Origin: a virus
Strand: one strand, 5' to 3'
DNA: 41,078 nucleotides
Virus record (IMG/VR): IMGVR_UViG_3300046520_000114
Span: 1-41,078 of that record
The position numbers and the translations under genes are program-made. Shown here in pieces: positions 1 through 41,078 of the stretch (position 1 is the stretch's first letter; each line of letters starts with the position of its first letter). The notes under the pieces are model-generated. The model was not told the origin of the DNA. It saw only the letters and a list, made by a program, of their open reading frames with translations, and ran no database searches.

Positions 1-19
1 GGATGAATTTGCAGAACGA

Positions 20-53
20 AAAAAAACCGCTGTTCCTGTGAGGACAGCGGTTC
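20..53 (-). terminator. Host tRNA-Ser terminator displaced by the prophage
   Basis: On the minus strand a 9-bp stem (AACCGCTGT/ACAGCGGTT) is followed by a run of eight T. Before integration this site lay just downstream of the tRNA-Ser gene now at 40633-40723, so it is probably the tRNA's original intrinsic terminator, now about 40 kb away. The role is inferred from the attL/attR geometry; the hairpin itself is directly visible. Confidence 0.7.
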
Positions 54-85
54 TTTGCATGCGTCAGATGATCTGCACAATGTTC

Positions 86-99
86 TGGCGGAGAGAGGG
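86..99. repeat. attL: attL core, 14-bp copy of tRNA-Ser 3' end
   Basis: TGGCGGAGAGAGGG is identical to 40633-40646, which is the 3' end of the tRNA-Ser gene including the encoded CCA. Identity stops on both sides, as expected for a site-specific recombination core. Integrase begins 147 bp to the right. Everything to the left is host DNA. Confidence 0.85.
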
Positions 100-123
100 T
101 CCGCCTCCGCCATATCTTTTGGC

Positions 124-242
124 GTCTACCAGAGTCTACTTTGAGCAAGCTCTCATAGGAGAAATGCTCATCATTTAGTCTACTAATGTCTACCGAAATC
201 TACTACAATCCATGACATCGACGGGGGTAGGGACGGGGGTAG
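124..242. promoter_or_regulatory. Candidate integrase arm-binding repeats, left arm
   Basis: A hexamer-like motif recurs between attL and the integrase. (G/A)TCTAC(C/T) occurs at 124-130, 134-140, 178-184, 188-194 and 199-205. GGGGGTAG occurs at 223-230 and 235-242, which is close to the reverse complement of the first motif (GGTAGAC). Similar copies occur beside attR at 40570-40578 and 40582-40591. Tyrosine recombinases of this class use short repeated arm sites flanking the core; the assignment here is inference from position and repetition. Confidence 0.5.
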
Positions 243-245
243 AAA

Positions 246-1484
246 TTGGCTAAGACAGTTGAAAAGCTGACGGCAGCAGCCGTGAGCCGCGCGAGCAAGC
301 CGGGTTATTACGGCGACGGCGCCGGGCTCTATTTACAGGTATCCAACACCGGCACGAAGAGCTGGATCTTCCGCTATTCGCGTGCAGGCAAAGAGCGCCA
401 GATGGGCCTAGGGGCGCTACACACTGTCAGCCTGAGCGAGGCGCGCGACAGGGCGAAAGAGTGTCGTGCGTCGCTGTTGGCCGGCACCGATCCGCTCGAC
501 GCCCGGAATGCTGAAAAGCTCGCCACCAAGCTGGAAGAGGCCAAGGCGGTCACGTTCGACTACTGCGCCACCGAGTATATCGCAGCGCACCGCGGGAGCT
601 GGAAAAATGCCAAGCATGCGGCACAATGGGAAAGCACGATCGCGACCTACGCCAGCCCGGTCATCGGCACGCTGCCAGTCGCATTGATCGATACCGCCTT
701 AGTCGTGAAGGTACTGCAACCAATCTGGCAAACCAAGACCGAGACGGCCACTAGGTTGCGCAGCCGCCTCGAAAACATCCTCGACTGGGCCACGGTGAGC
801 AAGTTCCGTACGGGCGAGAACCCGGCGCGCTGGAAAGGTCATCTCGACAATCTGCTGGCCGACCCGAACAAGGTTGCGCGCGTGGAGCACCACGCCGCCC
901 TGCCTTGGCAGGAAATCGGTGGCTTCATGGTCGACCTGCGCCAGCGTGAGGGCATCGCCGCACGCGCCGTCGAGTTCGGAATTCTCACCGCCGCCAGGTC
1001 GGGCGAAATTCGAGGAGCCAAATGGGACGAGATCGACCTCGACAGCGCGGTTTGGACGGTCCCGGCGGATCGGATGAAGGCCGGCCGTGAACATCGCGTC
1101 CCGCTGTCGACTGCGGCACTGGATCTGCTCAACAAGATGCCGCGCCTTGGCGACCATATCTTCCCTGGCCAGCGCGGGGACTACGCCCTGTCTGATATGA
1201 GTCTGACAGCTGTGCTGCGCCGGATGGACCGGAAAGAAATCACTGTACACGGCTTCCGGTCGACCTTCCGCGACTGGTGCGCGGAGTCGGTCGGGAACTC
1301 CTTCCCACGCGAGGTCTGCGAGCACGCGCTCGCGCATAGCCTGCCCGACAAGGTCGAGGCCGCCTACCGCCGTGGCGACCTGATCGAGAAGCGGAAGGTC
1401 TTGATGCAGGTCTGGGCCGACTACTGCGCCAAGCCAGCGATCAGCGCCAGCGTGGCGCCGATCCGCAAAGGTGTAGCAGTTTGA
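246..1484 (+). CDS. int: Phage integrase, tyrosine recombinase of P4 type
   Basis: This 412-residue enzyme should catalyse integration and excision at the tRNA-Ser site. Residues about 5-90 form the DUF4102 arm-DNA-binding domain, about 100-200 the core-binding SAM-like domain, and 215-385 the catalytic domain. Visible catalytic residues are R251 (in ARSGE), K278, H335 and R338 (HGFR), H360 or H364, and the nucleophile Y374 (AYRRGD). The start is TTG at 246: an in-frame TAG lies two codons upstream at 240-242, so the start cannot be much further upstream. The GGGGG of a repeat just before it may act as ribosome binding site. The nearby attL and tRNA target fit the family. In the circular phage, this gene would lie downstream of xis and attP in the same direction. 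Confidence 0.95.
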   Translation: MAKTVEKLTAAAVSRASKPGYYGDGAGLYLQVSNTGTKSWIFRYSRAGKERQMGLGALHTVSLSEARDRAKECRASLLAGTDPLDARNAEKLATKLEEAKAVTFDYCATEYIAAHRGSWKNAKHAAQWESTIATYASPVIGTLPVALIDTALVVKVLQPIWQTKTETATRLRSRLENILDWATVSKFRTGENPARWKGHLDNLLADPNKVARVEHHAALPWQEIGGFMVDLRQREGIAARAVEFGILTAARSGEIRGAKWDEIDLDSAVWTVPADRMKAGREHRVPLSTAALDLLNKMPRLGDHIFPGQRGDYALSDMSLTAVLRRMDRKEITVHGFRSTFRDWCAESVGNSFPREVCEHALAHSLPDKVEAAYRRGDLIEKRKVLMQVWADYCAKPAISASVAPIRKGVAV

Positions 1485-1496
1485 CTGCTTTTAAAC

Positions 1497-1814
1497 TCAG
1501 CCGGGCAATAAGCCGGCAAGCGCAGTATCGTCGAGCAGAACAATTTGCGATCCATTGACATCGGCGCAATAGTTCGAGGAAATGGCAATGACTCGCCGGT
1601 CTGCTTGCACTTTCACTGATGCGTTGCCAGCGCAAACGCGGTAGGTTTTTGGGACGGCGCCTGAATAAACCACGCCGCCTCGCTCATACCAATGGCACCC
1701 TGTTCGGCAAGACTCTGTAGCGAACGAGGATGGAGCTTGCACTTGGGCGTCAGCCACCCCGGCAAAGGACGAAGCGAAAGCGACCGAGGCAATGAGTGAG
1801 AGAAGTTTTTTCAT
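1497..1814 (-). CDS. Small secreted protein of unknown function
   Basis: A 105-residue protein that I do not recognise. The N-terminus is a clear signal peptide (MKKLLSLIASVAFASSFAG, likely cleavage after ADA near residue 24). The mature part has four cysteines (in ESCRTGCHW, RVCAGN and NYCADV), consistent with two disulfides and a periplasmic or secreted location. It is convergent with the integrase, with only 12 bp between the stop codons, and lies outside the phage operons, so it is probably an accessory gene expressed in the lysogen. The ribosome binding site is weak. Confidence 0.6.
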   Translation of the reverse strand: MKKLLSLIASVAFASSFAGVADAQVQAPSSFATESCRTGCHWYERGGVVYSGAVPKTYRVCAGNASVKVQADRRVIAISSNYCADVNGSQIVLLDDTALAGLLPG

Positions 1815-1975
1815 GGAAATTCAAGATGAATAAAATTTCATCCGATATTACCATACGGAAACTTCCTGCTCTACTTTTTGAGCTCTGTCTAATACCTAGC
1901 TGTTGCACAAGTTGCTATGAGATACTTGCAATCGCGACACGGCACGCTCTGATGCCGCCCGAACTTGGTTGGATC

Positions 1976-2341
1976 ATGAAGAATATCGTCCTCGCCCTAG
2001 TTTTACTGTCTGCGGCTTCGGCGCCGGCCCTGGCTGGCCCATGCGTCGCGCTCGAGTACCAAGAAATGAAGGATATGATCACCGAGGAGCTACTAAAGCA
2101 AGCCTGTGCCGCACGACTAGCCGGCAGTCAGAGCATGGACGAAAAAATAAAGAACCTCGACGCTGGAGCCGGGCGCTTGCCGTTTCCGAATGCCCAGCAG
2201 AATTTCGACCAGTGCGTCGGGCAGATCGAGCGAATTGATCGGGTTCTTGCCTCGAAGGGGATGGAAAAGAACGCTGTGATCGCCGCCTGCCAGGGAAATA
2301 CCGGCCAGCCCATCAAGCCAGCGGCCGATTCTGCAAAGTAA
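1976..2341 (+). CDS. Small exported protein of unknown function
   Basis: A 121-residue protein whose first 20 or so residues form a signal peptide (MKNIVLALVLLSAASAPALA, cleavage before GP). The reading frame is open further upstream to 1796, but the signal peptide places the start at the ATG at 1976. The mature part is charged and helical with four cysteines (GPCVAL, QACAAR, DQCVGQ, AACQGN). It is followed after 6 bp by the DUF2971 gene, so the two are probably cotranscribed. No function can be assigned. It is one of two exported proteins in this accessory cassette. Confidence 0.6.
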   Translation: MKNIVLALVLLSAASAPALAGPCVALEYQEMKDMITEELLKQACAARLAGSQSMDEKIKNLDAGAGRLPFPNAQQNFDQCVGQIERIDRVLASKGMEKNAVIAACQGNTGQPIKPAADSAK

Positions 2342-2347
2342 CCGTCG

Positions 2348-3001
2348 ATGAAGCTCTACAAATATCGGTCACTTGATAACCTATGGCACCTTCTCGACAT
2401 CCTGGTGAACAATCGGCTCTACTGTGCGCACTGGTCAGAGTTGAATGACCCGCTAGAGGGCCGGTATGAGATATTTGCGAGCGGTAAGGTAGGTCTGGTC
2501 AAATCCCTTGAGTCGGCAATCGAGTCGAGAGTAAATCAAGAACGAGAGGCCTTTCGAATAGCCTCCTTGTCAGCCGATCCGACTAATTTCCTAATGTGGT
2601 CGCATTACGCGAACGGCCATAAAGGAGTGGCAGTCGAAGTCGAGATTCCCGAAGAGCATGAGGACTTAACAGATGTCACGTACACACCATTCTCCTCCGT
2701 CTTCGTCGAGAAACCAGGCCCTGATGAGGATCTCCGCCACCTATTCAACGGAAAAGGCGAAGAGTGGGCATATGAGCAGGAATATCGCATTATTACCCGA
2801 GACAACTACTTCGTTTTGCCACACCGTGTAAAACGCTTGCTGATCGGACCACTCATCGATTCTAACCACGAGAGAATTCTTAGGGAAATCATCCCTCGGG
2901 ATATCGCCATCGTAGAGATGGAGCTCAACCGCATTCAGGGCACCCTGCACTTGCAAGGTCCTGGTGTAGAGATGCCGAAGCTGCCTAACGTATTGCGATA
3001 G
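2348..3001 (+). CDS. DUF2971 family protein
   Basis: A 217-residue cytoplasmic protein with the hallmarks of DUF2971: an N-terminal YKYRSL motif, LNDPLEG at about residues 36-42, and a central FLMWSHYANGHKGVAVE block at about 82-98. The biochemical role of the family is unknown to me. Members turn up in prophages and in mobile or defence-associated regions, so a host-protection role is possible but inferred. The gene is visibly more AT-rich than the late genes next to it and is oriented against them, which fits acquisition as a moron with the preceding exported gene. Confidence 0.75.
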   Translation: MKLYKYRSLDNLWHLLDILVNNRLYCAHWSELNDPLEGRYEIFASGKVGLVKSLESAIESRVNQEREAFRIASLSADPTNFLMWSHYANGHKGVAVEVEIPEEHEDLTDVTYTPFSSVFVEKPGPDEDLRHLFNGKGEEWAYEQEYRIITRDNYFVLPHRVKRLLIGPLIDSNHERILREIIPRDIAIVEMELNRIQGTLHLQGPGVEMPKLPNVLR

Positions 3002-3027
3002 CCAGCTCCGCGATTCATGCGGCTTCA

Positions 3028-3495
3028 TCAAGTGCAAATGAGTGCCGCCTCTGCCTCGCGCCGGAGCACCAGGCCGCGAAGTACCCGCCCTCCCCCACGG
3101 TTCCATTTCCTGATTTCGGCCGGCACGTCGGCCCAGCGGTCGGCGTTCACGCGCCGGCGCAGCGTGCTGGCGGCCAGGTTCCCGGCGCCAAGGTTGAAGG
3201 CGAAGTCGATCAGCGCGGCCAGGCGCTCCGGGGTATCGACTCGCGGACACAGCTTCACGACGGCTGGCAGGTAGACCGTCCTCACCATCCACAGCAGAAG
3301 CTGCTCCGCACGCTCGAGCGAGATCGCCGGATCCTTCAGCGTCACGCGCGTGCCGTCCTCATAGTAGGTAGCGCCGTACCCGATCGACGGGATGCCGGCC
3401 GGGCACAGGTACGGAAGCAGGAACAGGCCCTCGAAGCGGCGGGCCAGCGCCGCAGCCACCTGGACGGCAAGCGCTTCGAACTCGGCCCGGGTCAT
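3028..3495 (-). CDS. Phage lysozyme, GH24 endolysin
   Basis: A 155-residue muralytic enzyme that should cleave peptidoglycan glycan strands at lysis. The GH24 signature E-8-residues-D-5-residues-T is present as E22, C31 and S37 (FEGLFLLPYLC then PAGIPSIGYG). The general acid Glu is kept, the Asp is Cys (known in some phage endolysins), and the Thr is Ser. The later segment ALIDFAFNLGAG also fits the family. There is no signal peptide or N-terminal membrane anchor, so release should depend on the holins. The start is ATG at 3495, overlapping the stop of the upstream holin gene as ATGA. It is the last gene of the late operon. Confidence 0.85.
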   Translation of the reverse strand: MTRAEFEALAVQVAAALARRFEGLFLLPYLCPAGIPSIGYGATYYEDGTRVTLKDPAISLERAEQLLLWMVRTVYLPAVVKLCPRVDTPERLAALIDFAFNLGAGNLAASTLRRRVNADRWADVPAEIRKWNRGGGRVLRGLVLRREAEAALICT

Positions 3496-3962
3496 CACTT
3501 GCCCCGCTTCAGCAGCGCGCGGTCGGCGACGAAGATGCCGAGAGCGGCGCCGACCAACGACCAGCCCTGATCGTCCAGGGTCCAGTTGTGGCGGTACAGG
3601 TGCAGGCTCCACAGCAGCATGCACTCGGTGGCCAGCATCGGGCGGATGATGCCGTTCCAGATGTCGACCACGGCAAAACCCGTCAGCTTGCCGGTCAGCT
3701 CGACGGCCTGGCCGAAGACGCCGGCATCGATGCGCGCCAAGTCCGTTTCGCCCTGCACCCGGATCGTCTGCACACCCAAGTCGGCCTGCACCTTGATGGC
3801 CTCCATATTGCGGCCGTGCGCCGCGGCGTCCAGGTCGCCCTGCAGACGCAGGCGCTCGATCTCGAACGAATGGTCTTGACGCGCCGTCATCCAGGACGAG
3901 ATCTCGCCCCACATCATCCGGAAGACCGAGCCGCCGAAGAAGGAAATCAGTGCGGAGATCAT
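3495..3962 (-). CDS. 3-TM-type holin-like protein
   Basis: A 155-residue protein beginning MISALISFFGGSVFRMMWGE. It has an amphipathic, charged middle (about residues 27-85, likely helical) and hydrophobic C-terminal segments at about 95-115 and 133-150. This layout matches the GTA_holin_3TM family, which acts in inner-membrane permeabilisation at lysis. It overlaps the small holin gene upstream by 4 bp and the lysozyme gene downstream by the ATGA junction. The family call rests on layout and sequence style only. Confidence 0.65.
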   Translation of the reverse strand: MISALISFFGGSVFRMMWGEISSWMTARQDHSFEIERLRLQGDLDAAAHGRNMEAIKVQADLGVQTIRVQGETDLARIDAGVFGQAVELTGKLTGFAVVDIWNGIIRPMLATECMLLWSLHLYRHNWTLDDQGWSLVGAALGIFVADRALLKRGK

Positions 3963-4171
3963 TGTTTCGCTCCCAGTTCTGCCAGGGTTGCGGCGCTCTC
4001 GCGCTCCTCACGCTGGTCACGGCGACGCATGTAGAACGCGTTGAGGAAGAACGTCGCCAACGCCGTAACGATGCCGACGATGATGCCCCACTGCGTCAGG
4101 GTCAAGGATGCGACGATGGCCACGACGGCGCCGGCGTAGCTGCCCGCTTCGGGCGGAGTAATTTGATTCAT
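3959..4171 (-). CDS. Small phage holin
   Basis: A 70-residue membrane protein with a hydrophobic stretch at residues 12-48, probably two closely spaced transmembrane helices, and a strongly charged C-terminal tail (RRRDQREERES). Size, topology and position directly before the second holin-like gene and lysozyme identify it as a holin or holin partner that controls lysis timing. The first gene after the terminator-like hairpin at 4194-4216. It could instead be a pinholin or antiholin paired with the next gene. Confidence 0.65.
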   Translation of the reverse strand: MNQITPPEAGSYAGAVVAIVASLTLTQWGIIVGIVTALATFFLNAFYMRRRDQREERESAATLAELGAKQ

Positions 4172-4178
4172 GTGTGCC

Positions 4179-4640
4179 CTATACGTGAGGCGTAAAAAAA
4201 CCTGCCGTAGCAGGTTGGTTGAGAAAGGTCAGTGCCGCGTGCAGCGTCCCGGGGTCGAACCGTTCAGGGTTCGGCATTCCCAGCGCCGCGGCGACGGCCT
4301 CGCTGCAGAACCACTTGCGCTTGTCGTCGCCGACGGCCGACAGCACGAAGTGCACGTTGCCTAGATAGTCGTAGCCGTCGCCATAGTGCTGGTTGAACCA
4401 GGCCTCGGCCCCATCAGACAGATCCGCAGGGAGATCGACGAAGTCCCACAGCGCAGCGTCGAAATCGATCGCCTTGAAACGCACGCCGCCGTCCATGGCC
4501 GACGAAGATGCGGCGCTGCCAAACGCCGGCAGGATGAGCTCGACGTGCGAATACGGGCTGCGCGTCCACCAGCGCACCAGGCGGTTGTAAATGCCCGGCA
4601 GGCCGGCGTGCGTACCCTTATAGAAAGCGGCGCGCAGCAT
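4179..4640 (-). CDS. Permuted papain/NlpC-like cysteine hydrolase
   Basis: A 153-residue protein with H32 in SPYSHVELI and C112 in KWFCSEAVAAAL. This is the His-first, Cys-later order of the circularly permuted papain-fold (YiiX/C40-like) families. Virion-associated members may trim peptidoglycan peptides or cleave amide or acyl bonds; the actual substrate is unknown. It starts at ATG 4640, overlapping the stop of the upstream gene as ATGA; longer upstream readings are not protein-like. The end of the gene contains a terminator-like hairpin. Confidence 0.6.
   Translation of the reverse strand: MLRAAFYKGTHAGLPGIYNRLVRWWTRSPYSHVELILPAFGSAASSSAMDGGVRFKAIDFDAALWDFVDLPADLSDGAEAWFNQHYGDGYDYLGNVHFVLSAVGDDKRKWFCSEAVAAALGMPNPERFDPGTLHAALTFLNQPATAGFFTPHV
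4194..4216 (-). terminator. Intrinsic terminator before the lysis cassette
   Basis: On the minus strand a perfect 7-bp stem AACCTGC/GCAGGTT closes a 4-nt loop (TACG) and the transcript continues with further T residues. It lies inside the last codons of the cysteine hydrolase gene and directly before the holin genes. It should cut lysis gene expression unless RNA polymerase is modified by a Q-like antiterminator. Confidence 0.7.
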
Positions 4641-5293
4641 CACAGCCCCAGCGCCGAGCGAATGCCGGCAATGAAGGCGCGCCAGGCTGCGACAGCGGCG
4701 GCCAACTGCTCCTGCGTCGTCGCCGCGCGCATGCAGGCCTGACACTCGAATCGCTTCGCTCGCATGGCCTTCTGCGCCGCTCGGAAAGCGTCAGCGCGCG
4801 CGATGATCTGATCCGCGGCCCAGGCATTGGTCTGCACCTGGCCGGTTGGGTTGTGCTCGGCAAACGACGACACATCGCTGTCGACGTCACCCTCATATCC
4901 CGCGCTGACGAAGGCCCGCGCCGCCGCTTCCGCATCGCGGTATTCCTCAGTTCGGCCACCAACTGCCGCCCTGGTCACCGCGTCCACGTCGGCATAGCAT
5001 TGGACGACGGCGGTGTCGATGCTGGCCTTGAGCGCTTCCGCTTCCGCTGCCAGCTGCTCGGGGGACTTGTCTACCACCAGCCACCGCGGCATCCAGCTGC
5101 CGCTGATGAACCGGAATTCAACCAGGTTAGCGACTTGTGCGCCGGTCGTCGCGGGCGGCGCCGGGTCGGGAACCTCGATGATGCCGTTGGCAGCACGCTG
5201 ATCGGCATCGAAAAACCAGCCAGGCGGGTATTGCACGTCGCCCACCACCTGCGGCAGCGTAATGTCGAAAGGCTGTCCGTTTCGAATGTACAT
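4640..5293 (-). CDS. Tail fibre-associated protein, unknown
   Basis: A 217-residue protein starting MYIRNGQPFDITLPQVVGDVQ. The N-terminal 50 or so residues (VQYPPGWFF, then a proline-rich linker) resemble phage tail fibre assembly or fibre-attachment proteins. The remainder is an alanine-rich helical region with scattered cysteines (ECQACM near the end). Position immediately after the fibre-like genes supports a chaperone or connector role for the fibre. No enzymatic motif is visible. Confidence 0.5.
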   Translation of the reverse strand: MYIRNGQPFDITLPQVVGDVQYPPGWFFDADQRAANGIIEVPDPAPPATTGAQVANLVEFRFISGSWMPRWLVVDKSPEQLAAEAEALKASIDTAVVQCYADVDAVTRAAVGGRTEEYRDAEAAARAFVSAGYEGDVDSDVSSFAEHNPTGQVQTNAWAADQIIARADAFRAAQKAMRAKRFECQACMRAATTQEQLAAAVAAWRAFIAGIRSALGL

Positions 5294-5301
5294 GGTTGTC
5301 C

Positions 5302-6348
5302 TTAAAAGAAGGGCATGAAGCGGGAGGTCATTCCGACCAGCGTGATGCCAGTGCCGCCGCCGGTCAGCTTGGAGTTCGTGGCGCGGATCGTCGTCGCCGG
5401 ACTCGTACTGCAGTTGATGTAGTTGAAGTTGCAGAAATTGGCGGCGATGGTGCCGCCGCCGCTCTTGGCCAACGTCGCAGGCGTAGTGGAGGTCGACTTG
5501 ATGATGTTGTACTGCCCACTACCATCCATGATCCAGTTCGTCGCCGTGTAGGTGGCAGAAGCGGTGAAGATGTTCACGGCCCCCTTACCGCCATTGAAGG
5601 TGGAGAAGTTTGTGTTGCCGTTGAACTGAACGCCGCCGGTACCCTGCCCGGTGCTGGTGTCGTTGGTGAAGTTCCAGGTATCAGAAAGAAGCACTCCCTT
5701 CACCATCGCACTCTTGTCAGTGAGGGTGAGTGAGTTCGGGTTGACTGCATTAACGTTGGCGATGCCGCAAACCGTACCTCCTGAGCTGCTGGGCGCCCCG
5801 GTAACGATCAGGTTGATCCCGTATCCAGTAAAGATGCAGGAACTGCCGGCTGCGCCGGTTACGGATATCGAACCGCACGTGACATTGGCGTAGTCGGTGA
5901 AGTACAGGTACTGAGTGTAGCTGGAACCGGCTACATAGATCTGGCCTGTCGTGGTGAGGTTGCCTACGATTTGCCAGTAGCCGTCCCCGCCGAATCTCAC
6001 GCCCAAGTCGCCGATCAGGCACCGCGACGCTTCGAGAGAATAGGTAGTTCCGGTATTGTTGCCGTTGTAGATATCCAGCACGACGCCCTGGACGCTGCCC
6101 ATCAAAGTCGAGTCTTTGGTCAGGTGGATCTGGCTGGTGAAGTCCATCGAAACCGACATCAGCATCTGGACGGCATACGCCGTAAAGTACCCGCCAATCG
6201 TACGGCGAGGACCTGAGTTAGCATCGAAGATCACAGTATCGCCGGCGTAAGTCGGCTTAGCGTTGGCGCTGGGCCCACCCGAGGCCAGCGAGTAGCCGGT
6301 GGCGTCGCCGAGATCAACCAGGTTTGGGCGTGCGAAATAGACAGTCAT
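5302..6348 (-). CDS. Probable tail fibre or spike protein, beta-rich
   Basis: A 348-residue protein rich in Gly, Ser, Thr and Asn with many short alternating beta-like segments (for example SSGGTVCGIANVNAVNP and FNGNTNFSTFNGG). This is typical of beta-solenoid or trimeric fibre shafts. It begins MTVYFARPNLVDLGD, ends in a short hydrophobic C-terminus (MPFF), and overlaps the preceding gene by the ATGA junction. As part of the tail-tip cluster it is a candidate receptor-binding protein. The specific fold is inferred from composition only. Confidence 0.55.
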   Translation of the reverse strand: MTVYFARPNLVDLGDATGYSLASGGPSANAKPTYAGDTVIFDANSGPRRTIGGYFTAYAVQMLMSVSMDFTSQIHLTKDSTLMGSVQGVVLDIYNGNNTGTTYSLEASRCLIGDLGVRFGGDGYWQIVGNLTTTGQIYVAGSSYTQYLYFTDYANVTCGSISVTGAAGSSCIFTGYGINLIVTGAPSSSGGTVCGIANVNAVNPNSLTLTDKSAMVKGVLLSDTWNFTNDTSTGQGTGGVQFNGNTNFSTFNGGKGAVNIFTASATYTATNWIMDGSGQYNIIKSTSTTPATLAKSGGGTIAANFCNFNYINCSTSPATTIRATNSKLTGGGTGITLVGMTSRFMPFF

Positions 6349-7220
6349 CAGATGTTACCCAAGGTCGAGACGAGGTCCCATTTAGCGTCGGCCGCGTTGT
6401 AGATGAAGCCGACATACAAGGTCTTCCCGAGAACCGTAGTCGTCGGCAAGATCACGTCAGCCCCAGCGCGGTAAATGGCGTTCCAGCTGAGCGCCCGCGC
6501 CGCGCCGTTGTCCTTGATGCGGAACATCAGGCCCTGCCCATCGGCGGCGGCCGCGCCGGAAGCCGTCGGCGCGCCCACAATCGCAGCGCCGGCCAAGGCG
6601 GTGATTGCATACAGGTCGGTCGTGCTGATGTCCGGAGCCGGCGCGGTGTTCGACGGCGTGGACGCCGTGCGGCGCACTATGGAGCCGGCCGGGCCCACCG
6701 AGCCGCGGTCGCCCGTGCGGGTGAAGTGCAGCAGCACGACCTCGTTGTTCACGAACGGCGCGGTGTCGCTGTAGCCCGTGCTGACGATTGCAAGCTGGCG
6801 ATAACCGGTCGCGGTTGTGAGCAGCGTCAGGTTGAAGCACATGAACCGCGACGGGTCGGTCACCTTCATCAGGCGGATCTGGCCCAGCACCACGCTACTG
6901 GAATCGTCCATGGTGTCCACCAGCGCGGTGTAGTCACGTGTATCACTTCCGACCAGGTCCAGGTACATCGCCGTCGCCGTGGCCGCGCTCGCGGTATTCA
7001 GGCGGAGGAAGCCGTTGCCAGGGTCGCCAGCGGTCGTGGTCGTCGAGAACTTGTAGGGGATGCTGAAGCCACCGCCCCCGGCAAGCGCGGTGAGTGCAGA
7101 CAGGAACGCCGTCAGCTCGACCGTCAAGTTCGGAAAGTAGGTGGAGAACATCGCCTCCAAATCAGCTTTGAACGTGGGGGCGGTCCGATCGAGCGGGGGG
7201 ATCGGGGTAATAGCGGTCAT
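6348..7220 (-). CDS. Tail tip/fibre protein
   Basis: A 290-residue protein with a short helical N-terminus (residues 10-45), then Gly/Ser/Thr-rich beta-like regions. A short collagen-like turn (TGDRGSVGPAGS, about residues 167-178) is common in phage fibres as a trimerisation hinge. The C-terminal about 100 residues (ISTTDLYAITAL to SWNAIYRAG) look like a globular carbohydrate-binding or capping domain found at the ends of fibres. Lies between the tail protein at 7217-8131 and the spike-like gene, overlapping both by 4 bp or less. Confidence 0.55.
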   Translation of the reverse strand: MTAITPIPPLDRTAPTFKADLEAMFSTYFPNLTVELTAFLSALTALAGGGGFSIPYKFSTTTTAGDPGNGFLRLNTASAATATAMYLDLVGSDTRDYTALVDTMDDSSSVVLGQIRLMKVTDPSRFMCFNLTLLTTATGYRQLAIVSTGYSDTAPFVNNEVVLLHFTRTGDRGSVGPAGSIVRRTASTPSNTAPAPDISTTDLYAITALAGAAIVGAPTASGAAAADGQGLMFRIKDNGAARALSWNAIYRAGADVILPTTTVLGKTLYVGFIYNAADAKWDLVSTLGNI

Positions 7221-8131
7221 GTGTTCAGCCCTTCGATTTCAAGTGAGCAGAGGTAGGAATTCTCGTATTCCACGGTGATGGAGAAGCTCTTGTAATAGCC
7301 GTACACGAGCATCGGCTCGAACCCTTCGGCATCCACGCCGATGTACACGCACGGGGTCGCGCGCAACGAAGCAAAGGTTCGGTAGAGGCGGTTAAAGTCC
7401 TCCTTGGCGATTTCCACCTGCAGCGTGTTCGCCTTGCTATAGGAGCCCTCCTCCACGTCAAGGTTGCCGAAGGCGTCACGCGTTTTCGGCGAGTAATCGT
7501 CGATGCCGACCGACGCCCCGAACTGGGTGCCGCCGACCTCGATGACCCGGCCAACCTGCAGGACGCCGATCGAGGCCGTCGACGTCGACGAAATCGTGAT
7601 CGTGACCTCGCAACCGATAAAGATCGACGGAAGGTCTGTCAGGACGAAGTCCGTTTTCTGTTCGTAGTCCTTGAACAGGAAGTCGTACACGCTGGCGACT
7701 TCGGTGATGTCCAGGTTGATGGTCTTCTCGTAAACGACGGTGCCGCCTGGCCGATCTTTCATCACCACGTGCGCACTGCGCCCAGTCACCTCCAGGAAAG
7801 CGAGGCTATCGATCTGGCCCGGCGTCAGTACCACGACGAGGTTGCCCTGCGTCGAAGTAAGGCTGCCGATCTTTCGATCGAACATGGCCCACTGCTTGGT
7901 CGAGCCGTAGGGCATCCAGTTCGTAGCATCGCTCTCCGGCGGCGTCGCGGTGGTGCCGGCCACAAGCCGCTTGTACACGGTGTGTGTTTCAGTACGAATG
8001 GCCGTGTCAGTGACTGCGTATGGCGCAGCCGGATCCCAGAGAACTTCCCCTGTTGCCGGCTGCGTCACATTGCAGTAGCTGAACATCGCTGTCGTGATCA
8101 GCACCGGCTTGATCACTTTCATATTGATCAT
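7217..8131 (-). CDS. Distal tail protein, unknown family
   Basis: A 304-residue beta-rich protein with no signal peptide, directly downstream of the tape measure gene (10-bp gap). That position is usually taken by distal tail or baseplate hub proteins in siphophages. Segments such as VLQVGRVIEVGGTQFGASVGIDDY and YKSFSITVEYENSYLCSLEIEG suggest a tail-tube-like or baseplate fold. The start is ATG 8131, with AAGGGAT upstream; a second in-frame ATG lies three codons later. The role is inferred mainly from position. Confidence 0.55.
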   Translation of the reverse strand: MINMKVIKPVLITTAMFSYCNVTQPATGEVLWDPAAPYAVTDTAIRTETHTVYKRLVAGTTATPPESDATNWMPYGSTKQWAMFDRKIGSLTSTQGNLVVVLTPGQIDSLAFLEVTGRSAHVVMKDRPGGTVVYEKTINLDITEVASVYDFLFKDYEQKTDFVLTDLPSIFIGCEVTITISSTSTASIGVLQVGRVIEVGGTQFGASVGIDDYSPKTRDAFGNLDVEEGSYSKANTLQVEIAKEDFNRLYRTFASLRATPCVYIGVDAEGFEPMLVYGYYKSFSITVEYENSYLCSLEIEGLNT

Positions 8132-8141
8132 CGAGATCCCT

Positions 8142-11100
8142 TCAAGTGGTTTCAGGCTCGACCGTCACCTCGCCTGAGATGTGCAGCGAGTCCTCGCGTA
8201 TCACGCGCTTCAGCAGGCTCGCCGTCTTGGCCGAGTGCAGCGCGGTCGCCCGGGTCTCCGCCCGCAGCTTCTCCATCGTGTCCTGCATCCTCGAAAACGC
8301 CGAGGTCAGCAACACGGTGTTGTCGCCCGACGAGCTCCCGATCCGGCTGAGCAAGCCCGAGGTCTGTTGAGCGTTGAAGATCCGCGCCGGCCCGGTGGCC
8401 TCCAGTTCGGGACCGTCCTCGCCCACCAGGCGCCAGCCGCCGCCAAAGTCGCCGCCGCTCGCAAAGCCCGGGATGCCAAGTGCCTTTTGGTGCGCCTTGT
8501 ACTCGTCGGAGCTCAGGAAACCCGCACGGATGGTGTCCAGCGATCCGCCCTTTGCCAGAACGTCCTGCCAGAACTGCAGGCCGGCTTGATCCGGCGCCCG
8601 GCCGAGCAGGTCTTGGTAGAAGCCGGATATCGTCGATGTCCCGGCGCCAATCGGATTCGCTTTCGCACCACCGATCGACGACTGGAGCGCCGCCATGGCC
8701 TGCGCCAGGGACAGCGTTGCTACCGACTGGCCTTTCAGCTCATCGATCTGCGCCTGGCCGTTCGCCACGATGTCGTCGAGACGTTTGAGGTTGTCCTTGG
8801 CGACATCGAGCGCCTTCTGCTCGATCGACAGCGAATCGTCAGTGATGTCGCCCAGTTGGGAAATATCGCGCTGCGTCCGCAGTAGATCGAACATGTAGTC
8901 TTCACGGGAGCTGAACTGCTTCGACGCGTCTTGCGTGACCGCGCCGAGCGCCTTCTTCAGCGATTCGACTTGAGCATCCGACAGCGTGCCGCCCGCCTTG
9001 GTAATCGCCAGGTCAGAGCGGATCTCTGCCTGCGCCATCGCCCGCGCGAACAGCTTCTGCTCAGGCGACTGGATGCTATCGAACGCACTGTGGAGCGCCT
9101 CGGACAACGACTGCAACGTGCTGACGGACGCAGTGTGTGCATCGACGCTCACCTGGATCGCCGACTTCTCACGGCTCACCACCTTTTGCAAGGCAGAGTA
9201 GGCATCGTTGACGCCGGCCAGGACGGTACTGAACGCGTCCTTCAGGGTCTGTGTCGCCGCTGCCTGCGCCTTCAAGGCCTGGATGTTGTCCCACAACGGC
9301 CGGTTGACTTCGGCCACGGCGTCGCGTTGCTTTGCAAGCAGTTGGGTTTGCGTCATTGTCAGCTCGTCGAGCTGATCCTGCAAATCCTTCCGCTCGTCCA
9401 GCACATCCTGCTGCGCCTGCTTTTGCGCGTCAGTCACCTGCTTGAGTGCGGGCGCGATAGTCATCAGGGTCGTGTAAGCCTTCGCCCCCTCCTCCGTCGT
9501 GGTGTCGAGACCAACGATGAAGTCGCGGAACATCTTGTCCGCGTCCTCGCCAGCTGAGCTCAAGCCAAACTGCGCCAAAGTCGGATCGATGCGTGCACGC
9601 AGCGCCGCGGCCTGCTCCTTCTCGCTGAAGAAATTCTGCAAGAAGTACTCGCCCTGGCTTGCGAATTTATCCAGCCCGCCGGCCAACTGCACCAGGCGGT
9701 CGCGCGCAGCGATCGATTCCAGCCCCACCTGGCCAAACGTCTTGCCAAACGACTGGAAGACGACGTCGATGGTCTGGTACTCCGACGCGACCCGCACCAG
9801 GGTTTCGAGGTAGCCCTCGCCCACCTGCTGCAGCTCCTGCAGGCCGCCGACGGCATACTGCGCCATGTCGTCGCCCAGCTTCGAGAAGACCGATTCCAGC
9901 GCCTTCTGCAACTCGTCGCCCTTCAGGTCTTTCAGGCTCACGTGGCCGATGTCGACCACGAAGCTATTCAGTTTGTTGGTGAAGTCGTCGCCACAAAGTC
10001 CCAGCAGATTGCCGGCGGACTTGATACTGTCCGCCAGCGAAGTGATGATGCCGGTGAACTGCTGGTTGGCAGCATCGTTCAATGGGTTGGACTGCTCGCT
10101 GTGCTTATCGCTGCTGAACCAGCCTCCGGACGTGGTGATGTCCGCGTACTGATACGCGTGCGCGCCATTTCCGAAGATGCTGCCCAGGCTCGCCGCATCC
10201 ATCCCGAAGCCCGAATCCGAGACACTTTGCTTGCCTCCCATGATCGAGGTGAAGATGTTTTGGAAGACCGGGATCTTGCTGGCGATGTAGCCAACCACCG
10301 CGCCAACGGCAGTACCGACTGGGCCGAAGTACGAACCCACCTCGGCGCCGGTCAACGTCATATCGGCGGCACCAACGTTCGACGTGCCGTACCCATGGGA
10401 GAGGTTCCCCACAGTTGGATTTGTAATGTCGGTGCTGCCGAGCAGGTGGCCCGCGAAGCTACTGATGTTGGTATCGATGCTATGCAGGGTAGCCAACATG
10501 CTGCTGCTGATAGCCAGTCCCTGGTAGGTGTTCTTCTCGATCGAGTCAAGCGACCTCTTGATCGAATCGGACTTCGCATCGCTATCGCCCAACACGGAAC
10601 CCGTGCCCTGCGCCTTCTGGCGGTCAGCGGCGACGTTGCTGCCACCCATACCGCCAATCGCGACGCCCAGGCCGGCCACCAGCGCACCCATCGCAGCCAT
10701 GCGGCCGAAGGCGGTGTACGGATCGCCCTGGCCCTGCGTCAGGACGGCGCTGATCGCTTTCGGCACCAGCTCCGCCATCGTCATCGCCAGTTCGGCGGCG
10801 TGGAATACCTGCGACATCGTCGTCAGCGCTTGGTAGCCGCGGCTATGCTCGTCGAAGAAGCCAGCGGCAGCGCTGGCCATGTTGCCGTAGCTGCTCAGTT
10901 GCTCCTTGGTGTTGCGTTTGTTCAACTCGCTGATGGCGTCCAAATACTGCGCCTGCGTCTTCATGCCAGTTTTTCGGGCCAGCTCCGCGTCGTCTCGCTC
11001 CTTGCTGATCTTTTCCTGCTCTTTGCCATATTTCTGCATGGCCGAGGTCAGCGCGATCATCGAATTGGCCGCGGCGCCCAGCGAGCCCTTCAGGGCGTTG

Positions 11101-14099
11101 CCAAATTCCTTGGCCTTCGCCGGATCCAGGTATTTGTCCAGGTCGGCCGCAGCCTTGGCGCCAGCTTCAGCATCGGCACCGGTAGCGTACAGTCCAGACA
11201 ACTCTTTGCGCTTGGCGATCTCAGAATTGAGGTAGGCGAGGCGCGCGGCGTAGAAGTCTCGATCCTGGCCCACCAGAATGCCCTGTAACTCCGATTGATT
11301 CAGCAGTGCGTCAATCGACTGGGCCTCACGCTCCATGTCGCTACTTTGCGCCGCCACTTGAGCCTGACGGGTTAGTTCGATCTGCTCCTTGCTCTTGCCA
11401 ATTTCCGCGTTGTGCTCACGCTGCTTTGCGATTGCGGCATTAAGCGACTTGACCTCTGCGTTCCCTACCGAATTGATCGCCTTGAGAGTGTTGTCGTACA
11501 GCGACTTCTGACGTATGCGCTCGGCCTCATCTTCGGCCTGCTGGTCGAAAAACACCTTGTTGTCGGCCGCAGTCTGCTTGTCAATGATGTCGTGGATCGC
11601 CTTCTGGTTCTTGGCTTCCTCGGCTTGGGTCGAGTTGTGGTGCGCGCGTAGCTCGGTGAGCTGCTGAGCGTACATATTGGTCTCGATCTTGCCCAGCAGC
11701 GCCAGGTTTTCCCGGCGGGTGGCGTAATACTCGGCGTCCAGCGTCTCGCCGGCCCTGTGACGCATATCGTCCAGCTTCATTTGCTGTTCGACCTGCTCCT
11801 TATCGGCCTTCGCCTCCTCCTGAATACGCGCCAGACGATCCTGCATGCGGGTGTTGTCCGCTTGGTCGACCTTGGGCTTCGATTCACGGCCTTCGGTGTC
11901 ACGGAAGTTCGGCGTGCCCTGGTACACCTCCTTGGCCAGCTTGGTCTGGGCCGCCTGCTGCACCTCGATACTCTTGTTTGCGTTCGCGATAAGCAGCGCG
12001 GCCGCGCGCGCCGCGTAGTCCTGGTCGACTTTCAGGCGCTCATCTGCGTCGGCTTTGTGCTTGGACAGACGCGCGGCCATGCGAACGTCCGCCGCACGCT
12101 GGAAGCGGTCAAACTGCCCTGCCAGAGACACCTGGGCCGCTTCGTATTGCTCACGCTCCGTGGCCAGCGCCGCTTGACGCTGGCGTTCGATCTCGGCCTG
12201 CTGGGCGACCTGCTCGGACAGGGTATTGCGCCGCGGTGCGGTAGCTGACATCTTGTCGTACTTGGCGTTGATGTCGCCTGCGGCCGATTGATGCGCCGCC
12301 CAGACGCCGGCCATCTTGGCGCCGTTGAGGATGTTGTCGATCGCGTTGGCCACACCGACAAACACGGTGGTAAGGTCGCGGCCCCACTCCTGCAGCTGCC
12401 CGTTCTTGGCCAGTTCGCTAACTTCGCCATTCGCGTCCCTCAGCTCGTCGGTCAGCGCCATGACGCCGATCGTCAGCGTTTCGCTGAACACCTCGCCGAA
12501 GGTGGTTTTCAGGTCCTCGGTATAGCGTTTCATCGAGGTGATCTGCTTGCTGGCCGTATCCATCGCCGCCTCATACGTACCGGCGATGTCGGTGCCGCGC
12601 TCGAGCACGGCATTCAGGCGCGCCTGAACGCGCTCGTTCTCGGTCAGTTCGCGGGTGCTCTTGCCGAGCGAGTCAGCCATCTGCGCGTAGGCCGCCTGCA
12701 GGTTCACGTTGATGCCGATGTTGCGCAGGATGAGGACGTTGCCACGCGCGACGCCATTGACCAGGCGATCGAATGCCTCGGACGAGTTGATGTTGCCGAT
12801 AACGGCGGCATCCTGTGCGATGCGTGCCAGCGCCGAGGCGTTCGCCAGGTCGACGTGGGCCTGCACCAGCTTGATGACCGAATTTCGGGATTCGGTCATG
12901 GTGATGCCCTGCTTGGCCACGCCCTCGGCAGCCGCATCCATCTGGGTCTTCGTATACCCGGCAGTGCGGCCCACCACGCCCATGACGACGTCGAGGGTCT
13001 CGTAGCGAGCGGCCAGCATGGTCGAGTCTTTGATGAAGTCACCGATCTTCATCGCGGCATAGCCGGCGGCGAGCAGCTTGAGTGCATCGCCCATCATCGT
13101 GGTCGCGCTGCGCTCCTTCTCTTTCGCTTCCGCGGCCGCCTTGATCGCATCCTCGTGCGCTTTGACTGCGGCGATCGCGTCCTTGGTTTGCGCGGTAACG
13201 CCCAGCTGGGCGGCCTGGTAGGCCATCAACTGGGAACGGCTCATGCCAATCGTGGCGGCCTGGTCGCGGAAGCGGTCGATAAGCTGGGTCTGGGTCTGGG
13301 TCAGCTGTGCGTTCGATCCGCCCATAGCCGCCGATTGCGCAGCCGCACGAGCCATCTGCGCCTGGGTTTTTCCGATCGCGTCTTCCAAGCCCTGAAATGC
13401 CTTCATGACGGCCGGGTCGACACTGTTGCCCATCTCCTTGCGAAGCAGCGCTTGGTCGGCCTGCAGCGCGCGCAGCTTGGCGCCGAGCGGGTCGTACTGC
13501 GCCATGATGCGCTGGGTTTCTGCCGACAGCGCGACCGTGCCGTCCTGGACGGCCTTCATGGACGCGGCGACGCCTTGCATATTGAGCATCTGCAGGCGCT
13601 GCGAATCGGCAAAGTCGGTACCGACGCGCGTAGCCGTGACCGTTGCGTTGGAAGCGGCCTGGGTGGCCACCGCAACATCGTTCAAGGCCGCGACCTCCGA
13701 CATCGACGCGGCCACCATTTCACGGATCCGCTGGGTTGCCGCTGCTTCGGATGCTGCCAGCTGGTCGGTGAAGCCAGATTGCGCCGCCTTCATCTGGTTC
13801 AGACGGCCCATCAGCGCCTCGACTTCGCCGCCGACGCCGTTGAGGTTCGCCTTGTACTTCAGCATCTCCTCGCCGCTCATGCCGAAGGTCGCAATTTCTT
13901 CCTTCAGCTGGCGGACCATGCGCGCGCCGGCATCAGTCGCCCGATCGGACGACTCGGTAATGCCGGCCATCGAATTGATCATGGACTTGGCGCCTGCGTC
14001 GACCGTGCGCGCGCCTTCGGCTATGTCGGTCTTGAGCTGGCTGGTCTCGGCGGCCAGGTTGATCACCAATCCGCCTACGGTAACGGCGCCTGAAGGCAT
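8142..14099 (-). CDS. Tail tape measure protein with embedded DUF4214
   Basis: At 1985 residues this is the largest gene and sets tail length as the internal ruler. It starts with a Gly/Val-rich segment, followed by long Gln/Ala/Lys-rich coiled coils. The phage tail-length domain lies at about residues 340-560 (FIKDSTMLAARYETLDVVMG onward). Hydrophobic segments at about 1125-1155 and 1255-1285 could insert in the host membrane during ejection. A DUF4214 module is visible at about 1824-1873 (FYQDLLGRAPDQAGLQFW). It is followed by the common tape-measure ending GFASGG...LVGEDGPE. It lies downstream of the G/GT chaperones as in lambda. GAGG seven bases before the ATG supports the start. Confidence 0.92.
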   Translation of the reverse strand: MPSGAVTVGGLVINLAAETSQLKTDIAEGARTVDAGAKSMINSMAGITESSDRATDAGARMVRQLKEEIATFGMSGEEMLKYKANLNGVGGEVEALMGRLNQMKAAQSGFTDQLAASEAAATQRIREMVAASMSEVAALNDVAVATQAASNATVTATRVGTDFADSQRLQMLNMQGVAASMKAVQDGTVALSAETQRIMAQYDPLGAKLRALQADQALLRKEMGNSVDPAVMKAFQGLEDAIGKTQAQMARAAAQSAAMGGSNAQLTQTQTQLIDRFRDQAATIGMSRSQLMAYQAAQLGVTAQTKDAIAAVKAHEDAIKAAAEAKEKERSATTMMGDALKLLAAGYAAMKIGDFIKDSTMLAARYETLDVVMGVVGRTAGYTKTQMDAAAEGVAKQGITMTESRNSVIKLVQAHVDLANASALARIAQDAAVIGNINSSEAFDRLVNGVARGNVLILRNIGINVNLQAAYAQMADSLGKSTRELTENERVQARLNAVLERGTDIAGTYEAAMDTASKQITSMKRYTEDLKTTFGEVFSETLTIGVMALTDELRDANGEVSELAKNGQLQEWGRDLTTVFVGVANAIDNILNGAKMAGVWAAHQSAAGDINAKYDKMSATAPRRNTLSEQVAQQAEIERQRQAALATEREQYEAAQVSLAGQFDRFQRAADVRMAARLSKHKADADERLKVDQDYAARAAALLIANANKSIEVQQAAQTKLAKEVYQGTPNFRDTEGRESKPKVDQADNTRMQDRLARIQEEAKADKEQVEQQMKLDDMRHRAGETLDAEYYATRRENLALLGKIETNMYAQQLTELRAHHNSTQAEEAKNQKAIHDIIDKQTAADNKVFFDQQAEDEAERIRQKSLYDNTLKAINSVGNAEVKSLNAAIAKQREHNAEIGKSKEQIELTRQAQVAAQSSDMEREAQSIDALLNQSELQGILVGQDRDFYAARLAYLNSEIAKRKELSGLYATGADAEAGAKAAADLDKYLDPAKAKEFGNALKGSLGAAANSMIALTSAMQKYGKEQEKISKERDDAELARKTGMKTQAQYLDAISELNKRNTKEQLSSYGNMASAAAGFFDEHSRGYQALTTMSQVFHAAELAMTMAELVPKAISAVLTQGQGDPYTAFGRMAAMGALVAGLGVAIGGMGGSNVAADRQKAQGTGSVLGDSDAKSDSIKRSLDSIEKNTYQGLAISSSMLATLHSIDTNISSFAGHLLGSTDITNPTVGNLSHGYGTSNVGAADMTLTGAEVGSYFGPVGTAVGAVVGYIASKIPVFQNIFTSIMGGKQSVSDSGFGMDAASLGSIFGNGAHAYQYADITTSGGWFSSDKHSEQSNPLNDAANQQFTGIITSLADSIKSAGNLLGLCGDDFTNKLNSFVVDIGHVSLKDLKGDELQKALESVFSKLGDDMAQYAVGGLQELQQVGEGYLETLVRVASEYQTIDVVFQSFGKTFGQVGLESIAARDRLVQLAGGLDKFASQGEYFLQNFFSEKEQAAALRARIDPTLAQFGLSSAGEDADKMFRDFIVGLDTTTEEGAKAYTTLMTIAPALKQVTDAQKQAQQDVLDERKDLQDQLDELTMTQTQLLAKQRDAVAEVNRPLWDNIQALKAQAAATQTLKDAFSTVLAGVNDAYSALQKVVSREKSAIQVSVDAHTASVSTLQSLSEALHSAFDSIQSPEQKLFARAMAQAEIRSDLAITKAGGTLSDAQVESLKKALGAVTQDASKQFSSREDYMFDLLRTQRDISQLGDITDDSLSIEQKALDVAKDNLKRLDDIVANGQAQIDELKGQSVATLSLAQAMAALQSSIGGAKANPIGAGTSTISGFYQDLLGRAPDQAGLQFWQDVLAKGGSLDTIRAGFLSSDEYKAHQKALGIPGFASGGDFGGGWRLVGEDGPELEATGPARIFNAQQTSGLLSRIGSSSGDNTVLLTSAFSRMQDTMEKLRAETRATALHSAKTASLLKRVIREDSLHISGEVTVEPETT

Positions 14100-14140
14100 A
14101 TTAAAACCTCAACAAAATTGGCGAGCCGAAGCGTGCCAGA

Positions 14141-14165
14141 AATAAAAAGGGCCACCGAAGTGGCC
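14141..14165 (-). terminator. Intrinsic terminator with UUCG loop before tape measure gene
   Basis: On the minus strand GGCCAC-TTCG-GTGGCC is a perfect 6-bp stem with a stable UUCG tetraloop, followed by CTTTTTATTT. It starts just after the stop codon of the GT frame (14168) and about 40 bp before the tape measure start. Probably lowers tape measure expression relative to tail tube or is overridden by antitermination. Confidence 0.8.
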
Positions 14166-14167
14166 GC

Positions 14168-14925
14168 TCAAGCTGCTGCGTAAATCACCTGCAGCGCCGC
14201 ACCTTCCATGACCTTGATACCCTGCATTACTTCGGCGCGCCGCTTGCGCGGCACCTGCAGGGCTTCGCACGCCACCGGCAGCGCGTTGAAATCCAGGCCG
14301 GCCTGATAAGACTGCATGCCACCTGTCCAGCGCCACTGCCTCTCCATAAACAGGAACACCTCGACGATGAGCCAGTTTTCCGGCCAGACTTCGAAGTGAT
14401 TCGGCCCCTGATCCACGCCGATCCAGGCTGCAGTCTCATCTGAAGCAAGGCCCCACAGTTCGAAATCGTTCTGCGCTGCCTTGCCGTCATCCTTGCCGCC
14501 GCGCGCCCAGTACGCGGCGGCATCCTTCAGTTTTTTTCGCGGGCGCCGAAGGTGATCTCACGCATGGCGCGGTTGATACCGGCCAGGATGCTCATGCCGT
14601 GTGCGCTGCGCAGGATGTCGAGCAACGTGACGCGATTCAGCTCGATCGGATTCCTGTCCGCGTCGACGACCTGCTTCCAGCCGACCATGCGCGCCAGGAT
14701 GCGATCGGCGACGCCTTCCTTCCAGGCGTTGTCCGGCTCGTCGTGGTCGCCCGCGTCGGTTTCGTTCTGCTTGGCCTCGGCGGCGAGCGCTTCCTTCTCG
14801 TCGTCGTCCAGCAGCTTGAAGGTGCCGGTGAACTCGAACTTGTTGATCTTGCCGCCGTCGGCGGGGATATCGACCTTGACCGGCCAGTTGATGGTTTTGT
14901 CTTTCGAGGTGGAGATGATCAGCAT
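14168..14925 (-). CDS. Tail assembly chaperone G-T fusion by -1 frameshift (DUF1799)
   Basis: The second frame (14530-14168) encodes a DUF1799-like domain (HFEVWPENW, then GLDFNALP, then GIKVMEGAAL). It has no ATG or suitable start before GTG at 14416, which would cut the domain. It reads instead as the -1 extension of the upstream chaperone: join(14925..14530, 14530..14168), giving 252 residues, 132 from G and 120 from the T part. The slip site is A AAA AAC at 14536-14530. A perfect 9-bp GC hairpin follows at 14521-14495. The position between tail tube and tape measure matches lambda G/GT, where the fusion recruits the tape measure to the tail tube protein. Confidence 0.88.
14495..14536 (-). 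promoter_or_regulatory. Programmed -1 ribosomal frameshift signal
   Basis: On the minus strand the heptamer AAAAAAC (14536-14530) is in the correct frame for X XXY YYZ slippage (codons GAA AAA AAC then stop TGA). An 8-nt spacer follows, then GCCGCCGCG, a 9-nt loop and CGCGGCGGC, a perfect 9-bp stem. All three elements of a canonical -1 signal are present at standard spacing. The zero-frame stop follows directly after the slip site. Confidence 0.92.
14527..14925 (-). CDS. Tail assembly chaperone (lambda G-like)
   Basis: A 132-residue protein in the zero frame, starting at ATG 14925 with AAGGAA 8 bases upstream. The open frame extends upstream to 14976, but the extension looks non-native. The N-terminus (STSKDKTINWPVKVDIP) and the charged middle region are typical of tail assembly chaperones that bind the tape measure protein. 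Most ribosomes should stop at 14527 and make this short form. A minority shift frame at the signal that overlaps its last codons to make the longer product. Confidence 0.85.
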   Translation of the reverse strand: MLIISTSKDKTINWPVKVDIPADGGKINKFEFTGTFKLLDDDEKEALAAEAKQNETDAGDHDEPDNAWKEGVADRILARMVGWKQVVDADRNPIELNRVTLLDILRSAHGMSILAGINRAMREITFGAREKN

Positions 14926-15026
14926 GGTGTTTCCTTTCGCGTGGATAGATTTGCCCGTGCCTGCCGCCGCGCCCACGCGAAGGGCGACGGCGGCGGGTCG
15001 GTGCTCGGTTGCGGCTTACGCCGGAG

Positions 15027-16187
15027 TTACATGAAGCAGACGGTCAGCTCGTCGTTGCCGTTGAGCGGGTTGAAGGTTTGTTTGCAGGTCAGCATGGTGA
15101 CGCCGTCCTTGTCGCCGTAGGCCGGCGTCGTCAGCTGCTGCTGCGGGGCGTCGATCTTGACCTTGTTGCCTGCCGCGGTGCCGTGGGTGACGGAGAACGG
15201 TCCCAGCACCACGTTTTTCATCAGCGTCCACCAGTCCTTCGCTGCCACCGTTGTCGCCTCGAAGGTGATGGAGCCGCTCGGCTGGCGATCGGTGAGCTGC
15301 ACGCTTTCGAGCCCGCCCGGCAGCGAGCGGAACACGACCGATGCAGCCAGGTCGATGCTGAAGTCGCTGACAACGCCGTTCAGATAGCCGGAAATGTTCA
15401 GGCCGGTGGTGTTCTGGTTATTGACCGCCAGCGGCGCCGCGTACTGCGTCAGGTTCGGCTGGGGAATCGGCACGTCGGTCGGTGTGGTGTACAGGCCGGT
15501 AAAAGCGAAGCTCCACATCGGGATGCCCTGGGCACTGGCCTTCAGCGACACGGTGCCGCGCGCGCCCAGCATCAGGTGTCTGACGTTGTCGACGTTGACG
15601 TAGAACGCCACCGATTCGAAGTTGTCCGACACTGGACGGTAGACAACCTGCAGGGGCAGCGTGTAGGCAGTGGAGGCCGCGGCGGCCGTTGCCAGAGGTG
15701 CGGTGAAGGTTGCAACCTTGGTCGTACCGTTGTAGCTCGCGATTACCGCCGACTGGCCAGCGCCCGTACCGCCGGTCAGGTTGATCGTCATACCGGTGTA
15801 CGCATCGTCGACGGCCGAGGCGCCAGCGGCGAGCGTGATGCTGGCCGCACTGCCGGCGGTCGCCGCGCCCGAGAGTGCTGCCGCCAGCGTCTTCGCCGAC
15901 AGGCCGCAGGCACGCAGCAGCTCGTCGTACGCCGGCGCGGTCCCGGGGGTGCCCGAACCGGCCACCTCAATATCGAAGCTGACCTTGGCGTAGATCGCGG
16001 CGAGAACCTGCGGATTGTTCCCGAGATAGGCCTTGATGTTGTTACGTTGAACCAACGTCATTTCCATCGGGCTGACGCTGACGTTGCTCATCAGGATCGC
16101 GTCGAGCTGGGCGGTCGGTGTCGGGTCCTGGCCGTAGGTGGATTCGATCTTTGCCAGAATGGTGCGTTTGCGAGTGAGAAGCGCCAT
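15027..16187 (-). CDS. Major tail tube protein with Ig-like insertion
   Basis: A 386-residue protein that polymerises into the siphophage tail tube. The N-terminus (KRTILAKIESTYGQDPTPTAQLDAI) and the C-terminus (SITFEATTVAAKDWW, then FNPLNGNDELTVCF) fit tail tube proteins of this group. Residues about 108-182 (from SGAATAGSAASITLAAG to TAYTLP) form a separate Gly/Ala/Ser/Thr-rich module containing YTGMTINLTGGTGAGQS. It looks like a surface-displayed insertion domain. It lies upstream of G/GT, as in lambda, and has AAGGAA before the ATG. Confidence 0.85.
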   Translation of the reverse strand: MALLTRKRTILAKIESTYGQDPTPTAQLDAILMSNVSVSPMEMTLVQRNNIKAYLGNNPQVLAAIYAKVSFDIEVAGSGTPGTAPAYDELLRACGLSAKTLAAALSGAATAGSAASITLAAGASAVDDAYTGMTINLTGGTGAGQSAVIASYNGTTKVATFTAPLATAAAASTAYTLPLQVVYRPVSDNFESVAFYVNVDNVRHLMLGARGTVSLKASAQGIPMWSFAFTGLYTTPTDVPIPQPNLTQYAAPLAVNNQNTTGLNISGYLNGVVSDFSIDLAASVVFRSLPGGLESVQLTDRQPSGSITFEATTVAAKDWWTLMKNVVLGPFSVTHGTAAGNKVKIDAPQQQLTTPAYGDKDGVTMLTCKQTFNPLNGNDELTVCFM

Positions 16188-16189
16188 GC

Positions 16190-16393
16190 TTATTCCTTCG
16201 TGGTTTGTTCAGCCGGGGTAGCCGGCGAAGAAAGGGCCGCTTTCGCGGCCCTCGTGGACTTGGTTGCTTCGGCCGGCGCCGGGTCTTCCGGCGGCACCTC
16301 CTCGCCCGGCTGCTTGGTGCGCTCGACCAGTTGGACATCGCCGTCTTCGCCGACGACGTAGCTGCCGCCTTGGCCCTCGTATTTGTGATTCAT
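16190..16393 (-). CDS. Small Pro/Glu-rich protein
   Basis: A 67-residue acidic protein with a short ordered N-terminus (MNHKYEGQGGSYVVGEDGDVQLVERT) followed by a disordered Pro, Glu, Ala and Lys-rich tail. It overlaps the upstream tail terminator-like gene by ATGA and ends 2 bp before the tail tube gene, so it is part of the late operon. Function unknown. Its last third contains a strong hairpin at 16233-16252. Confidence 0.6.
   Translation of the reverse strand: MNHKYEGQGGSYVVGEDGDVQLVERTKQPGEEVPPEDPAPAEATKSTRAAKAALSSPATPAEQTTKE
16233..16252 (-). terminator. GNRA-loop hairpin before tail tube gene
   Basis: On the minus strand AGGGCCGC-GAAA-GCGGCCCT is a perfect 8-bp stem with a GAAA tetraloop, followed by TTCTTC. 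The U tract is poor, so it may be an attenuator, an RNA-stabilising 5' structure for the abundant tail tube mRNA, or only a coding coincidence inside the small gene. Confidence 0.45.
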
Positions 16394-16812
16394 GCCGTTC
16401 CTTCCATGGCTCGGTACTTCAGGTTGTAGGTGACCTGGGTAATGCCGCAGGCCGGGTTCACTTCATCAATGCCGCGGGTGATCTGACCGACGACCAAGTC
16501 GAGCACGGCGCCGCCGAGGGTGCGGTCCGCGTAGAGCGCGGCGTGCGCGGCCGCTCGGACCGGCTCGGGCGCCATCTTCGGCACCGAACCTTCAGCGGCG
16601 ACCAGCACCAGCACGGTGAGGTTCCAGTAGACAAACCCCATGCCGGCAACCGGCTCCGGGTATTCGTCACCGCAATCGAGCACGATGCATGGCATGTCCT
16701 CGAAGCTATGCGGCTCCTCCGTGTCGTCCCGTACCGTCAGATCCGGAACGTTCAAGCCGGCGTCGATGAGGGCGGCCTTCATCGCGGCCATGATTCGTTC
16801 GGCGTTCGTCAT
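16390..16812 (-). CDS. Tail terminator/completion-like protein
   Basis: A 140-residue protein from the ATG at 16812, which overlaps the stop of the preceding gene as ATGA. An N-terminal helix (AERIMAAMKAALIDAGL) is followed by acidic and beta-like segments (PCIVLDCGDEYPEP, then FVYWNLTVLVLVAAEG). Size and position between the DUF3168 gene and the tail tube gene suggest a tail terminator or minor tail protein that caps the tube. No closer family is recognised. Confidence 0.55.
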   Translation of the reverse strand: MTNAERIMAAMKAALIDAGLNVPDLTVRDDTEEPHSFEDMPCIVLDCGDEYPEPVAGMGFVYWNLTVLVLVAAEGSVPKMAPEPVRAAAHAALYADRTLGGAVLDLVVGQITRGIDEVNPACGITQVTYNLKYRAMEGTA

Positions 16813-17207
16813 GTCGTTTCCCGGTAGTGAATCTTGAAGCTCATGTGGTTGTAATAAATGTCGTCGTCCGGGTCTTTGTCGTCCAGGTCGTTCTCGTAGA
16901 AGCAATCGTCGACGCGCACGCCGGCCACCGTGACCTTTCGCTTACGGTCCAGGGCCTTACGGACCAGCGCCGCAATTTGCGCAGCCTCGTGCCTAGATGC
17001 GGCCCAGGTCGACACCTGAAACGTGGCACGCATCAGGCCAGGGTTCGCGATCGCGCCGAGCGCGCCGGCGCCGCCCATCTTCTGAAACGTCACCGAGGGG
17101 TACACCGGCGGCTCGTCCATCACGTCCGGGTAGATGCGGTCGCCCACCAGCGCCGCCAGGTCGCCCGATGCCTGCAGCAGGCCCAGGATTGCAGCGTGCT
17201 CGCTCAT
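16809..17207 (-). CDS. DUF3168 tail completion protein
   Basis: A 132-residue protein with the DUF3168 pattern: AAILGLLQASGDLAALVGDRIYP at the start, PPVYPSVTFQKMG in the middle, and HEAAQIAALVRKALDR near residue 85. Proteins of this family form the tail completion or terminator ring at the head-tail junction in HK97-like phages. It lies between the gp10-like gene (1-bp overlap of stop and start) and the terminator-like gene. Confidence 0.75.
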   Translation of the reverse strand: MSEHAAILGLLQASGDLAALVGDRIYPDVMDEPPVYPSVTFQKMGGAGALGAIANPGLMRATFQVSTWAASRHEAAQIAALVRKALDRKRKVTVAGVRVDDCFYENDLDDKDPDDDIYYNHMSFKIHYRETT

Positions 17208-17713
17208 CAGGCGACCTCCGGCAGCGCAGCAGCCACGCCCTCGATCGTGATGTTGATCGCTTCCTGGGCTTTCGTTTCCAGCGCCGGCTGCATGTAAGGG
17301 TGCGCCGGCGTGTTATTGGTCGAGGCGGCGCGAGTGGCGCGGATGCTCTCCTTGCTACCCCGCAGAGCCTGACCGGCCGCCCGGTTGATGTGGCCCTTCT
17401 CGACCCACAGTGCGTAAAACGCAGCCTTCTTGCCGAATTTCTTGATCTGCGCGCCGGTCAGGTCGCCGGCGACCACGCTGACCACAACTCGTGTCGGGGT
17501 GCCGCGCCGGGGGGTGACACGGATCGAGGACTTTAATGCCTGGCTAATGTCGTTCGGCCCGGTACCAGTGTTGAAGTTCTCGCGCGCCTGTGCGCGGATG
17601 ACGTTGCCGCCGCGACGAACGGCCGGCCGCAGCGCCTTCTTGAGCAACCGGTCGCTGAACCCACTCATCCGGAATTTGAGGTCGGCCAGGCCGAGAATGC
17701 GTTCTTCAGCCAT
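17207..17713 (-). CDS. HK97 gp10-like protein
   Basis: A 168-residue protein with the gp10 family layout: FSDRLLKKALRPAVRRGGNVIRAQARENF near the start, PRRGTPTRVVVSVV, and ALWVEKGH...PAHPYMQPALE toward the end. This family acts in tail or neck assembly between the head closure protein and the tail terminator. It overlaps its upstream neighbour by 8 bp and its downstream neighbour by 1 bp, as in a tightly packed virion operon. Confidence 0.85.
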   Translation of the reverse strand: MAEERILGLADLKFRMSGFSDRLLKKALRPAVRRGGNVIRAQARENFNTGTGPNDISQALKSSIRVTPRRGTPTRVVVSVVAGDLTGAQIKKFGKKAAFYALWVEKGHINRAAGQALRGSKESIRATRAASTNNTPAHPYMQPALETKAQEAINITIEGVAAALPEVA

Positions 17714-18041
17714 TGAATACCTCCTTCTTGCACATCAGAATGGTCCAGTAGTTGTCGCGCTCGAGCACTTCCTGAATGTCGTAGGCGAAGCCGCCATGCA
17801 GGATCCGCATGCTGGGCAGCACCCCGGCGCGGCGCCGGATGCCGATCTCGGTGAGCACCGGGTTCTGCATGCCGCCGCCGGCAATGTACTGGCGCCCGCT
17901 GATGTCCTTGACCCAGGCCCACATCGTTCCGTCGCCGGGCAGAACATTGGCCCAGGCCTTGGTACGCGCGTTTAGGACGTCACGGGCGTTGGGCCTGGCC
18001 TGCAGGACCACTTTCTTGTCGAGAGCGAAAGCGTTGGTCAT
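17706..18041 (-). CDS. Phage head closure protein
   Basis: A 111-residue protein of the head-tail joining (gp16/head closure) family. It has the usual pattern of VVLQARPNARD...WANV, a central segment with basic residues (GIRRRAGVLPSMRILHGG), and the ending DNYWTILMCKKEV. The start is ATG 18041, overlapping the upstream connector's stop as ATGA. The longer reading to 18125 overlaps coding sequence and is rejected. Seals the portal after DNA packaging. Confidence 0.75.
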   Translation of the reverse strand: MTNAFALDKKVVLQARPNARDVLNARTKAWANVLPGDGTMWAWVKDISGRQYIAGGGMQNPVLTEIGIRRRAGVLPSMRILHGGFAYDIQEVLERDNYWTILMCKKEVFNG

Positions 18042-18601
18042 TCGTACACCTTCAGGCTGTCGAGCAGGCGCGTCGTGAAGTTCGAGCGAACGGTTTCCTT
18101 GAATTCCTTCACCGCCGGGTCCCACAACTCGGTGAGCCGCGCCAGGATGTACAACCTGGCTTCCCCCGGCACGGTCGTTGCGTCAGGCCCGTAACCGCCG
18201 GTGTAGTCGACCTGCACCGCCAGCGCGCGAGGACTTGTCGCCGGCCAGGCCCTGCCCAGTGCCGGCATGACGTAGCCCGGCTCCGTGACCTGGTCGACGA
18301 AGTAGTCGGCGGGGGCAAGGGTGCGCTGCTGGCCGTCGACGTCGAGGAACTTGACACTCTCGACGCTAAAAGTCGGCGCACTCAGGCGGATCGATGGCTC
18401 GAAGCGGTCAAGCGTGACGCGCATCGGCCTGTTGACGAACTTCCGGCTGGTCTGGTGCTCGGCTTCCTTCGCGATGCCGGCGATCCAGATGGTCAGCTGC
18501 GAGTCGAAGGACGTATCAGCCTGGTCGATGCGTAGCTGGTTTTTGGCCTCGGCCAAGGTTACCGCCAGCACCGTCGGCGGCGAGACTTCTCGGGTGGTCA
18601 T
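18038..18601 (-). CDS. gp6-like head-tail connector
   Basis: A 187-residue protein starting with the typical VTLAEAKNQLRIDQADTSFDSQL motif of gp6-like head-tail connectors, followed by the helix IAGIAKEAEHQTSRKFVN. The C-terminal part (GEARLYILARLTELWD) is also family-like. It forms the adaptor ring below the portal. The start overlaps the stop of the small upstream gene as ATGA. Confidence 0.88.
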   Translation of the reverse strand: MTTREVSPPTVLAVTLAEAKNQLRIDQADTSFDSQLTIWIAGIAKEAEHQTSRKFVNRPMRVTLDRFEPSIRLSAPTFSVESVKFLDVDGQQRTLAPADYFVDQVTEPGYVMPALGRAWPATSPRALAVQVDYTGGYGPDATTVPGEARLYILARLTELWDPAVKEFKETVRSNFTTRLLDSLKVYE

Positions 18602-18774
18602 CGGGCGGATCCTTGCGTTGCGGGTGGCCGGCTGCCGGCCGGCTGCGGACCGGCAGCCGGCGGCGCGCGGGCGTACTCGGGCGCCTTGGCGTGCGGTGCC
18701 GTCGCTTCGGCAGGCTTCACAGTGGCCTGCGCGACCTGGGCGCGCACAGCTGGGTTGTCGGCGATCTTGATCAT
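18598..18774 (-). CDS. Small Ala/Pro-rich protein, 58 residues
   Basis: A short frame begins at ATG 18774 (MIKIADNPAVRAQVAQAT) and ends at 18598. It shares its first base with the TAA of the upstream gene (TAATG) and its stop with the start of the connector gene (ATGA). The perfect coupling at both ends is the main evidence that it is translated. The C-terminal half is disordered and rich in Ala, Pro and Gly. Function unknown; similar small linkers exist among phage neck genes. Confidence 0.6.
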   Translation of the reverse strand: MIKIADNPAVRAQVAQATVKPAEATAPHAKAPEYARAPPAAGPQPAGSRPPATQGSAR

Positions 18775-20522
18775 TAGGGGTCGACCTTGTTGAACCAGGT
18801 TGTCTTATCGAAGCGCTCGCCGTTCAAGCAGCTGACACGCGCTACCCAGCGCCAATCAGCCGGTAGCGGCTCGTCGACGCCGCCGAGCTTCACAACGACG
18901 AAGGTGCGCTCAACGCCGTCGATGGTCGCCACCTGCAGCTCTGGCCCATCCAGCAGCACCACGCCGAACAGCACTGGGGTGATCTTGCTGGGGTCGGCGG
19001 TCGTGTTCCGGTCAAGTAGCTCCTGGGTGATGTCCGCCGCGTAGTAGCTGATCTCGTCCGGATCGCGGTCGACCGTCCACTTCTCTCCGAGCTTTTCTGG
19101 AACTCTGATGTTCATTTGTCCAATCCTTACCCTGGGTTCGCTGCCTTCAAAAATCACGACTCGACTCCCGCTTCCTTCGAATACGACCGTCCTGCTGCCG
19201 CTTCCTTCGAACACCACAATTCGGTCGGCCGGGATCAGCGACACGTCAATGACATCGCCGTCAGGTGGCGGCACCCTGTCGTCCAGCGCACCAAGCGCCA
19301 ACGCCACCCCTGCCGCAGCACCGGCCAGCCGGATCTTGGTCGAAAGCGCGCCGGTTGCGGCCACCAGCACCACCGCATTCCCGATCAAGGTGGCGGCGAC
19401 GCCCGCCAGGTTTGCCGATCCGATCGACTGCGCCGTCGCCGCGCCAGCCAGGCGGATGCCAGTAGCCAGCGCACCAGCACCTGCGGCCTGACCCGCGGCG
19501 GCGCCAACCAGACGGATCGCGCTCGACAGCGTGCTTGGTGCACTGGCCTGGGCCGTTGCTGCGCCACTGAAGGCGACCGCGCTGCCCGCCAGGCTGGCTG
19601 AACCAGACGCCTGCGCGGTAGCCGTGCCACCTAATTGAAGCGCTGTAGACATTGCGCCAGCGCCCGACGCAACGACGGCCGCGGCGCCAGCCAGGCGAAC
19701 AGAGGTGGTCAGCGCGGCGGCGGCGCTGGCTTGAGATGTCCCAGAGCCAGAAATCGAGCCACTCCCTGGTGCTGCAGTAGGGACGGCATACGGAACAAAG
19801 CGGGATGCCCCGAACAGCTGATACGGGTTCTCGTTGACCTGCCTAACCTCGTCGTCGCTCAGCGCCCTCGTCCAGACAAAGACGGCGAAGATGTCGACCA
19901 TGTTCGCCGTATTGGAGTTGCCGAGGACGACCTGTTCTATCCTTTTCGGGCCAATGCCAGCGTACGAACTGGTGGCCTGTTGTTTTACACCGTTGACAAA
20001 GAAATATTGCTTTGCGCTGATGCTTGAAACATCGCAAATCGCGGTGACGGCATAGTGCTCGCCAAGCGTTACGGAGCTATCGGACAGCAGCGCGGGCGCA
20101 TTCGTCGAGCCAACGCTAAATCTACCGTCAGCTGCCAAGGAAGCGTAGTTGAGGTCCCAGCCATCTTTTTGGCCTGCGTTGACGAAATTGCGTGTTGCCA
20201 CCGGTAGCACCCGCGGGCGGACCAGGATGAGTAACGTCTGCCGGCCAGTCGATACGGGCCCGGGGGTAACGTTAACGTACTGCCTCGAGTTGCCGTCGTA
20301 ATACGTGCGGCCGCGCCCCCACTTGGTGAACGACGACTGTCCGAAGCTCGGCGGTGAATACGGGTCTGTGAAGCGCAGCCCGCTTACCAGGTTCGTCCAT
20401 GCCGTGTCTTCTGTCGGATACGTTGCGAGCGCCAAGCCCTGCGTAAGCGGGTTCTGCCAGTCGACCGGATAGGCTTGCGTCGGCTGGGAAGAAAAACGCC
20501 GCGGAAGGAGCAGGCGAGTCAT
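18774..20522 (-). CDS. LamG-like lectin virion protein with Ala-rich repeats
   Basis: A 582-residue modular protein. Residues about 70-240 form a concanavalin/LamG-like jellyroll (DGNSRQYVNVTPG...HYAVTAICD...QYFFVNGVKQ...VFVWTRALSDDEV). Residues 258-412 contain about seven 20-residue Ala/Gly repeats ending in IRLAG-like motifs. Residues 435-465 hold three 10-residue copies of VVFEGSGSR. A C-terminal domain occupies 466-582. It sits among capsid and connector genes, not tail fibres, so it may be a head or neck decoration with sugar-binding activity. Domain calls are from sequence pattern alone. Confidence 0.7.
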   Translation of the reverse strand: MTRLLLPRRFSSQPTQAYPVDWQNPLTQGLALATYPTEDTAWTNLVSGLRFTDPYSPPSFGQSSFTKWGRGRTYYDGNSRQYVNVTPGPVSTGRQTLLILVRPRVLPVATRNFVNAGQKDGWDLNYASLAADGRFSVGSTNAPALLSDSSVTLGEHYAVTAICDVSSISAKQYFFVNGVKQQATSSYAGIGPKRIEQVVLGNSNTANMVDIFAVFVWTRALSDDEVRQVNENPYQLFGASRFVPYAVPTAAPGSGSISGSGTSQASAAAALTTSVRLAGAAAVVASGAGAMSTALQLGGTATAQASGSASLAGSAVAFSGAATAQASAPSTLSSAIRLVGAAAGQAAGAGALATGIRLAGAATAQSIGSANLAGVAATLIGNAVVLVAATGALSTKIRLAGAAAGVALALGALDDRVPPPDGDVIDVSLIPADRIVVFEGSGSRTVVFEGSGSRVVIFEGSEPRVRIGQMNIRVPEKLGEKWTVDRDPDEISYYAADITQELLDRNTTADPSKITPVLFGVVLLDGPELQVATIDGVERTFVVVKLGGVDEPLPADWRWVARVSCLNGERFDKTTWFNKVDP

Positions 20523-20525
20523 CGA

Positions 20526-20966
20526 TTAGGCTACCTTGTAGGTCTTCGGCTTGACGGACAGCACCCAGCCGGCCGACAGAGTCTGCCCAGTGCTTGAGTT
20601 GTACAGGTAATACGCAGCTTTTTGCGGGACATCGGTCACCGTGAATTCGATGGTTTGCGGCGTGGTGACGTTGTCGACCACAAAGCTGCCCATGACTCGC
20701 GTCGGTCGGGTTGTCTCCGGCACCTGGGTGTCGTTGACGCCATCAACGGCGAGCGGGCGCGCGAGAAGCGACAGCACCGCGCCTTCAGCCGGCGCAACGG
20801 CAAATGTCCCGGTCAGGATGAATTGCGCGTCCGGGTAGCTGAGGCCATCGTTTACGACGTCATAAGTTGCGTCATCTGCCAGCGCCAGCGCGTTGTTGGT
20901 GATGGCGGCGCCACTGGCTTCCAGCACCTTGCGTGTGCCCCAGACTGCGATAACTTCGCCGCTCAT
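20526..20966 (-). CDS. Virion-operon protein of unknown function
   Basis: A 146-residue, beta-rich protein beginning MSGEVIAVWGTRKVLEASGA. The segments FILTGTFAVAPAEGAVLSLLARPL and GSFVVDNVTTPQTIEFTV suggest a beta-sandwich, such as a decoration or fibre-base protein. It overlaps the upstream gene by ATGA and precedes the lectin-like gene by 3 bp. The close coupling suggests it works with that protein. Confidence 0.5.
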   Translation of the reverse strand: MSGEVIAVWGTRKVLEASGAAITNNALALADDATYDVVNDGLSYPDAQFILTGTFAVAPAEGAVLSLLARPLAVDGVNDTQVPETTRPTRVMGSFVVDNVTTPQTIEFTVTDVPQKAAYYLYNSSTGQTLSAGWVLSVKPKTYKVA

Positions 20967-21418
20967 AGAGTCATCCTTCCTTCCGCCACGTTCAGGGCGT
21001 CAGATATCCGGTTGAAGTCGATCGGGTCGGGTTCAGCGCCCAGCACCAGCAGCTGGTCGATATCGTCAGCGTAGGCCGGGAGCTTCGTCCTGAGCGCGGC
21101 CAGCATGGTGCGCGCGACCGGCACCGACAGGTCCAGCACGGCGCGGCGCACCGGGTCAAAACCCCAATACACCTGGCGGTCTTCCACGCCCAGGCTCGTC
21201 ACTGCATCCAGGAATGCGCCGCCACGCTCGCCCATGGCAGCCATGACGGTCCCGACGCCGACTTGCGTGGGTACCTGGCGCGTGCGGCCGAGAGACAGCA
21301 GGCGCGCAATCTCGACGTCGTTGCGGATATCGAGCAGCGGCCCAAGAGCCGTAATTTCTTCAGTGGTCAGGACGCGGCCAACGACCTTCTCCAAGGCTGA
21401 CTTTTGATCGCCGGTCAT
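20963..21418 (-). CDS. Virion-operon protein of unknown function
   Basis: A 151-residue, mainly helical protein. The N-terminal part (SALEKVVGRVLTTEEITALGPLLDIRND) is followed by LPAYADDIDQLL near residue 115. There is no signal peptide or transmembrane segment. It is embedded in the head gene cluster between two beta-rich virion proteins and is translationally coupled to the next gene. I do not recognise the family. Confidence 0.5.
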   Translation of the reverse strand: MTGDQKSALEKVVGRVLTTEEITALGPLLDIRNDVEIARLLSLGRTRQVPTQVGVGTVMAAMGERGGAFLDAVTSLGVEDRQVYWGFDPVRRAVLDLSVPVARTMLAALRTKLPAYADDIDQLLVLGAEPDPIDFNRISDALNVAEGRMTL

Positions 21419-21420
21419 GA

Positions 21421-21891
21421 TCAGTTATCGACCTGGTAGGTCAGCGCACCAGCAGCGAAAGACGGTGCAGGGTCGCCATTGTTGATCGTCTTGGCCGTGC
21501 CCAGCGGAGCGCGGATGAGTTCGGTGCCGCCGGTCAGCGAATCGAAGATGCCCCATTCGGTAACCTGGCCCCAGGCCGCGCTCGGCGTCGGGAAAGTGAT
21601 CGCGTTGTTGTTCGAGGTGGTGCCGCTCGAACCGTTGGACGCCGTGGTGGTGCCGGCGCCCTGCGTGCCGGCCCAATTCGCCAGGCTCGACGCAACGGCC
21701 ACGCGGGCGTAGCCGCCGCCGGAGACTTCAGTACCGGCCGCAGCATCACTTCCGGCCGCGGTGAACAGCGCGACATAGAGGTTCGTCGGGCCGCTGCCGG
21801 CAGCGGCACTGGAGTTGGCAAGGCCAAGCGCCTGGCCGCGGAACAGAAAATCGATCAGCTTGTTTTCGAATGCGTCGGTATTGGCGCTCAT
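21421..21891 (-). CDS. Phage virion protein, fibre-like
   Basis: A 156-residue protein whose middle (NLYVALFTAAGSDAAAGTEVSGGGYARVAV) is a pattern I have seen in many phage proteins encoded near fibre or capsid genes. The rest is rich in Gly, Ser, Thr and Asn and ends TYQVDN. Probably a virion surface or fibre-base component. It overlaps the upstream small gene by 4 bp. Confidence 0.55.
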   Translation of the reverse strand: MSANTDAFENKLIDFLFRGQALGLANSSAAAGSGPTNLYVALFTAAGSDAAAGTEVSGGGYARVAVASSLANWAGTQGAGTTTASNGSSGTTSNNNAITFPTPSAAWGQVTEWGIFDSLTGGTELIRAPLGTAKTINNGDPAPSFAAGALTYQVDN

Positions 21892-22082
21892 GGTGCCCTC
21901 GTTGTGTCAGGGGATTGTTCAGCGAGCCGCTGTTCGATGAACACCAGCAGCTCGTCGTCGGACTTGCCGACCGTGTCTTCAGGGAAGATCGCCACCCGCC
22001 CACCGACGGGGATGATCACGGTGCCCGGCGCCGCGGCGTGGGCGCGCACGTTGGCGACCAGGGCCGCGTCGGCGGGGCTCAT
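21888..22082 (-). CDS. Small protein of unknown function
   Basis: A 64-residue protein (MSPADAALVANVRAHAAAPG start) with a short beta segment IIPVGGRVAIFPED and a helix DDELLVFIEQRLAEQ. It is co-oriented and tightly packed with its neighbours (4-bp gap upstream, ATGA overlap downstream), which supports that it is real. No function assigned. Confidence 0.5.
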   Translation of the reverse strand: MSPADAALVANVRAHAAAPGTVIIPVGGRVAIFPEDTVGKSDDELLVFIEQRLAEQSPDTTRAP

Positions 22083-22085
22083 GGA

Positions 22086-22379
22086 TTATTTCTTGGTGCG
22101 AGCGCCGCGCGCTGCCGGTGCTGCCGGGGTTTCTACTGCAGGGTCAGCGACCACGGTCGGCGAGGTTTCAGCCGGTGCGGCATCGGACGCCGCCGGCGCT
22201 GCTGCATCTGCCGTTTGCTGCTGATCAGCAGTACTGCCGGCCGCGTCGCGATACTTCGCTGCGCTGCAGTCTTCCACCAGGTGCTTTGCAAACTCGGGCG
22301 TGGTGCGCAGGACGTCGCCGGTGTTAAGCGTGCCGTACTGATGCGTAATCACTTGGCCCAGGATCTCGACTTCTACCAT
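22086..22379 (-). CDS. Small protein with disordered Ala-rich tail
   Basis: A 97-residue protein from ATG 22379, preceded by AAAGGAGA at good spacing; longer frames upstream are rejected. The first about 45 residues (MVEVEILGQVITHQYGTLNTGD) form a compact beta-like domain. The remainder is Ala, Pro, Thr and Gln-rich and ends RGARTKK. It is the first gene after the capsid gene. Position fits a head-fibre or capsid-decoration protein, which is inference. Confidence 0.5.
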   Translation of the reverse strand: MVEVEILGQVITHQYGTLNTGDVLRTTPEFAKHLVEDCSAAKYRDAAGSTADQQQTADAAAPAASDAAPAETSPTVVADPAVETPAAPAARGARTKK

Positions 22380-22427
22380 GCTGTTCTCCTTTAACGGGGC
22401 AAGCGTTGCCACTCGCCCCGGTAGCAA

Positions 22428-23603
22428 TTACGCAGGCAGCAGGTCGCCGTAACGGGCGGCTGCCGGCTTTTCGACGGTCAGCGCCATGCGGCGCATCGCA
22501 CGAACGGTCACCAGGCCCAGCTGGAAGTTGTTCTCGTCCGAATCCGACAGATCCAGCGCGATGCCCTCCCGGTTGTGCAGCGTGGCAGCCTGCGACAGCG
22601 AGCCAACCCACACCTTGCCGGCGACCATGGCGTTCGAGGCGACGACCGGGCGACCGAACAGGCTCGGCACGACATTCGAGCCCGGATCACCCAGCAGGTA
22701 GCGACCCTGGCTGTCCTTGGCCAGGCGCATGGTCCACCAGTCGGCGGTATTCAGGATCACGACGTCGGCCGGGTAGTCGGCCAGCGCGCAGTCGCCGATC
22801 ATCTTGCCGATCAGGTCGAAGCGGTTGGTTGCCGACAGACCGGCGGCGGTCAGGGTGGCAGCCGTATAGCCGTGCGCCGTGAAATTGCCGGCATTGGTCA
22901 GGCCCGACAGGTTCGGGTTGGTGCCGTTGCCGCCGACGATCTGCGTCTCGGCGCGCAGGTTCACGCCGTAGACCATGCGGCGGTTGATGAACGCAGCCAA
23001 GGCGGCGTTGTCCATCGCCAGCTGGCGGGTGATTTTGATGAAGTGGCCCACGTTCTGGACCGGCATGGTGCCCGGCGCGAAGGTGATGCTCGACTGCGGC
23101 AGCGCGCCACCCTCGGCGGTTTCGGCCGCGTTGTTGGTGAACACGTTCTCGCGCACCCAGTCGATCGCATTCGACGAGGTCGGGATTGCGGTCAGCAGGT
23201 CTTCGATGGTGAAGACCCGGAACGCGCCCTCGACGATGCCCGGACGGCGCTCGCTGAAGGTGTTGCCGATGGCGTTGGTGACGGTGTTCTTCACTTCGAC
23301 CGATGCGCGACCGAACGACTGGGCGCCGGCACCCAGCAGGCTCTTGTAAGTGGCCGATTTGATGAACTGTTCACCCCAGCTCTCGGCTTTCGGCGTCTCG
23401 TCGTCCTGCTTGGCGGACTGTTTCTGCTCGAGCTGCAGCAGACGGTCGGCCATGGTGCGCTGCTCGACACCCAGGGCGTCGATCGCGGCCTTGGTTTCGG
23501 TGGTGACGTTGCCGAGCGACTTCATCTCGTTGTCGGCCTGCTCGGACATTTTTTGCAGTTTGGCCTCGATCGAGTCGAGGGCTTTGTTAATTGCTTCGGA
23601 CAT
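22428..23603 (-). CDS. Major capsid protein, HK97 fold
   Basis: A 391-residue HK97-type capsid protein. Residues 1-75 are a coiled-coil delta domain (KALDSIEAKLQKMSEQADNE) that acts as internal scaffold and is likely removed by the protease. The E-loop and A-domain regions follow, including VFTIEDLLTAIPTSSNAIDWVREN and NTADWWTMRLAKDSQGRYLL. It is preceded by GGAGAAACC before the ATG. The protease gene lies immediately upstream, across a terminator hairpin. Confidence 0.95.
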   Translation of the reverse strand: MSEAINKALDSIEAKLQKMSEQADNEMKSLGNVTTETKAAIDALGVEQRTMADRLLQLEQKQSAKQDDETPKAESWGEQFIKSATYKSLLGAGAQSFGRASVEVKNTVTNAIGNTFSERRPGIVEGAFRVFTIEDLLTAIPTSSNAIDWVRENVFTNNAAETAEGGALPQSSITFAPGTMPVQNVGHFIKITRQLAMDNAALAAFINRRMVYGVNLRAETQIVGGNGTNPNLSGLTNAGNFTAHGYTAATLTAAGLSATNRFDLIGKMIGDCALADYPADVVILNTADWWTMRLAKDSQGRYLLGDPGSNVVPSLFGRPVVASNAMVAGKVWVGSLSQAATLHNREGIALDLSDSDENNFQLGLVTVRAMRRMALTVEKPAAARYGDLLPA

Positions 23604-23620
23604 GCGGTTTCTCCGGTTGT

Positions 23621-23644
23621 AAAAAAAGCCGCTCAGGGCGGCTT
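23621..23644 (-). terminator. Intrinsic terminator between protease and capsid genes
   Basis: On the minus strand AAGCCGC-CCTGA-GCGGCTT is a perfect 7-bp stem followed by more T, ending about 10 bp before the capsid ribosome binding site. A strong terminator at this point would reduce capsid transcription from the packaging operon. It may be overridden by late antitermination or coupled with its own capsid promoter, which I could not locate. Confidence 0.75.
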
Positions 23645-23663
23645 CGATGGGTTGTGATGCGGG

Positions 23664-24338
23664 TTATTGGCTCATTTTCAGCAGGCGGTCCAGGATCTGG
23701 CCCTCCAGCTGCTTCGCTTCGTCGGTGTTGCCTGCATCCCGCAGGGTGAACAGCGCCTTGGCGCGGGCGGTCAATGCCTGGGCCGCCGCTTTGCTGAAAT
23801 TCCCCGCATCCCGCAGGAAATACTCAAAATCTCGGATGGTTTCGATTGCTGCCATCTCGTCGTCGTACTTCACGCTGTCCAGGTCGATCCGGGCAGAACC
23901 GTCAGCAGGAAAGACGACCGGCGACACCTCTTTCAGTACCGTCCACTTGTGGATGATGCGGCCGCCGTCGTTGCCGTCCTTGTAGTCGCCCTTCCGCAGG
24001 ACGCCGCCGATGCTCAGGCCGTCCAGCGTCTTGTGCAGCATCGAAGCGCGAACGTCCGACGCGCGGCTGTGGCCCGGGGTGAGCTCACCCTCGACCCAAA
24101 GGCCCTTCGAATCTTCGTCGACGTTCGTGTACTTCCCGATCGGCATGTCCCACTTATGGTTGTAGAACATCTTCGGCATGCCGTTTTCCCGCAGGGTGTC
24201 CATATAGGCGCCCTTCAGGATGGTGTCTCGGTACGAGTCGACACCGCCGAAGACGCTGGCGTATCCCTTGAAAACTCCGGAATCCTCGGTGAACTTGAAT
24301 TCGGTGTCGCCCAACGGCAGGGTTTTCTTGATCAGCAT
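23664..24338 (-). CDS. Prohead protease, HK97 S78 family
   Basis: A 224-residue serine protease that cleaves the capsid delta domain during prohead maturation. H61 (FYNHKWDMPIG) and S109 (LDGLSIGG) are the visible catalytic pair, and the downstream LKEVSPVVFPADGSA block is family-typical. The start (ATG 24338) has GAGGAAAA upstream. It lies between portal and capsid genes in the standard HK97 order. Confidence 0.95.
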   Translation of the reverse strand: MLIKKTLPLGDTEFKFTEDSGVFKGYASVFGGVDSYRDTILKGAYMDTLRENGMPKMFYNHKWDMPIGKYTNVDEDSKGLWVEGELTPGHSRASDVRASMLHKTLDGLSIGGVLRKGDYKDGNDGGRIIHKWTVLKEVSPVVFPADGSARIDLDSVKYDDEMAAIETIRDFEYFLRDAGNFSKAAAQALTARAKALFTLRDAGNTDEAKQLEGQILDRLLKMSQ

Positions 24339-24350
24339 GTGTTTTCCTCG

Positions 24351-25589
24351 CTATTGCGCGATGTCGGCGCCGGATCCGCCGCGGGCGGTGACCCGTCCGA
24401 GCATATCCAGCGGCACCAGGTTGCTTTGGGCCGTCAACACGTCGGTGCCGGGGATGAATGGGTCGCCTTCCAGCTGCCGGATCTCGGCGCGCGACTTCAG
24501 GCCGTTTTGGACGTTTTTCGCATTGATGTCGGCGCGCTTGACCGGGTCACCGCGCAGCAGCGCGTCCAAACTGAACTCCGCAGTCATCGACGCTCGCTGG
24601 CGGGGGGTCATAACGCGCTTACGAACCGCCTGCTCGATGTTGACGATCATCGGGCGGATCGACAGCGTGTAGAAACCGTCCTTGATTTCGTAGATGCCAG
24701 TTCCCCAGCCGGTTTCACTCGGGTGGTGCACCAACACAGGTGGCACGTCGTACCAGCGGCAAAGCTCGACCACGCCGTAATTCCGGGTCTCCAGCAACTG
24801 CTGCTGTTCGGGCGACATGCTGACCTGCTCATACTTCATGTTCGCCTCGAGCACCCACAGGCGGTTCGTGCTGCCCATCGCCATCTCAGCGAAGCGATCT
24901 TGTACGGCCTTGCGCTGCGCTGGGTCGAGCACCTTGTCGACCATGAGGACGCCAGTCGGCTTGCCGCCAGAGGCAAACGTCTTCGCCGCTGTGGTCTGAG
25001 CCTTGACCGCTTCATCCGTCGTGGCGCGCATGAACTCAAGCTTGGCCAGGCCGACCGTGCCGTTGCCCAGGTTCTTCAAATGCAGCACGTTGGCTTCCGC
25101 CAGCACCGCCACGTCGTACCCGATCGAGTACTTGTAGACCATGGCGCCGTCCGGCAGCACGATCGGCTCGACCTGATCGGCCGGCATCGGCCACAGCGCC
25201 ATGGCCTCGCCAGCGTCGTCGCGGTCGATCCTGGCGTATGCGTTCCCGCGCAGGTCGTAGTTCATCATCATGGCGCGCCAGAACTCGAACGGCGTCATGC
25301 GGCTGTTGGGCGAATCGTGCAGGATCGCGAAGAGCCGCGCGGCTCGCGCGAGCACTTTCTCGCCGCTGATTTGCTGATAGGCGAAAAATGGCAGGCTGGC
25401 GATCGTTATCGCGCGCCGGTCGATGCAGGCCCAAACGGTGCTGATCTGCAACGCTCCATCAACGCCCACGCCTTGCGTGTCAGGGATGAGGGATGCGCCA
25501 GGCAGCGGCAGCTGGGTGCCGACGGTCTCGGCAAGGGCGCCACCGCGGCCCCACCAGCTGCCGAAAGATTTTATGAAATTAAAGTTCAT
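24351..25589 (-). CDS. Portal protein, HK97 family
   Basis: A 412-residue portal from ATG 25589, which overlaps the terminase stop as ATGA; the longer frame to 25763 is out of context. Family motifs are VGVDGALQISTVWACIDRRAITIASLP at about 40-66, FEFWRAMMMNYDLRGNAYARI at about 98-118, and the typical ARTTAAKTF-like helix and GLKSRAEIRQLEGDP near the end. Forms the dodecameric DNA gate at one capsid vertex. The N-terminal segment is short and hydrophobic, as usual. Confidence 0.95.
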   Translation of the reverse strand: MNFNFIKSFGSWWGRGGALAETVGTQLPLPGASLIPDTQGVGVDGALQISTVWACIDRRAITIASLPFFAYQQISGEKVLARAARLFAILHDSPNSRMTPFEFWRAMMMNYDLRGNAYARIDRDDAGEAMALWPMPADQVEPIVLPDGAMVYKYSIGYDVAVLAEANVLHLKNLGNGTVGLAKLEFMRATTDEAVKAQTTAAKTFASGGKPTGVLMVDKVLDPAQRKAVQDRFAEMAMGSTNRLWVLEANMKYEQVSMSPEQQQLLETRNYGVVELCRWYDVPPVLVHHPSETGWGTGIYEIKDGFYTLSIRPMIVNIEQAVRKRVMTPRQRASMTAEFSLDALLRGDPVKRADINAKNVQNGLKSRAEIRQLEGDPFIPGTDVLTAQSNLVPLDMLGRVTARGGSGADIAQ

Positions 25590-27382
25590 GCGCAGATGGG
25601 TGCATTTAGAAAATCGTTGATGTCGTCGGCCGGCTCTGCGCTCTGCATGACGCCGATCGCCATAAGCAGCGCGACGATGTCGTCGATCTTCTCGGGCGCT
25701 TTCTTCTTGTCCGGGGCGGTATTCAAGTTCGGGTCCGTGCGCGCGACCAGGTTGGACGCGCACCAGTTCAGCACTGGGTCGTTGCCGTGCGCAAGATCGC
25801 CCTCGGTGTAGGCCAGCTCCAGCGCCTGCATCGCTGGGTGATAGCTCTTACCGCCCTGGATAAACTCCTGCAGCGGCACGTCGGCAGCCTGTAGCTTCTG
25901 CACCAGCTGCTTCGCGTTCCACGAGTCGTAGCCGACCATCTGGATGTTGAAGCGCTCCTTCGCTGCAAGGATACATTTCTGGATCTCGTCGTAGTCGGTC
26001 ACCTCGGCGCCGGCCTCGATCAGATGGCCCGATGCAACCCAGGCGTGATAGGGCACCAGGCCACGCTCCGTACGATCGGCGACCTGCGCCGCCGGCACGA
26101 ACCGCCAGCCGTGCGTGTACAACACGCCGTCGACGTTCCAAACGAGCCGGAAGGAGGTCAAGTCACGCGTGCTGGCCAGATCCAGGCCACCCCAGCACGG
26201 AAACTGGCGCAGCCATTCCAGGTCGACCGCGCCCTTGCAAGCCTTCCACTTGACCAGGTTCACCCAACCGCCGGCCGCGGCTGATGGCCGGTTCAGCCGT
26301 TTGATCTTGAATTCGGCGTGCCGGCCGGGCATAGACTTGGCCTCGACCGCCTCCTTCCGGATCTCCTTCATCAGGAGCGGATTCACCTCCATCAGGGGGT
26401 TGGCCTTGATCCACTTTGTCTCGTCGAAGTCGCTGTCGGCCTCGATGCCGGCGCTCTTGTCCTCGTCGTCGACGGCGAAGTAGACCGCCAGGAAGTGGTC
26501 GGCCGAGACCAGGCCCTGCAGCAGCTGCTTTGCGAAGTGACGGATCTCACCCCAAGGCCCCGGGTTGGTGTAGCCCTCGGTCGTCGTGTACAGGAACAGC
26601 GGGTTCTTGCGCGCGCCGGCCGCCGACTTCAGCACGTTCAGCAGGTCGTGGGACTTATGCGCGTGCACCTCGTCGATACCGCAATGCGATGGGTTCAGAC
26701 CGTCTTGTGTGCTGGCCTTCGCGTTGATCGGCTTGAACGATCCGCCTACCTCATACCGCGAGATCGAGTTCGCGAAGCCCTCCAGCGTAAAGGCCTCGCG
26801 CAGGTCGCCGACCTTGTCGACGATCTTCTTCGCTGTGTTGAACACGATCCGCGCCTGAGATCCTGTCGTCGCCGCGCTGATGACCTGGGGGCCGTTTGTG
26901 GGCTCGCAGCAGAAGCAGTACAGCAGGATCGCCGAGCACAGGAACGACTTTGCGTTCTTCCGCGCCACCGCGAACAGCGCCGTGGTGAAGCGGCGCGTGC
27001 CGTCGTGGTTCCGGAAACCGAACAGATTCACCACGAAAAAGATGTGGGACTCGTGCATCACGACGTTTTCGGTGTCCCACTCCCCTTCGACGTGCGGCAG
27101 CTTCTCAATGAAGTCGCATGGGTCGCACGCGTGCCAGGGATCGAACTTGAAAGGTGCTTTCGAGGTTGCACTCGACACCCCGGTCGCGTGGTCGTACTTC
27201 GCGCGCTTCAGGTCGGCGAGAAAGCGCTCCCCGGCCAGCCGGAACCAGCGCCCAAAGCGCTTCCCCTTCTTGTCGGCCACCGCGGCCTTCGCGTAGTCGA
27301 TCGCGATCTGGATGTAATCACGCGGCCCCTGGCCGCTTGCCGTTCCCGGCGAACTTGTTTCCTTTCTTTTCCTCGCCGCCAT
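25586..27382 (-). CDS. Terminase large subunit
   Basis: A 598-residue packaging motor of the HK97/Terminase_1 type. The ATPase part has a deviant Walker A around 141-147 (RKNAKSF) and Walker B with D237-E238 (HCGIDEVHA). The C-terminal nuclease part has D401 (GGLDLASTRD), D478 region and a final acidic DDIVALL motif near 571-577. It overlaps terS by 65 bp. The next gene, portal, is translationally coupled. The HNH gene upstream suggests cos-type packaging. Confidence 0.95.
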   Translation of the reverse strand: MAARKRKETSSPGTASGQGPRDYIQIAIDYAKAAVADKKGKRFGRWFRLAGERFLADLKRAKYDHATGVSSATSKAPFKFDPWHACDPCDFIEKLPHVEGEWDTENVVMHESHIFFVVNLFGFRNHDGTRRFTTALFAVARKNAKSFLCSAILLYCFCCEPTNGPQVISAATTGSQARIVFNTAKKIVDKVGDLREAFTLEGFANSISRYEVGGSFKPINAKASTQDGLNPSHCGIDEVHAHKSHDLLNVLKSAAGARKNPLFLYTTTEGYTNPGPWGEIRHFAKQLLQGLVSADHFLAVYFAVDDEDKSAGIEADSDFDETKWIKANPLMEVNPLLMKEIRKEAVEAKSMPGRHAEFKIKRLNRPSAAAGGWVNLVKWKACKGAVDLEWLRQFPCWGGLDLASTRDLTSFRLVWNVDGVLYTHGWRFVPAAQVADRTERGLVPYHAWVASGHLIEAGAEVTDYDEIQKCILAAKERFNIQMVGYDSWNAKQLVQKLQAADVPLQEFIQGGKSYHPAMQALELAYTEGDLAHGNDPVLNWCASNLVARTDPNLNTAPDKKKAPEKIDDIVALLMAIGVMQSAEPADDINDFLNAPICA

Positions 27383-27746
27383 TTGGCTTCACCTTCCCCT
27401 GGGCCACCGGCGTCAGGCCGAAGTCATTGATCATGCTTTGGAGGGTGCTGATCATGCTGGCAGTCGGGGTCTCGTCAGTCATCCAAAGCTGGATGACAGC
27501 ACCGTGCAAGGCGCACATATGCCCGAACGCGGAAAGGCCGCCCTCCGTGAGTAATTTGTTCGCCGTCAGGATCGGCGCCAGGCGCTTCCACTCCTCGACA
27601 GCATGCTTGTTCTTTAGCCACTTCGGCGGCGCCGGCACCGCGGCGATCGGCGGTAGCTCAACGGCCGGCGGCGGCCCCGCGCGGCAGGGCTGATTTGTGC
27701 CCGAGATCACCTTCAGGGCAGTCGGCTTTTTTGGTGGGCCGGGCAT
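27318..27746 (-). CDS. Terminase small subunit, P27 family
   Basis: A 142-residue protein with the P27 opening MPGPPKKPTALKVISGTN. It also has the helical segment PPKWLKNKHAVEEWKRLAPILT and ends in a basic, disordered tail. It recognises the packaging site and stimulates the large subunit. The ATG at 27746 has GAGGAG just upstream, so the start is firm. Its 3' end overlaps terL by 65 bp. Confidence 0.9.
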   Translation of the reverse strand: MPGPPKKPTALKVISGTNQPCRAGPPPAVELPPIAAVPAPPKWLKNKHAVEEWKRLAPILTANKLLTEGGLSAFGHMCALHGAVIQLWMTDETPTASMISTLQSMINDFGLTPVAQGKVKPNGGEEKKGNKFAGNGKRPGAA

Positions 27747-27850
27747 GCAAACTCCTCGAAACCGTTTTTTCTATCCTGCACGCGCGAAAAAAAGGCTGCA
27801 TAGCCGGTTTCCAACGGGCGCCGAAAATCCTTTTGACCCACCCCTGGGGG
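27747..27850. other. HNH-terS gap, candidate cos region
   Basis: A 104-bp non-coding gap. It contains runs of A/T (27760-27795), an inverted pair GAAACCG/CGGTTTC, and ACCCC-TG-GGGGT at 27840-27851 next to the HNH stop. On the minus strand, GGCT-ATGC-AGCC followed by TTTTTT is a short hairpin. HK97-like cos sites often lie beside HNH and terS, so this is a reasonable candidate, but the cleavage site is not recognisable from sequence alone. Confidence 0.35.
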
Positions 27851-28180
27851 TCAGCCGCGCGCCACGCGTTTCCATCGGGCCGTGCGGCGCCGCGTTGAGT
27901 CGGCAGGGGCTTCGACCGGGAAGCCGTCCAGGCCAATTGCCACGCGCGGTTTGTAACCCAAGTCTTCGTTGGTCTTCTCGTCGTGGCACTCGTGATGCAG
28001 GATCTGCATGTTGGCGTCGTCGTTGGTGCCTTTGTTGGCTAGTGCGACGATGTGGTCCAGCTCGAAGCCGGACGGGAACGTGGTGACTCGCTTGCAGCGT
28101 GCACAGATGCCCTTATCGCGCAGCCATACGCGCTTGCGCTGGCTCTGCAGCGCACGGCCGCGTAATCGCTCCACAGTCAC
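27851..28180 (-). CDS. HNH endonuclease
   Basis: A 109-residue HNH nuclease. C26 and C29 (CARC) and C65 with H66 (HHECH) form the zinc site. D42-H43 (ELDHI) carries the catalytic His, and N57 is the middle N of the motif. The start is GTG 28180, overlapping the stop of the preceding gene as GTGA. In HK97-type phages an HNH partner encoded next to terS is needed for terminase to cut cos DNA, and that is its likely role here. Confidence 0.9.
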   Translation of the reverse strand: MTVERLRGRALQSQRKRVWLRDKGICARCKRVTTFPSGFELDHIVALANKGTNDDANMQILHHECHDEKTNEDLGYKPRVAIGLDGFPVEAPADSTRRRTARWKRVARG

Positions 28181-28599
28181 GTCAGTGCCTCTGCCTTGAG
28201 TCCCAGCGCCGCGCGCACCATATCGGTCAGCGATTGCGCCGGCCAGCCGTAGCCATTGGCGCACAGCAGGCGCGCCGCTTCCGATGCGTCCGCAATGCGG
28301 TGGCACAGGCAGTTGAGCGCGACCGGGTCGGCCTCCTCCGCCAGCATCGCCGGATGCGTGCCGAGCACCGAGCGCACAACCTGATGCCGGATCATGTCGT
28401 GCAGGTGGGCCGGGTTGGCACCTTGGATAGCAGGGATCTGGCCGGCGCGCTCAATGAGCACCTCGCCGGGCAGTAGCTGTGGTCGTACCCTCGACAAGGT
28501 CGGCTTGCCATCGGCGTCGTACTGAAGCACATCGAGCACGCCGGGGCGCTGCACGACCTTGCCGTCCACCTCTACTCGCAGCATCGGTACCGGTCGCAT
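28177..28599 (-). CDS. Unknown protein, first gene of the late operon
   Basis: A 140-residue protein from ATG 28599 (MRPVPMLRVEVDGKV), with GAGG six bases upstream. The N-terminal part is beta-like and the C-terminal part helical (EEADPVALNCLCHRIADASEAARLL). It is coupled to the HNH gene by GTGA and is the first gene of the minus-strand late block. It may help packaging, but I do not recognise the family. Confidence 0.6.
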   Translation of the reverse strand: MRPVPMLRVEVDGKVVQRPGVLDVLQYDADGKPTLSRVRPQLLPGEVLIERAGQIPAIQGANPAHLHDMIRHQVVRSVLGTHPAMLAEEADPVALNCLCHRIADASEAARLLCANGYGWPAQSLTDMVRAALGLKAEALT

Positions 28600-28633
28600 G
28601 GCGCACCTCAAAATAATTTAAAAATACTTCATT

Positions 28634-28669
28634 AACCTACTTGGTTTATTAACCTAATAGGTGTATTAT
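28634..28669 (+). promoter_or_regulatory. mqsRA promoter and MqsA operators
   Basis: Two MqsA-like palindromes lie ahead of mqsR: AACCTACTTGGTT (28634-28646) and AACCTAATAGGTG (28651-28663), each one mismatch from AACCT-N3-AGGTT, the motif known for E. coli MqsA. They coincide with a candidate promoter: -35 TTGGTT at 28641-28646, 17-bp spacer, -10 TATTAT at 28664-28669. The predicted transcription start (about 28676) is next to the ATG at 28677. No ribosome binding site is visible, so the toxin mRNA may be leaderless. Confidence 0.7.
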
Positions 28670-28676
28670 TCTTCAC

Positions 28677-28979
28677 ATGGAAAAGCACACCGCCCACTGC
28701 AAACTGTCGAAAGTCAAAGCCCTGATCGAGGCTGACAAAGTCCGCGCCACTCGCGTTGCCTACGACGGCGCCGCACTGGTCGGTATCAGCACCCTCGCCG
28801 CTATGTGCGAAGTCGTGATGGGCCTGACCCAAGCCGACTTCTACAAGAGCATGACAACCCACAATGACCACCGCGTCTGGCAAGACGTGTACCACGGCGA
28901 AACCACTGACGGCGTTGCGCTGTATGTCAAACTGACCGTAGTAGATGACCTGCTGATCGTGTCCTTCAAGGAGCTATGA
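28677..28979 (+). CDS. mqsR: Type II toxin MqsR, mRNA interferase
   Basis: A 100-residue protein very close in pattern to E. coli MqsR, an RNase that cuts mRNA at GCU and halts growth. The start MEKHTAHCKLSKVKALI, the core DFYKSMTTHNDHRVWQDVY and the ending LLIVSFKEL are all family signatures, including the active-site Lys and Gln. The toxin gene comes first, as usual for mqsRA. The gene is on the plus strand, against the phage late operon, with its own promoter, so it should be expressed in the lysogen. Confidence 0.93.
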   Translation: MEKHTAHCKLSKVKALIEADKVRATRVAYDGAALVGISTLAAMCEVVMGLTQADFYKSMTTHNDHRVWQDVYHGETTDGVALYVKLTVVDDLLIVSFKEL

Positions 28980-28981
28980 AA

Positions 28982-29413
28982 ATGAAATGCCTCGCTTGCG
29001 GGGCAGCGTCTACCGTCCATGAGACGCGGGACCTGCCTTATACCTACAAAGGCCAGACGACCACCATCCACGGCATCGAAGGTGATTACTGCGATGTGTG
29101 CGGCGATGCTGTGTTCTCGCGTGAAGCGGGCGACCGCTATGGCGCAGCGATTCAGGCGTTCATCAAACAGGTGAATGCGAGTGCGGGCGCGCCGGAGTTC
29201 ATCCGCAGCGTGCGCAAGAAGCTAGACCTGGACCAGCGCCAGGCGGGCGCGATCTTCGGCGGCGGCGTCAACGCCTTCTCGCGGTACGAGACTGGCAAGG
29301 CTGAACCGCCGGTATCGCTCGTCAAGCTGCTAACGCTGCTTGATCGACATCCTGAATTATTGGCCGAGATCCTTAGCGCGGCTGATGACAGCAGCTATGC
29401 ACTAGCAAGCTAA
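28982..29413 (+). CDS. mqsA: Antitoxin MqsA, zinc and HTH protein
   Basis: A 143-residue antitoxin and autorepressor. The N-terminal zinc domain has CLAC and CDVC, and the C-terminal HTH contains NAFSRYETGKAEPP, including the Asn and Arg used by E. coli MqsA to read DNA. An ATG at 28976 overlaps the toxin stop, but AAGGAG at 28968-28973 is 8 bases from the ATG at 28982, and that start gives the usual MKC beginning. It neutralises MqsR and should bind the operators at 28634-28663. Confidence 0.92.
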   Translation: MKCLACGAASTVHETRDLPYTYKGQTTTIHGIEGDYCDVCGDAVFSREAGDRYGAAIQAFIKQVNASAGAPEFIRSVRKKLDLDQRQAGAIFGGGVNAFSRYETGKAEPPVSLVKLLTLLDRHPELLAEILSAADDSSYALAS

Positions 29414-29444
29414 GTGCAGTCCACTAACGAAACTGGAGATTACG

Positions 29445-29654
29445 ATGAGTGATGCGCAAGAAAAACGGCGGGCCGAAAGTTGGGAAAGCCAGCATAAGGA
29501 AGGCCACGAAAAAGAAATGGCGGAGTTGAGAGAAATGAAAAAGCAGCTCGACTCAATGGACCCGGCTTCGGACGAGTACGAAGCTTTGAAAGCAAAGTAC
29601 CAAGACCGTTACAGCGCTGCGGAAGCGTTCTTCATGAGGTATTACGAACCCTGA
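29445..29654 (+). CDS. Small coiled-coil protein, unknown
   Basis: A 69-residue, strongly charged protein (MSDAQEKRRAESWESQHKEG) that is almost entirely helical, with heptad-like EMAELREMKKQLDSM. It lies 31 bp after mqsA with GGAGATTACG before its ATG. It may be the third gene of the toxin-antitoxin operon or an independent gene. No known family is evident. Confidence 0.5.
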   Translation: MSDAQEKRRAESWESQHKEGHEKEMAELREMKKQLDSMDPASDEYEALKAKYQDRYSAAEAFFMRYYEP

Positions 29655-29781
29655 CGGGTTAAAGGTTTCAAGTCCTCACCTGCAGGTTTTACAAAGCGGT
29701 GAGTTAGCGCGAGAATTGTCGGCTGCGCAACGGATACCATACCTTTACTAGTGCATTGCTAGTGCATAACAAAAGGAAGAT
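29655..29781. promoter_or_regulatory. Upstream region of Cas2-like gene with direct repeats
   Basis: The 127-bp gap contains CTCACC/GGTGAG arms separated by a long loop near 29675-29705. The 9-bp direct repeat CTAGTGCAT occurs at 29748-29756 and 29759-29767, one helical turn apart and just before the ribosome binding site (AAGGAAG). The repeats could be operator half-sites. No convincing -35/-10 pair was found. Confidence 0.4.
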
Positions 29782-30063
29782 ATGGCAAACAACTTATTCG
29801 TTTCATATGACCTGATGGCCCCAGGCCAGCATTATGACAAGGTCACGGCCGCAGTAAAGGCGTGTGGCGACTGGGCAAAGCTGGAATATTCCCTGTTCTA
29901 TGTGAACTCGACAATGACTGAGGAGGCAGTCGCAAAGCACATTCGCTCATCAATGGACTCCAACGACAAATTGCTGGTCATAAATACGACTACTAATTCC
30001 TTTTATGCTTACAACATAGGTGCTGAGCAGTTGAAATTTATGCAGGATCACTGGTACAAGTAA
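29782..30063 (+). CDS. Cas2/VapD-like small protein (SinR-family annotation)
   Basis: A 93-residue protein starting MANNLFVSYDLMAPGQHYDKV. The opening beta-strand with an Asp (FVSYDL), followed by a long helix and the segment LEYSLFYVNS, is the pattern of the Cas2/VapD ferredoxin-like superfamily; such small orphan proteins are often annotated as SinR family. VapD-type members are RNases; whether this one is active is unknown. No CRISPR array or other cas gene is nearby. It has its own strong ribosome binding site and terminator, and sits beside mqsRA. Confidence 0.6.
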   Translation: MANNLFVSYDLMAPGQHYDKVTAAVKACGDWAKLEYSLFYVNSTMTEEAVAKHIRSSMDSNDKLLVINTTTNSFYAYNIGAEQLKFMQDHWYK

Positions 30064-30087
30064 ATGCCTTGCACAGGCATGTGCACA

Positions 30088-30121
30088 AAAGCCCGATCCG
30101 TCAAACGGTCGGGCTTTTCTT
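30088..30121. terminator. Bidirectional intrinsic terminator
   Basis: GCCCGATCCGT and ACGGTCGGGC pair with one bulged T around a 3-nt loop. A-rich sequence precedes and TTTTCTTT follows on the plus strand, so it ends the Cas2-like transcript. On the minus strand the same hairpin is followed by TTTTG, so it could also stop transcription coming from the Q-like gene toward the late operon. Confidence 0.8.
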
Positions 30122-30269
30122 TGGACGAGCGACAGCACTCAAGGCTGGGTGCTGTCGCGAGTTCCGGTTATCGGTGGCGGTGTTCCGCGCATTACGAGGC
30201 CGGAAGAATGTAGGGCTACAGTTTACACGAAATTGCTGGACGTATACACAGCTGAACGAAGTTTTTCGC
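30122..30269 (-). other. Interval after the Q-like gene with two strong hairpins
   Basis: A non-coding interval read on the minus strand. A 10-bp stem-loop (GCTGAGCGAA/TTCGTTCAGC with one G-U pair) overlaps the stop codon of the Q-like gene. A perfect 10-bp stem (GCGACAGCAC/GTGCTGTCGC) is at 30129-30158. In lambdoid phages the late promoter, pause site and terminator lie directly after Q, so this is the expected place. No convincing promoter was recognised; TAAACT is a weak -10 candidate. Confidence 0.4.
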
Positions 30270-30803
30270 TCAGCGCAGCTTCGATGCAGCGCGGGCCGTA
30301 TGGCTGTCAGCGATGTTGTGCAGCTCGCTAACCATATTGAGGGTGTGCTCGCGAACGAAGCCGGCAGCCATCGTAAGCTCGGCCTTGCCGGTGCCGCTGC
30401 AGCCCTTACAGGCGCGGGACTCCGCCAGGCCGGATCCTCCGCACGGCTCACACGCGCCGTCGAGCCAATGCGCCAGCGAGTGCTCGGCCACCTGGCGGTA
30501 CAGCTTCTGCGCTGCGTCAGCGTCCCATGCCGTGTTCTCCGGCACCCAGCGGCGAGCGCGGCCGCGCTTCGTCACCTCGGCGATCCACAGGCGCAGCAGC
30601 TGGGCAAGGTTGCCGGGGTTGCCTTCAAACTCTTTGCGCGCCAGACCATCAGCGAACTTCACGCGATGCAGCAACGAGCCAAGATCGCCGAAGCCGGCAG
30701 CAGCGAAGGCAGCGGCGGTCAGCGGCTCAGCCTGATGGTGGCGCTCATCGTCCTTTAGATTCGATGCGCCGAGTGCGTGAACGTAGCGGTCAGAAAAGCC
30801 CAT
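30270..30803 (-). CDS. Q-like late antiterminator candidate with zinc finger
   Basis: A 177-residue protein with C118, C121, C132 and C135 arranged as CEPCGGSG and CKGCSGTG. This DnaJ-like zinc motif is found in several phage Q antitermination proteins. The helical N-terminal part includes PGNLAQLLRLWIAEVTKRGRARRWVPE. It lies between the early and late blocks in the same direction as both, where Q is expected. Other phage zinc proteins share this motif, so the function is inferred from motif and position. GAGGGG precedes the ATG. Confidence 0.55.
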   Translation of the reverse strand: MGFSDRYVHALGASNLKDDERHHQAEPLTAAAFAAAGFGDLGSLLHRVKFADGLARKEFEGNPGNLAQLLRLWIAEVTKRGRARRWVPENTAWDADAAQKLYRQVAEHSLAHWLDGACEPCGGSGLAESRACKGCSGTGKAELTMAAGFVREHTLNMVSELHNIADSHTARAASKLR

Positions 30804-30862
30804 GATTTCCCCTCGGTAAGTGGAACCCAGCTTACCAGACGGGGCAAAAGAAATTGCCGCGC

Positions 30863-30924
30863 ACGACCTTTTCCAAAAGGAAAGTCGTCGCTTTTTTGCA
30901 ATGCTGAGCGACGGATTGTAGACT
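30863..30924 (+). promoter_or_regulatory. Hairpin and candidate promoter before Abi-alpha gene
   Basis: CGAC..TTTCC-AAAA-GGAAA-GTCG at 30864-30887 is followed by TCGCTTTTTT, resembling a terminator or insulator. Overlapping its T tract are TTGCAA (30896-30901), a 17-bp spacer and TAGACT (30919-30924), a plausible weak promoter for the gene at 30981. Neither element is proven. Confidence 0.4.
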
Positions 30925-30980
30925 CGTCAACTGATCACGATATGTCATCGCTGGCCTCTCCACTACCTTTAGGAGCAGTA

Positions 30981-31682
30981 ATGAGCAACGAAGAGATTTC
31001 AAAAACAGCTGATGCTGTAAAAGCGGTTGCGGAAACGACTGGAAAAGCCATTGATGCCACGCAGAGGTTTGGTGGCTTCATCGCGAAGTACGTTGCCGGG
31101 CCAATTGAGCAAGGCATGGGTATCGTAGAAGACAAGTTCAAATACATGCGATGGGAGCGTCAATTACGTTTCATGCAGCGTGCGGACCACCTGCTTCGGG
31201 AAGTAGGTTTGAGCGCTCCAACGCGCACAATCCCCTTGAACATTGCACTTCCTTTGCTGGAAGCAGCGTCACTTGAAGACGATGACCATCTCCAGGATTT
31301 GTGGGCGCGTCTTCTGGTTAATGCCGCTAACGAAGACAGCCACGTTACAGTTAAGCGCGCCTATATTGCAATCCTTGAGCAGTTGACGCCGCTTGAAGCG
31401 ACGATGCTAGAGAGGATTTATGCGCTTCCCTATGACATGACTCGGCACGATGGAGTCCTAACAGGGAGCCTTCCGTCCTCGGCTTCGTCCGGTGGACGGA
31501 ATGACCCGACAGTAGAGCGTTTAGAGCCTTCAGAGGACGTACAGCTCGGATTGGCAAACCTTGCGCGTCTTGGCTGTATCACCATCCCGAAGTCTTGGGG
31601 CGGCGGCGAGGTTTTTACTAGCGTGAATCCCACCCTGCTCGGAAAATCATTTATCGAAGCATGCACCCTCCAAGTCGTTTAG
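30981..31682 (+). CDS. Abi-alpha (DUF4393) family protein
   Basis: A 233-residue protein starting at ATG 30981, with AGGAG at 30971-30975. The upstream open frame to 30777 is not protein-like. The pattern FIAKYVAGPIEQGMGIVEDKFKYMRWER and LPLLEAASLEDDDHLQDLWARLLVNAANE is typical of DUF4393, the Abi_alpha family linked with abortive infection. It probably protects the lysogen from other phages, although the mechanism is not known to me. It sits between the replication block and the Q-like gene, oriented against both, which is typical of a moron. Confidence 0.8.
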   Translation: MSNEEISKTADAVKAVAETTGKAIDATQRFGGFIAKYVAGPIEQGMGIVEDKFKYMRWERQLRFMQRADHLLREVGLSAPTRTIPLNIALPLLEAASLEDDDHLQDLWARLLVNAANEDSHVTVKRAYIAILEQLTPLEATMLERIYALPYDMTRHDGVLTGSLPSSASSGGRNDPTVERLEPSEDVQLGLANLARLGCITIPKSWGGGEVFTSVNPTLLGKSFIEACTLQVV

Positions 31683-31700
31683 ACTGTCCGGCTTCAATCC

Positions 31701-31721
31701 AAGCCCCCTTAAGAGGGGCTT
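31701..31721. terminator. Convergent stem-loop between Abi-alpha and early operon
   Basis: AAGCCCC-CTTAAGA-GGGGCTT is a perfect 7-bp stem located between two converging genes and overlapping the stop codon of the minus-strand gene at 31720. U tracts are short on both sides, so it may work weakly as a bidirectional terminator. Confidence 0.55.
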
Positions 31722-32178
31722 ACGAGCTGGTGCTCAAGGCGAGCTCCCGTGATCGCTCGTAGTCTGCAATCATCAAATCAACGATGACGTGGTCGCGAAA
31801 GACCGTCTTCTCCTTCAGCATCCGAAGGAACCCTAAGCGACTTGGAATCTCATGATCGGGGATGGCATTATCAACTAACTGCCCGGTTCTGATCTCTTCA
31901 AGCGCATTCTCAAGACGCACCTCGACGGCCTGCTTGACGCTCAAGCTGTACCAGTACCCGCTACGACCGCCTACCATTTTCCGGACGCGCTGAATTTGGC
32001 CAGCAGCCACCATATCGGCTGCGCGTTGATTGAACTTTCGTGTTGTGATCCCAACGCGAGAAGCGATCTTGTAGCCCTGCATGGCCTCGCCGGCTTCTGC
32101 CAAGACTTCCCTAACACGCTTCGTAATGTTCAAGCGCTGGGGCGCCTTCTGCAGCTCGACCTTCTTGGAGTCGCTCAT
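31720..32178 (-). CDS. Winged-helix-like early protein
   Basis: A 152-residue protein with a probable DNA-binding region in residues 15-75 (KRVREVLAEAGEAMQGYKIASRVGITTRKFNQRAADMVAAGQIQRVRK), which fits a winged helix with a basic wing. The C-terminal part is helical. It overlaps the replication gene upstream by 4 bp and ends the minus-strand early operon. It may regulate replication or transcription; no precise family is recognised. Confidence 0.5.
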   Translation of the reverse strand: MSDSKKVELQKAPQRLNITKRVREVLAEAGEAMQGYKIASRVGITTRKFNQRAADMVAAGQIQRVRKMVGGRSGYWYSLSVKQAVEVRLENALEEIRTGQLVDNAIPDHEIPSRLGFLRMLKEKTVFRDHVIVDLMIADYERSRELALSTSS

Positions 32179-32951
32179 GGCATTACCTTGCCAAGCTTGA
32201 GCAACTCGCCATAGCGCGCCTCGGGATGGCGCTGCAGGTATTCCCTGGTCTTCCGCTCCACTTCCTCGCGCTGCTCACGGTCGATTCTCTCCGCTTCTGC
32301 CAGCCGTGTAGCGTTCAGCCTGTCTAGCTTGACCTGCGGGTCCTCCATCTGCGCCAGGGCCTCCATGACGCGCTTCAGCCCCTCAGGCTTTCCGGCGACC
32401 TGCCCGGACTCGTTCGGCAGAGCCAAGGGCTGTTTTGGGCCGTCCAGCAGCCCAGCATTGACCGCATCCTGATGCGCGAGCTGGTGGCGTCCAGCGTCCC
32501 ATCCGGCCGAGGTCGACCAGCGCACGGGCCTGTTGAGCGATCGGGCGGCGATCACCAGCCGCTTATACGCATCCTTGAACGCCATGCGCGCGCCGATCTC
32601 ATCGCCCACCGCCAGTAGCGGCTTGGCGAGATCGAATGCTTCGGCCATTTCGCTGGTCCAGGTGACAGTCTCGCGCTCGTCTTGGCTGGTCAGCGACACG
32701 GCCCAGGCTTCGTTCTCATCGGGCCGGCCATCGAGCAGCTTGCAGCGTGCAGCGATACCGTTCGGCGTCGGCGCGAAGTCAGGGCGCTCGACGCAATAGG
32801 CCTCGAATGCCTGCTTGATCGTCGGTGGCGGAAACGGCGTCAGGTGGTTGAACCAGACGTTGGTCTCGTCTTTCTCCGGCAAGGGCTTTCCGTAGCCAGA
32901 CAGCACTTGGGCCAGCAACTTGACGAACTGCGGTTTGTCCTCAGGCCGCAT
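32175..32951 (-). CDS. Replication accessory protein, probable helicase-loader partner
   Basis: A 258-residue protein from ATG 32951 (MRPEDKPQFVKLLAQVLSGYGKPLPEK), overlapping the initiator gene by 11 bp. The first about 90 residues (FEAYCVERPDFAPTPNGIAARC) resemble phage replication proteins that sit after the O-like initiator, in the place of lambda P. The C-terminal half is charged and coiled (LAEAERIDREQREEVERKTREYLQRHPEARYGEL). No ATPase motif is visible, so it is more likely a loader or adaptor than a helicase. Confidence 0.5.
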   Translation of the reverse strand: MRPEDKPQFVKLLAQVLSGYGKPLPEKDETNVWFNHLTPFPPPTIKQAFEAYCVERPDFAPTPNGIAARCKLLDGRPDENEAWAVSLTSQDERETVTWTSEMAEAFDLAKPLLAVGDEIGARMAFKDAYKRLVIAARSLNRPVRWSTSAGWDAGRHQLAHQDAVNAGLLDGPKQPLALPNESGQVAGKPEGLKRVMEALAQMEDPQVKLDRLNATRLAEAERIDREQREEVERKTREYLQRHPEARYGELLKLGKVMP

Positions 32952-33885
32952 CAAGCACCTCCTCGGCGTCGACGTCGATGACGTTGGGATCAATCGCGGC
33001 GTCCTCAGCCATCAGCTCGGCCAAGATTCGCGCGTTGCGCTGCTCAATGGTCTCAGGCCCTGTAGCCTGCTTGCTGGCCATCTCGATGAACCTGTCGATG
33101 TGATCTGCGTCACGCAAAATCAACCCAAGGGCGTTGTACTTGGTCCGTCCCGCGTATTCGCCGCGGGCCATGTGGAAGTCCGACTTCGAGCAGCCAAGGA
33201 TTGCCTCGCACAACTGGCGTGGCTCGTAGAGCTTGAGCGCGGCCTTGATCGCCTTCTTGCGTTTGTCGTCCAGCTGGGCCCTCGGTGACTCCATGGTTTT
33301 TTGCCAGTAAGCGAATATCGTCGCGACGACATCGGCGTCGGGCGGCGCACCGCGGCGCTCGACAAGTGTTTGTTCCTGCGCTTGTTCCTGCTTCTGTTCT
33401 TGTTCCTGTTCCTGCTCTTGGCTTACAAGGGGCTTCGAAGGGGCCTCCGAGGGGGCATCTCCGCCCCTTCTCGCCGACATGCAGAACGCTTTCGCGTACA
33501 TGTCGAAAAACGCTGACAAATATGGGTTTTCAGGCAGGGAGTTATACTCGCTTTGAACACCCTTGATGCGCAGATCCTTGTCCTTCAAGTGGTCGGCGAT
33601 CTGGAAGCGCGCCATCTCGACCACCCAGACCATCTCGCTGTCCTCATCGTAGTGGCAAAAACCAGCTTCGATACACCCTGAAAGCCCCTTCGAAGCCCCT
33701 TCCATGCCCAGCCCGGTTTCGTGAGCGATGTATGCCTTGGGTACGTAGTACAGCCCAAGCATGTTGGCATGCGGCCCAGTGAGCAGGTACAGGGCCACCA
33801 TCTGAGCCTCCAGGCCATGCTTTCGCAAGGCCTTGCCCGTTTTGCCGATCCAAAACTGAGGGCTTACTTTGGAGTAGTCGCGCAT
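32941..33885 (-). CDS. Replication initiator-like protein with Glu-Gln repeats
   Basis: A 314-residue protein. Residues 1-130 form a probable winged-helix region (QMVALYLLTGPHANMLGLYYVPKAYIAHETGL) typical of phage replisome organisers. Residues about 145-170 are an EQ-repeat linker (QEQEQEQEQKQEQAQEQ). The C-terminal region (YWQKTMESPRAQLDDKRKKAIKAALKLYEP) resembles DNA-binding C-terminal parts of O-like or DnaD-like proteins. As in lambda, the origin may lie inside this gene. An 18-bp inverted repeat occurs in it. Coupled to the next replication gene. Confidence 0.6.
   Translation of the reverse strand: MRDYSKVSPQFWIGKTGKALRKHGLEAQMVALYLLTGPHANMLGLYYVPKAYIAHETGLGMEGASKGLSGCIEAGFCHYDEDSEMVWVVEMARFQIADHLKDKDLRIKGVQSEYNSLPENPYLSAFFDMYAKAFCMSARRGGDAPSEAPSKPLVSQEQEQEQEQKQEQAQEQTLVERRGAPPDADVVATIFAYWQKTMESPRAQLDDKRKKAIKAALKLYEPRQLCEAILGCSKSDFHMARGEYAGRTKYNALGLILRDADHIDRFIEMASKQATGPETIEQRNARILAELMAEDAAIDPNVIDVDAEEVLDAA
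33427..33701. repeat. 18-bp inverted repeat pair within the initiator gene
   Basis: AAGGGGCTTCGAAGGGGC at 33427-33444 and GCCCCTTCGAAGCCCCTT at 33684-33701 are exact reverse complements over 18 bp. Each has a CTTCGAAG palindrome at its centre. Between them lies a stretch with repeated TGTTCC-type hexamers (33366-33420) that encodes the EQ linker. Such repeats inside an initiator gene can be part of a replication origin. Confidence 0.6.
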
Positions 33886-33907
33886 TTCTTTGTCCTAGCT
33901 GAGGTGT

Positions 33908-34621
33908 TCACGAAGGCGTGCGCTCAATGACGCGGGAACCAGATGCGTCGTGCACGACCAAGGCCGGCGCCTTGCGCTTCATAGTGCCGTCAGGCTGGCG
34001 GTAGTAGGTCGACACTCCGTGGAAGATGCCCCCAGGCGCGAAGGCTTCATCGAAAATCTTTTCCGATGCCGCCCGCCCCTCCCGCGTCTCGCGCATGACT
34101 CTGATGATCTCGGCGTTTACGGCGGCGTGCAGCGGCCGATCGTTGAACTCGTCGTGCCGATGGGCCGCAGAGTCCTCGACGCAGTACACGCCGATCAGCT
34201 CTACCAGCCCGATGTCTGGCTCGGGCAGCTCGCCCGTGTCGACTGGGTTGCAGTTCAACAGTTCCAGGCGCTGCTCCATCGTGGTCATGGCGTCGATCCG
34301 CGGCGCCATGTCGATGATGATGCAGCCTAGCGCTTGCTGGCATTCGCGCGAAACCCGCCAGCACGCCTTCAGAGCCTCGACGTGCTTTTCCATCTCTTGC
34401 AAACGATGCCTGTCGAATGGCGAGCCCTCCAGGCGTTTGGCCGCCCGCTTAGCACGTACGAGGCTTACTCGTCCCTCGGAGATGTTGCGGTAGTTTTCAC
34501 GCACGAAATGGCGCACAAGCGAAAACGACACAAGCGCGCTCTTCTCATTCCGGAAGGCGCCGTTGTCGATCGCCTGCTTCATCCGCGTCGCCATCCCTAC
34601 GGTTTTCCTGTTGGTCTGCAT
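33908..34621 (-). CDS. Early protein of unknown function
   Basis: A 237-residue, mainly helical protein (MQTNRKTVGMATRMKQAIDNGAFRNEKSA start). It contains a long charged helix region (RVSLVRAKRAAKRLEGSPFDRHRLQEMEKHVEALKACW) and an acidic C-terminal half. AAAGGAC precedes the ATG. Located between the cro-like gene and the initiator in the early operon. The family is not recognised; a role in replication or early takeover is possible from position only. Confidence 0.55.
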   Translation of the reverse strand: MQTNRKTVGMATRMKQAIDNGAFRNEKSALVSFSLVRHFVRENYRNISEGRVSLVRAKRAAKRLEGSPFDRHRLQEMEKHVEALKACWRVSRECQQALGCIIIDMAPRIDAMTTMEQRLELLNCNPVDTGELPEPDIGLVELIGVYCVEDSAAHRHDEFNDRPLHAAVNAEIIRVMRETREGRAASEKIFDEAFAPGGIFHGVSTYYRQPDGTMKRKAPALVVHDASGSRVIERTPS

Positions 34622-34712
34622 GGTACTGTCCTTTGATTACGTCAAAATTTGGGCGTAAAGAGTCCCAGCGCCTGCCGGGTAAGCGGAAAGCGTTATATTC
34701 TTCTTAATGTGC

Positions 34713-34910
34713 TTACTCGGGCTGCGCGGCTTCTGCGGGCGAAACGAACAAGTCGGGCCTGATGACCTCGATGAACATCATCCTCGGCCGTGGTATTCCC
34801 GCCCGGCGCCACTGCGACACCGCAGCATCGGTGACCTTGCAGAGCTTCGCTACTTCTGACGTCCCGCCCAAGGCGTCAATGATTTCATCAGGCGAATTGA
34901 TTTGGCTCAT
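34713..34910 (-). CDS. Cro-like HTH regulator, YdaS type
   Basis: A 65-residue protein from ATG 34910 (MSQINSPDEIIDALGGTSEVAKLCKVTDAAVSQWRRAGIP). The compact HTH with recognition helix AAVSQWRR is typical of YdaS/Cro-type antirepressors. It is first in the minus-strand early operon and divergent from the repressor gene, as Cro is in lambda. It probably competes with the repressor at the intervening operators. No clear ribosome binding site is visible. Confidence 0.8.
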   Translation of the reverse strand: MSQINSPDEIIDALGGTSEVAKLCKVTDAAVSQWRRAGIPRPRMMFIEVIRPDLFVSPAEAAQPE

Positions 34911-34917
34911 GTTTGTA

Positions 34918-34983
34918 ATTTTAGCGCACTTAAAAATTAAGCGCACCAAAATTGTTGTGTCGAAACGGTTGTGGTGTTAAGCT
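34918..34983. promoter_or_regulatory. Divergent repressor/cro promoter region with two operators
   Basis: Two copies of the 14-bp operator-like sequence TTAAGCGCACTTAA occur: TTTAGCGCACTTAA at 34920-34933 and TTAAGCGCACCAAA at 34937-34950, 17 bp apart. On the minus strand TAAAAT (34923-34918) is a candidate -10 for the cro-like gene. On the plus strand TTGTGT (34955-34960), 17 bp and TAAGCT (34978-34983) would start the repressor mRNA at or next to its ATG, i.e. leaderless, as in lambda cI from PRM. Confidence 0.65.
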
Positions 34984-34989
34984 GGCTTA

Positions 34990-35670
34990 ATGGACTGGCA
35001 CAAACGACTAACACAGGCTCGGACTGTGAAGAACCTACGGAAGACCGAACTGGCTAAGCTGGTCGGGGTTTCGCCTGCTACAGTGACGATGTGGGAGAGT
35101 GGGAAAACAAAGAAAATCGAAGGCACCAATCTTGTTAGGGTTTGCGACCTCTTGGGCATAAGTCCGGCTTGGCTGCTTGGCGAGGAAGACGAATCTGATG
35201 ATGCCTGGTTTTGGCAGAACTACTCCCATGGCGCAGACGGAAAAGAGTTATGGCCACTCGAAGTCGTTCGTTTTATCCCGGATGATGCACCGCAAGGTTA
35301 TCGGGTTGAGCCGGAGCGTGAACTTGAGTCACGAAGTCTTTTTGCTCTTCGGATGCAGTGGTTTCAGGTCAATGACCTATCTCCAGACTTTGTATCTGTG
35401 ATGAGGGTACGGTCGCTGGATATGGAACCAGCCATCGCGTTTGGCGACATCATCGTCTTAGACAGATGGCACCGAGACATTAAAGATGGGGCCGTCTATC
35501 TCCTAATCTATGAAGGGACAATTTTGCTACGCCGTCTCCAGCGGGACAGTGGGGAGTGGTGGCTTACATCTGATCATGAGGATCAGCGTCGACATGCACG
35601 CAAGCTTTACCGGCCAGAAGACGTCAAAATAATAGGAAAGGTTGTTCTAAGGCAGACTGAGAGAATCTAG
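34990..35670 (+). CDS. Phage repressor, HTH plus S24-like domain, catalytic residues lost
   Basis: A 226-residue CI-type repressor. The HTH is at residues 4-66 (ELAKLVGVSPATVTMWESGK). The C-terminal LexA/S24-like fold starts near 130 (MRVRSLDMEPAIAFGDIIVLD). The position of the catalytic Ser (usually in DSMEP) is D144, and the Lys position (usually VKRL) is R181 in LLRRL. No Ala-Gly cleavage site is obvious. It should repress early promoters and keep the prophage silent, but self-cleavage looks unlikely. It has no ribosome binding site, fitting a leaderless mRNA. Confidence 0.85.
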   Translation: MDWHKRLTQARTVKNLRKTELAKLVGVSPATVTMWESGKTKKIEGTNLVRVCDLLGISPAWLLGEEDESDDAWFWQNYSHGADGKELWPLEVVRFIPDDAPQGYRVEPERELESRSLFALRMQWFQVNDLSPDFVSVMRVRSLDMEPAIAFGDIIVLDRWHRDIKDGAVYLLIYEGTILLRRLQRDSGEWWLTSDHEDQRRHARKLYRPEDVKIIGKVVLRQTERI

Positions 35671-35686
35671 CCCAGCTCACCGACCC

Positions 35687-35712
35687 ACCCGCCTCCGAGC
35701 GGGTATTTTTTT
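35687..35712 (+). terminator. Terminator after the repressor gene
   Basis: ACCCGC-6-nt loop-GCGGGT is a perfect 6-bp stem followed by ATTTTTTT. It lies 17 bp past the repressor stop and separates it from the next plus-strand operon. Confidence 0.85.
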
Positions 35713-35728
35713 GTTGACTCAAATTTTT

Positions 35729-35779
35729 TTAAGCGCACTGAAAATAATACTTGCATATGTTTTTAAGTGCGCTTAATAT
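35729..35779 (+). promoter_or_regulatory. Early plus-strand promoter with two repressor operators
   Basis: A good sigma70-type promoter is visible: TTGCAT at 35751-35756, 17-bp spacer and TAATAT at 35774-35779. The near-perfect palindrome TTAAGTGCGCTTAA (35763-35776) covers the spacer and -10. A second operator TTAAGCGCACTGAA is at 35729-35742. Both match the two sites at the repressor/cro region, so the repressor very likely shuts this operon down. Confidence 0.8.
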
Positions 35780-35814
35780 TGCACTCATCGGAAGCCTCCT
35801 GCCTATGAGGAATT

Positions 35815-36129
35815 ATGAGCGCACCACATCACGTAGCACGAAGCATTCAGACACTTAAGCTACCCCTCGCCTACAGCTCGCACCGCCAGATCATCGATGC
35901 GGATCGCAATCTGGTTATCGAGGTGTTTTCAGGCGGGCCGGGCATCGATGCCGCCGACCAGCTCCAAGACCTAGTTGTCGTGGCGTGCAATTCCTATTCG
36001 CTGATGGTGGACGCATTGAAAGCCGCCGACGATCTGTCGCGCATTGGCCTGCTCAACGCTCCGGACGGCGAAATCGAGCGCGTGAACGGATTGCGCCGCA
36101 TAGCCCTTGCCGCAGCAGGTGTCGCATGA
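35815..36129 (+). CDS. Small early protein, unknown
   Basis: A 104-residue protein (MSAPHHVARSIQTLKLPLAYSSHRQIIDADRNLVIEVFSG). The segment VIDADG-like RQIIDADRNLVIEV resembles small phage early proteins of unknown function. It is first in the repressor-controlled operon and has GAGGAATT before the ATG. It overlaps the antirepressor gene by ATGA. Confidence 0.6.
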   Translation: MSAPHHVARSIQTLKLPLAYSSHRQIIDADRNLVIEVFSGGPGIDAADQLQDLVVVACNSYSLMVDALKAADDLSRIGLLNAPDGEIERVNGLRRIALAAAGVA

Positions 36130-36950
36130 ACGCCCTCTCGCTCTTCCGATTTGAAGACAAGAAGTCGATTCGCGTCATTGAGATAGATGGTGCGCTGCAC
36201 TTCGTCGCGGCTGATGTCGCTGATGCATTGGATTACACCGCGACAGGCAATCTGTTTGGGCACGTCCCGAAGAAGTGGAAGGGTCTTAAACCGGTTACCA
36301 CCCCCGGCGGAGTGCAGCAGATGCTTGCCCTGGCTGAGCCGGGCCTGTATTTCTTCCTCGGTCGCTCGGACAAACTGAAGGCCTTGCCGTTCCAGATGTG
36401 GCTCGCCGAGGACGTCATGCCGTCGATCCGCAAGACTGGTAGCTACATCGCAGCCCCACATAAAGCCGCTGTTGCGACGCCGGACTTCGACGATCCGGTG
36501 GCCATGGCTCGCGCTTGGGCTGACGCCAAAGAAGAAGCTCGAAACGAATCGGCGAAGGCAGAACAGCTGGAGCATCAGGTGGCAGAGCTGGTACCGGCCG
36601 CTGCCGGCCTTGAGCGGATCGCCAGCGCTGAGGGCGCCATGTGCGTCACCGATGCAGCCAAGACGCTGCAAATGCAGCCGCATAAACTGCGCGACGCCCT
36701 GCTCGAAATGAAGTGGATGTATCGCCGCCAGGGCAAAGGCGGATACGTCGCCTATCAGGACAAGATTCACACCGGCTACCTGAAGCACAAGGTTGGCCAG
36801 TATCAGGACCCGGAAACAGGTGAGCACAAGACCAACCCTCAGGTGCTCGTTACCAGCAAGGGCTTGGCCCAGCTGTCGAAGCTGCTCGGTGCTTCCCTCA
36901 TCTCGCCGTCGGCGGTGAGCTCGGGGCGAAGTCCGATCCGACTGAACTAA
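36126..36950 (+). CDS. ant: Phage antirepressor, BRO-N plus KilAC domains
   Basis: A 274-residue protein from ATG 36126. Residues 5-105 are a BRO-N domain (VIEIDGALHFVAADVADALDY...EPGLYFFLGRSDKLKALPFQMWLAEDVMPSIRKTGSY). A charged coiled coil follows at 125-155. Residues 158-260 form a KilAC/ANT domain (ERIASAEGAMCVTDAAKTLQMQPHKLRDALLEMKW). Proteins of this type bind and inactivate phage repressors. It lies in an operon with the same operators as the repressor, suggesting a feedback switch. The repressor's apparent loss of catalytic residues makes this gene more important for induction. Confidence 0.9.
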   Translation: MNALSLFRFEDKKSIRVIEIDGALHFVAADVADALDYTATGNLFGHVPKKWKGLKPVTTPGGVQQMLALAEPGLYFFLGRSDKLKALPFQMWLAEDVMPSIRKTGSYIAAPHKAAVATPDFDDPVAMARAWADAKEEARNESAKAEQLEHQVAELVPAAAGLERIASAEGAMCVTDAAKTLQMQPHKLRDALLEMKWMYRRQGKGGYVAYQDKIHTGYLKHKVGQYQDPETGEHKTNPQVLVTSKGLAQLSKLLGASLISPSAVSSGRSPIRLN

Positions 36951-36977
36951 CCCAGCACCACCCCTAGAAACAACGAA

Positions 36978-37006
36978 GCCACCCGGTGTTCTCAGCACCG
37001 GATGGC
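36978..37006 (+). promoter_or_regulatory. Intercistronic hairpin without U tract
   Basis: GCCA-C-CCGGTG and CACCGG-A-TGGC pair with one internal mismatch around a 7-nt loop (TTCTCAG). It lies in the 87-bp gap between the antirepressor and the next gene. Without a U run it is more likely an RNA processing, stability or rho-related element than an intrinsic terminator. Confidence 0.45.
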
Positions 37007-37037
37007 CCCTTACGCCCTAAAACTTTAAGGAAAGACT

Positions 37038-37406
37038 ATGGCGAATCATGATGATAGCAGCAAAGCAACGTCCAGCGCAATGTGTAATCAAGCGCTTGAT
37101 CCGTGTCACAAGCGTTTCTCTTGGCTGCCCGCCGGCCTCGAGGGGAGCGCAGATGCTCAATACGCGGCCACTGTCGTTGACCTCACTCGCGGCACCTTCG
37201 TGATTGCGACCATCCTGCGTCAGCACCTGGTCGACCTGAATGCGGCCGCAAGCAGTGCCGGCGCTTCCGTGAAGACGCTGCTGAACGCGAACGACATGCT
37301 CGATCTGGCCGCACTGATGGAGGTATCGCTCGGAGCCCTGCGCGAGATGACCGGCACCAAGCTCGAAAGCATCGACAACACGGCTTCGAAAGGACAGCAA
37401 GCATGA
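37038..37406 (+). CDS. Early protein of unknown function
   Basis: A 122-residue protein (MANHDDSSKATSSAMCNQALDP). The C-terminal two thirds are Ala/Leu-rich helices (VIATILRQHLVDLNAAASSAGASVKTLLNANDMLDLAALMEV). AAGGAAAG precedes the ATG. It overlaps the next gene by 4 bp (ATGA). Its helical content and position recur in the two following genes, suggesting a small family of related early proteins. Confidence 0.55.
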   Translation: MANHDDSSKATSSAMCNQALDPCHKRFSWLPAGLEGSADAQYAATVVDLTRGTFVIATILRQHLVDLNAAASSAGASVKTLLNANDMLDLAALMEVSLGALREMTGTKLESIDNTASKGQQA

Positions 37407-37726
37407 ACACGCACACCAACGAAAACACCGATCAAGGCGCAGAAAAGCCGCTGCCGCTGTTCGCCCCCTTCCAGTGGCTCGGCCCGTTGGGGCAGCGCGA
37501 CCCATACGATCTGCTGACCGATGTGCGCGACCTCGCCGCCGGCGTTACCGTGGCCCTGCAGATGGTCGAGCGCTCGAACATGCAGGAAGAGACTGGCAAT
37601 GCACCGCTGTTCGACCTCGATACGAAGTATCGCCTCACTCGCATGTCGATCGCAGCGATGCGCTGCATCGAGGAGCGTATCGACGCCCACTTCGACACCA
37701 TGGGCCAGCAAGGGAGCAAAGCATGA
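37403..37726 (+). CDS. Early protein of unknown function
   Basis: A 107-residue protein (MNTHTNENTDQGAEKPLPLFAPFQWLGPLG) with helical C-terminus (YRLTRMSIAAMRCIEERIDAHFD). Overlaps both neighbours by 4 bp at ATGA junctions, so translation is coupled across three genes. No motif assigns a function. Confidence 0.55.
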   Translation: MNTHTNENTDQGAEKPLPLFAPFQWLGPLGQRDPYDLLTDVRDLAAGVTVALQMVERSNMQEETGNAPLFDLDTKYRLTRMSIAAMRCIEERIDAHFDTMGQQGSKA

Positions 37727-38112
37727 GCGCGAATAATCCTGAGTTTAAGCACGTCGACGGCGCCCCCTACGAACTGCCGGATCTGATCAAGCGCTTGGGC
37801 GATGTGAGTTTTTCGACGCCTCTGCCCCAGGAGCGGCTGGACATGGTCGACGCCATCAAAACGCATGCTCGCAACGTACAGGAGCTCATTCTCGACGGCA
37901 TCGAGTCGGTCGGTCACCTGATGACTCTGGTCGGGTGCGGCGACCTTGAAGTGGAGAACGGCCACATCACGCAGCTGGGAGCACTCCTGAAGCATCTGGC
38001 CAGCGAAACGAACTTCTTACGCGCTACCGAAGGAGACATGCACCAGATCATCAAGGAACAACAAGACCTGCGGGCGGCCGGCAAAAAGGCGGCGGCGGGC
38101 AAGGACAAATAA
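37723..38112 (+). CDS. Early protein of unknown function
   Basis: A 129-residue protein from ATG 37723 (MSANNPEFKHVDGAPYELPDLIKRLGD); longer in-frame sequence upstream overlaps the previous gene and is not native. Helical with a basic C-terminal tail (AAGKKAAAGKDK) that could bind nucleic acid. Third of three coupled small genes after the antirepressor. Confidence 0.55.
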   Translation: MSANNPEFKHVDGAPYELPDLIKRLGDVSFSTPLPQERLDMVDAIKTHARNVQELILDGIESVGHLMTLVGCGDLEVENGHITQLGALLKHLASETNFLRATEGDMHQIIKEQQDLRAAGKKAAAGKDK

Positions 38113-38137
38113 GCAATCACAAACAGGAAGCAGAGAC

Positions 38138-39058
38138 ATGGAAAAGAACGAATTCTCGGCGGCGCCTAGTACCATTGCCGGCGTCGATTTGAAGCACCTC
38201 GACCGCGAGCTGCGGGAAACGACGCAAAACGACTGCGATCGCGACCCTGCCGATGTCGCCACCGATGCGCTCACGGTGATCGCTGAATTACTGGCTGGTC
38301 GAGCCAGCGCTGTACGCTCGGTCGACACATCGTCGGCCATGTCGACCGTCTCCGCTAAAGCGGGAACGCCATCGGTGCCCCCAAAAGCTGTCGACTCCGC
38401 GACGCATTCAGAGATCATGCGTACCGTAGGAAGTTTGGCCTCTTCGCCACTGCCGCGCGCCGCCCCTGCACGGCCCGGGTTCACGTTCGACCTGAGCGAA
38501 CTACAGCCGGGCGAACTGTACGTCGGCGTCGTGAGATCTGGCGGGATCTCCCGGCACCTGATCTTGCTGCCGGCCGAGGCCAGCGGCGTCAGCTGGCAGC
38601 AGGCCAAGACCTTCGCCGCCGCCGTCGGTGGGGAGCTGCCTGACATGGGCGATTTCGACGTCCTTCTGCAGAACGCACAGCACGAGTTCGCAGAGGACGA
38701 TTCGTACTGGTCAAGCGAGTGGCTGAATAAGCAAGAGGCTCTTTACCTCGACTTCGGGCCTCACCCCTTCAGGGACTGGGATTCGGTCGACGCCCTCATG
38801 CGGGCGCGCGCTGTGCGCCGTACTTTTGCAGGCCTGGAGCAAGCGGTTCTCCTCAATTGGGGAGCGCACATCAAAAGGATGCGCGAGGCTGCAGGTTTGA
38901 CGGAAGACCAATTAGCGGAATTGGTCGATGTTACGCCCGATGTGGTTCGCCGCTGGGAGGGCGGCGAGGTGCGCACGATCGACGGCCCGCTCCTGATGCA
39001 GATTTGCGCGGCGCTGAACGTCGATCCAGGCTGGCTGCTGGGTGCCGATGATGAGTGA
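38138..39058 (+). CDS. DUF1566-like domain fused to a repressor-type HTH
   Basis: A 306-residue protein with a rare combination. Residues 1-110 are low-complexity. Residues about 125-232 resemble phage DUF1566/Lcl proteins (GELYVGVVRSGGISRHLILLP, then SWQQAKTFAAAVGGELP, then SYWSSEWL). Residues 240-303 form an XRE-type HTH (WGAHIKRMREAAGLTEDQLAELVDV ... VRRWEGGE). This HTH matches the repressor's own HTH in length, ID/EG insertion, conserved Cys and the ending WLLG-DE. It probably binds DNA or the repressor; the ligand or role of the DUF1566 part is unknown. It has AGGAAG before the ATG. Confidence 0.7.
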   Translation: MEKNEFSAAPSTIAGVDLKHLDRELRETTQNDCDRDPADVATDALTVIAELLAGRASAVRSVDTSSAMSTVSAKAGTPSVPPKAVDSATHSEIMRTVGSLASSPLPRAAPARPGFTFDLSELQPGELYVGVVRSGGISRHLILLPAEASGVSWQQAKTFAAAVGGELPDMGDFDVLLQNAQHEFAEDDSYWSSEWLNKQEALYLDFGPHPFRDWDSVDALMRARAVRRTFAGLEQAVLLNWGAHIKRMREAAGLTEDQLAELVDVTPDVVRRWEGGEVRTIDGPLLMQICAALNVDPGWLLGADDE

Positions 39059-39099
39059 CGGCCATCACAAATCAACCACCACTTTTTCGGAGGATGCCA

Positions 39100-39336
39100 A
39101 TGGCAAAAGCTAACCCCAAAGCCTACTTCCCGGGAAGCATCGCGCAGATCAGCTACAGGAAGGTCGACAAGACGGCCCTGACGTGGCGGCAGCACCGGCC
39201 ATTCTTCGACACCTGGAAGGAAGCGCACGACCACATGCTGTTCGAAGCCGAAAAGCACCTGAAGCAAGCGCAGGCCCGATTGAACAGCGCGATCAACCAC
39301 CACTTGAAAGTGGCGGCAATGAAGGAACCGAAATGA
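39100..39336 (+). CDS. Small early protein, unknown
   Basis: A 78-residue protein from ATG 39100 (MAKANPKAYFPGSIAQISY), with GGAGGA just upstream. The in-frame extension to 39055 begins before this site and is less likely. The C-terminal half is helical and charged (DHMLFEAEKHLKQAQARLNSAI). It overlaps the next gene by ATGA. Confidence 0.6.
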   Translation: MAKANPKAYFPGSIAQISYRKVDKTALTWRQHRPFFDTWKEAHDHMLFEAEKHLKQAQARLNSAINHHLKVAAMKEPK

Positions 39337-40349
39337 ATCAGACAGAGCAGAGCCAGTCCGCCCGGGTGAGTGACACGACATTCGCACGGGAGATGTGGCG
39401 GTACAGTGAGCGGGGCAACGTCGAAGGTGCAAAAAACGTGCGCGAGATGTGGAAGAACAGCAAGATGAGCGAAGGATACGCTACCCCCGCAGGACCTCTA
39501 TCCATCCATGAGATCAATGCGTTTGCCGAAAAGGCCGGTGACGATATGGTCGGATTTGCTCGCTCGATAGAGCGCGCCGCGCTGATCAAGGCTTATACCC
39601 TGCTGCCGGAGTTGCGCCAGGCTGCGGAGGCAAAACATCATCGTCGATATTTTGGCAATGGTGTGAACTGGGGTCTGATCACCTACAGCGGAGCGATCTT
39701 GGCGCTTGCATTGGGCCAGGCGCCCAATGACACCGAGGAGGAGGTTCCCGCGAAACCGGTTAAGCCGCGCAGGGGCTCCGAGATCGCGAAACTCGAGCGG
39801 GAATCTGCGGCAGACGTCCTCCGTCCGAAGTTCGAGGCCTGGGCCGGTCAGCGTCAATTCGATCTGCGCCGGCAGGAGGACGGCTATACCAACATGGTGA
39901 CGGCTTACTGCTGGATGGGATGGCTTGCTGCCGGCCAGGCGCAGGACGAGACGAAAGGTGCAGGAGCAGCGCAAACCTGCAGGAGTAGCGAAAAGGTGCA
40001 GGTGGTGCATGAGCAGAACGGCGATCCCCTCGCTCCGCGGTCGACTCAGAGCGAGGCAAGCGACGCTCTGCAGCTCGATGAGAGCGAGCCAACGGGTGCT
40101 CTTGTGTCGAACGGACGCGCGTTTAGCCAAGCGATGCGAAAGGTTGCAGAAGCCAACGAGAATCACCGTGTACTCAGCGAAGTGCTGGAGACGATGCTTT
40201 GGCTATATAGGCGCCTGCCGCATTGCTATGGCCGTCCACCAACGGTGGAGCAACCCATCCTGGCGCTAGCAGAAGCCACAAGGACCGATGTTGCCGATTG
40301 CTTGGCCGAGCGCGGGCCTCATCCGTTGGCATCGAGCGGGAACAACTGA
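39333..40349 (+). CDS. Early protein of unknown function
   Basis: A 338-residue protein from ATG 39333 (MNQTEQSQSARVSDTTFAREMWRYS); the reading to 39183 overlaps the preceding gene. It has helical, charged regions, a central segment (SEIAKLERESAADVLRPKFEAWAGQRQFDLRRQ) and a C-terminal helical part (VLSEVLETMLWLYRRLPHC). No known family. It lies directly before the excisionase, and its position may place it in recombination or early takeover functions. Confidence 0.55.
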   Translation: MNQTEQSQSARVSDTTFAREMWRYSERGNVEGAKNVREMWKNSKMSEGYATPAGPLSIHEINAFAEKAGDDMVGFARSIERAALIKAYTLLPELRQAAEAKHHRRYFGNGVNWGLITYSGAILALALGQAPNDTEEEVPAKPVKPRRGSEIAKLERESAADVLRPKFEAWAGQRQFDLRRQEDGYTNMVTAYCWMGWLAAGQAQDETKGAGAAQTCRSSEKVQVVHEQNGDPLAPRSTQSEASDALQLDESEPTGALVSNGRAFSQAMRKVAEANENHRVLSEVLETMLWLYRRLPHCYGRPPTVEQPILALAEATRTDVADCLAERGPHPLASSGNN

Positions 40350-40362
40350 AATGGAGCGAACA

Positions 40363-40566
40363 ATGAGCACACCCAAGAATTTCCTGCGCCTGCCGGCCGT
40401 GCTCGAGCGCGTGGGCCTGAAGCGCGCCACGGTCTACAAGAGGATGAAGGCGGGCACCTTTCCGGAGCCAGTCCAACTGGGCCCGCGTGCAGTCGCTTGG
40501 GACGAAGAAGCGATCGCCATATGGCAGGCCGGCCTCAAAACGGGCGTCAAAAAGGAGCTTGTTTAA
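40363..40566 (+). CDS. xis: AlpA-like excisionase/regulator
   Basis: A 67-residue AlpA-family protein from ATG 40363 (MSTPKNFLRLPAVLERVGLKRATVYKRMKAGTFPEP), with GGAG at good spacing. The HTH-like segment KRATVYKRM and PVQLGPRAVAWDEEAIAIW are family hallmarks. AlpA-type proteins bind att arms and promote excision or int expression in P4-like elements. Located next to attR, the arm-like repeats and a terminator. In the circular phage it would lie directly upstream of attP and int in the same direction. Confidence 0.85.
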   Translation: MSTPKNFLRLPAVLERVGLKRATVYKRMKAGTFPEPVQLGPRAVAWDEEAIAIWQAGLKTGVKKELV

Positions 40567-40569
40567 GTC

Positions 40570-40591
40570 GGGGGTAGAGTCGGGGGTAGAC
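40570..40591. promoter_or_regulatory. Candidate integrase/Xis arm sites, right arm
   Basis: GGGGGTAGA (40570-40578) and GGGGGTAGAC (40582-40591) repeat 12 bp apart, matching the GGGGGTAG pair next to int at 223-242 and the GTCTAC sites in opposite orientation at 124-205. Position just inside attR suggests binding sites for integrase or the excisionase. Confidence 0.5.
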
Positions 40592-40599
40592 AGAATTGA

Positions 40600-40624
40600 A
40601 AAAGCCCCTTCATAGGGGCTTTTG
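40600..40624. terminator. Phage terminator inside attR, likely new terminator of tRNA-Ser
   Basis: AAAGCCCC-TTCATAG-GGGGCTTT is an 8-bp stem. On the minus strand GGGGCTTTTTC gives a T run, so it can end tRNA-Ser transcription that now enters the prophage. On the plus strand it ends the xis transcript. It appears to replace the original terminator at 20-53. Confidence 0.8.
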
Positions 40625-40632
40625 GGGAATTT

Positions 40633-40646
40633 TGGCGGAGAGAGGG
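40633..40646. repeat. attR: attR core
   Basis: The 14-bp sequence TGGCGGAGAGAGGG is shared exactly with attL at 86-99 and is the 3' end of tRNA-Ser including CCA. The prophage core copy keeps the tRNA gene intact after integration. Confidence 0.85.
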
Positions 40647-40723
40647 GGATTCGAACCCCCGGTAGGCTATGAACCTACACACGCTTTCCAGGCGTGCGAC
40701 TTAAACCACTCATCCATCTCTCC
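40633..40723 (-). tRNA. tRNA-Ser (anticodon GGA)
   Basis: A 91-nt gene on the minus strand. The acceptor arms are GGAGAGA at the 5' end and TCTCTCC at the 3' end with encoded CCA. The anticodon stem-loop is CACGC-CTGGAAA-GCGTG with anticodon GGA (reading UCC). A long variable arm and the T arm with GGTTCGAATCC are also present. This is a typical type II tRNA. It is the integration target and remains functional. Confidence 0.97.
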
Positions 40724-40755
40724 TGATGGGTTTTCGCATGGTTGCGAAGCCGCCT

Positions 40756-40783
40756 ATTATAGCAAGGATTCTCGGCTATACAA
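40756..40783 (-). promoter_or_regulatory. tRNA-Ser promoter
   Basis: On the minus strand -35 TTGTAT (40783-40778), a 16-bp spacer and -10 TATAAT (40761-40756) sit about 33 bp before the tRNA 5' end. A perfect -10 box is as expected for a strong stable-RNA promoter. Confidence 0.75.
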
Positions 40784-40788
40784 GAGTG

Positions 40789-41076
40789 TCATGCCGACTG
40801 CATCTCAAGGCGCCTTCTCCACGGTCGCAGCACATGCCTCACAGGGTTGAGCTGGCTCCCCGCTTCTTCCCCGATCAGCCCGCGCCGCTTCAGGTGCCGC
40901 AAGGCCACCTGTACCGCCGATTTCGACAAACCCGTCTTCACCGCGATCGTCTGCAGACTGGCCGGCACCTGGTCCCGCCCCAGCGCCTGGGCGCTGTGCA
41001 GCAGGAACAGATACACGACAAAGGCCGCCGGGCGGCGGTCGTGGCCGACCAGGTCGGGCATCAGGACATCGAACAC
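40789..41076 (-). CDS. Host winged-helix protein, possibly incomplete at window edge
   Basis: A 95-residue frame ends at 40789 and runs to the window edge, where GTG 41076 could be its start, but it may continue beyond the window. Residues 40-85 form a winged helix (LQTIAVKTGLSKSAVQVALRHLKRRGLIGEE), similar to MarR/GntR-like DNA-binding domains. It is host DNA outside attR. No further function can be assigned. Confidence 0.6.
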   Translation of the reverse strand: MFDVLMPDLVGHDRRPAAFVVYLFLLHSAQALGRDQVPASLQTIAVKTGLSKSAVQVALRHLKRRGLIGEEAGSQLNPVRHVLRPWRRRLEMQSA

Positions 41077-41078
41077 AT

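Follow-up and report, generated by a model that had tools for sequence, protein, structure and literature searches.

The window analysed here was the whole 41,078-base virus record IMGVR_UViG_3300046520_000114, and the features listed in Table 1 lie on its minus strand. This strand carries a siphovirus tail operon consisting of neck and terminator proteins, a protein in the tube position, a chaperone, a frame with a DUF1799 domain, and a tape measure protein. The chaperone locus lies between the phrog_290 gene upstream and the phrog_7740 tape measure gene downstream, which is the lambda-type position. Judging from gene order, the phrog_290 product would be the tail tube. A DUF4214 domain was also observed near the C-terminus of the tape measure protein (residues 1825-1870).

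Table 1. Coordinates of the features at the chaperone locus and its neighbours.
Feature	Position	Strand	Evidence
Tail-tube-position protein, upstream of the chaperone	15027..16187	-	phrog_290 (label minor tail protein), E 8.6e-27
G-like tail assembly chaperone, 0-frame, 132 aa	14530..14925 (ATG 14925; stop 14529..14527)	-	phrog_569, E 3.7e-8
Slippery heptamer A_AAA_AAC (0-frame xxA AAA AAC)	14536..14530	-	sequence; relatives have AAAAAAC or GGGAAAC here
0-frame stop TGA, directly 3' of the heptamer	14529..14527	-	sequence; abuts the heptamer in 85/98 non-redundant loci
Spacer, 7 nt, stop codon included	14523..14529	-	sequence
Putative stimulatory stem-loop, 10 perfect pairs	14494..14522 (arms 14522..14513 and 14503..14494, loop 14512..14504)	-	sequence, RNAfold
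T-like -1 extension, 120 aa, starting LKDAAAYWARGG	14168..14530 (stop TGA 14170..14168)	-	open frame; phrog_680, E 1.3e-19
DUF1799 (PF08809), extension residues 44-115	14186..14401	-	E 8.7e-18, 64.8 bits against a cut-off of 26
Tape measure protein, 1985 aa	8142..14099	-	phrog_7740, E 1.2e-50

The 3' end of the chaperone frame reads ...GCC CGC GAA AAA AAC TGA, so that the ending AAA AAC TGA within A_AAA_AAC, as given in a preliminary description of this DNA, was seen. The 8-nt spacer and 9-bp stem of that description (14521..14513 with 14503..14495) were also right, and inclusion of a flanking T-A pair turns them into 7 nt and 10 bp. RNAfold added an inner G-U, giving 11 pairs and -23.2 kcal/mol. 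The window was scanned for any X_XXY_YYZ heptamer followed, 4-10 nt downstream, by a perfect stem of at least 8 bp, and this was the sole such place, a single A-run read in two overlapping registers. Dinucleotide-shuffled versions of the window yielded 0.08 heptamer-stem sites (stem of at least 9 bp) per window, and zero such sites with a strong heptamer were found in 60 shuffled windows. The slip site and stem are not expected by chance.

In the case of the chaperone half, Pfam PF08748 (Phage_TAC_4) scored 13.4 bits, below its cut-off of 21.1. The same family matched 23 of 45 homologous 0-frame partners of DUF1799 (E <= 0.01; best 1.4e-43), which suggests that the chaperone half belongs near Phage_TAC_4. 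No NCBIfam family was found for either the chaperone half or the DUF1799 half. The structure model of the chaperone half had a pLDDT of 50 and was not used.

The preliminary description had also placed a DUF1799-like domain in a 120-residue -1 frame, and this was confirmed by the PF08809 match above the curated cut-off. Among relatives, substitutions are third-position-biased from the slip onward, indicating that the -1 frame is coding from its first post-slip codons, and a conserved LxxAAxxW segment upstream likewise indicates coding selection in this frame. The slip site, the stem, and the -1 frame of the window are all conserved in relatives. These data bear on the alternative of an independent DUF1799 gene that has a start of its own, beside which the slip site would be incidental. 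One possible start, GTG 14416, is present five codons ahead of the Pfam match; some ATG, GTG, or TTG occurs between slip and domain in 69 of 98 loci, and two genes are annotated in VarioGold (PMC9658991) and in nine fetched records. However, no Shine-Dalgarno sequence was found for GTG 14416, and the relatives checked have GTC or some other non-start codon in its place. The earlier statement that the domain has no usable start codon needs a small correction, in that one possible start exists. Moreover, several of these relatives (L003, L005, L006, L007, L008, L086, and L091) contain no start at all from slip to domain, and the coding constraint on the upstream LxxAAxxW segment also speaks against a separate gene. 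A native start with a ribosome binding site in homologues, named in the preliminary description as the finding that would speak against it, was checked, and an ATG with a Shine-Dalgarno match of at least 4 nt was found in only 7 of 98 loci. In the window, a slippery site in the overlap is combined with a -1 extension lacking a conserved start of its own.

The search for start-less DUF1799 frames after slip sites, proposed earlier as an in silico check, was carried out on sampled loci. Among IMG/VR relatives, 80 loci were fetched by the extension and 11 by the chaperone, and these loci carried AAAAAAC or GGGAAAC at the junction; three loci that begin too near the junction for a long upstream frame were left unscored, the heptamer being visible in two. 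Further samples were collected by the domain only, with the junction ignored. PF08809 was searched in 399 Pseudomonadota genomes, of which 30 matched and 29 exceeded the cut-off, and AAAAAAC or GGGAAAC was located in or near the end of the overlap in 27 of the 29 newly fetched loci. The other domain-only samples came from the FEVWPEN peptide in GTDB genomes and IMG/VR and from phage records; a DNA-level search of phage records gave no match. The pooled set (IMG/VR, phages, and Pseudomonadota genomes) was thinned to 70% identity, leaving 99 non-redundant DUF1799 loci, mostly from Pseudomonadota. A canonical A_AAA_AAC or G_GGA_AAC was present at the junction in 96 of these 99 (AAAAAAC 68, GGGAAAC 28); of the remaining three, one had AAAAAAG and two had neither. 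An incidental heptamer would not persist to this extent, and the separate-gene explanation was considered very improbable.

Two exceptions deserve description. In Serratia phage Smarc4, the depositors annotate a frameshift, and no canonical X_XXY_YYZ heptamer lies at the junction. The DUF1799 frame of Microcystis phage yong1 (L097, 1115-1845) is in -1 phase, but nothing near the stop is plausible as a slip site, and this frame is possibly read by independent initiation or a non-canonical shift. Separately, in one prokaryote genome (G213:C26:258876-259264), two DUF1799 matches adjoin each other in different frames and may represent a duplicated or disrupted copy.

The recurrence of the junction also bears on the explanation that a sequencing error or a real mutation split one formerly continuous gene. 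Adjoining frames with a homopolymer at the junction, as in the window, are typical of such errors. However, this junction was met again in phages, prophages, and metagenome contigs that are independent of one another and share 30-80% identity, and this recurrence refutes a split gene. In the loci surveyed, DUF1799 appears to be reached only by frameshifting in nearly every case. What the survey adds is this link across the family; the underlying chaperone system was already known. No paper combining DUF1799 with a frameshift was found, and the family-wide rule was not found stated in the literature, which is weak evidence as the 2004 survey lay outside what was covered. That survey, by Xu et al., reportedly covered 28 genomes.

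The two heptamers specify different residues in both frames, namely K-N or G-N in the 0-frame and K-K-L or G-K-L in the -1 frame, and have tandem re-pairing in the -1 frame in common. Since they are interchangeable despite different amino acids, selection evidently maintains the capacity to slip and not the peptide. The invariant leucine after the slip arises because the C of the heptamer is followed by T and the purine of the stop. The window's GAAAAAAAC contains seven A, and transcriptional slippage on this run, instead of ribosomal slippage, could yield a fusion message. Against this, GGGAAAC, which has no long homopolymer, occupies the same place in 28 of 99 loci, and the conserved downstream stem at ribosomal spacing is a feature of ribosomal frameshifting. 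As the two heptamers are alike in the slip property alone, tandem ribosomal slippage is favoured, and a transcriptional origin of the fusion was judged to have very little probability.

A downstream stimulatory RNA structure is common, though not universal, in lambda G/GT-type chaperones, and the 10-bp stem of the window, itself under RNA-level selection, is a candidate for this role. The 5' stem arm GCCGCCGCG was identical in 19 related sequences including the window, in some of which identity over the extension is down to about one half. The 3' arm CGCGGCGGC showed silent C-to-T changes alone, in four of the 19, and silent positions outside the arms vary freely. The register of the stem differs from locus to locus in the diverse set, so that covariation at a fixed register was weak: pairing reached 54% at the true register, 51% at one of the shifted registers, and 38-43% at the rest. 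Therefore, arm-swap and synonymous-codon tests were used in place of covariation. The longest helix averaged 7.4 with the native 3' arms and 6.0 ± 0.15 after these arms were exchanged between loci, with relatedness of the loci only partly controlled. In the synonymous-codon test, codons were redrawn according to the usage of the respective phage without altering the -1 frame protein, and fold stability was compared. The query locus gave a z of -2.6, and 0 of 400 redrawn versions were as stable; for 43 loci close to the query, the mean z was -1.83 (p<0.05 in 29). Elsewhere in this frame, at eight positions, z ranged from -0.09 to -0.32, so that the excess stability occurs only beside the slip. 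Across 98 diverse loci, the value was -1.27 ± 0.15, with p<0.05 in 46 (42-nt test). By this test, about half of the diverse loci lack a significant local stem, which is therefore not a universal feature. Where present, the stem is under RNA-level selection beyond the protein constraint.

The AlphaFold model of DUF1799 (pLDDT 87) strongly matched predicted viral "tape measure chaperone" proteins of Serratia phage Scapp and Enterobacter phage F20, and weaker fold matches were obtained for the T5-like phage Shivani, for Loki, and for Caulobacter phage Colossus. The matching viral chaperones cover T1-like and T5-like phages, and several are of fusion length. A PDB fold search with the model returned nothing better than E 1.7, and PDB sequence searches with the alignments gave chance-level matches only. 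As far as predicted models indicate, the DUF1799 fold seems to connect several phage chaperone extensions.

Compared with known systems, the locus is closest in layout to lambda G/GT (PF06894 and PF06223), in which a -1 slip, a product ratio of about 30:1, and a division of labour are established (review PMC5009743). The order tail tube, chaperone, -1 extension, and tape measure (V-G-T-H) is the same, with a -1 slip site close to the 3' end of the chaperone in both. However, the lambda slip G_GGA_AAG lies upstream of the G stop, whereas the A_AAA_AAC of the window abuts its stop. As T domain, lambda and HK97 have PF06223, and the window has DUF1799; no sequence homology between DUF1799 and lambda T or HK97 T was detected (hhalign probability <1%), nor any PF06223 Pfam match. 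The match to lambda is therefore one of position, as the preliminary description said, and of mechanism, not of demonstrated ancestry. The locus can be regarded as a lambda G/GT-type system with a different T domain, an ordinary and well-built member.

In Acinetobacter phage Loki, AAAAAAC lies right beside the gp12 stop and yields the -1 fusion gp13 (PMC5313236), so that both heptamer and stop-adjacent placement are as in the window. The Loki fusion matched the DUF1799 model by fold at TMq 0.55 and E 0.42. Unlike in the window, its extension is PF23812 (Phage_TAC_18), and a profile comparison of DUF1799 with Loki T gave no signal. The pre-tape measure chaperones of Caulobacter phages phiCbK and Colossus have slip sites AAAAAAC and GGGAAAC (PMC3556154), identical to the two of DUF1799 loci, although these phages are much larger; the Colossus fusion matched the model at TMq 0.63 and E 0.75. 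The tape measure chaperones of Stenotrophomonas phage Silvanus and of Smarc4, which are distant relatives, have DUF1799-type extensions deposited as joined frameshift CDS, the latter without a canonical heptamer. GeneTack had found a tail-chaperone frameshift cluster, with 6-7% measured (PMC3711429).

Every sequence-testable part of the earlier reading, a tail chaperone joined to DUF1799 by a -1 frameshift, held. It was concluded, with a probability of roughly 95%, that the locus encodes two proteins from one start, a short chaperone and a G-DUF1799 fusion, through a programmed -1 ribosomal frameshift. For slippage itself, its frequency, and the assembly role, we infer the following. The majority of ribosomes would terminate at the TGA and release the short G-like chaperone. 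The hairpin would stall a minority with tRNA-Lys and tRNA-Asn on A_AAA_AAC, allowing a back slip of one base, after which translation of the DUF1799 frame would give a GT-like fusion of 252 residues. By analogy with lambda, the short form would coat the tape measure protein, the presumed client of both forms, and the fusion would recruit tail-tube subunits; slip efficiency would set the ratio of the two, and both would depart before tail completion. As A_AAA_AAC is reported to slip far less readily than A_AAA_AAG does in E. coli (PMC5009743), the efficiency may be low. A broader proposal is that DUF1799 can be made only through frameshifting and has a signal class of its own, an AAC-ending heptamer (weak in E. 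coli) against the stop, in which competition between termination and slippage sets the chaperone ratio, the signal being common to Loki- and phiCbK-type systems and unlike that of lambda and HK97. This proposal is tentative, and we consider it rather doubtful as a whole.

Other features were observed between the DUF1799 stop and the tape measure gene. A terminator-like hairpin of the intrinsic type, GGCCACTTCGGTGGCC CTTTTTATTT, lies at 14165-14150 (minus strand) with a tail to about 14140, after the DUF1799 stop and ahead of the tape measure gene. Terminator-like sites just past the DUF1799 stop occurred in 9 of 97 loci compared with 0.6% of random segments, and terminators are annotated at the equivalent place in Silvanus and HK97. 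The hairpin may lower tape measure expression. In YMC11/02/R656 (L101, 1894-2481), an extra gene labelled "immunity to superinfection" lies between chaperone and tape measure, and in HK97 (L228, 704-892) the moron gp15 separates the two; the gap may be a recurrent insertion site.

The two halves are currently given as separate CDS in 9 of 11 annotated phage records inspected, which bears out the wider idea that such frames are mistaken for separate genes, and as joined frameshift products in two related records (Silvanus and Smarc4). PHROGs labels both halves (phrog_569 and phrog_680) "tail length tape measure protein", and the other current label is "hypothetical". The same tape measure label was also seen on both halves in several phage records. 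The useful yield of this analysis is the family-wide association together with an annotation correction: where AAAAAAC or GGGAAAC stands against the stop of the preceding chaperone, the frames are to be joined. That nearly all loci use an AAC-ending heptamer, set against the stop, raises a testable question on how slip efficiency is set. For many Proteobacterial siphophages, DUF1799 would thus change from a domain of unknown function to the frameshift-added, T-like part of tail chaperones.
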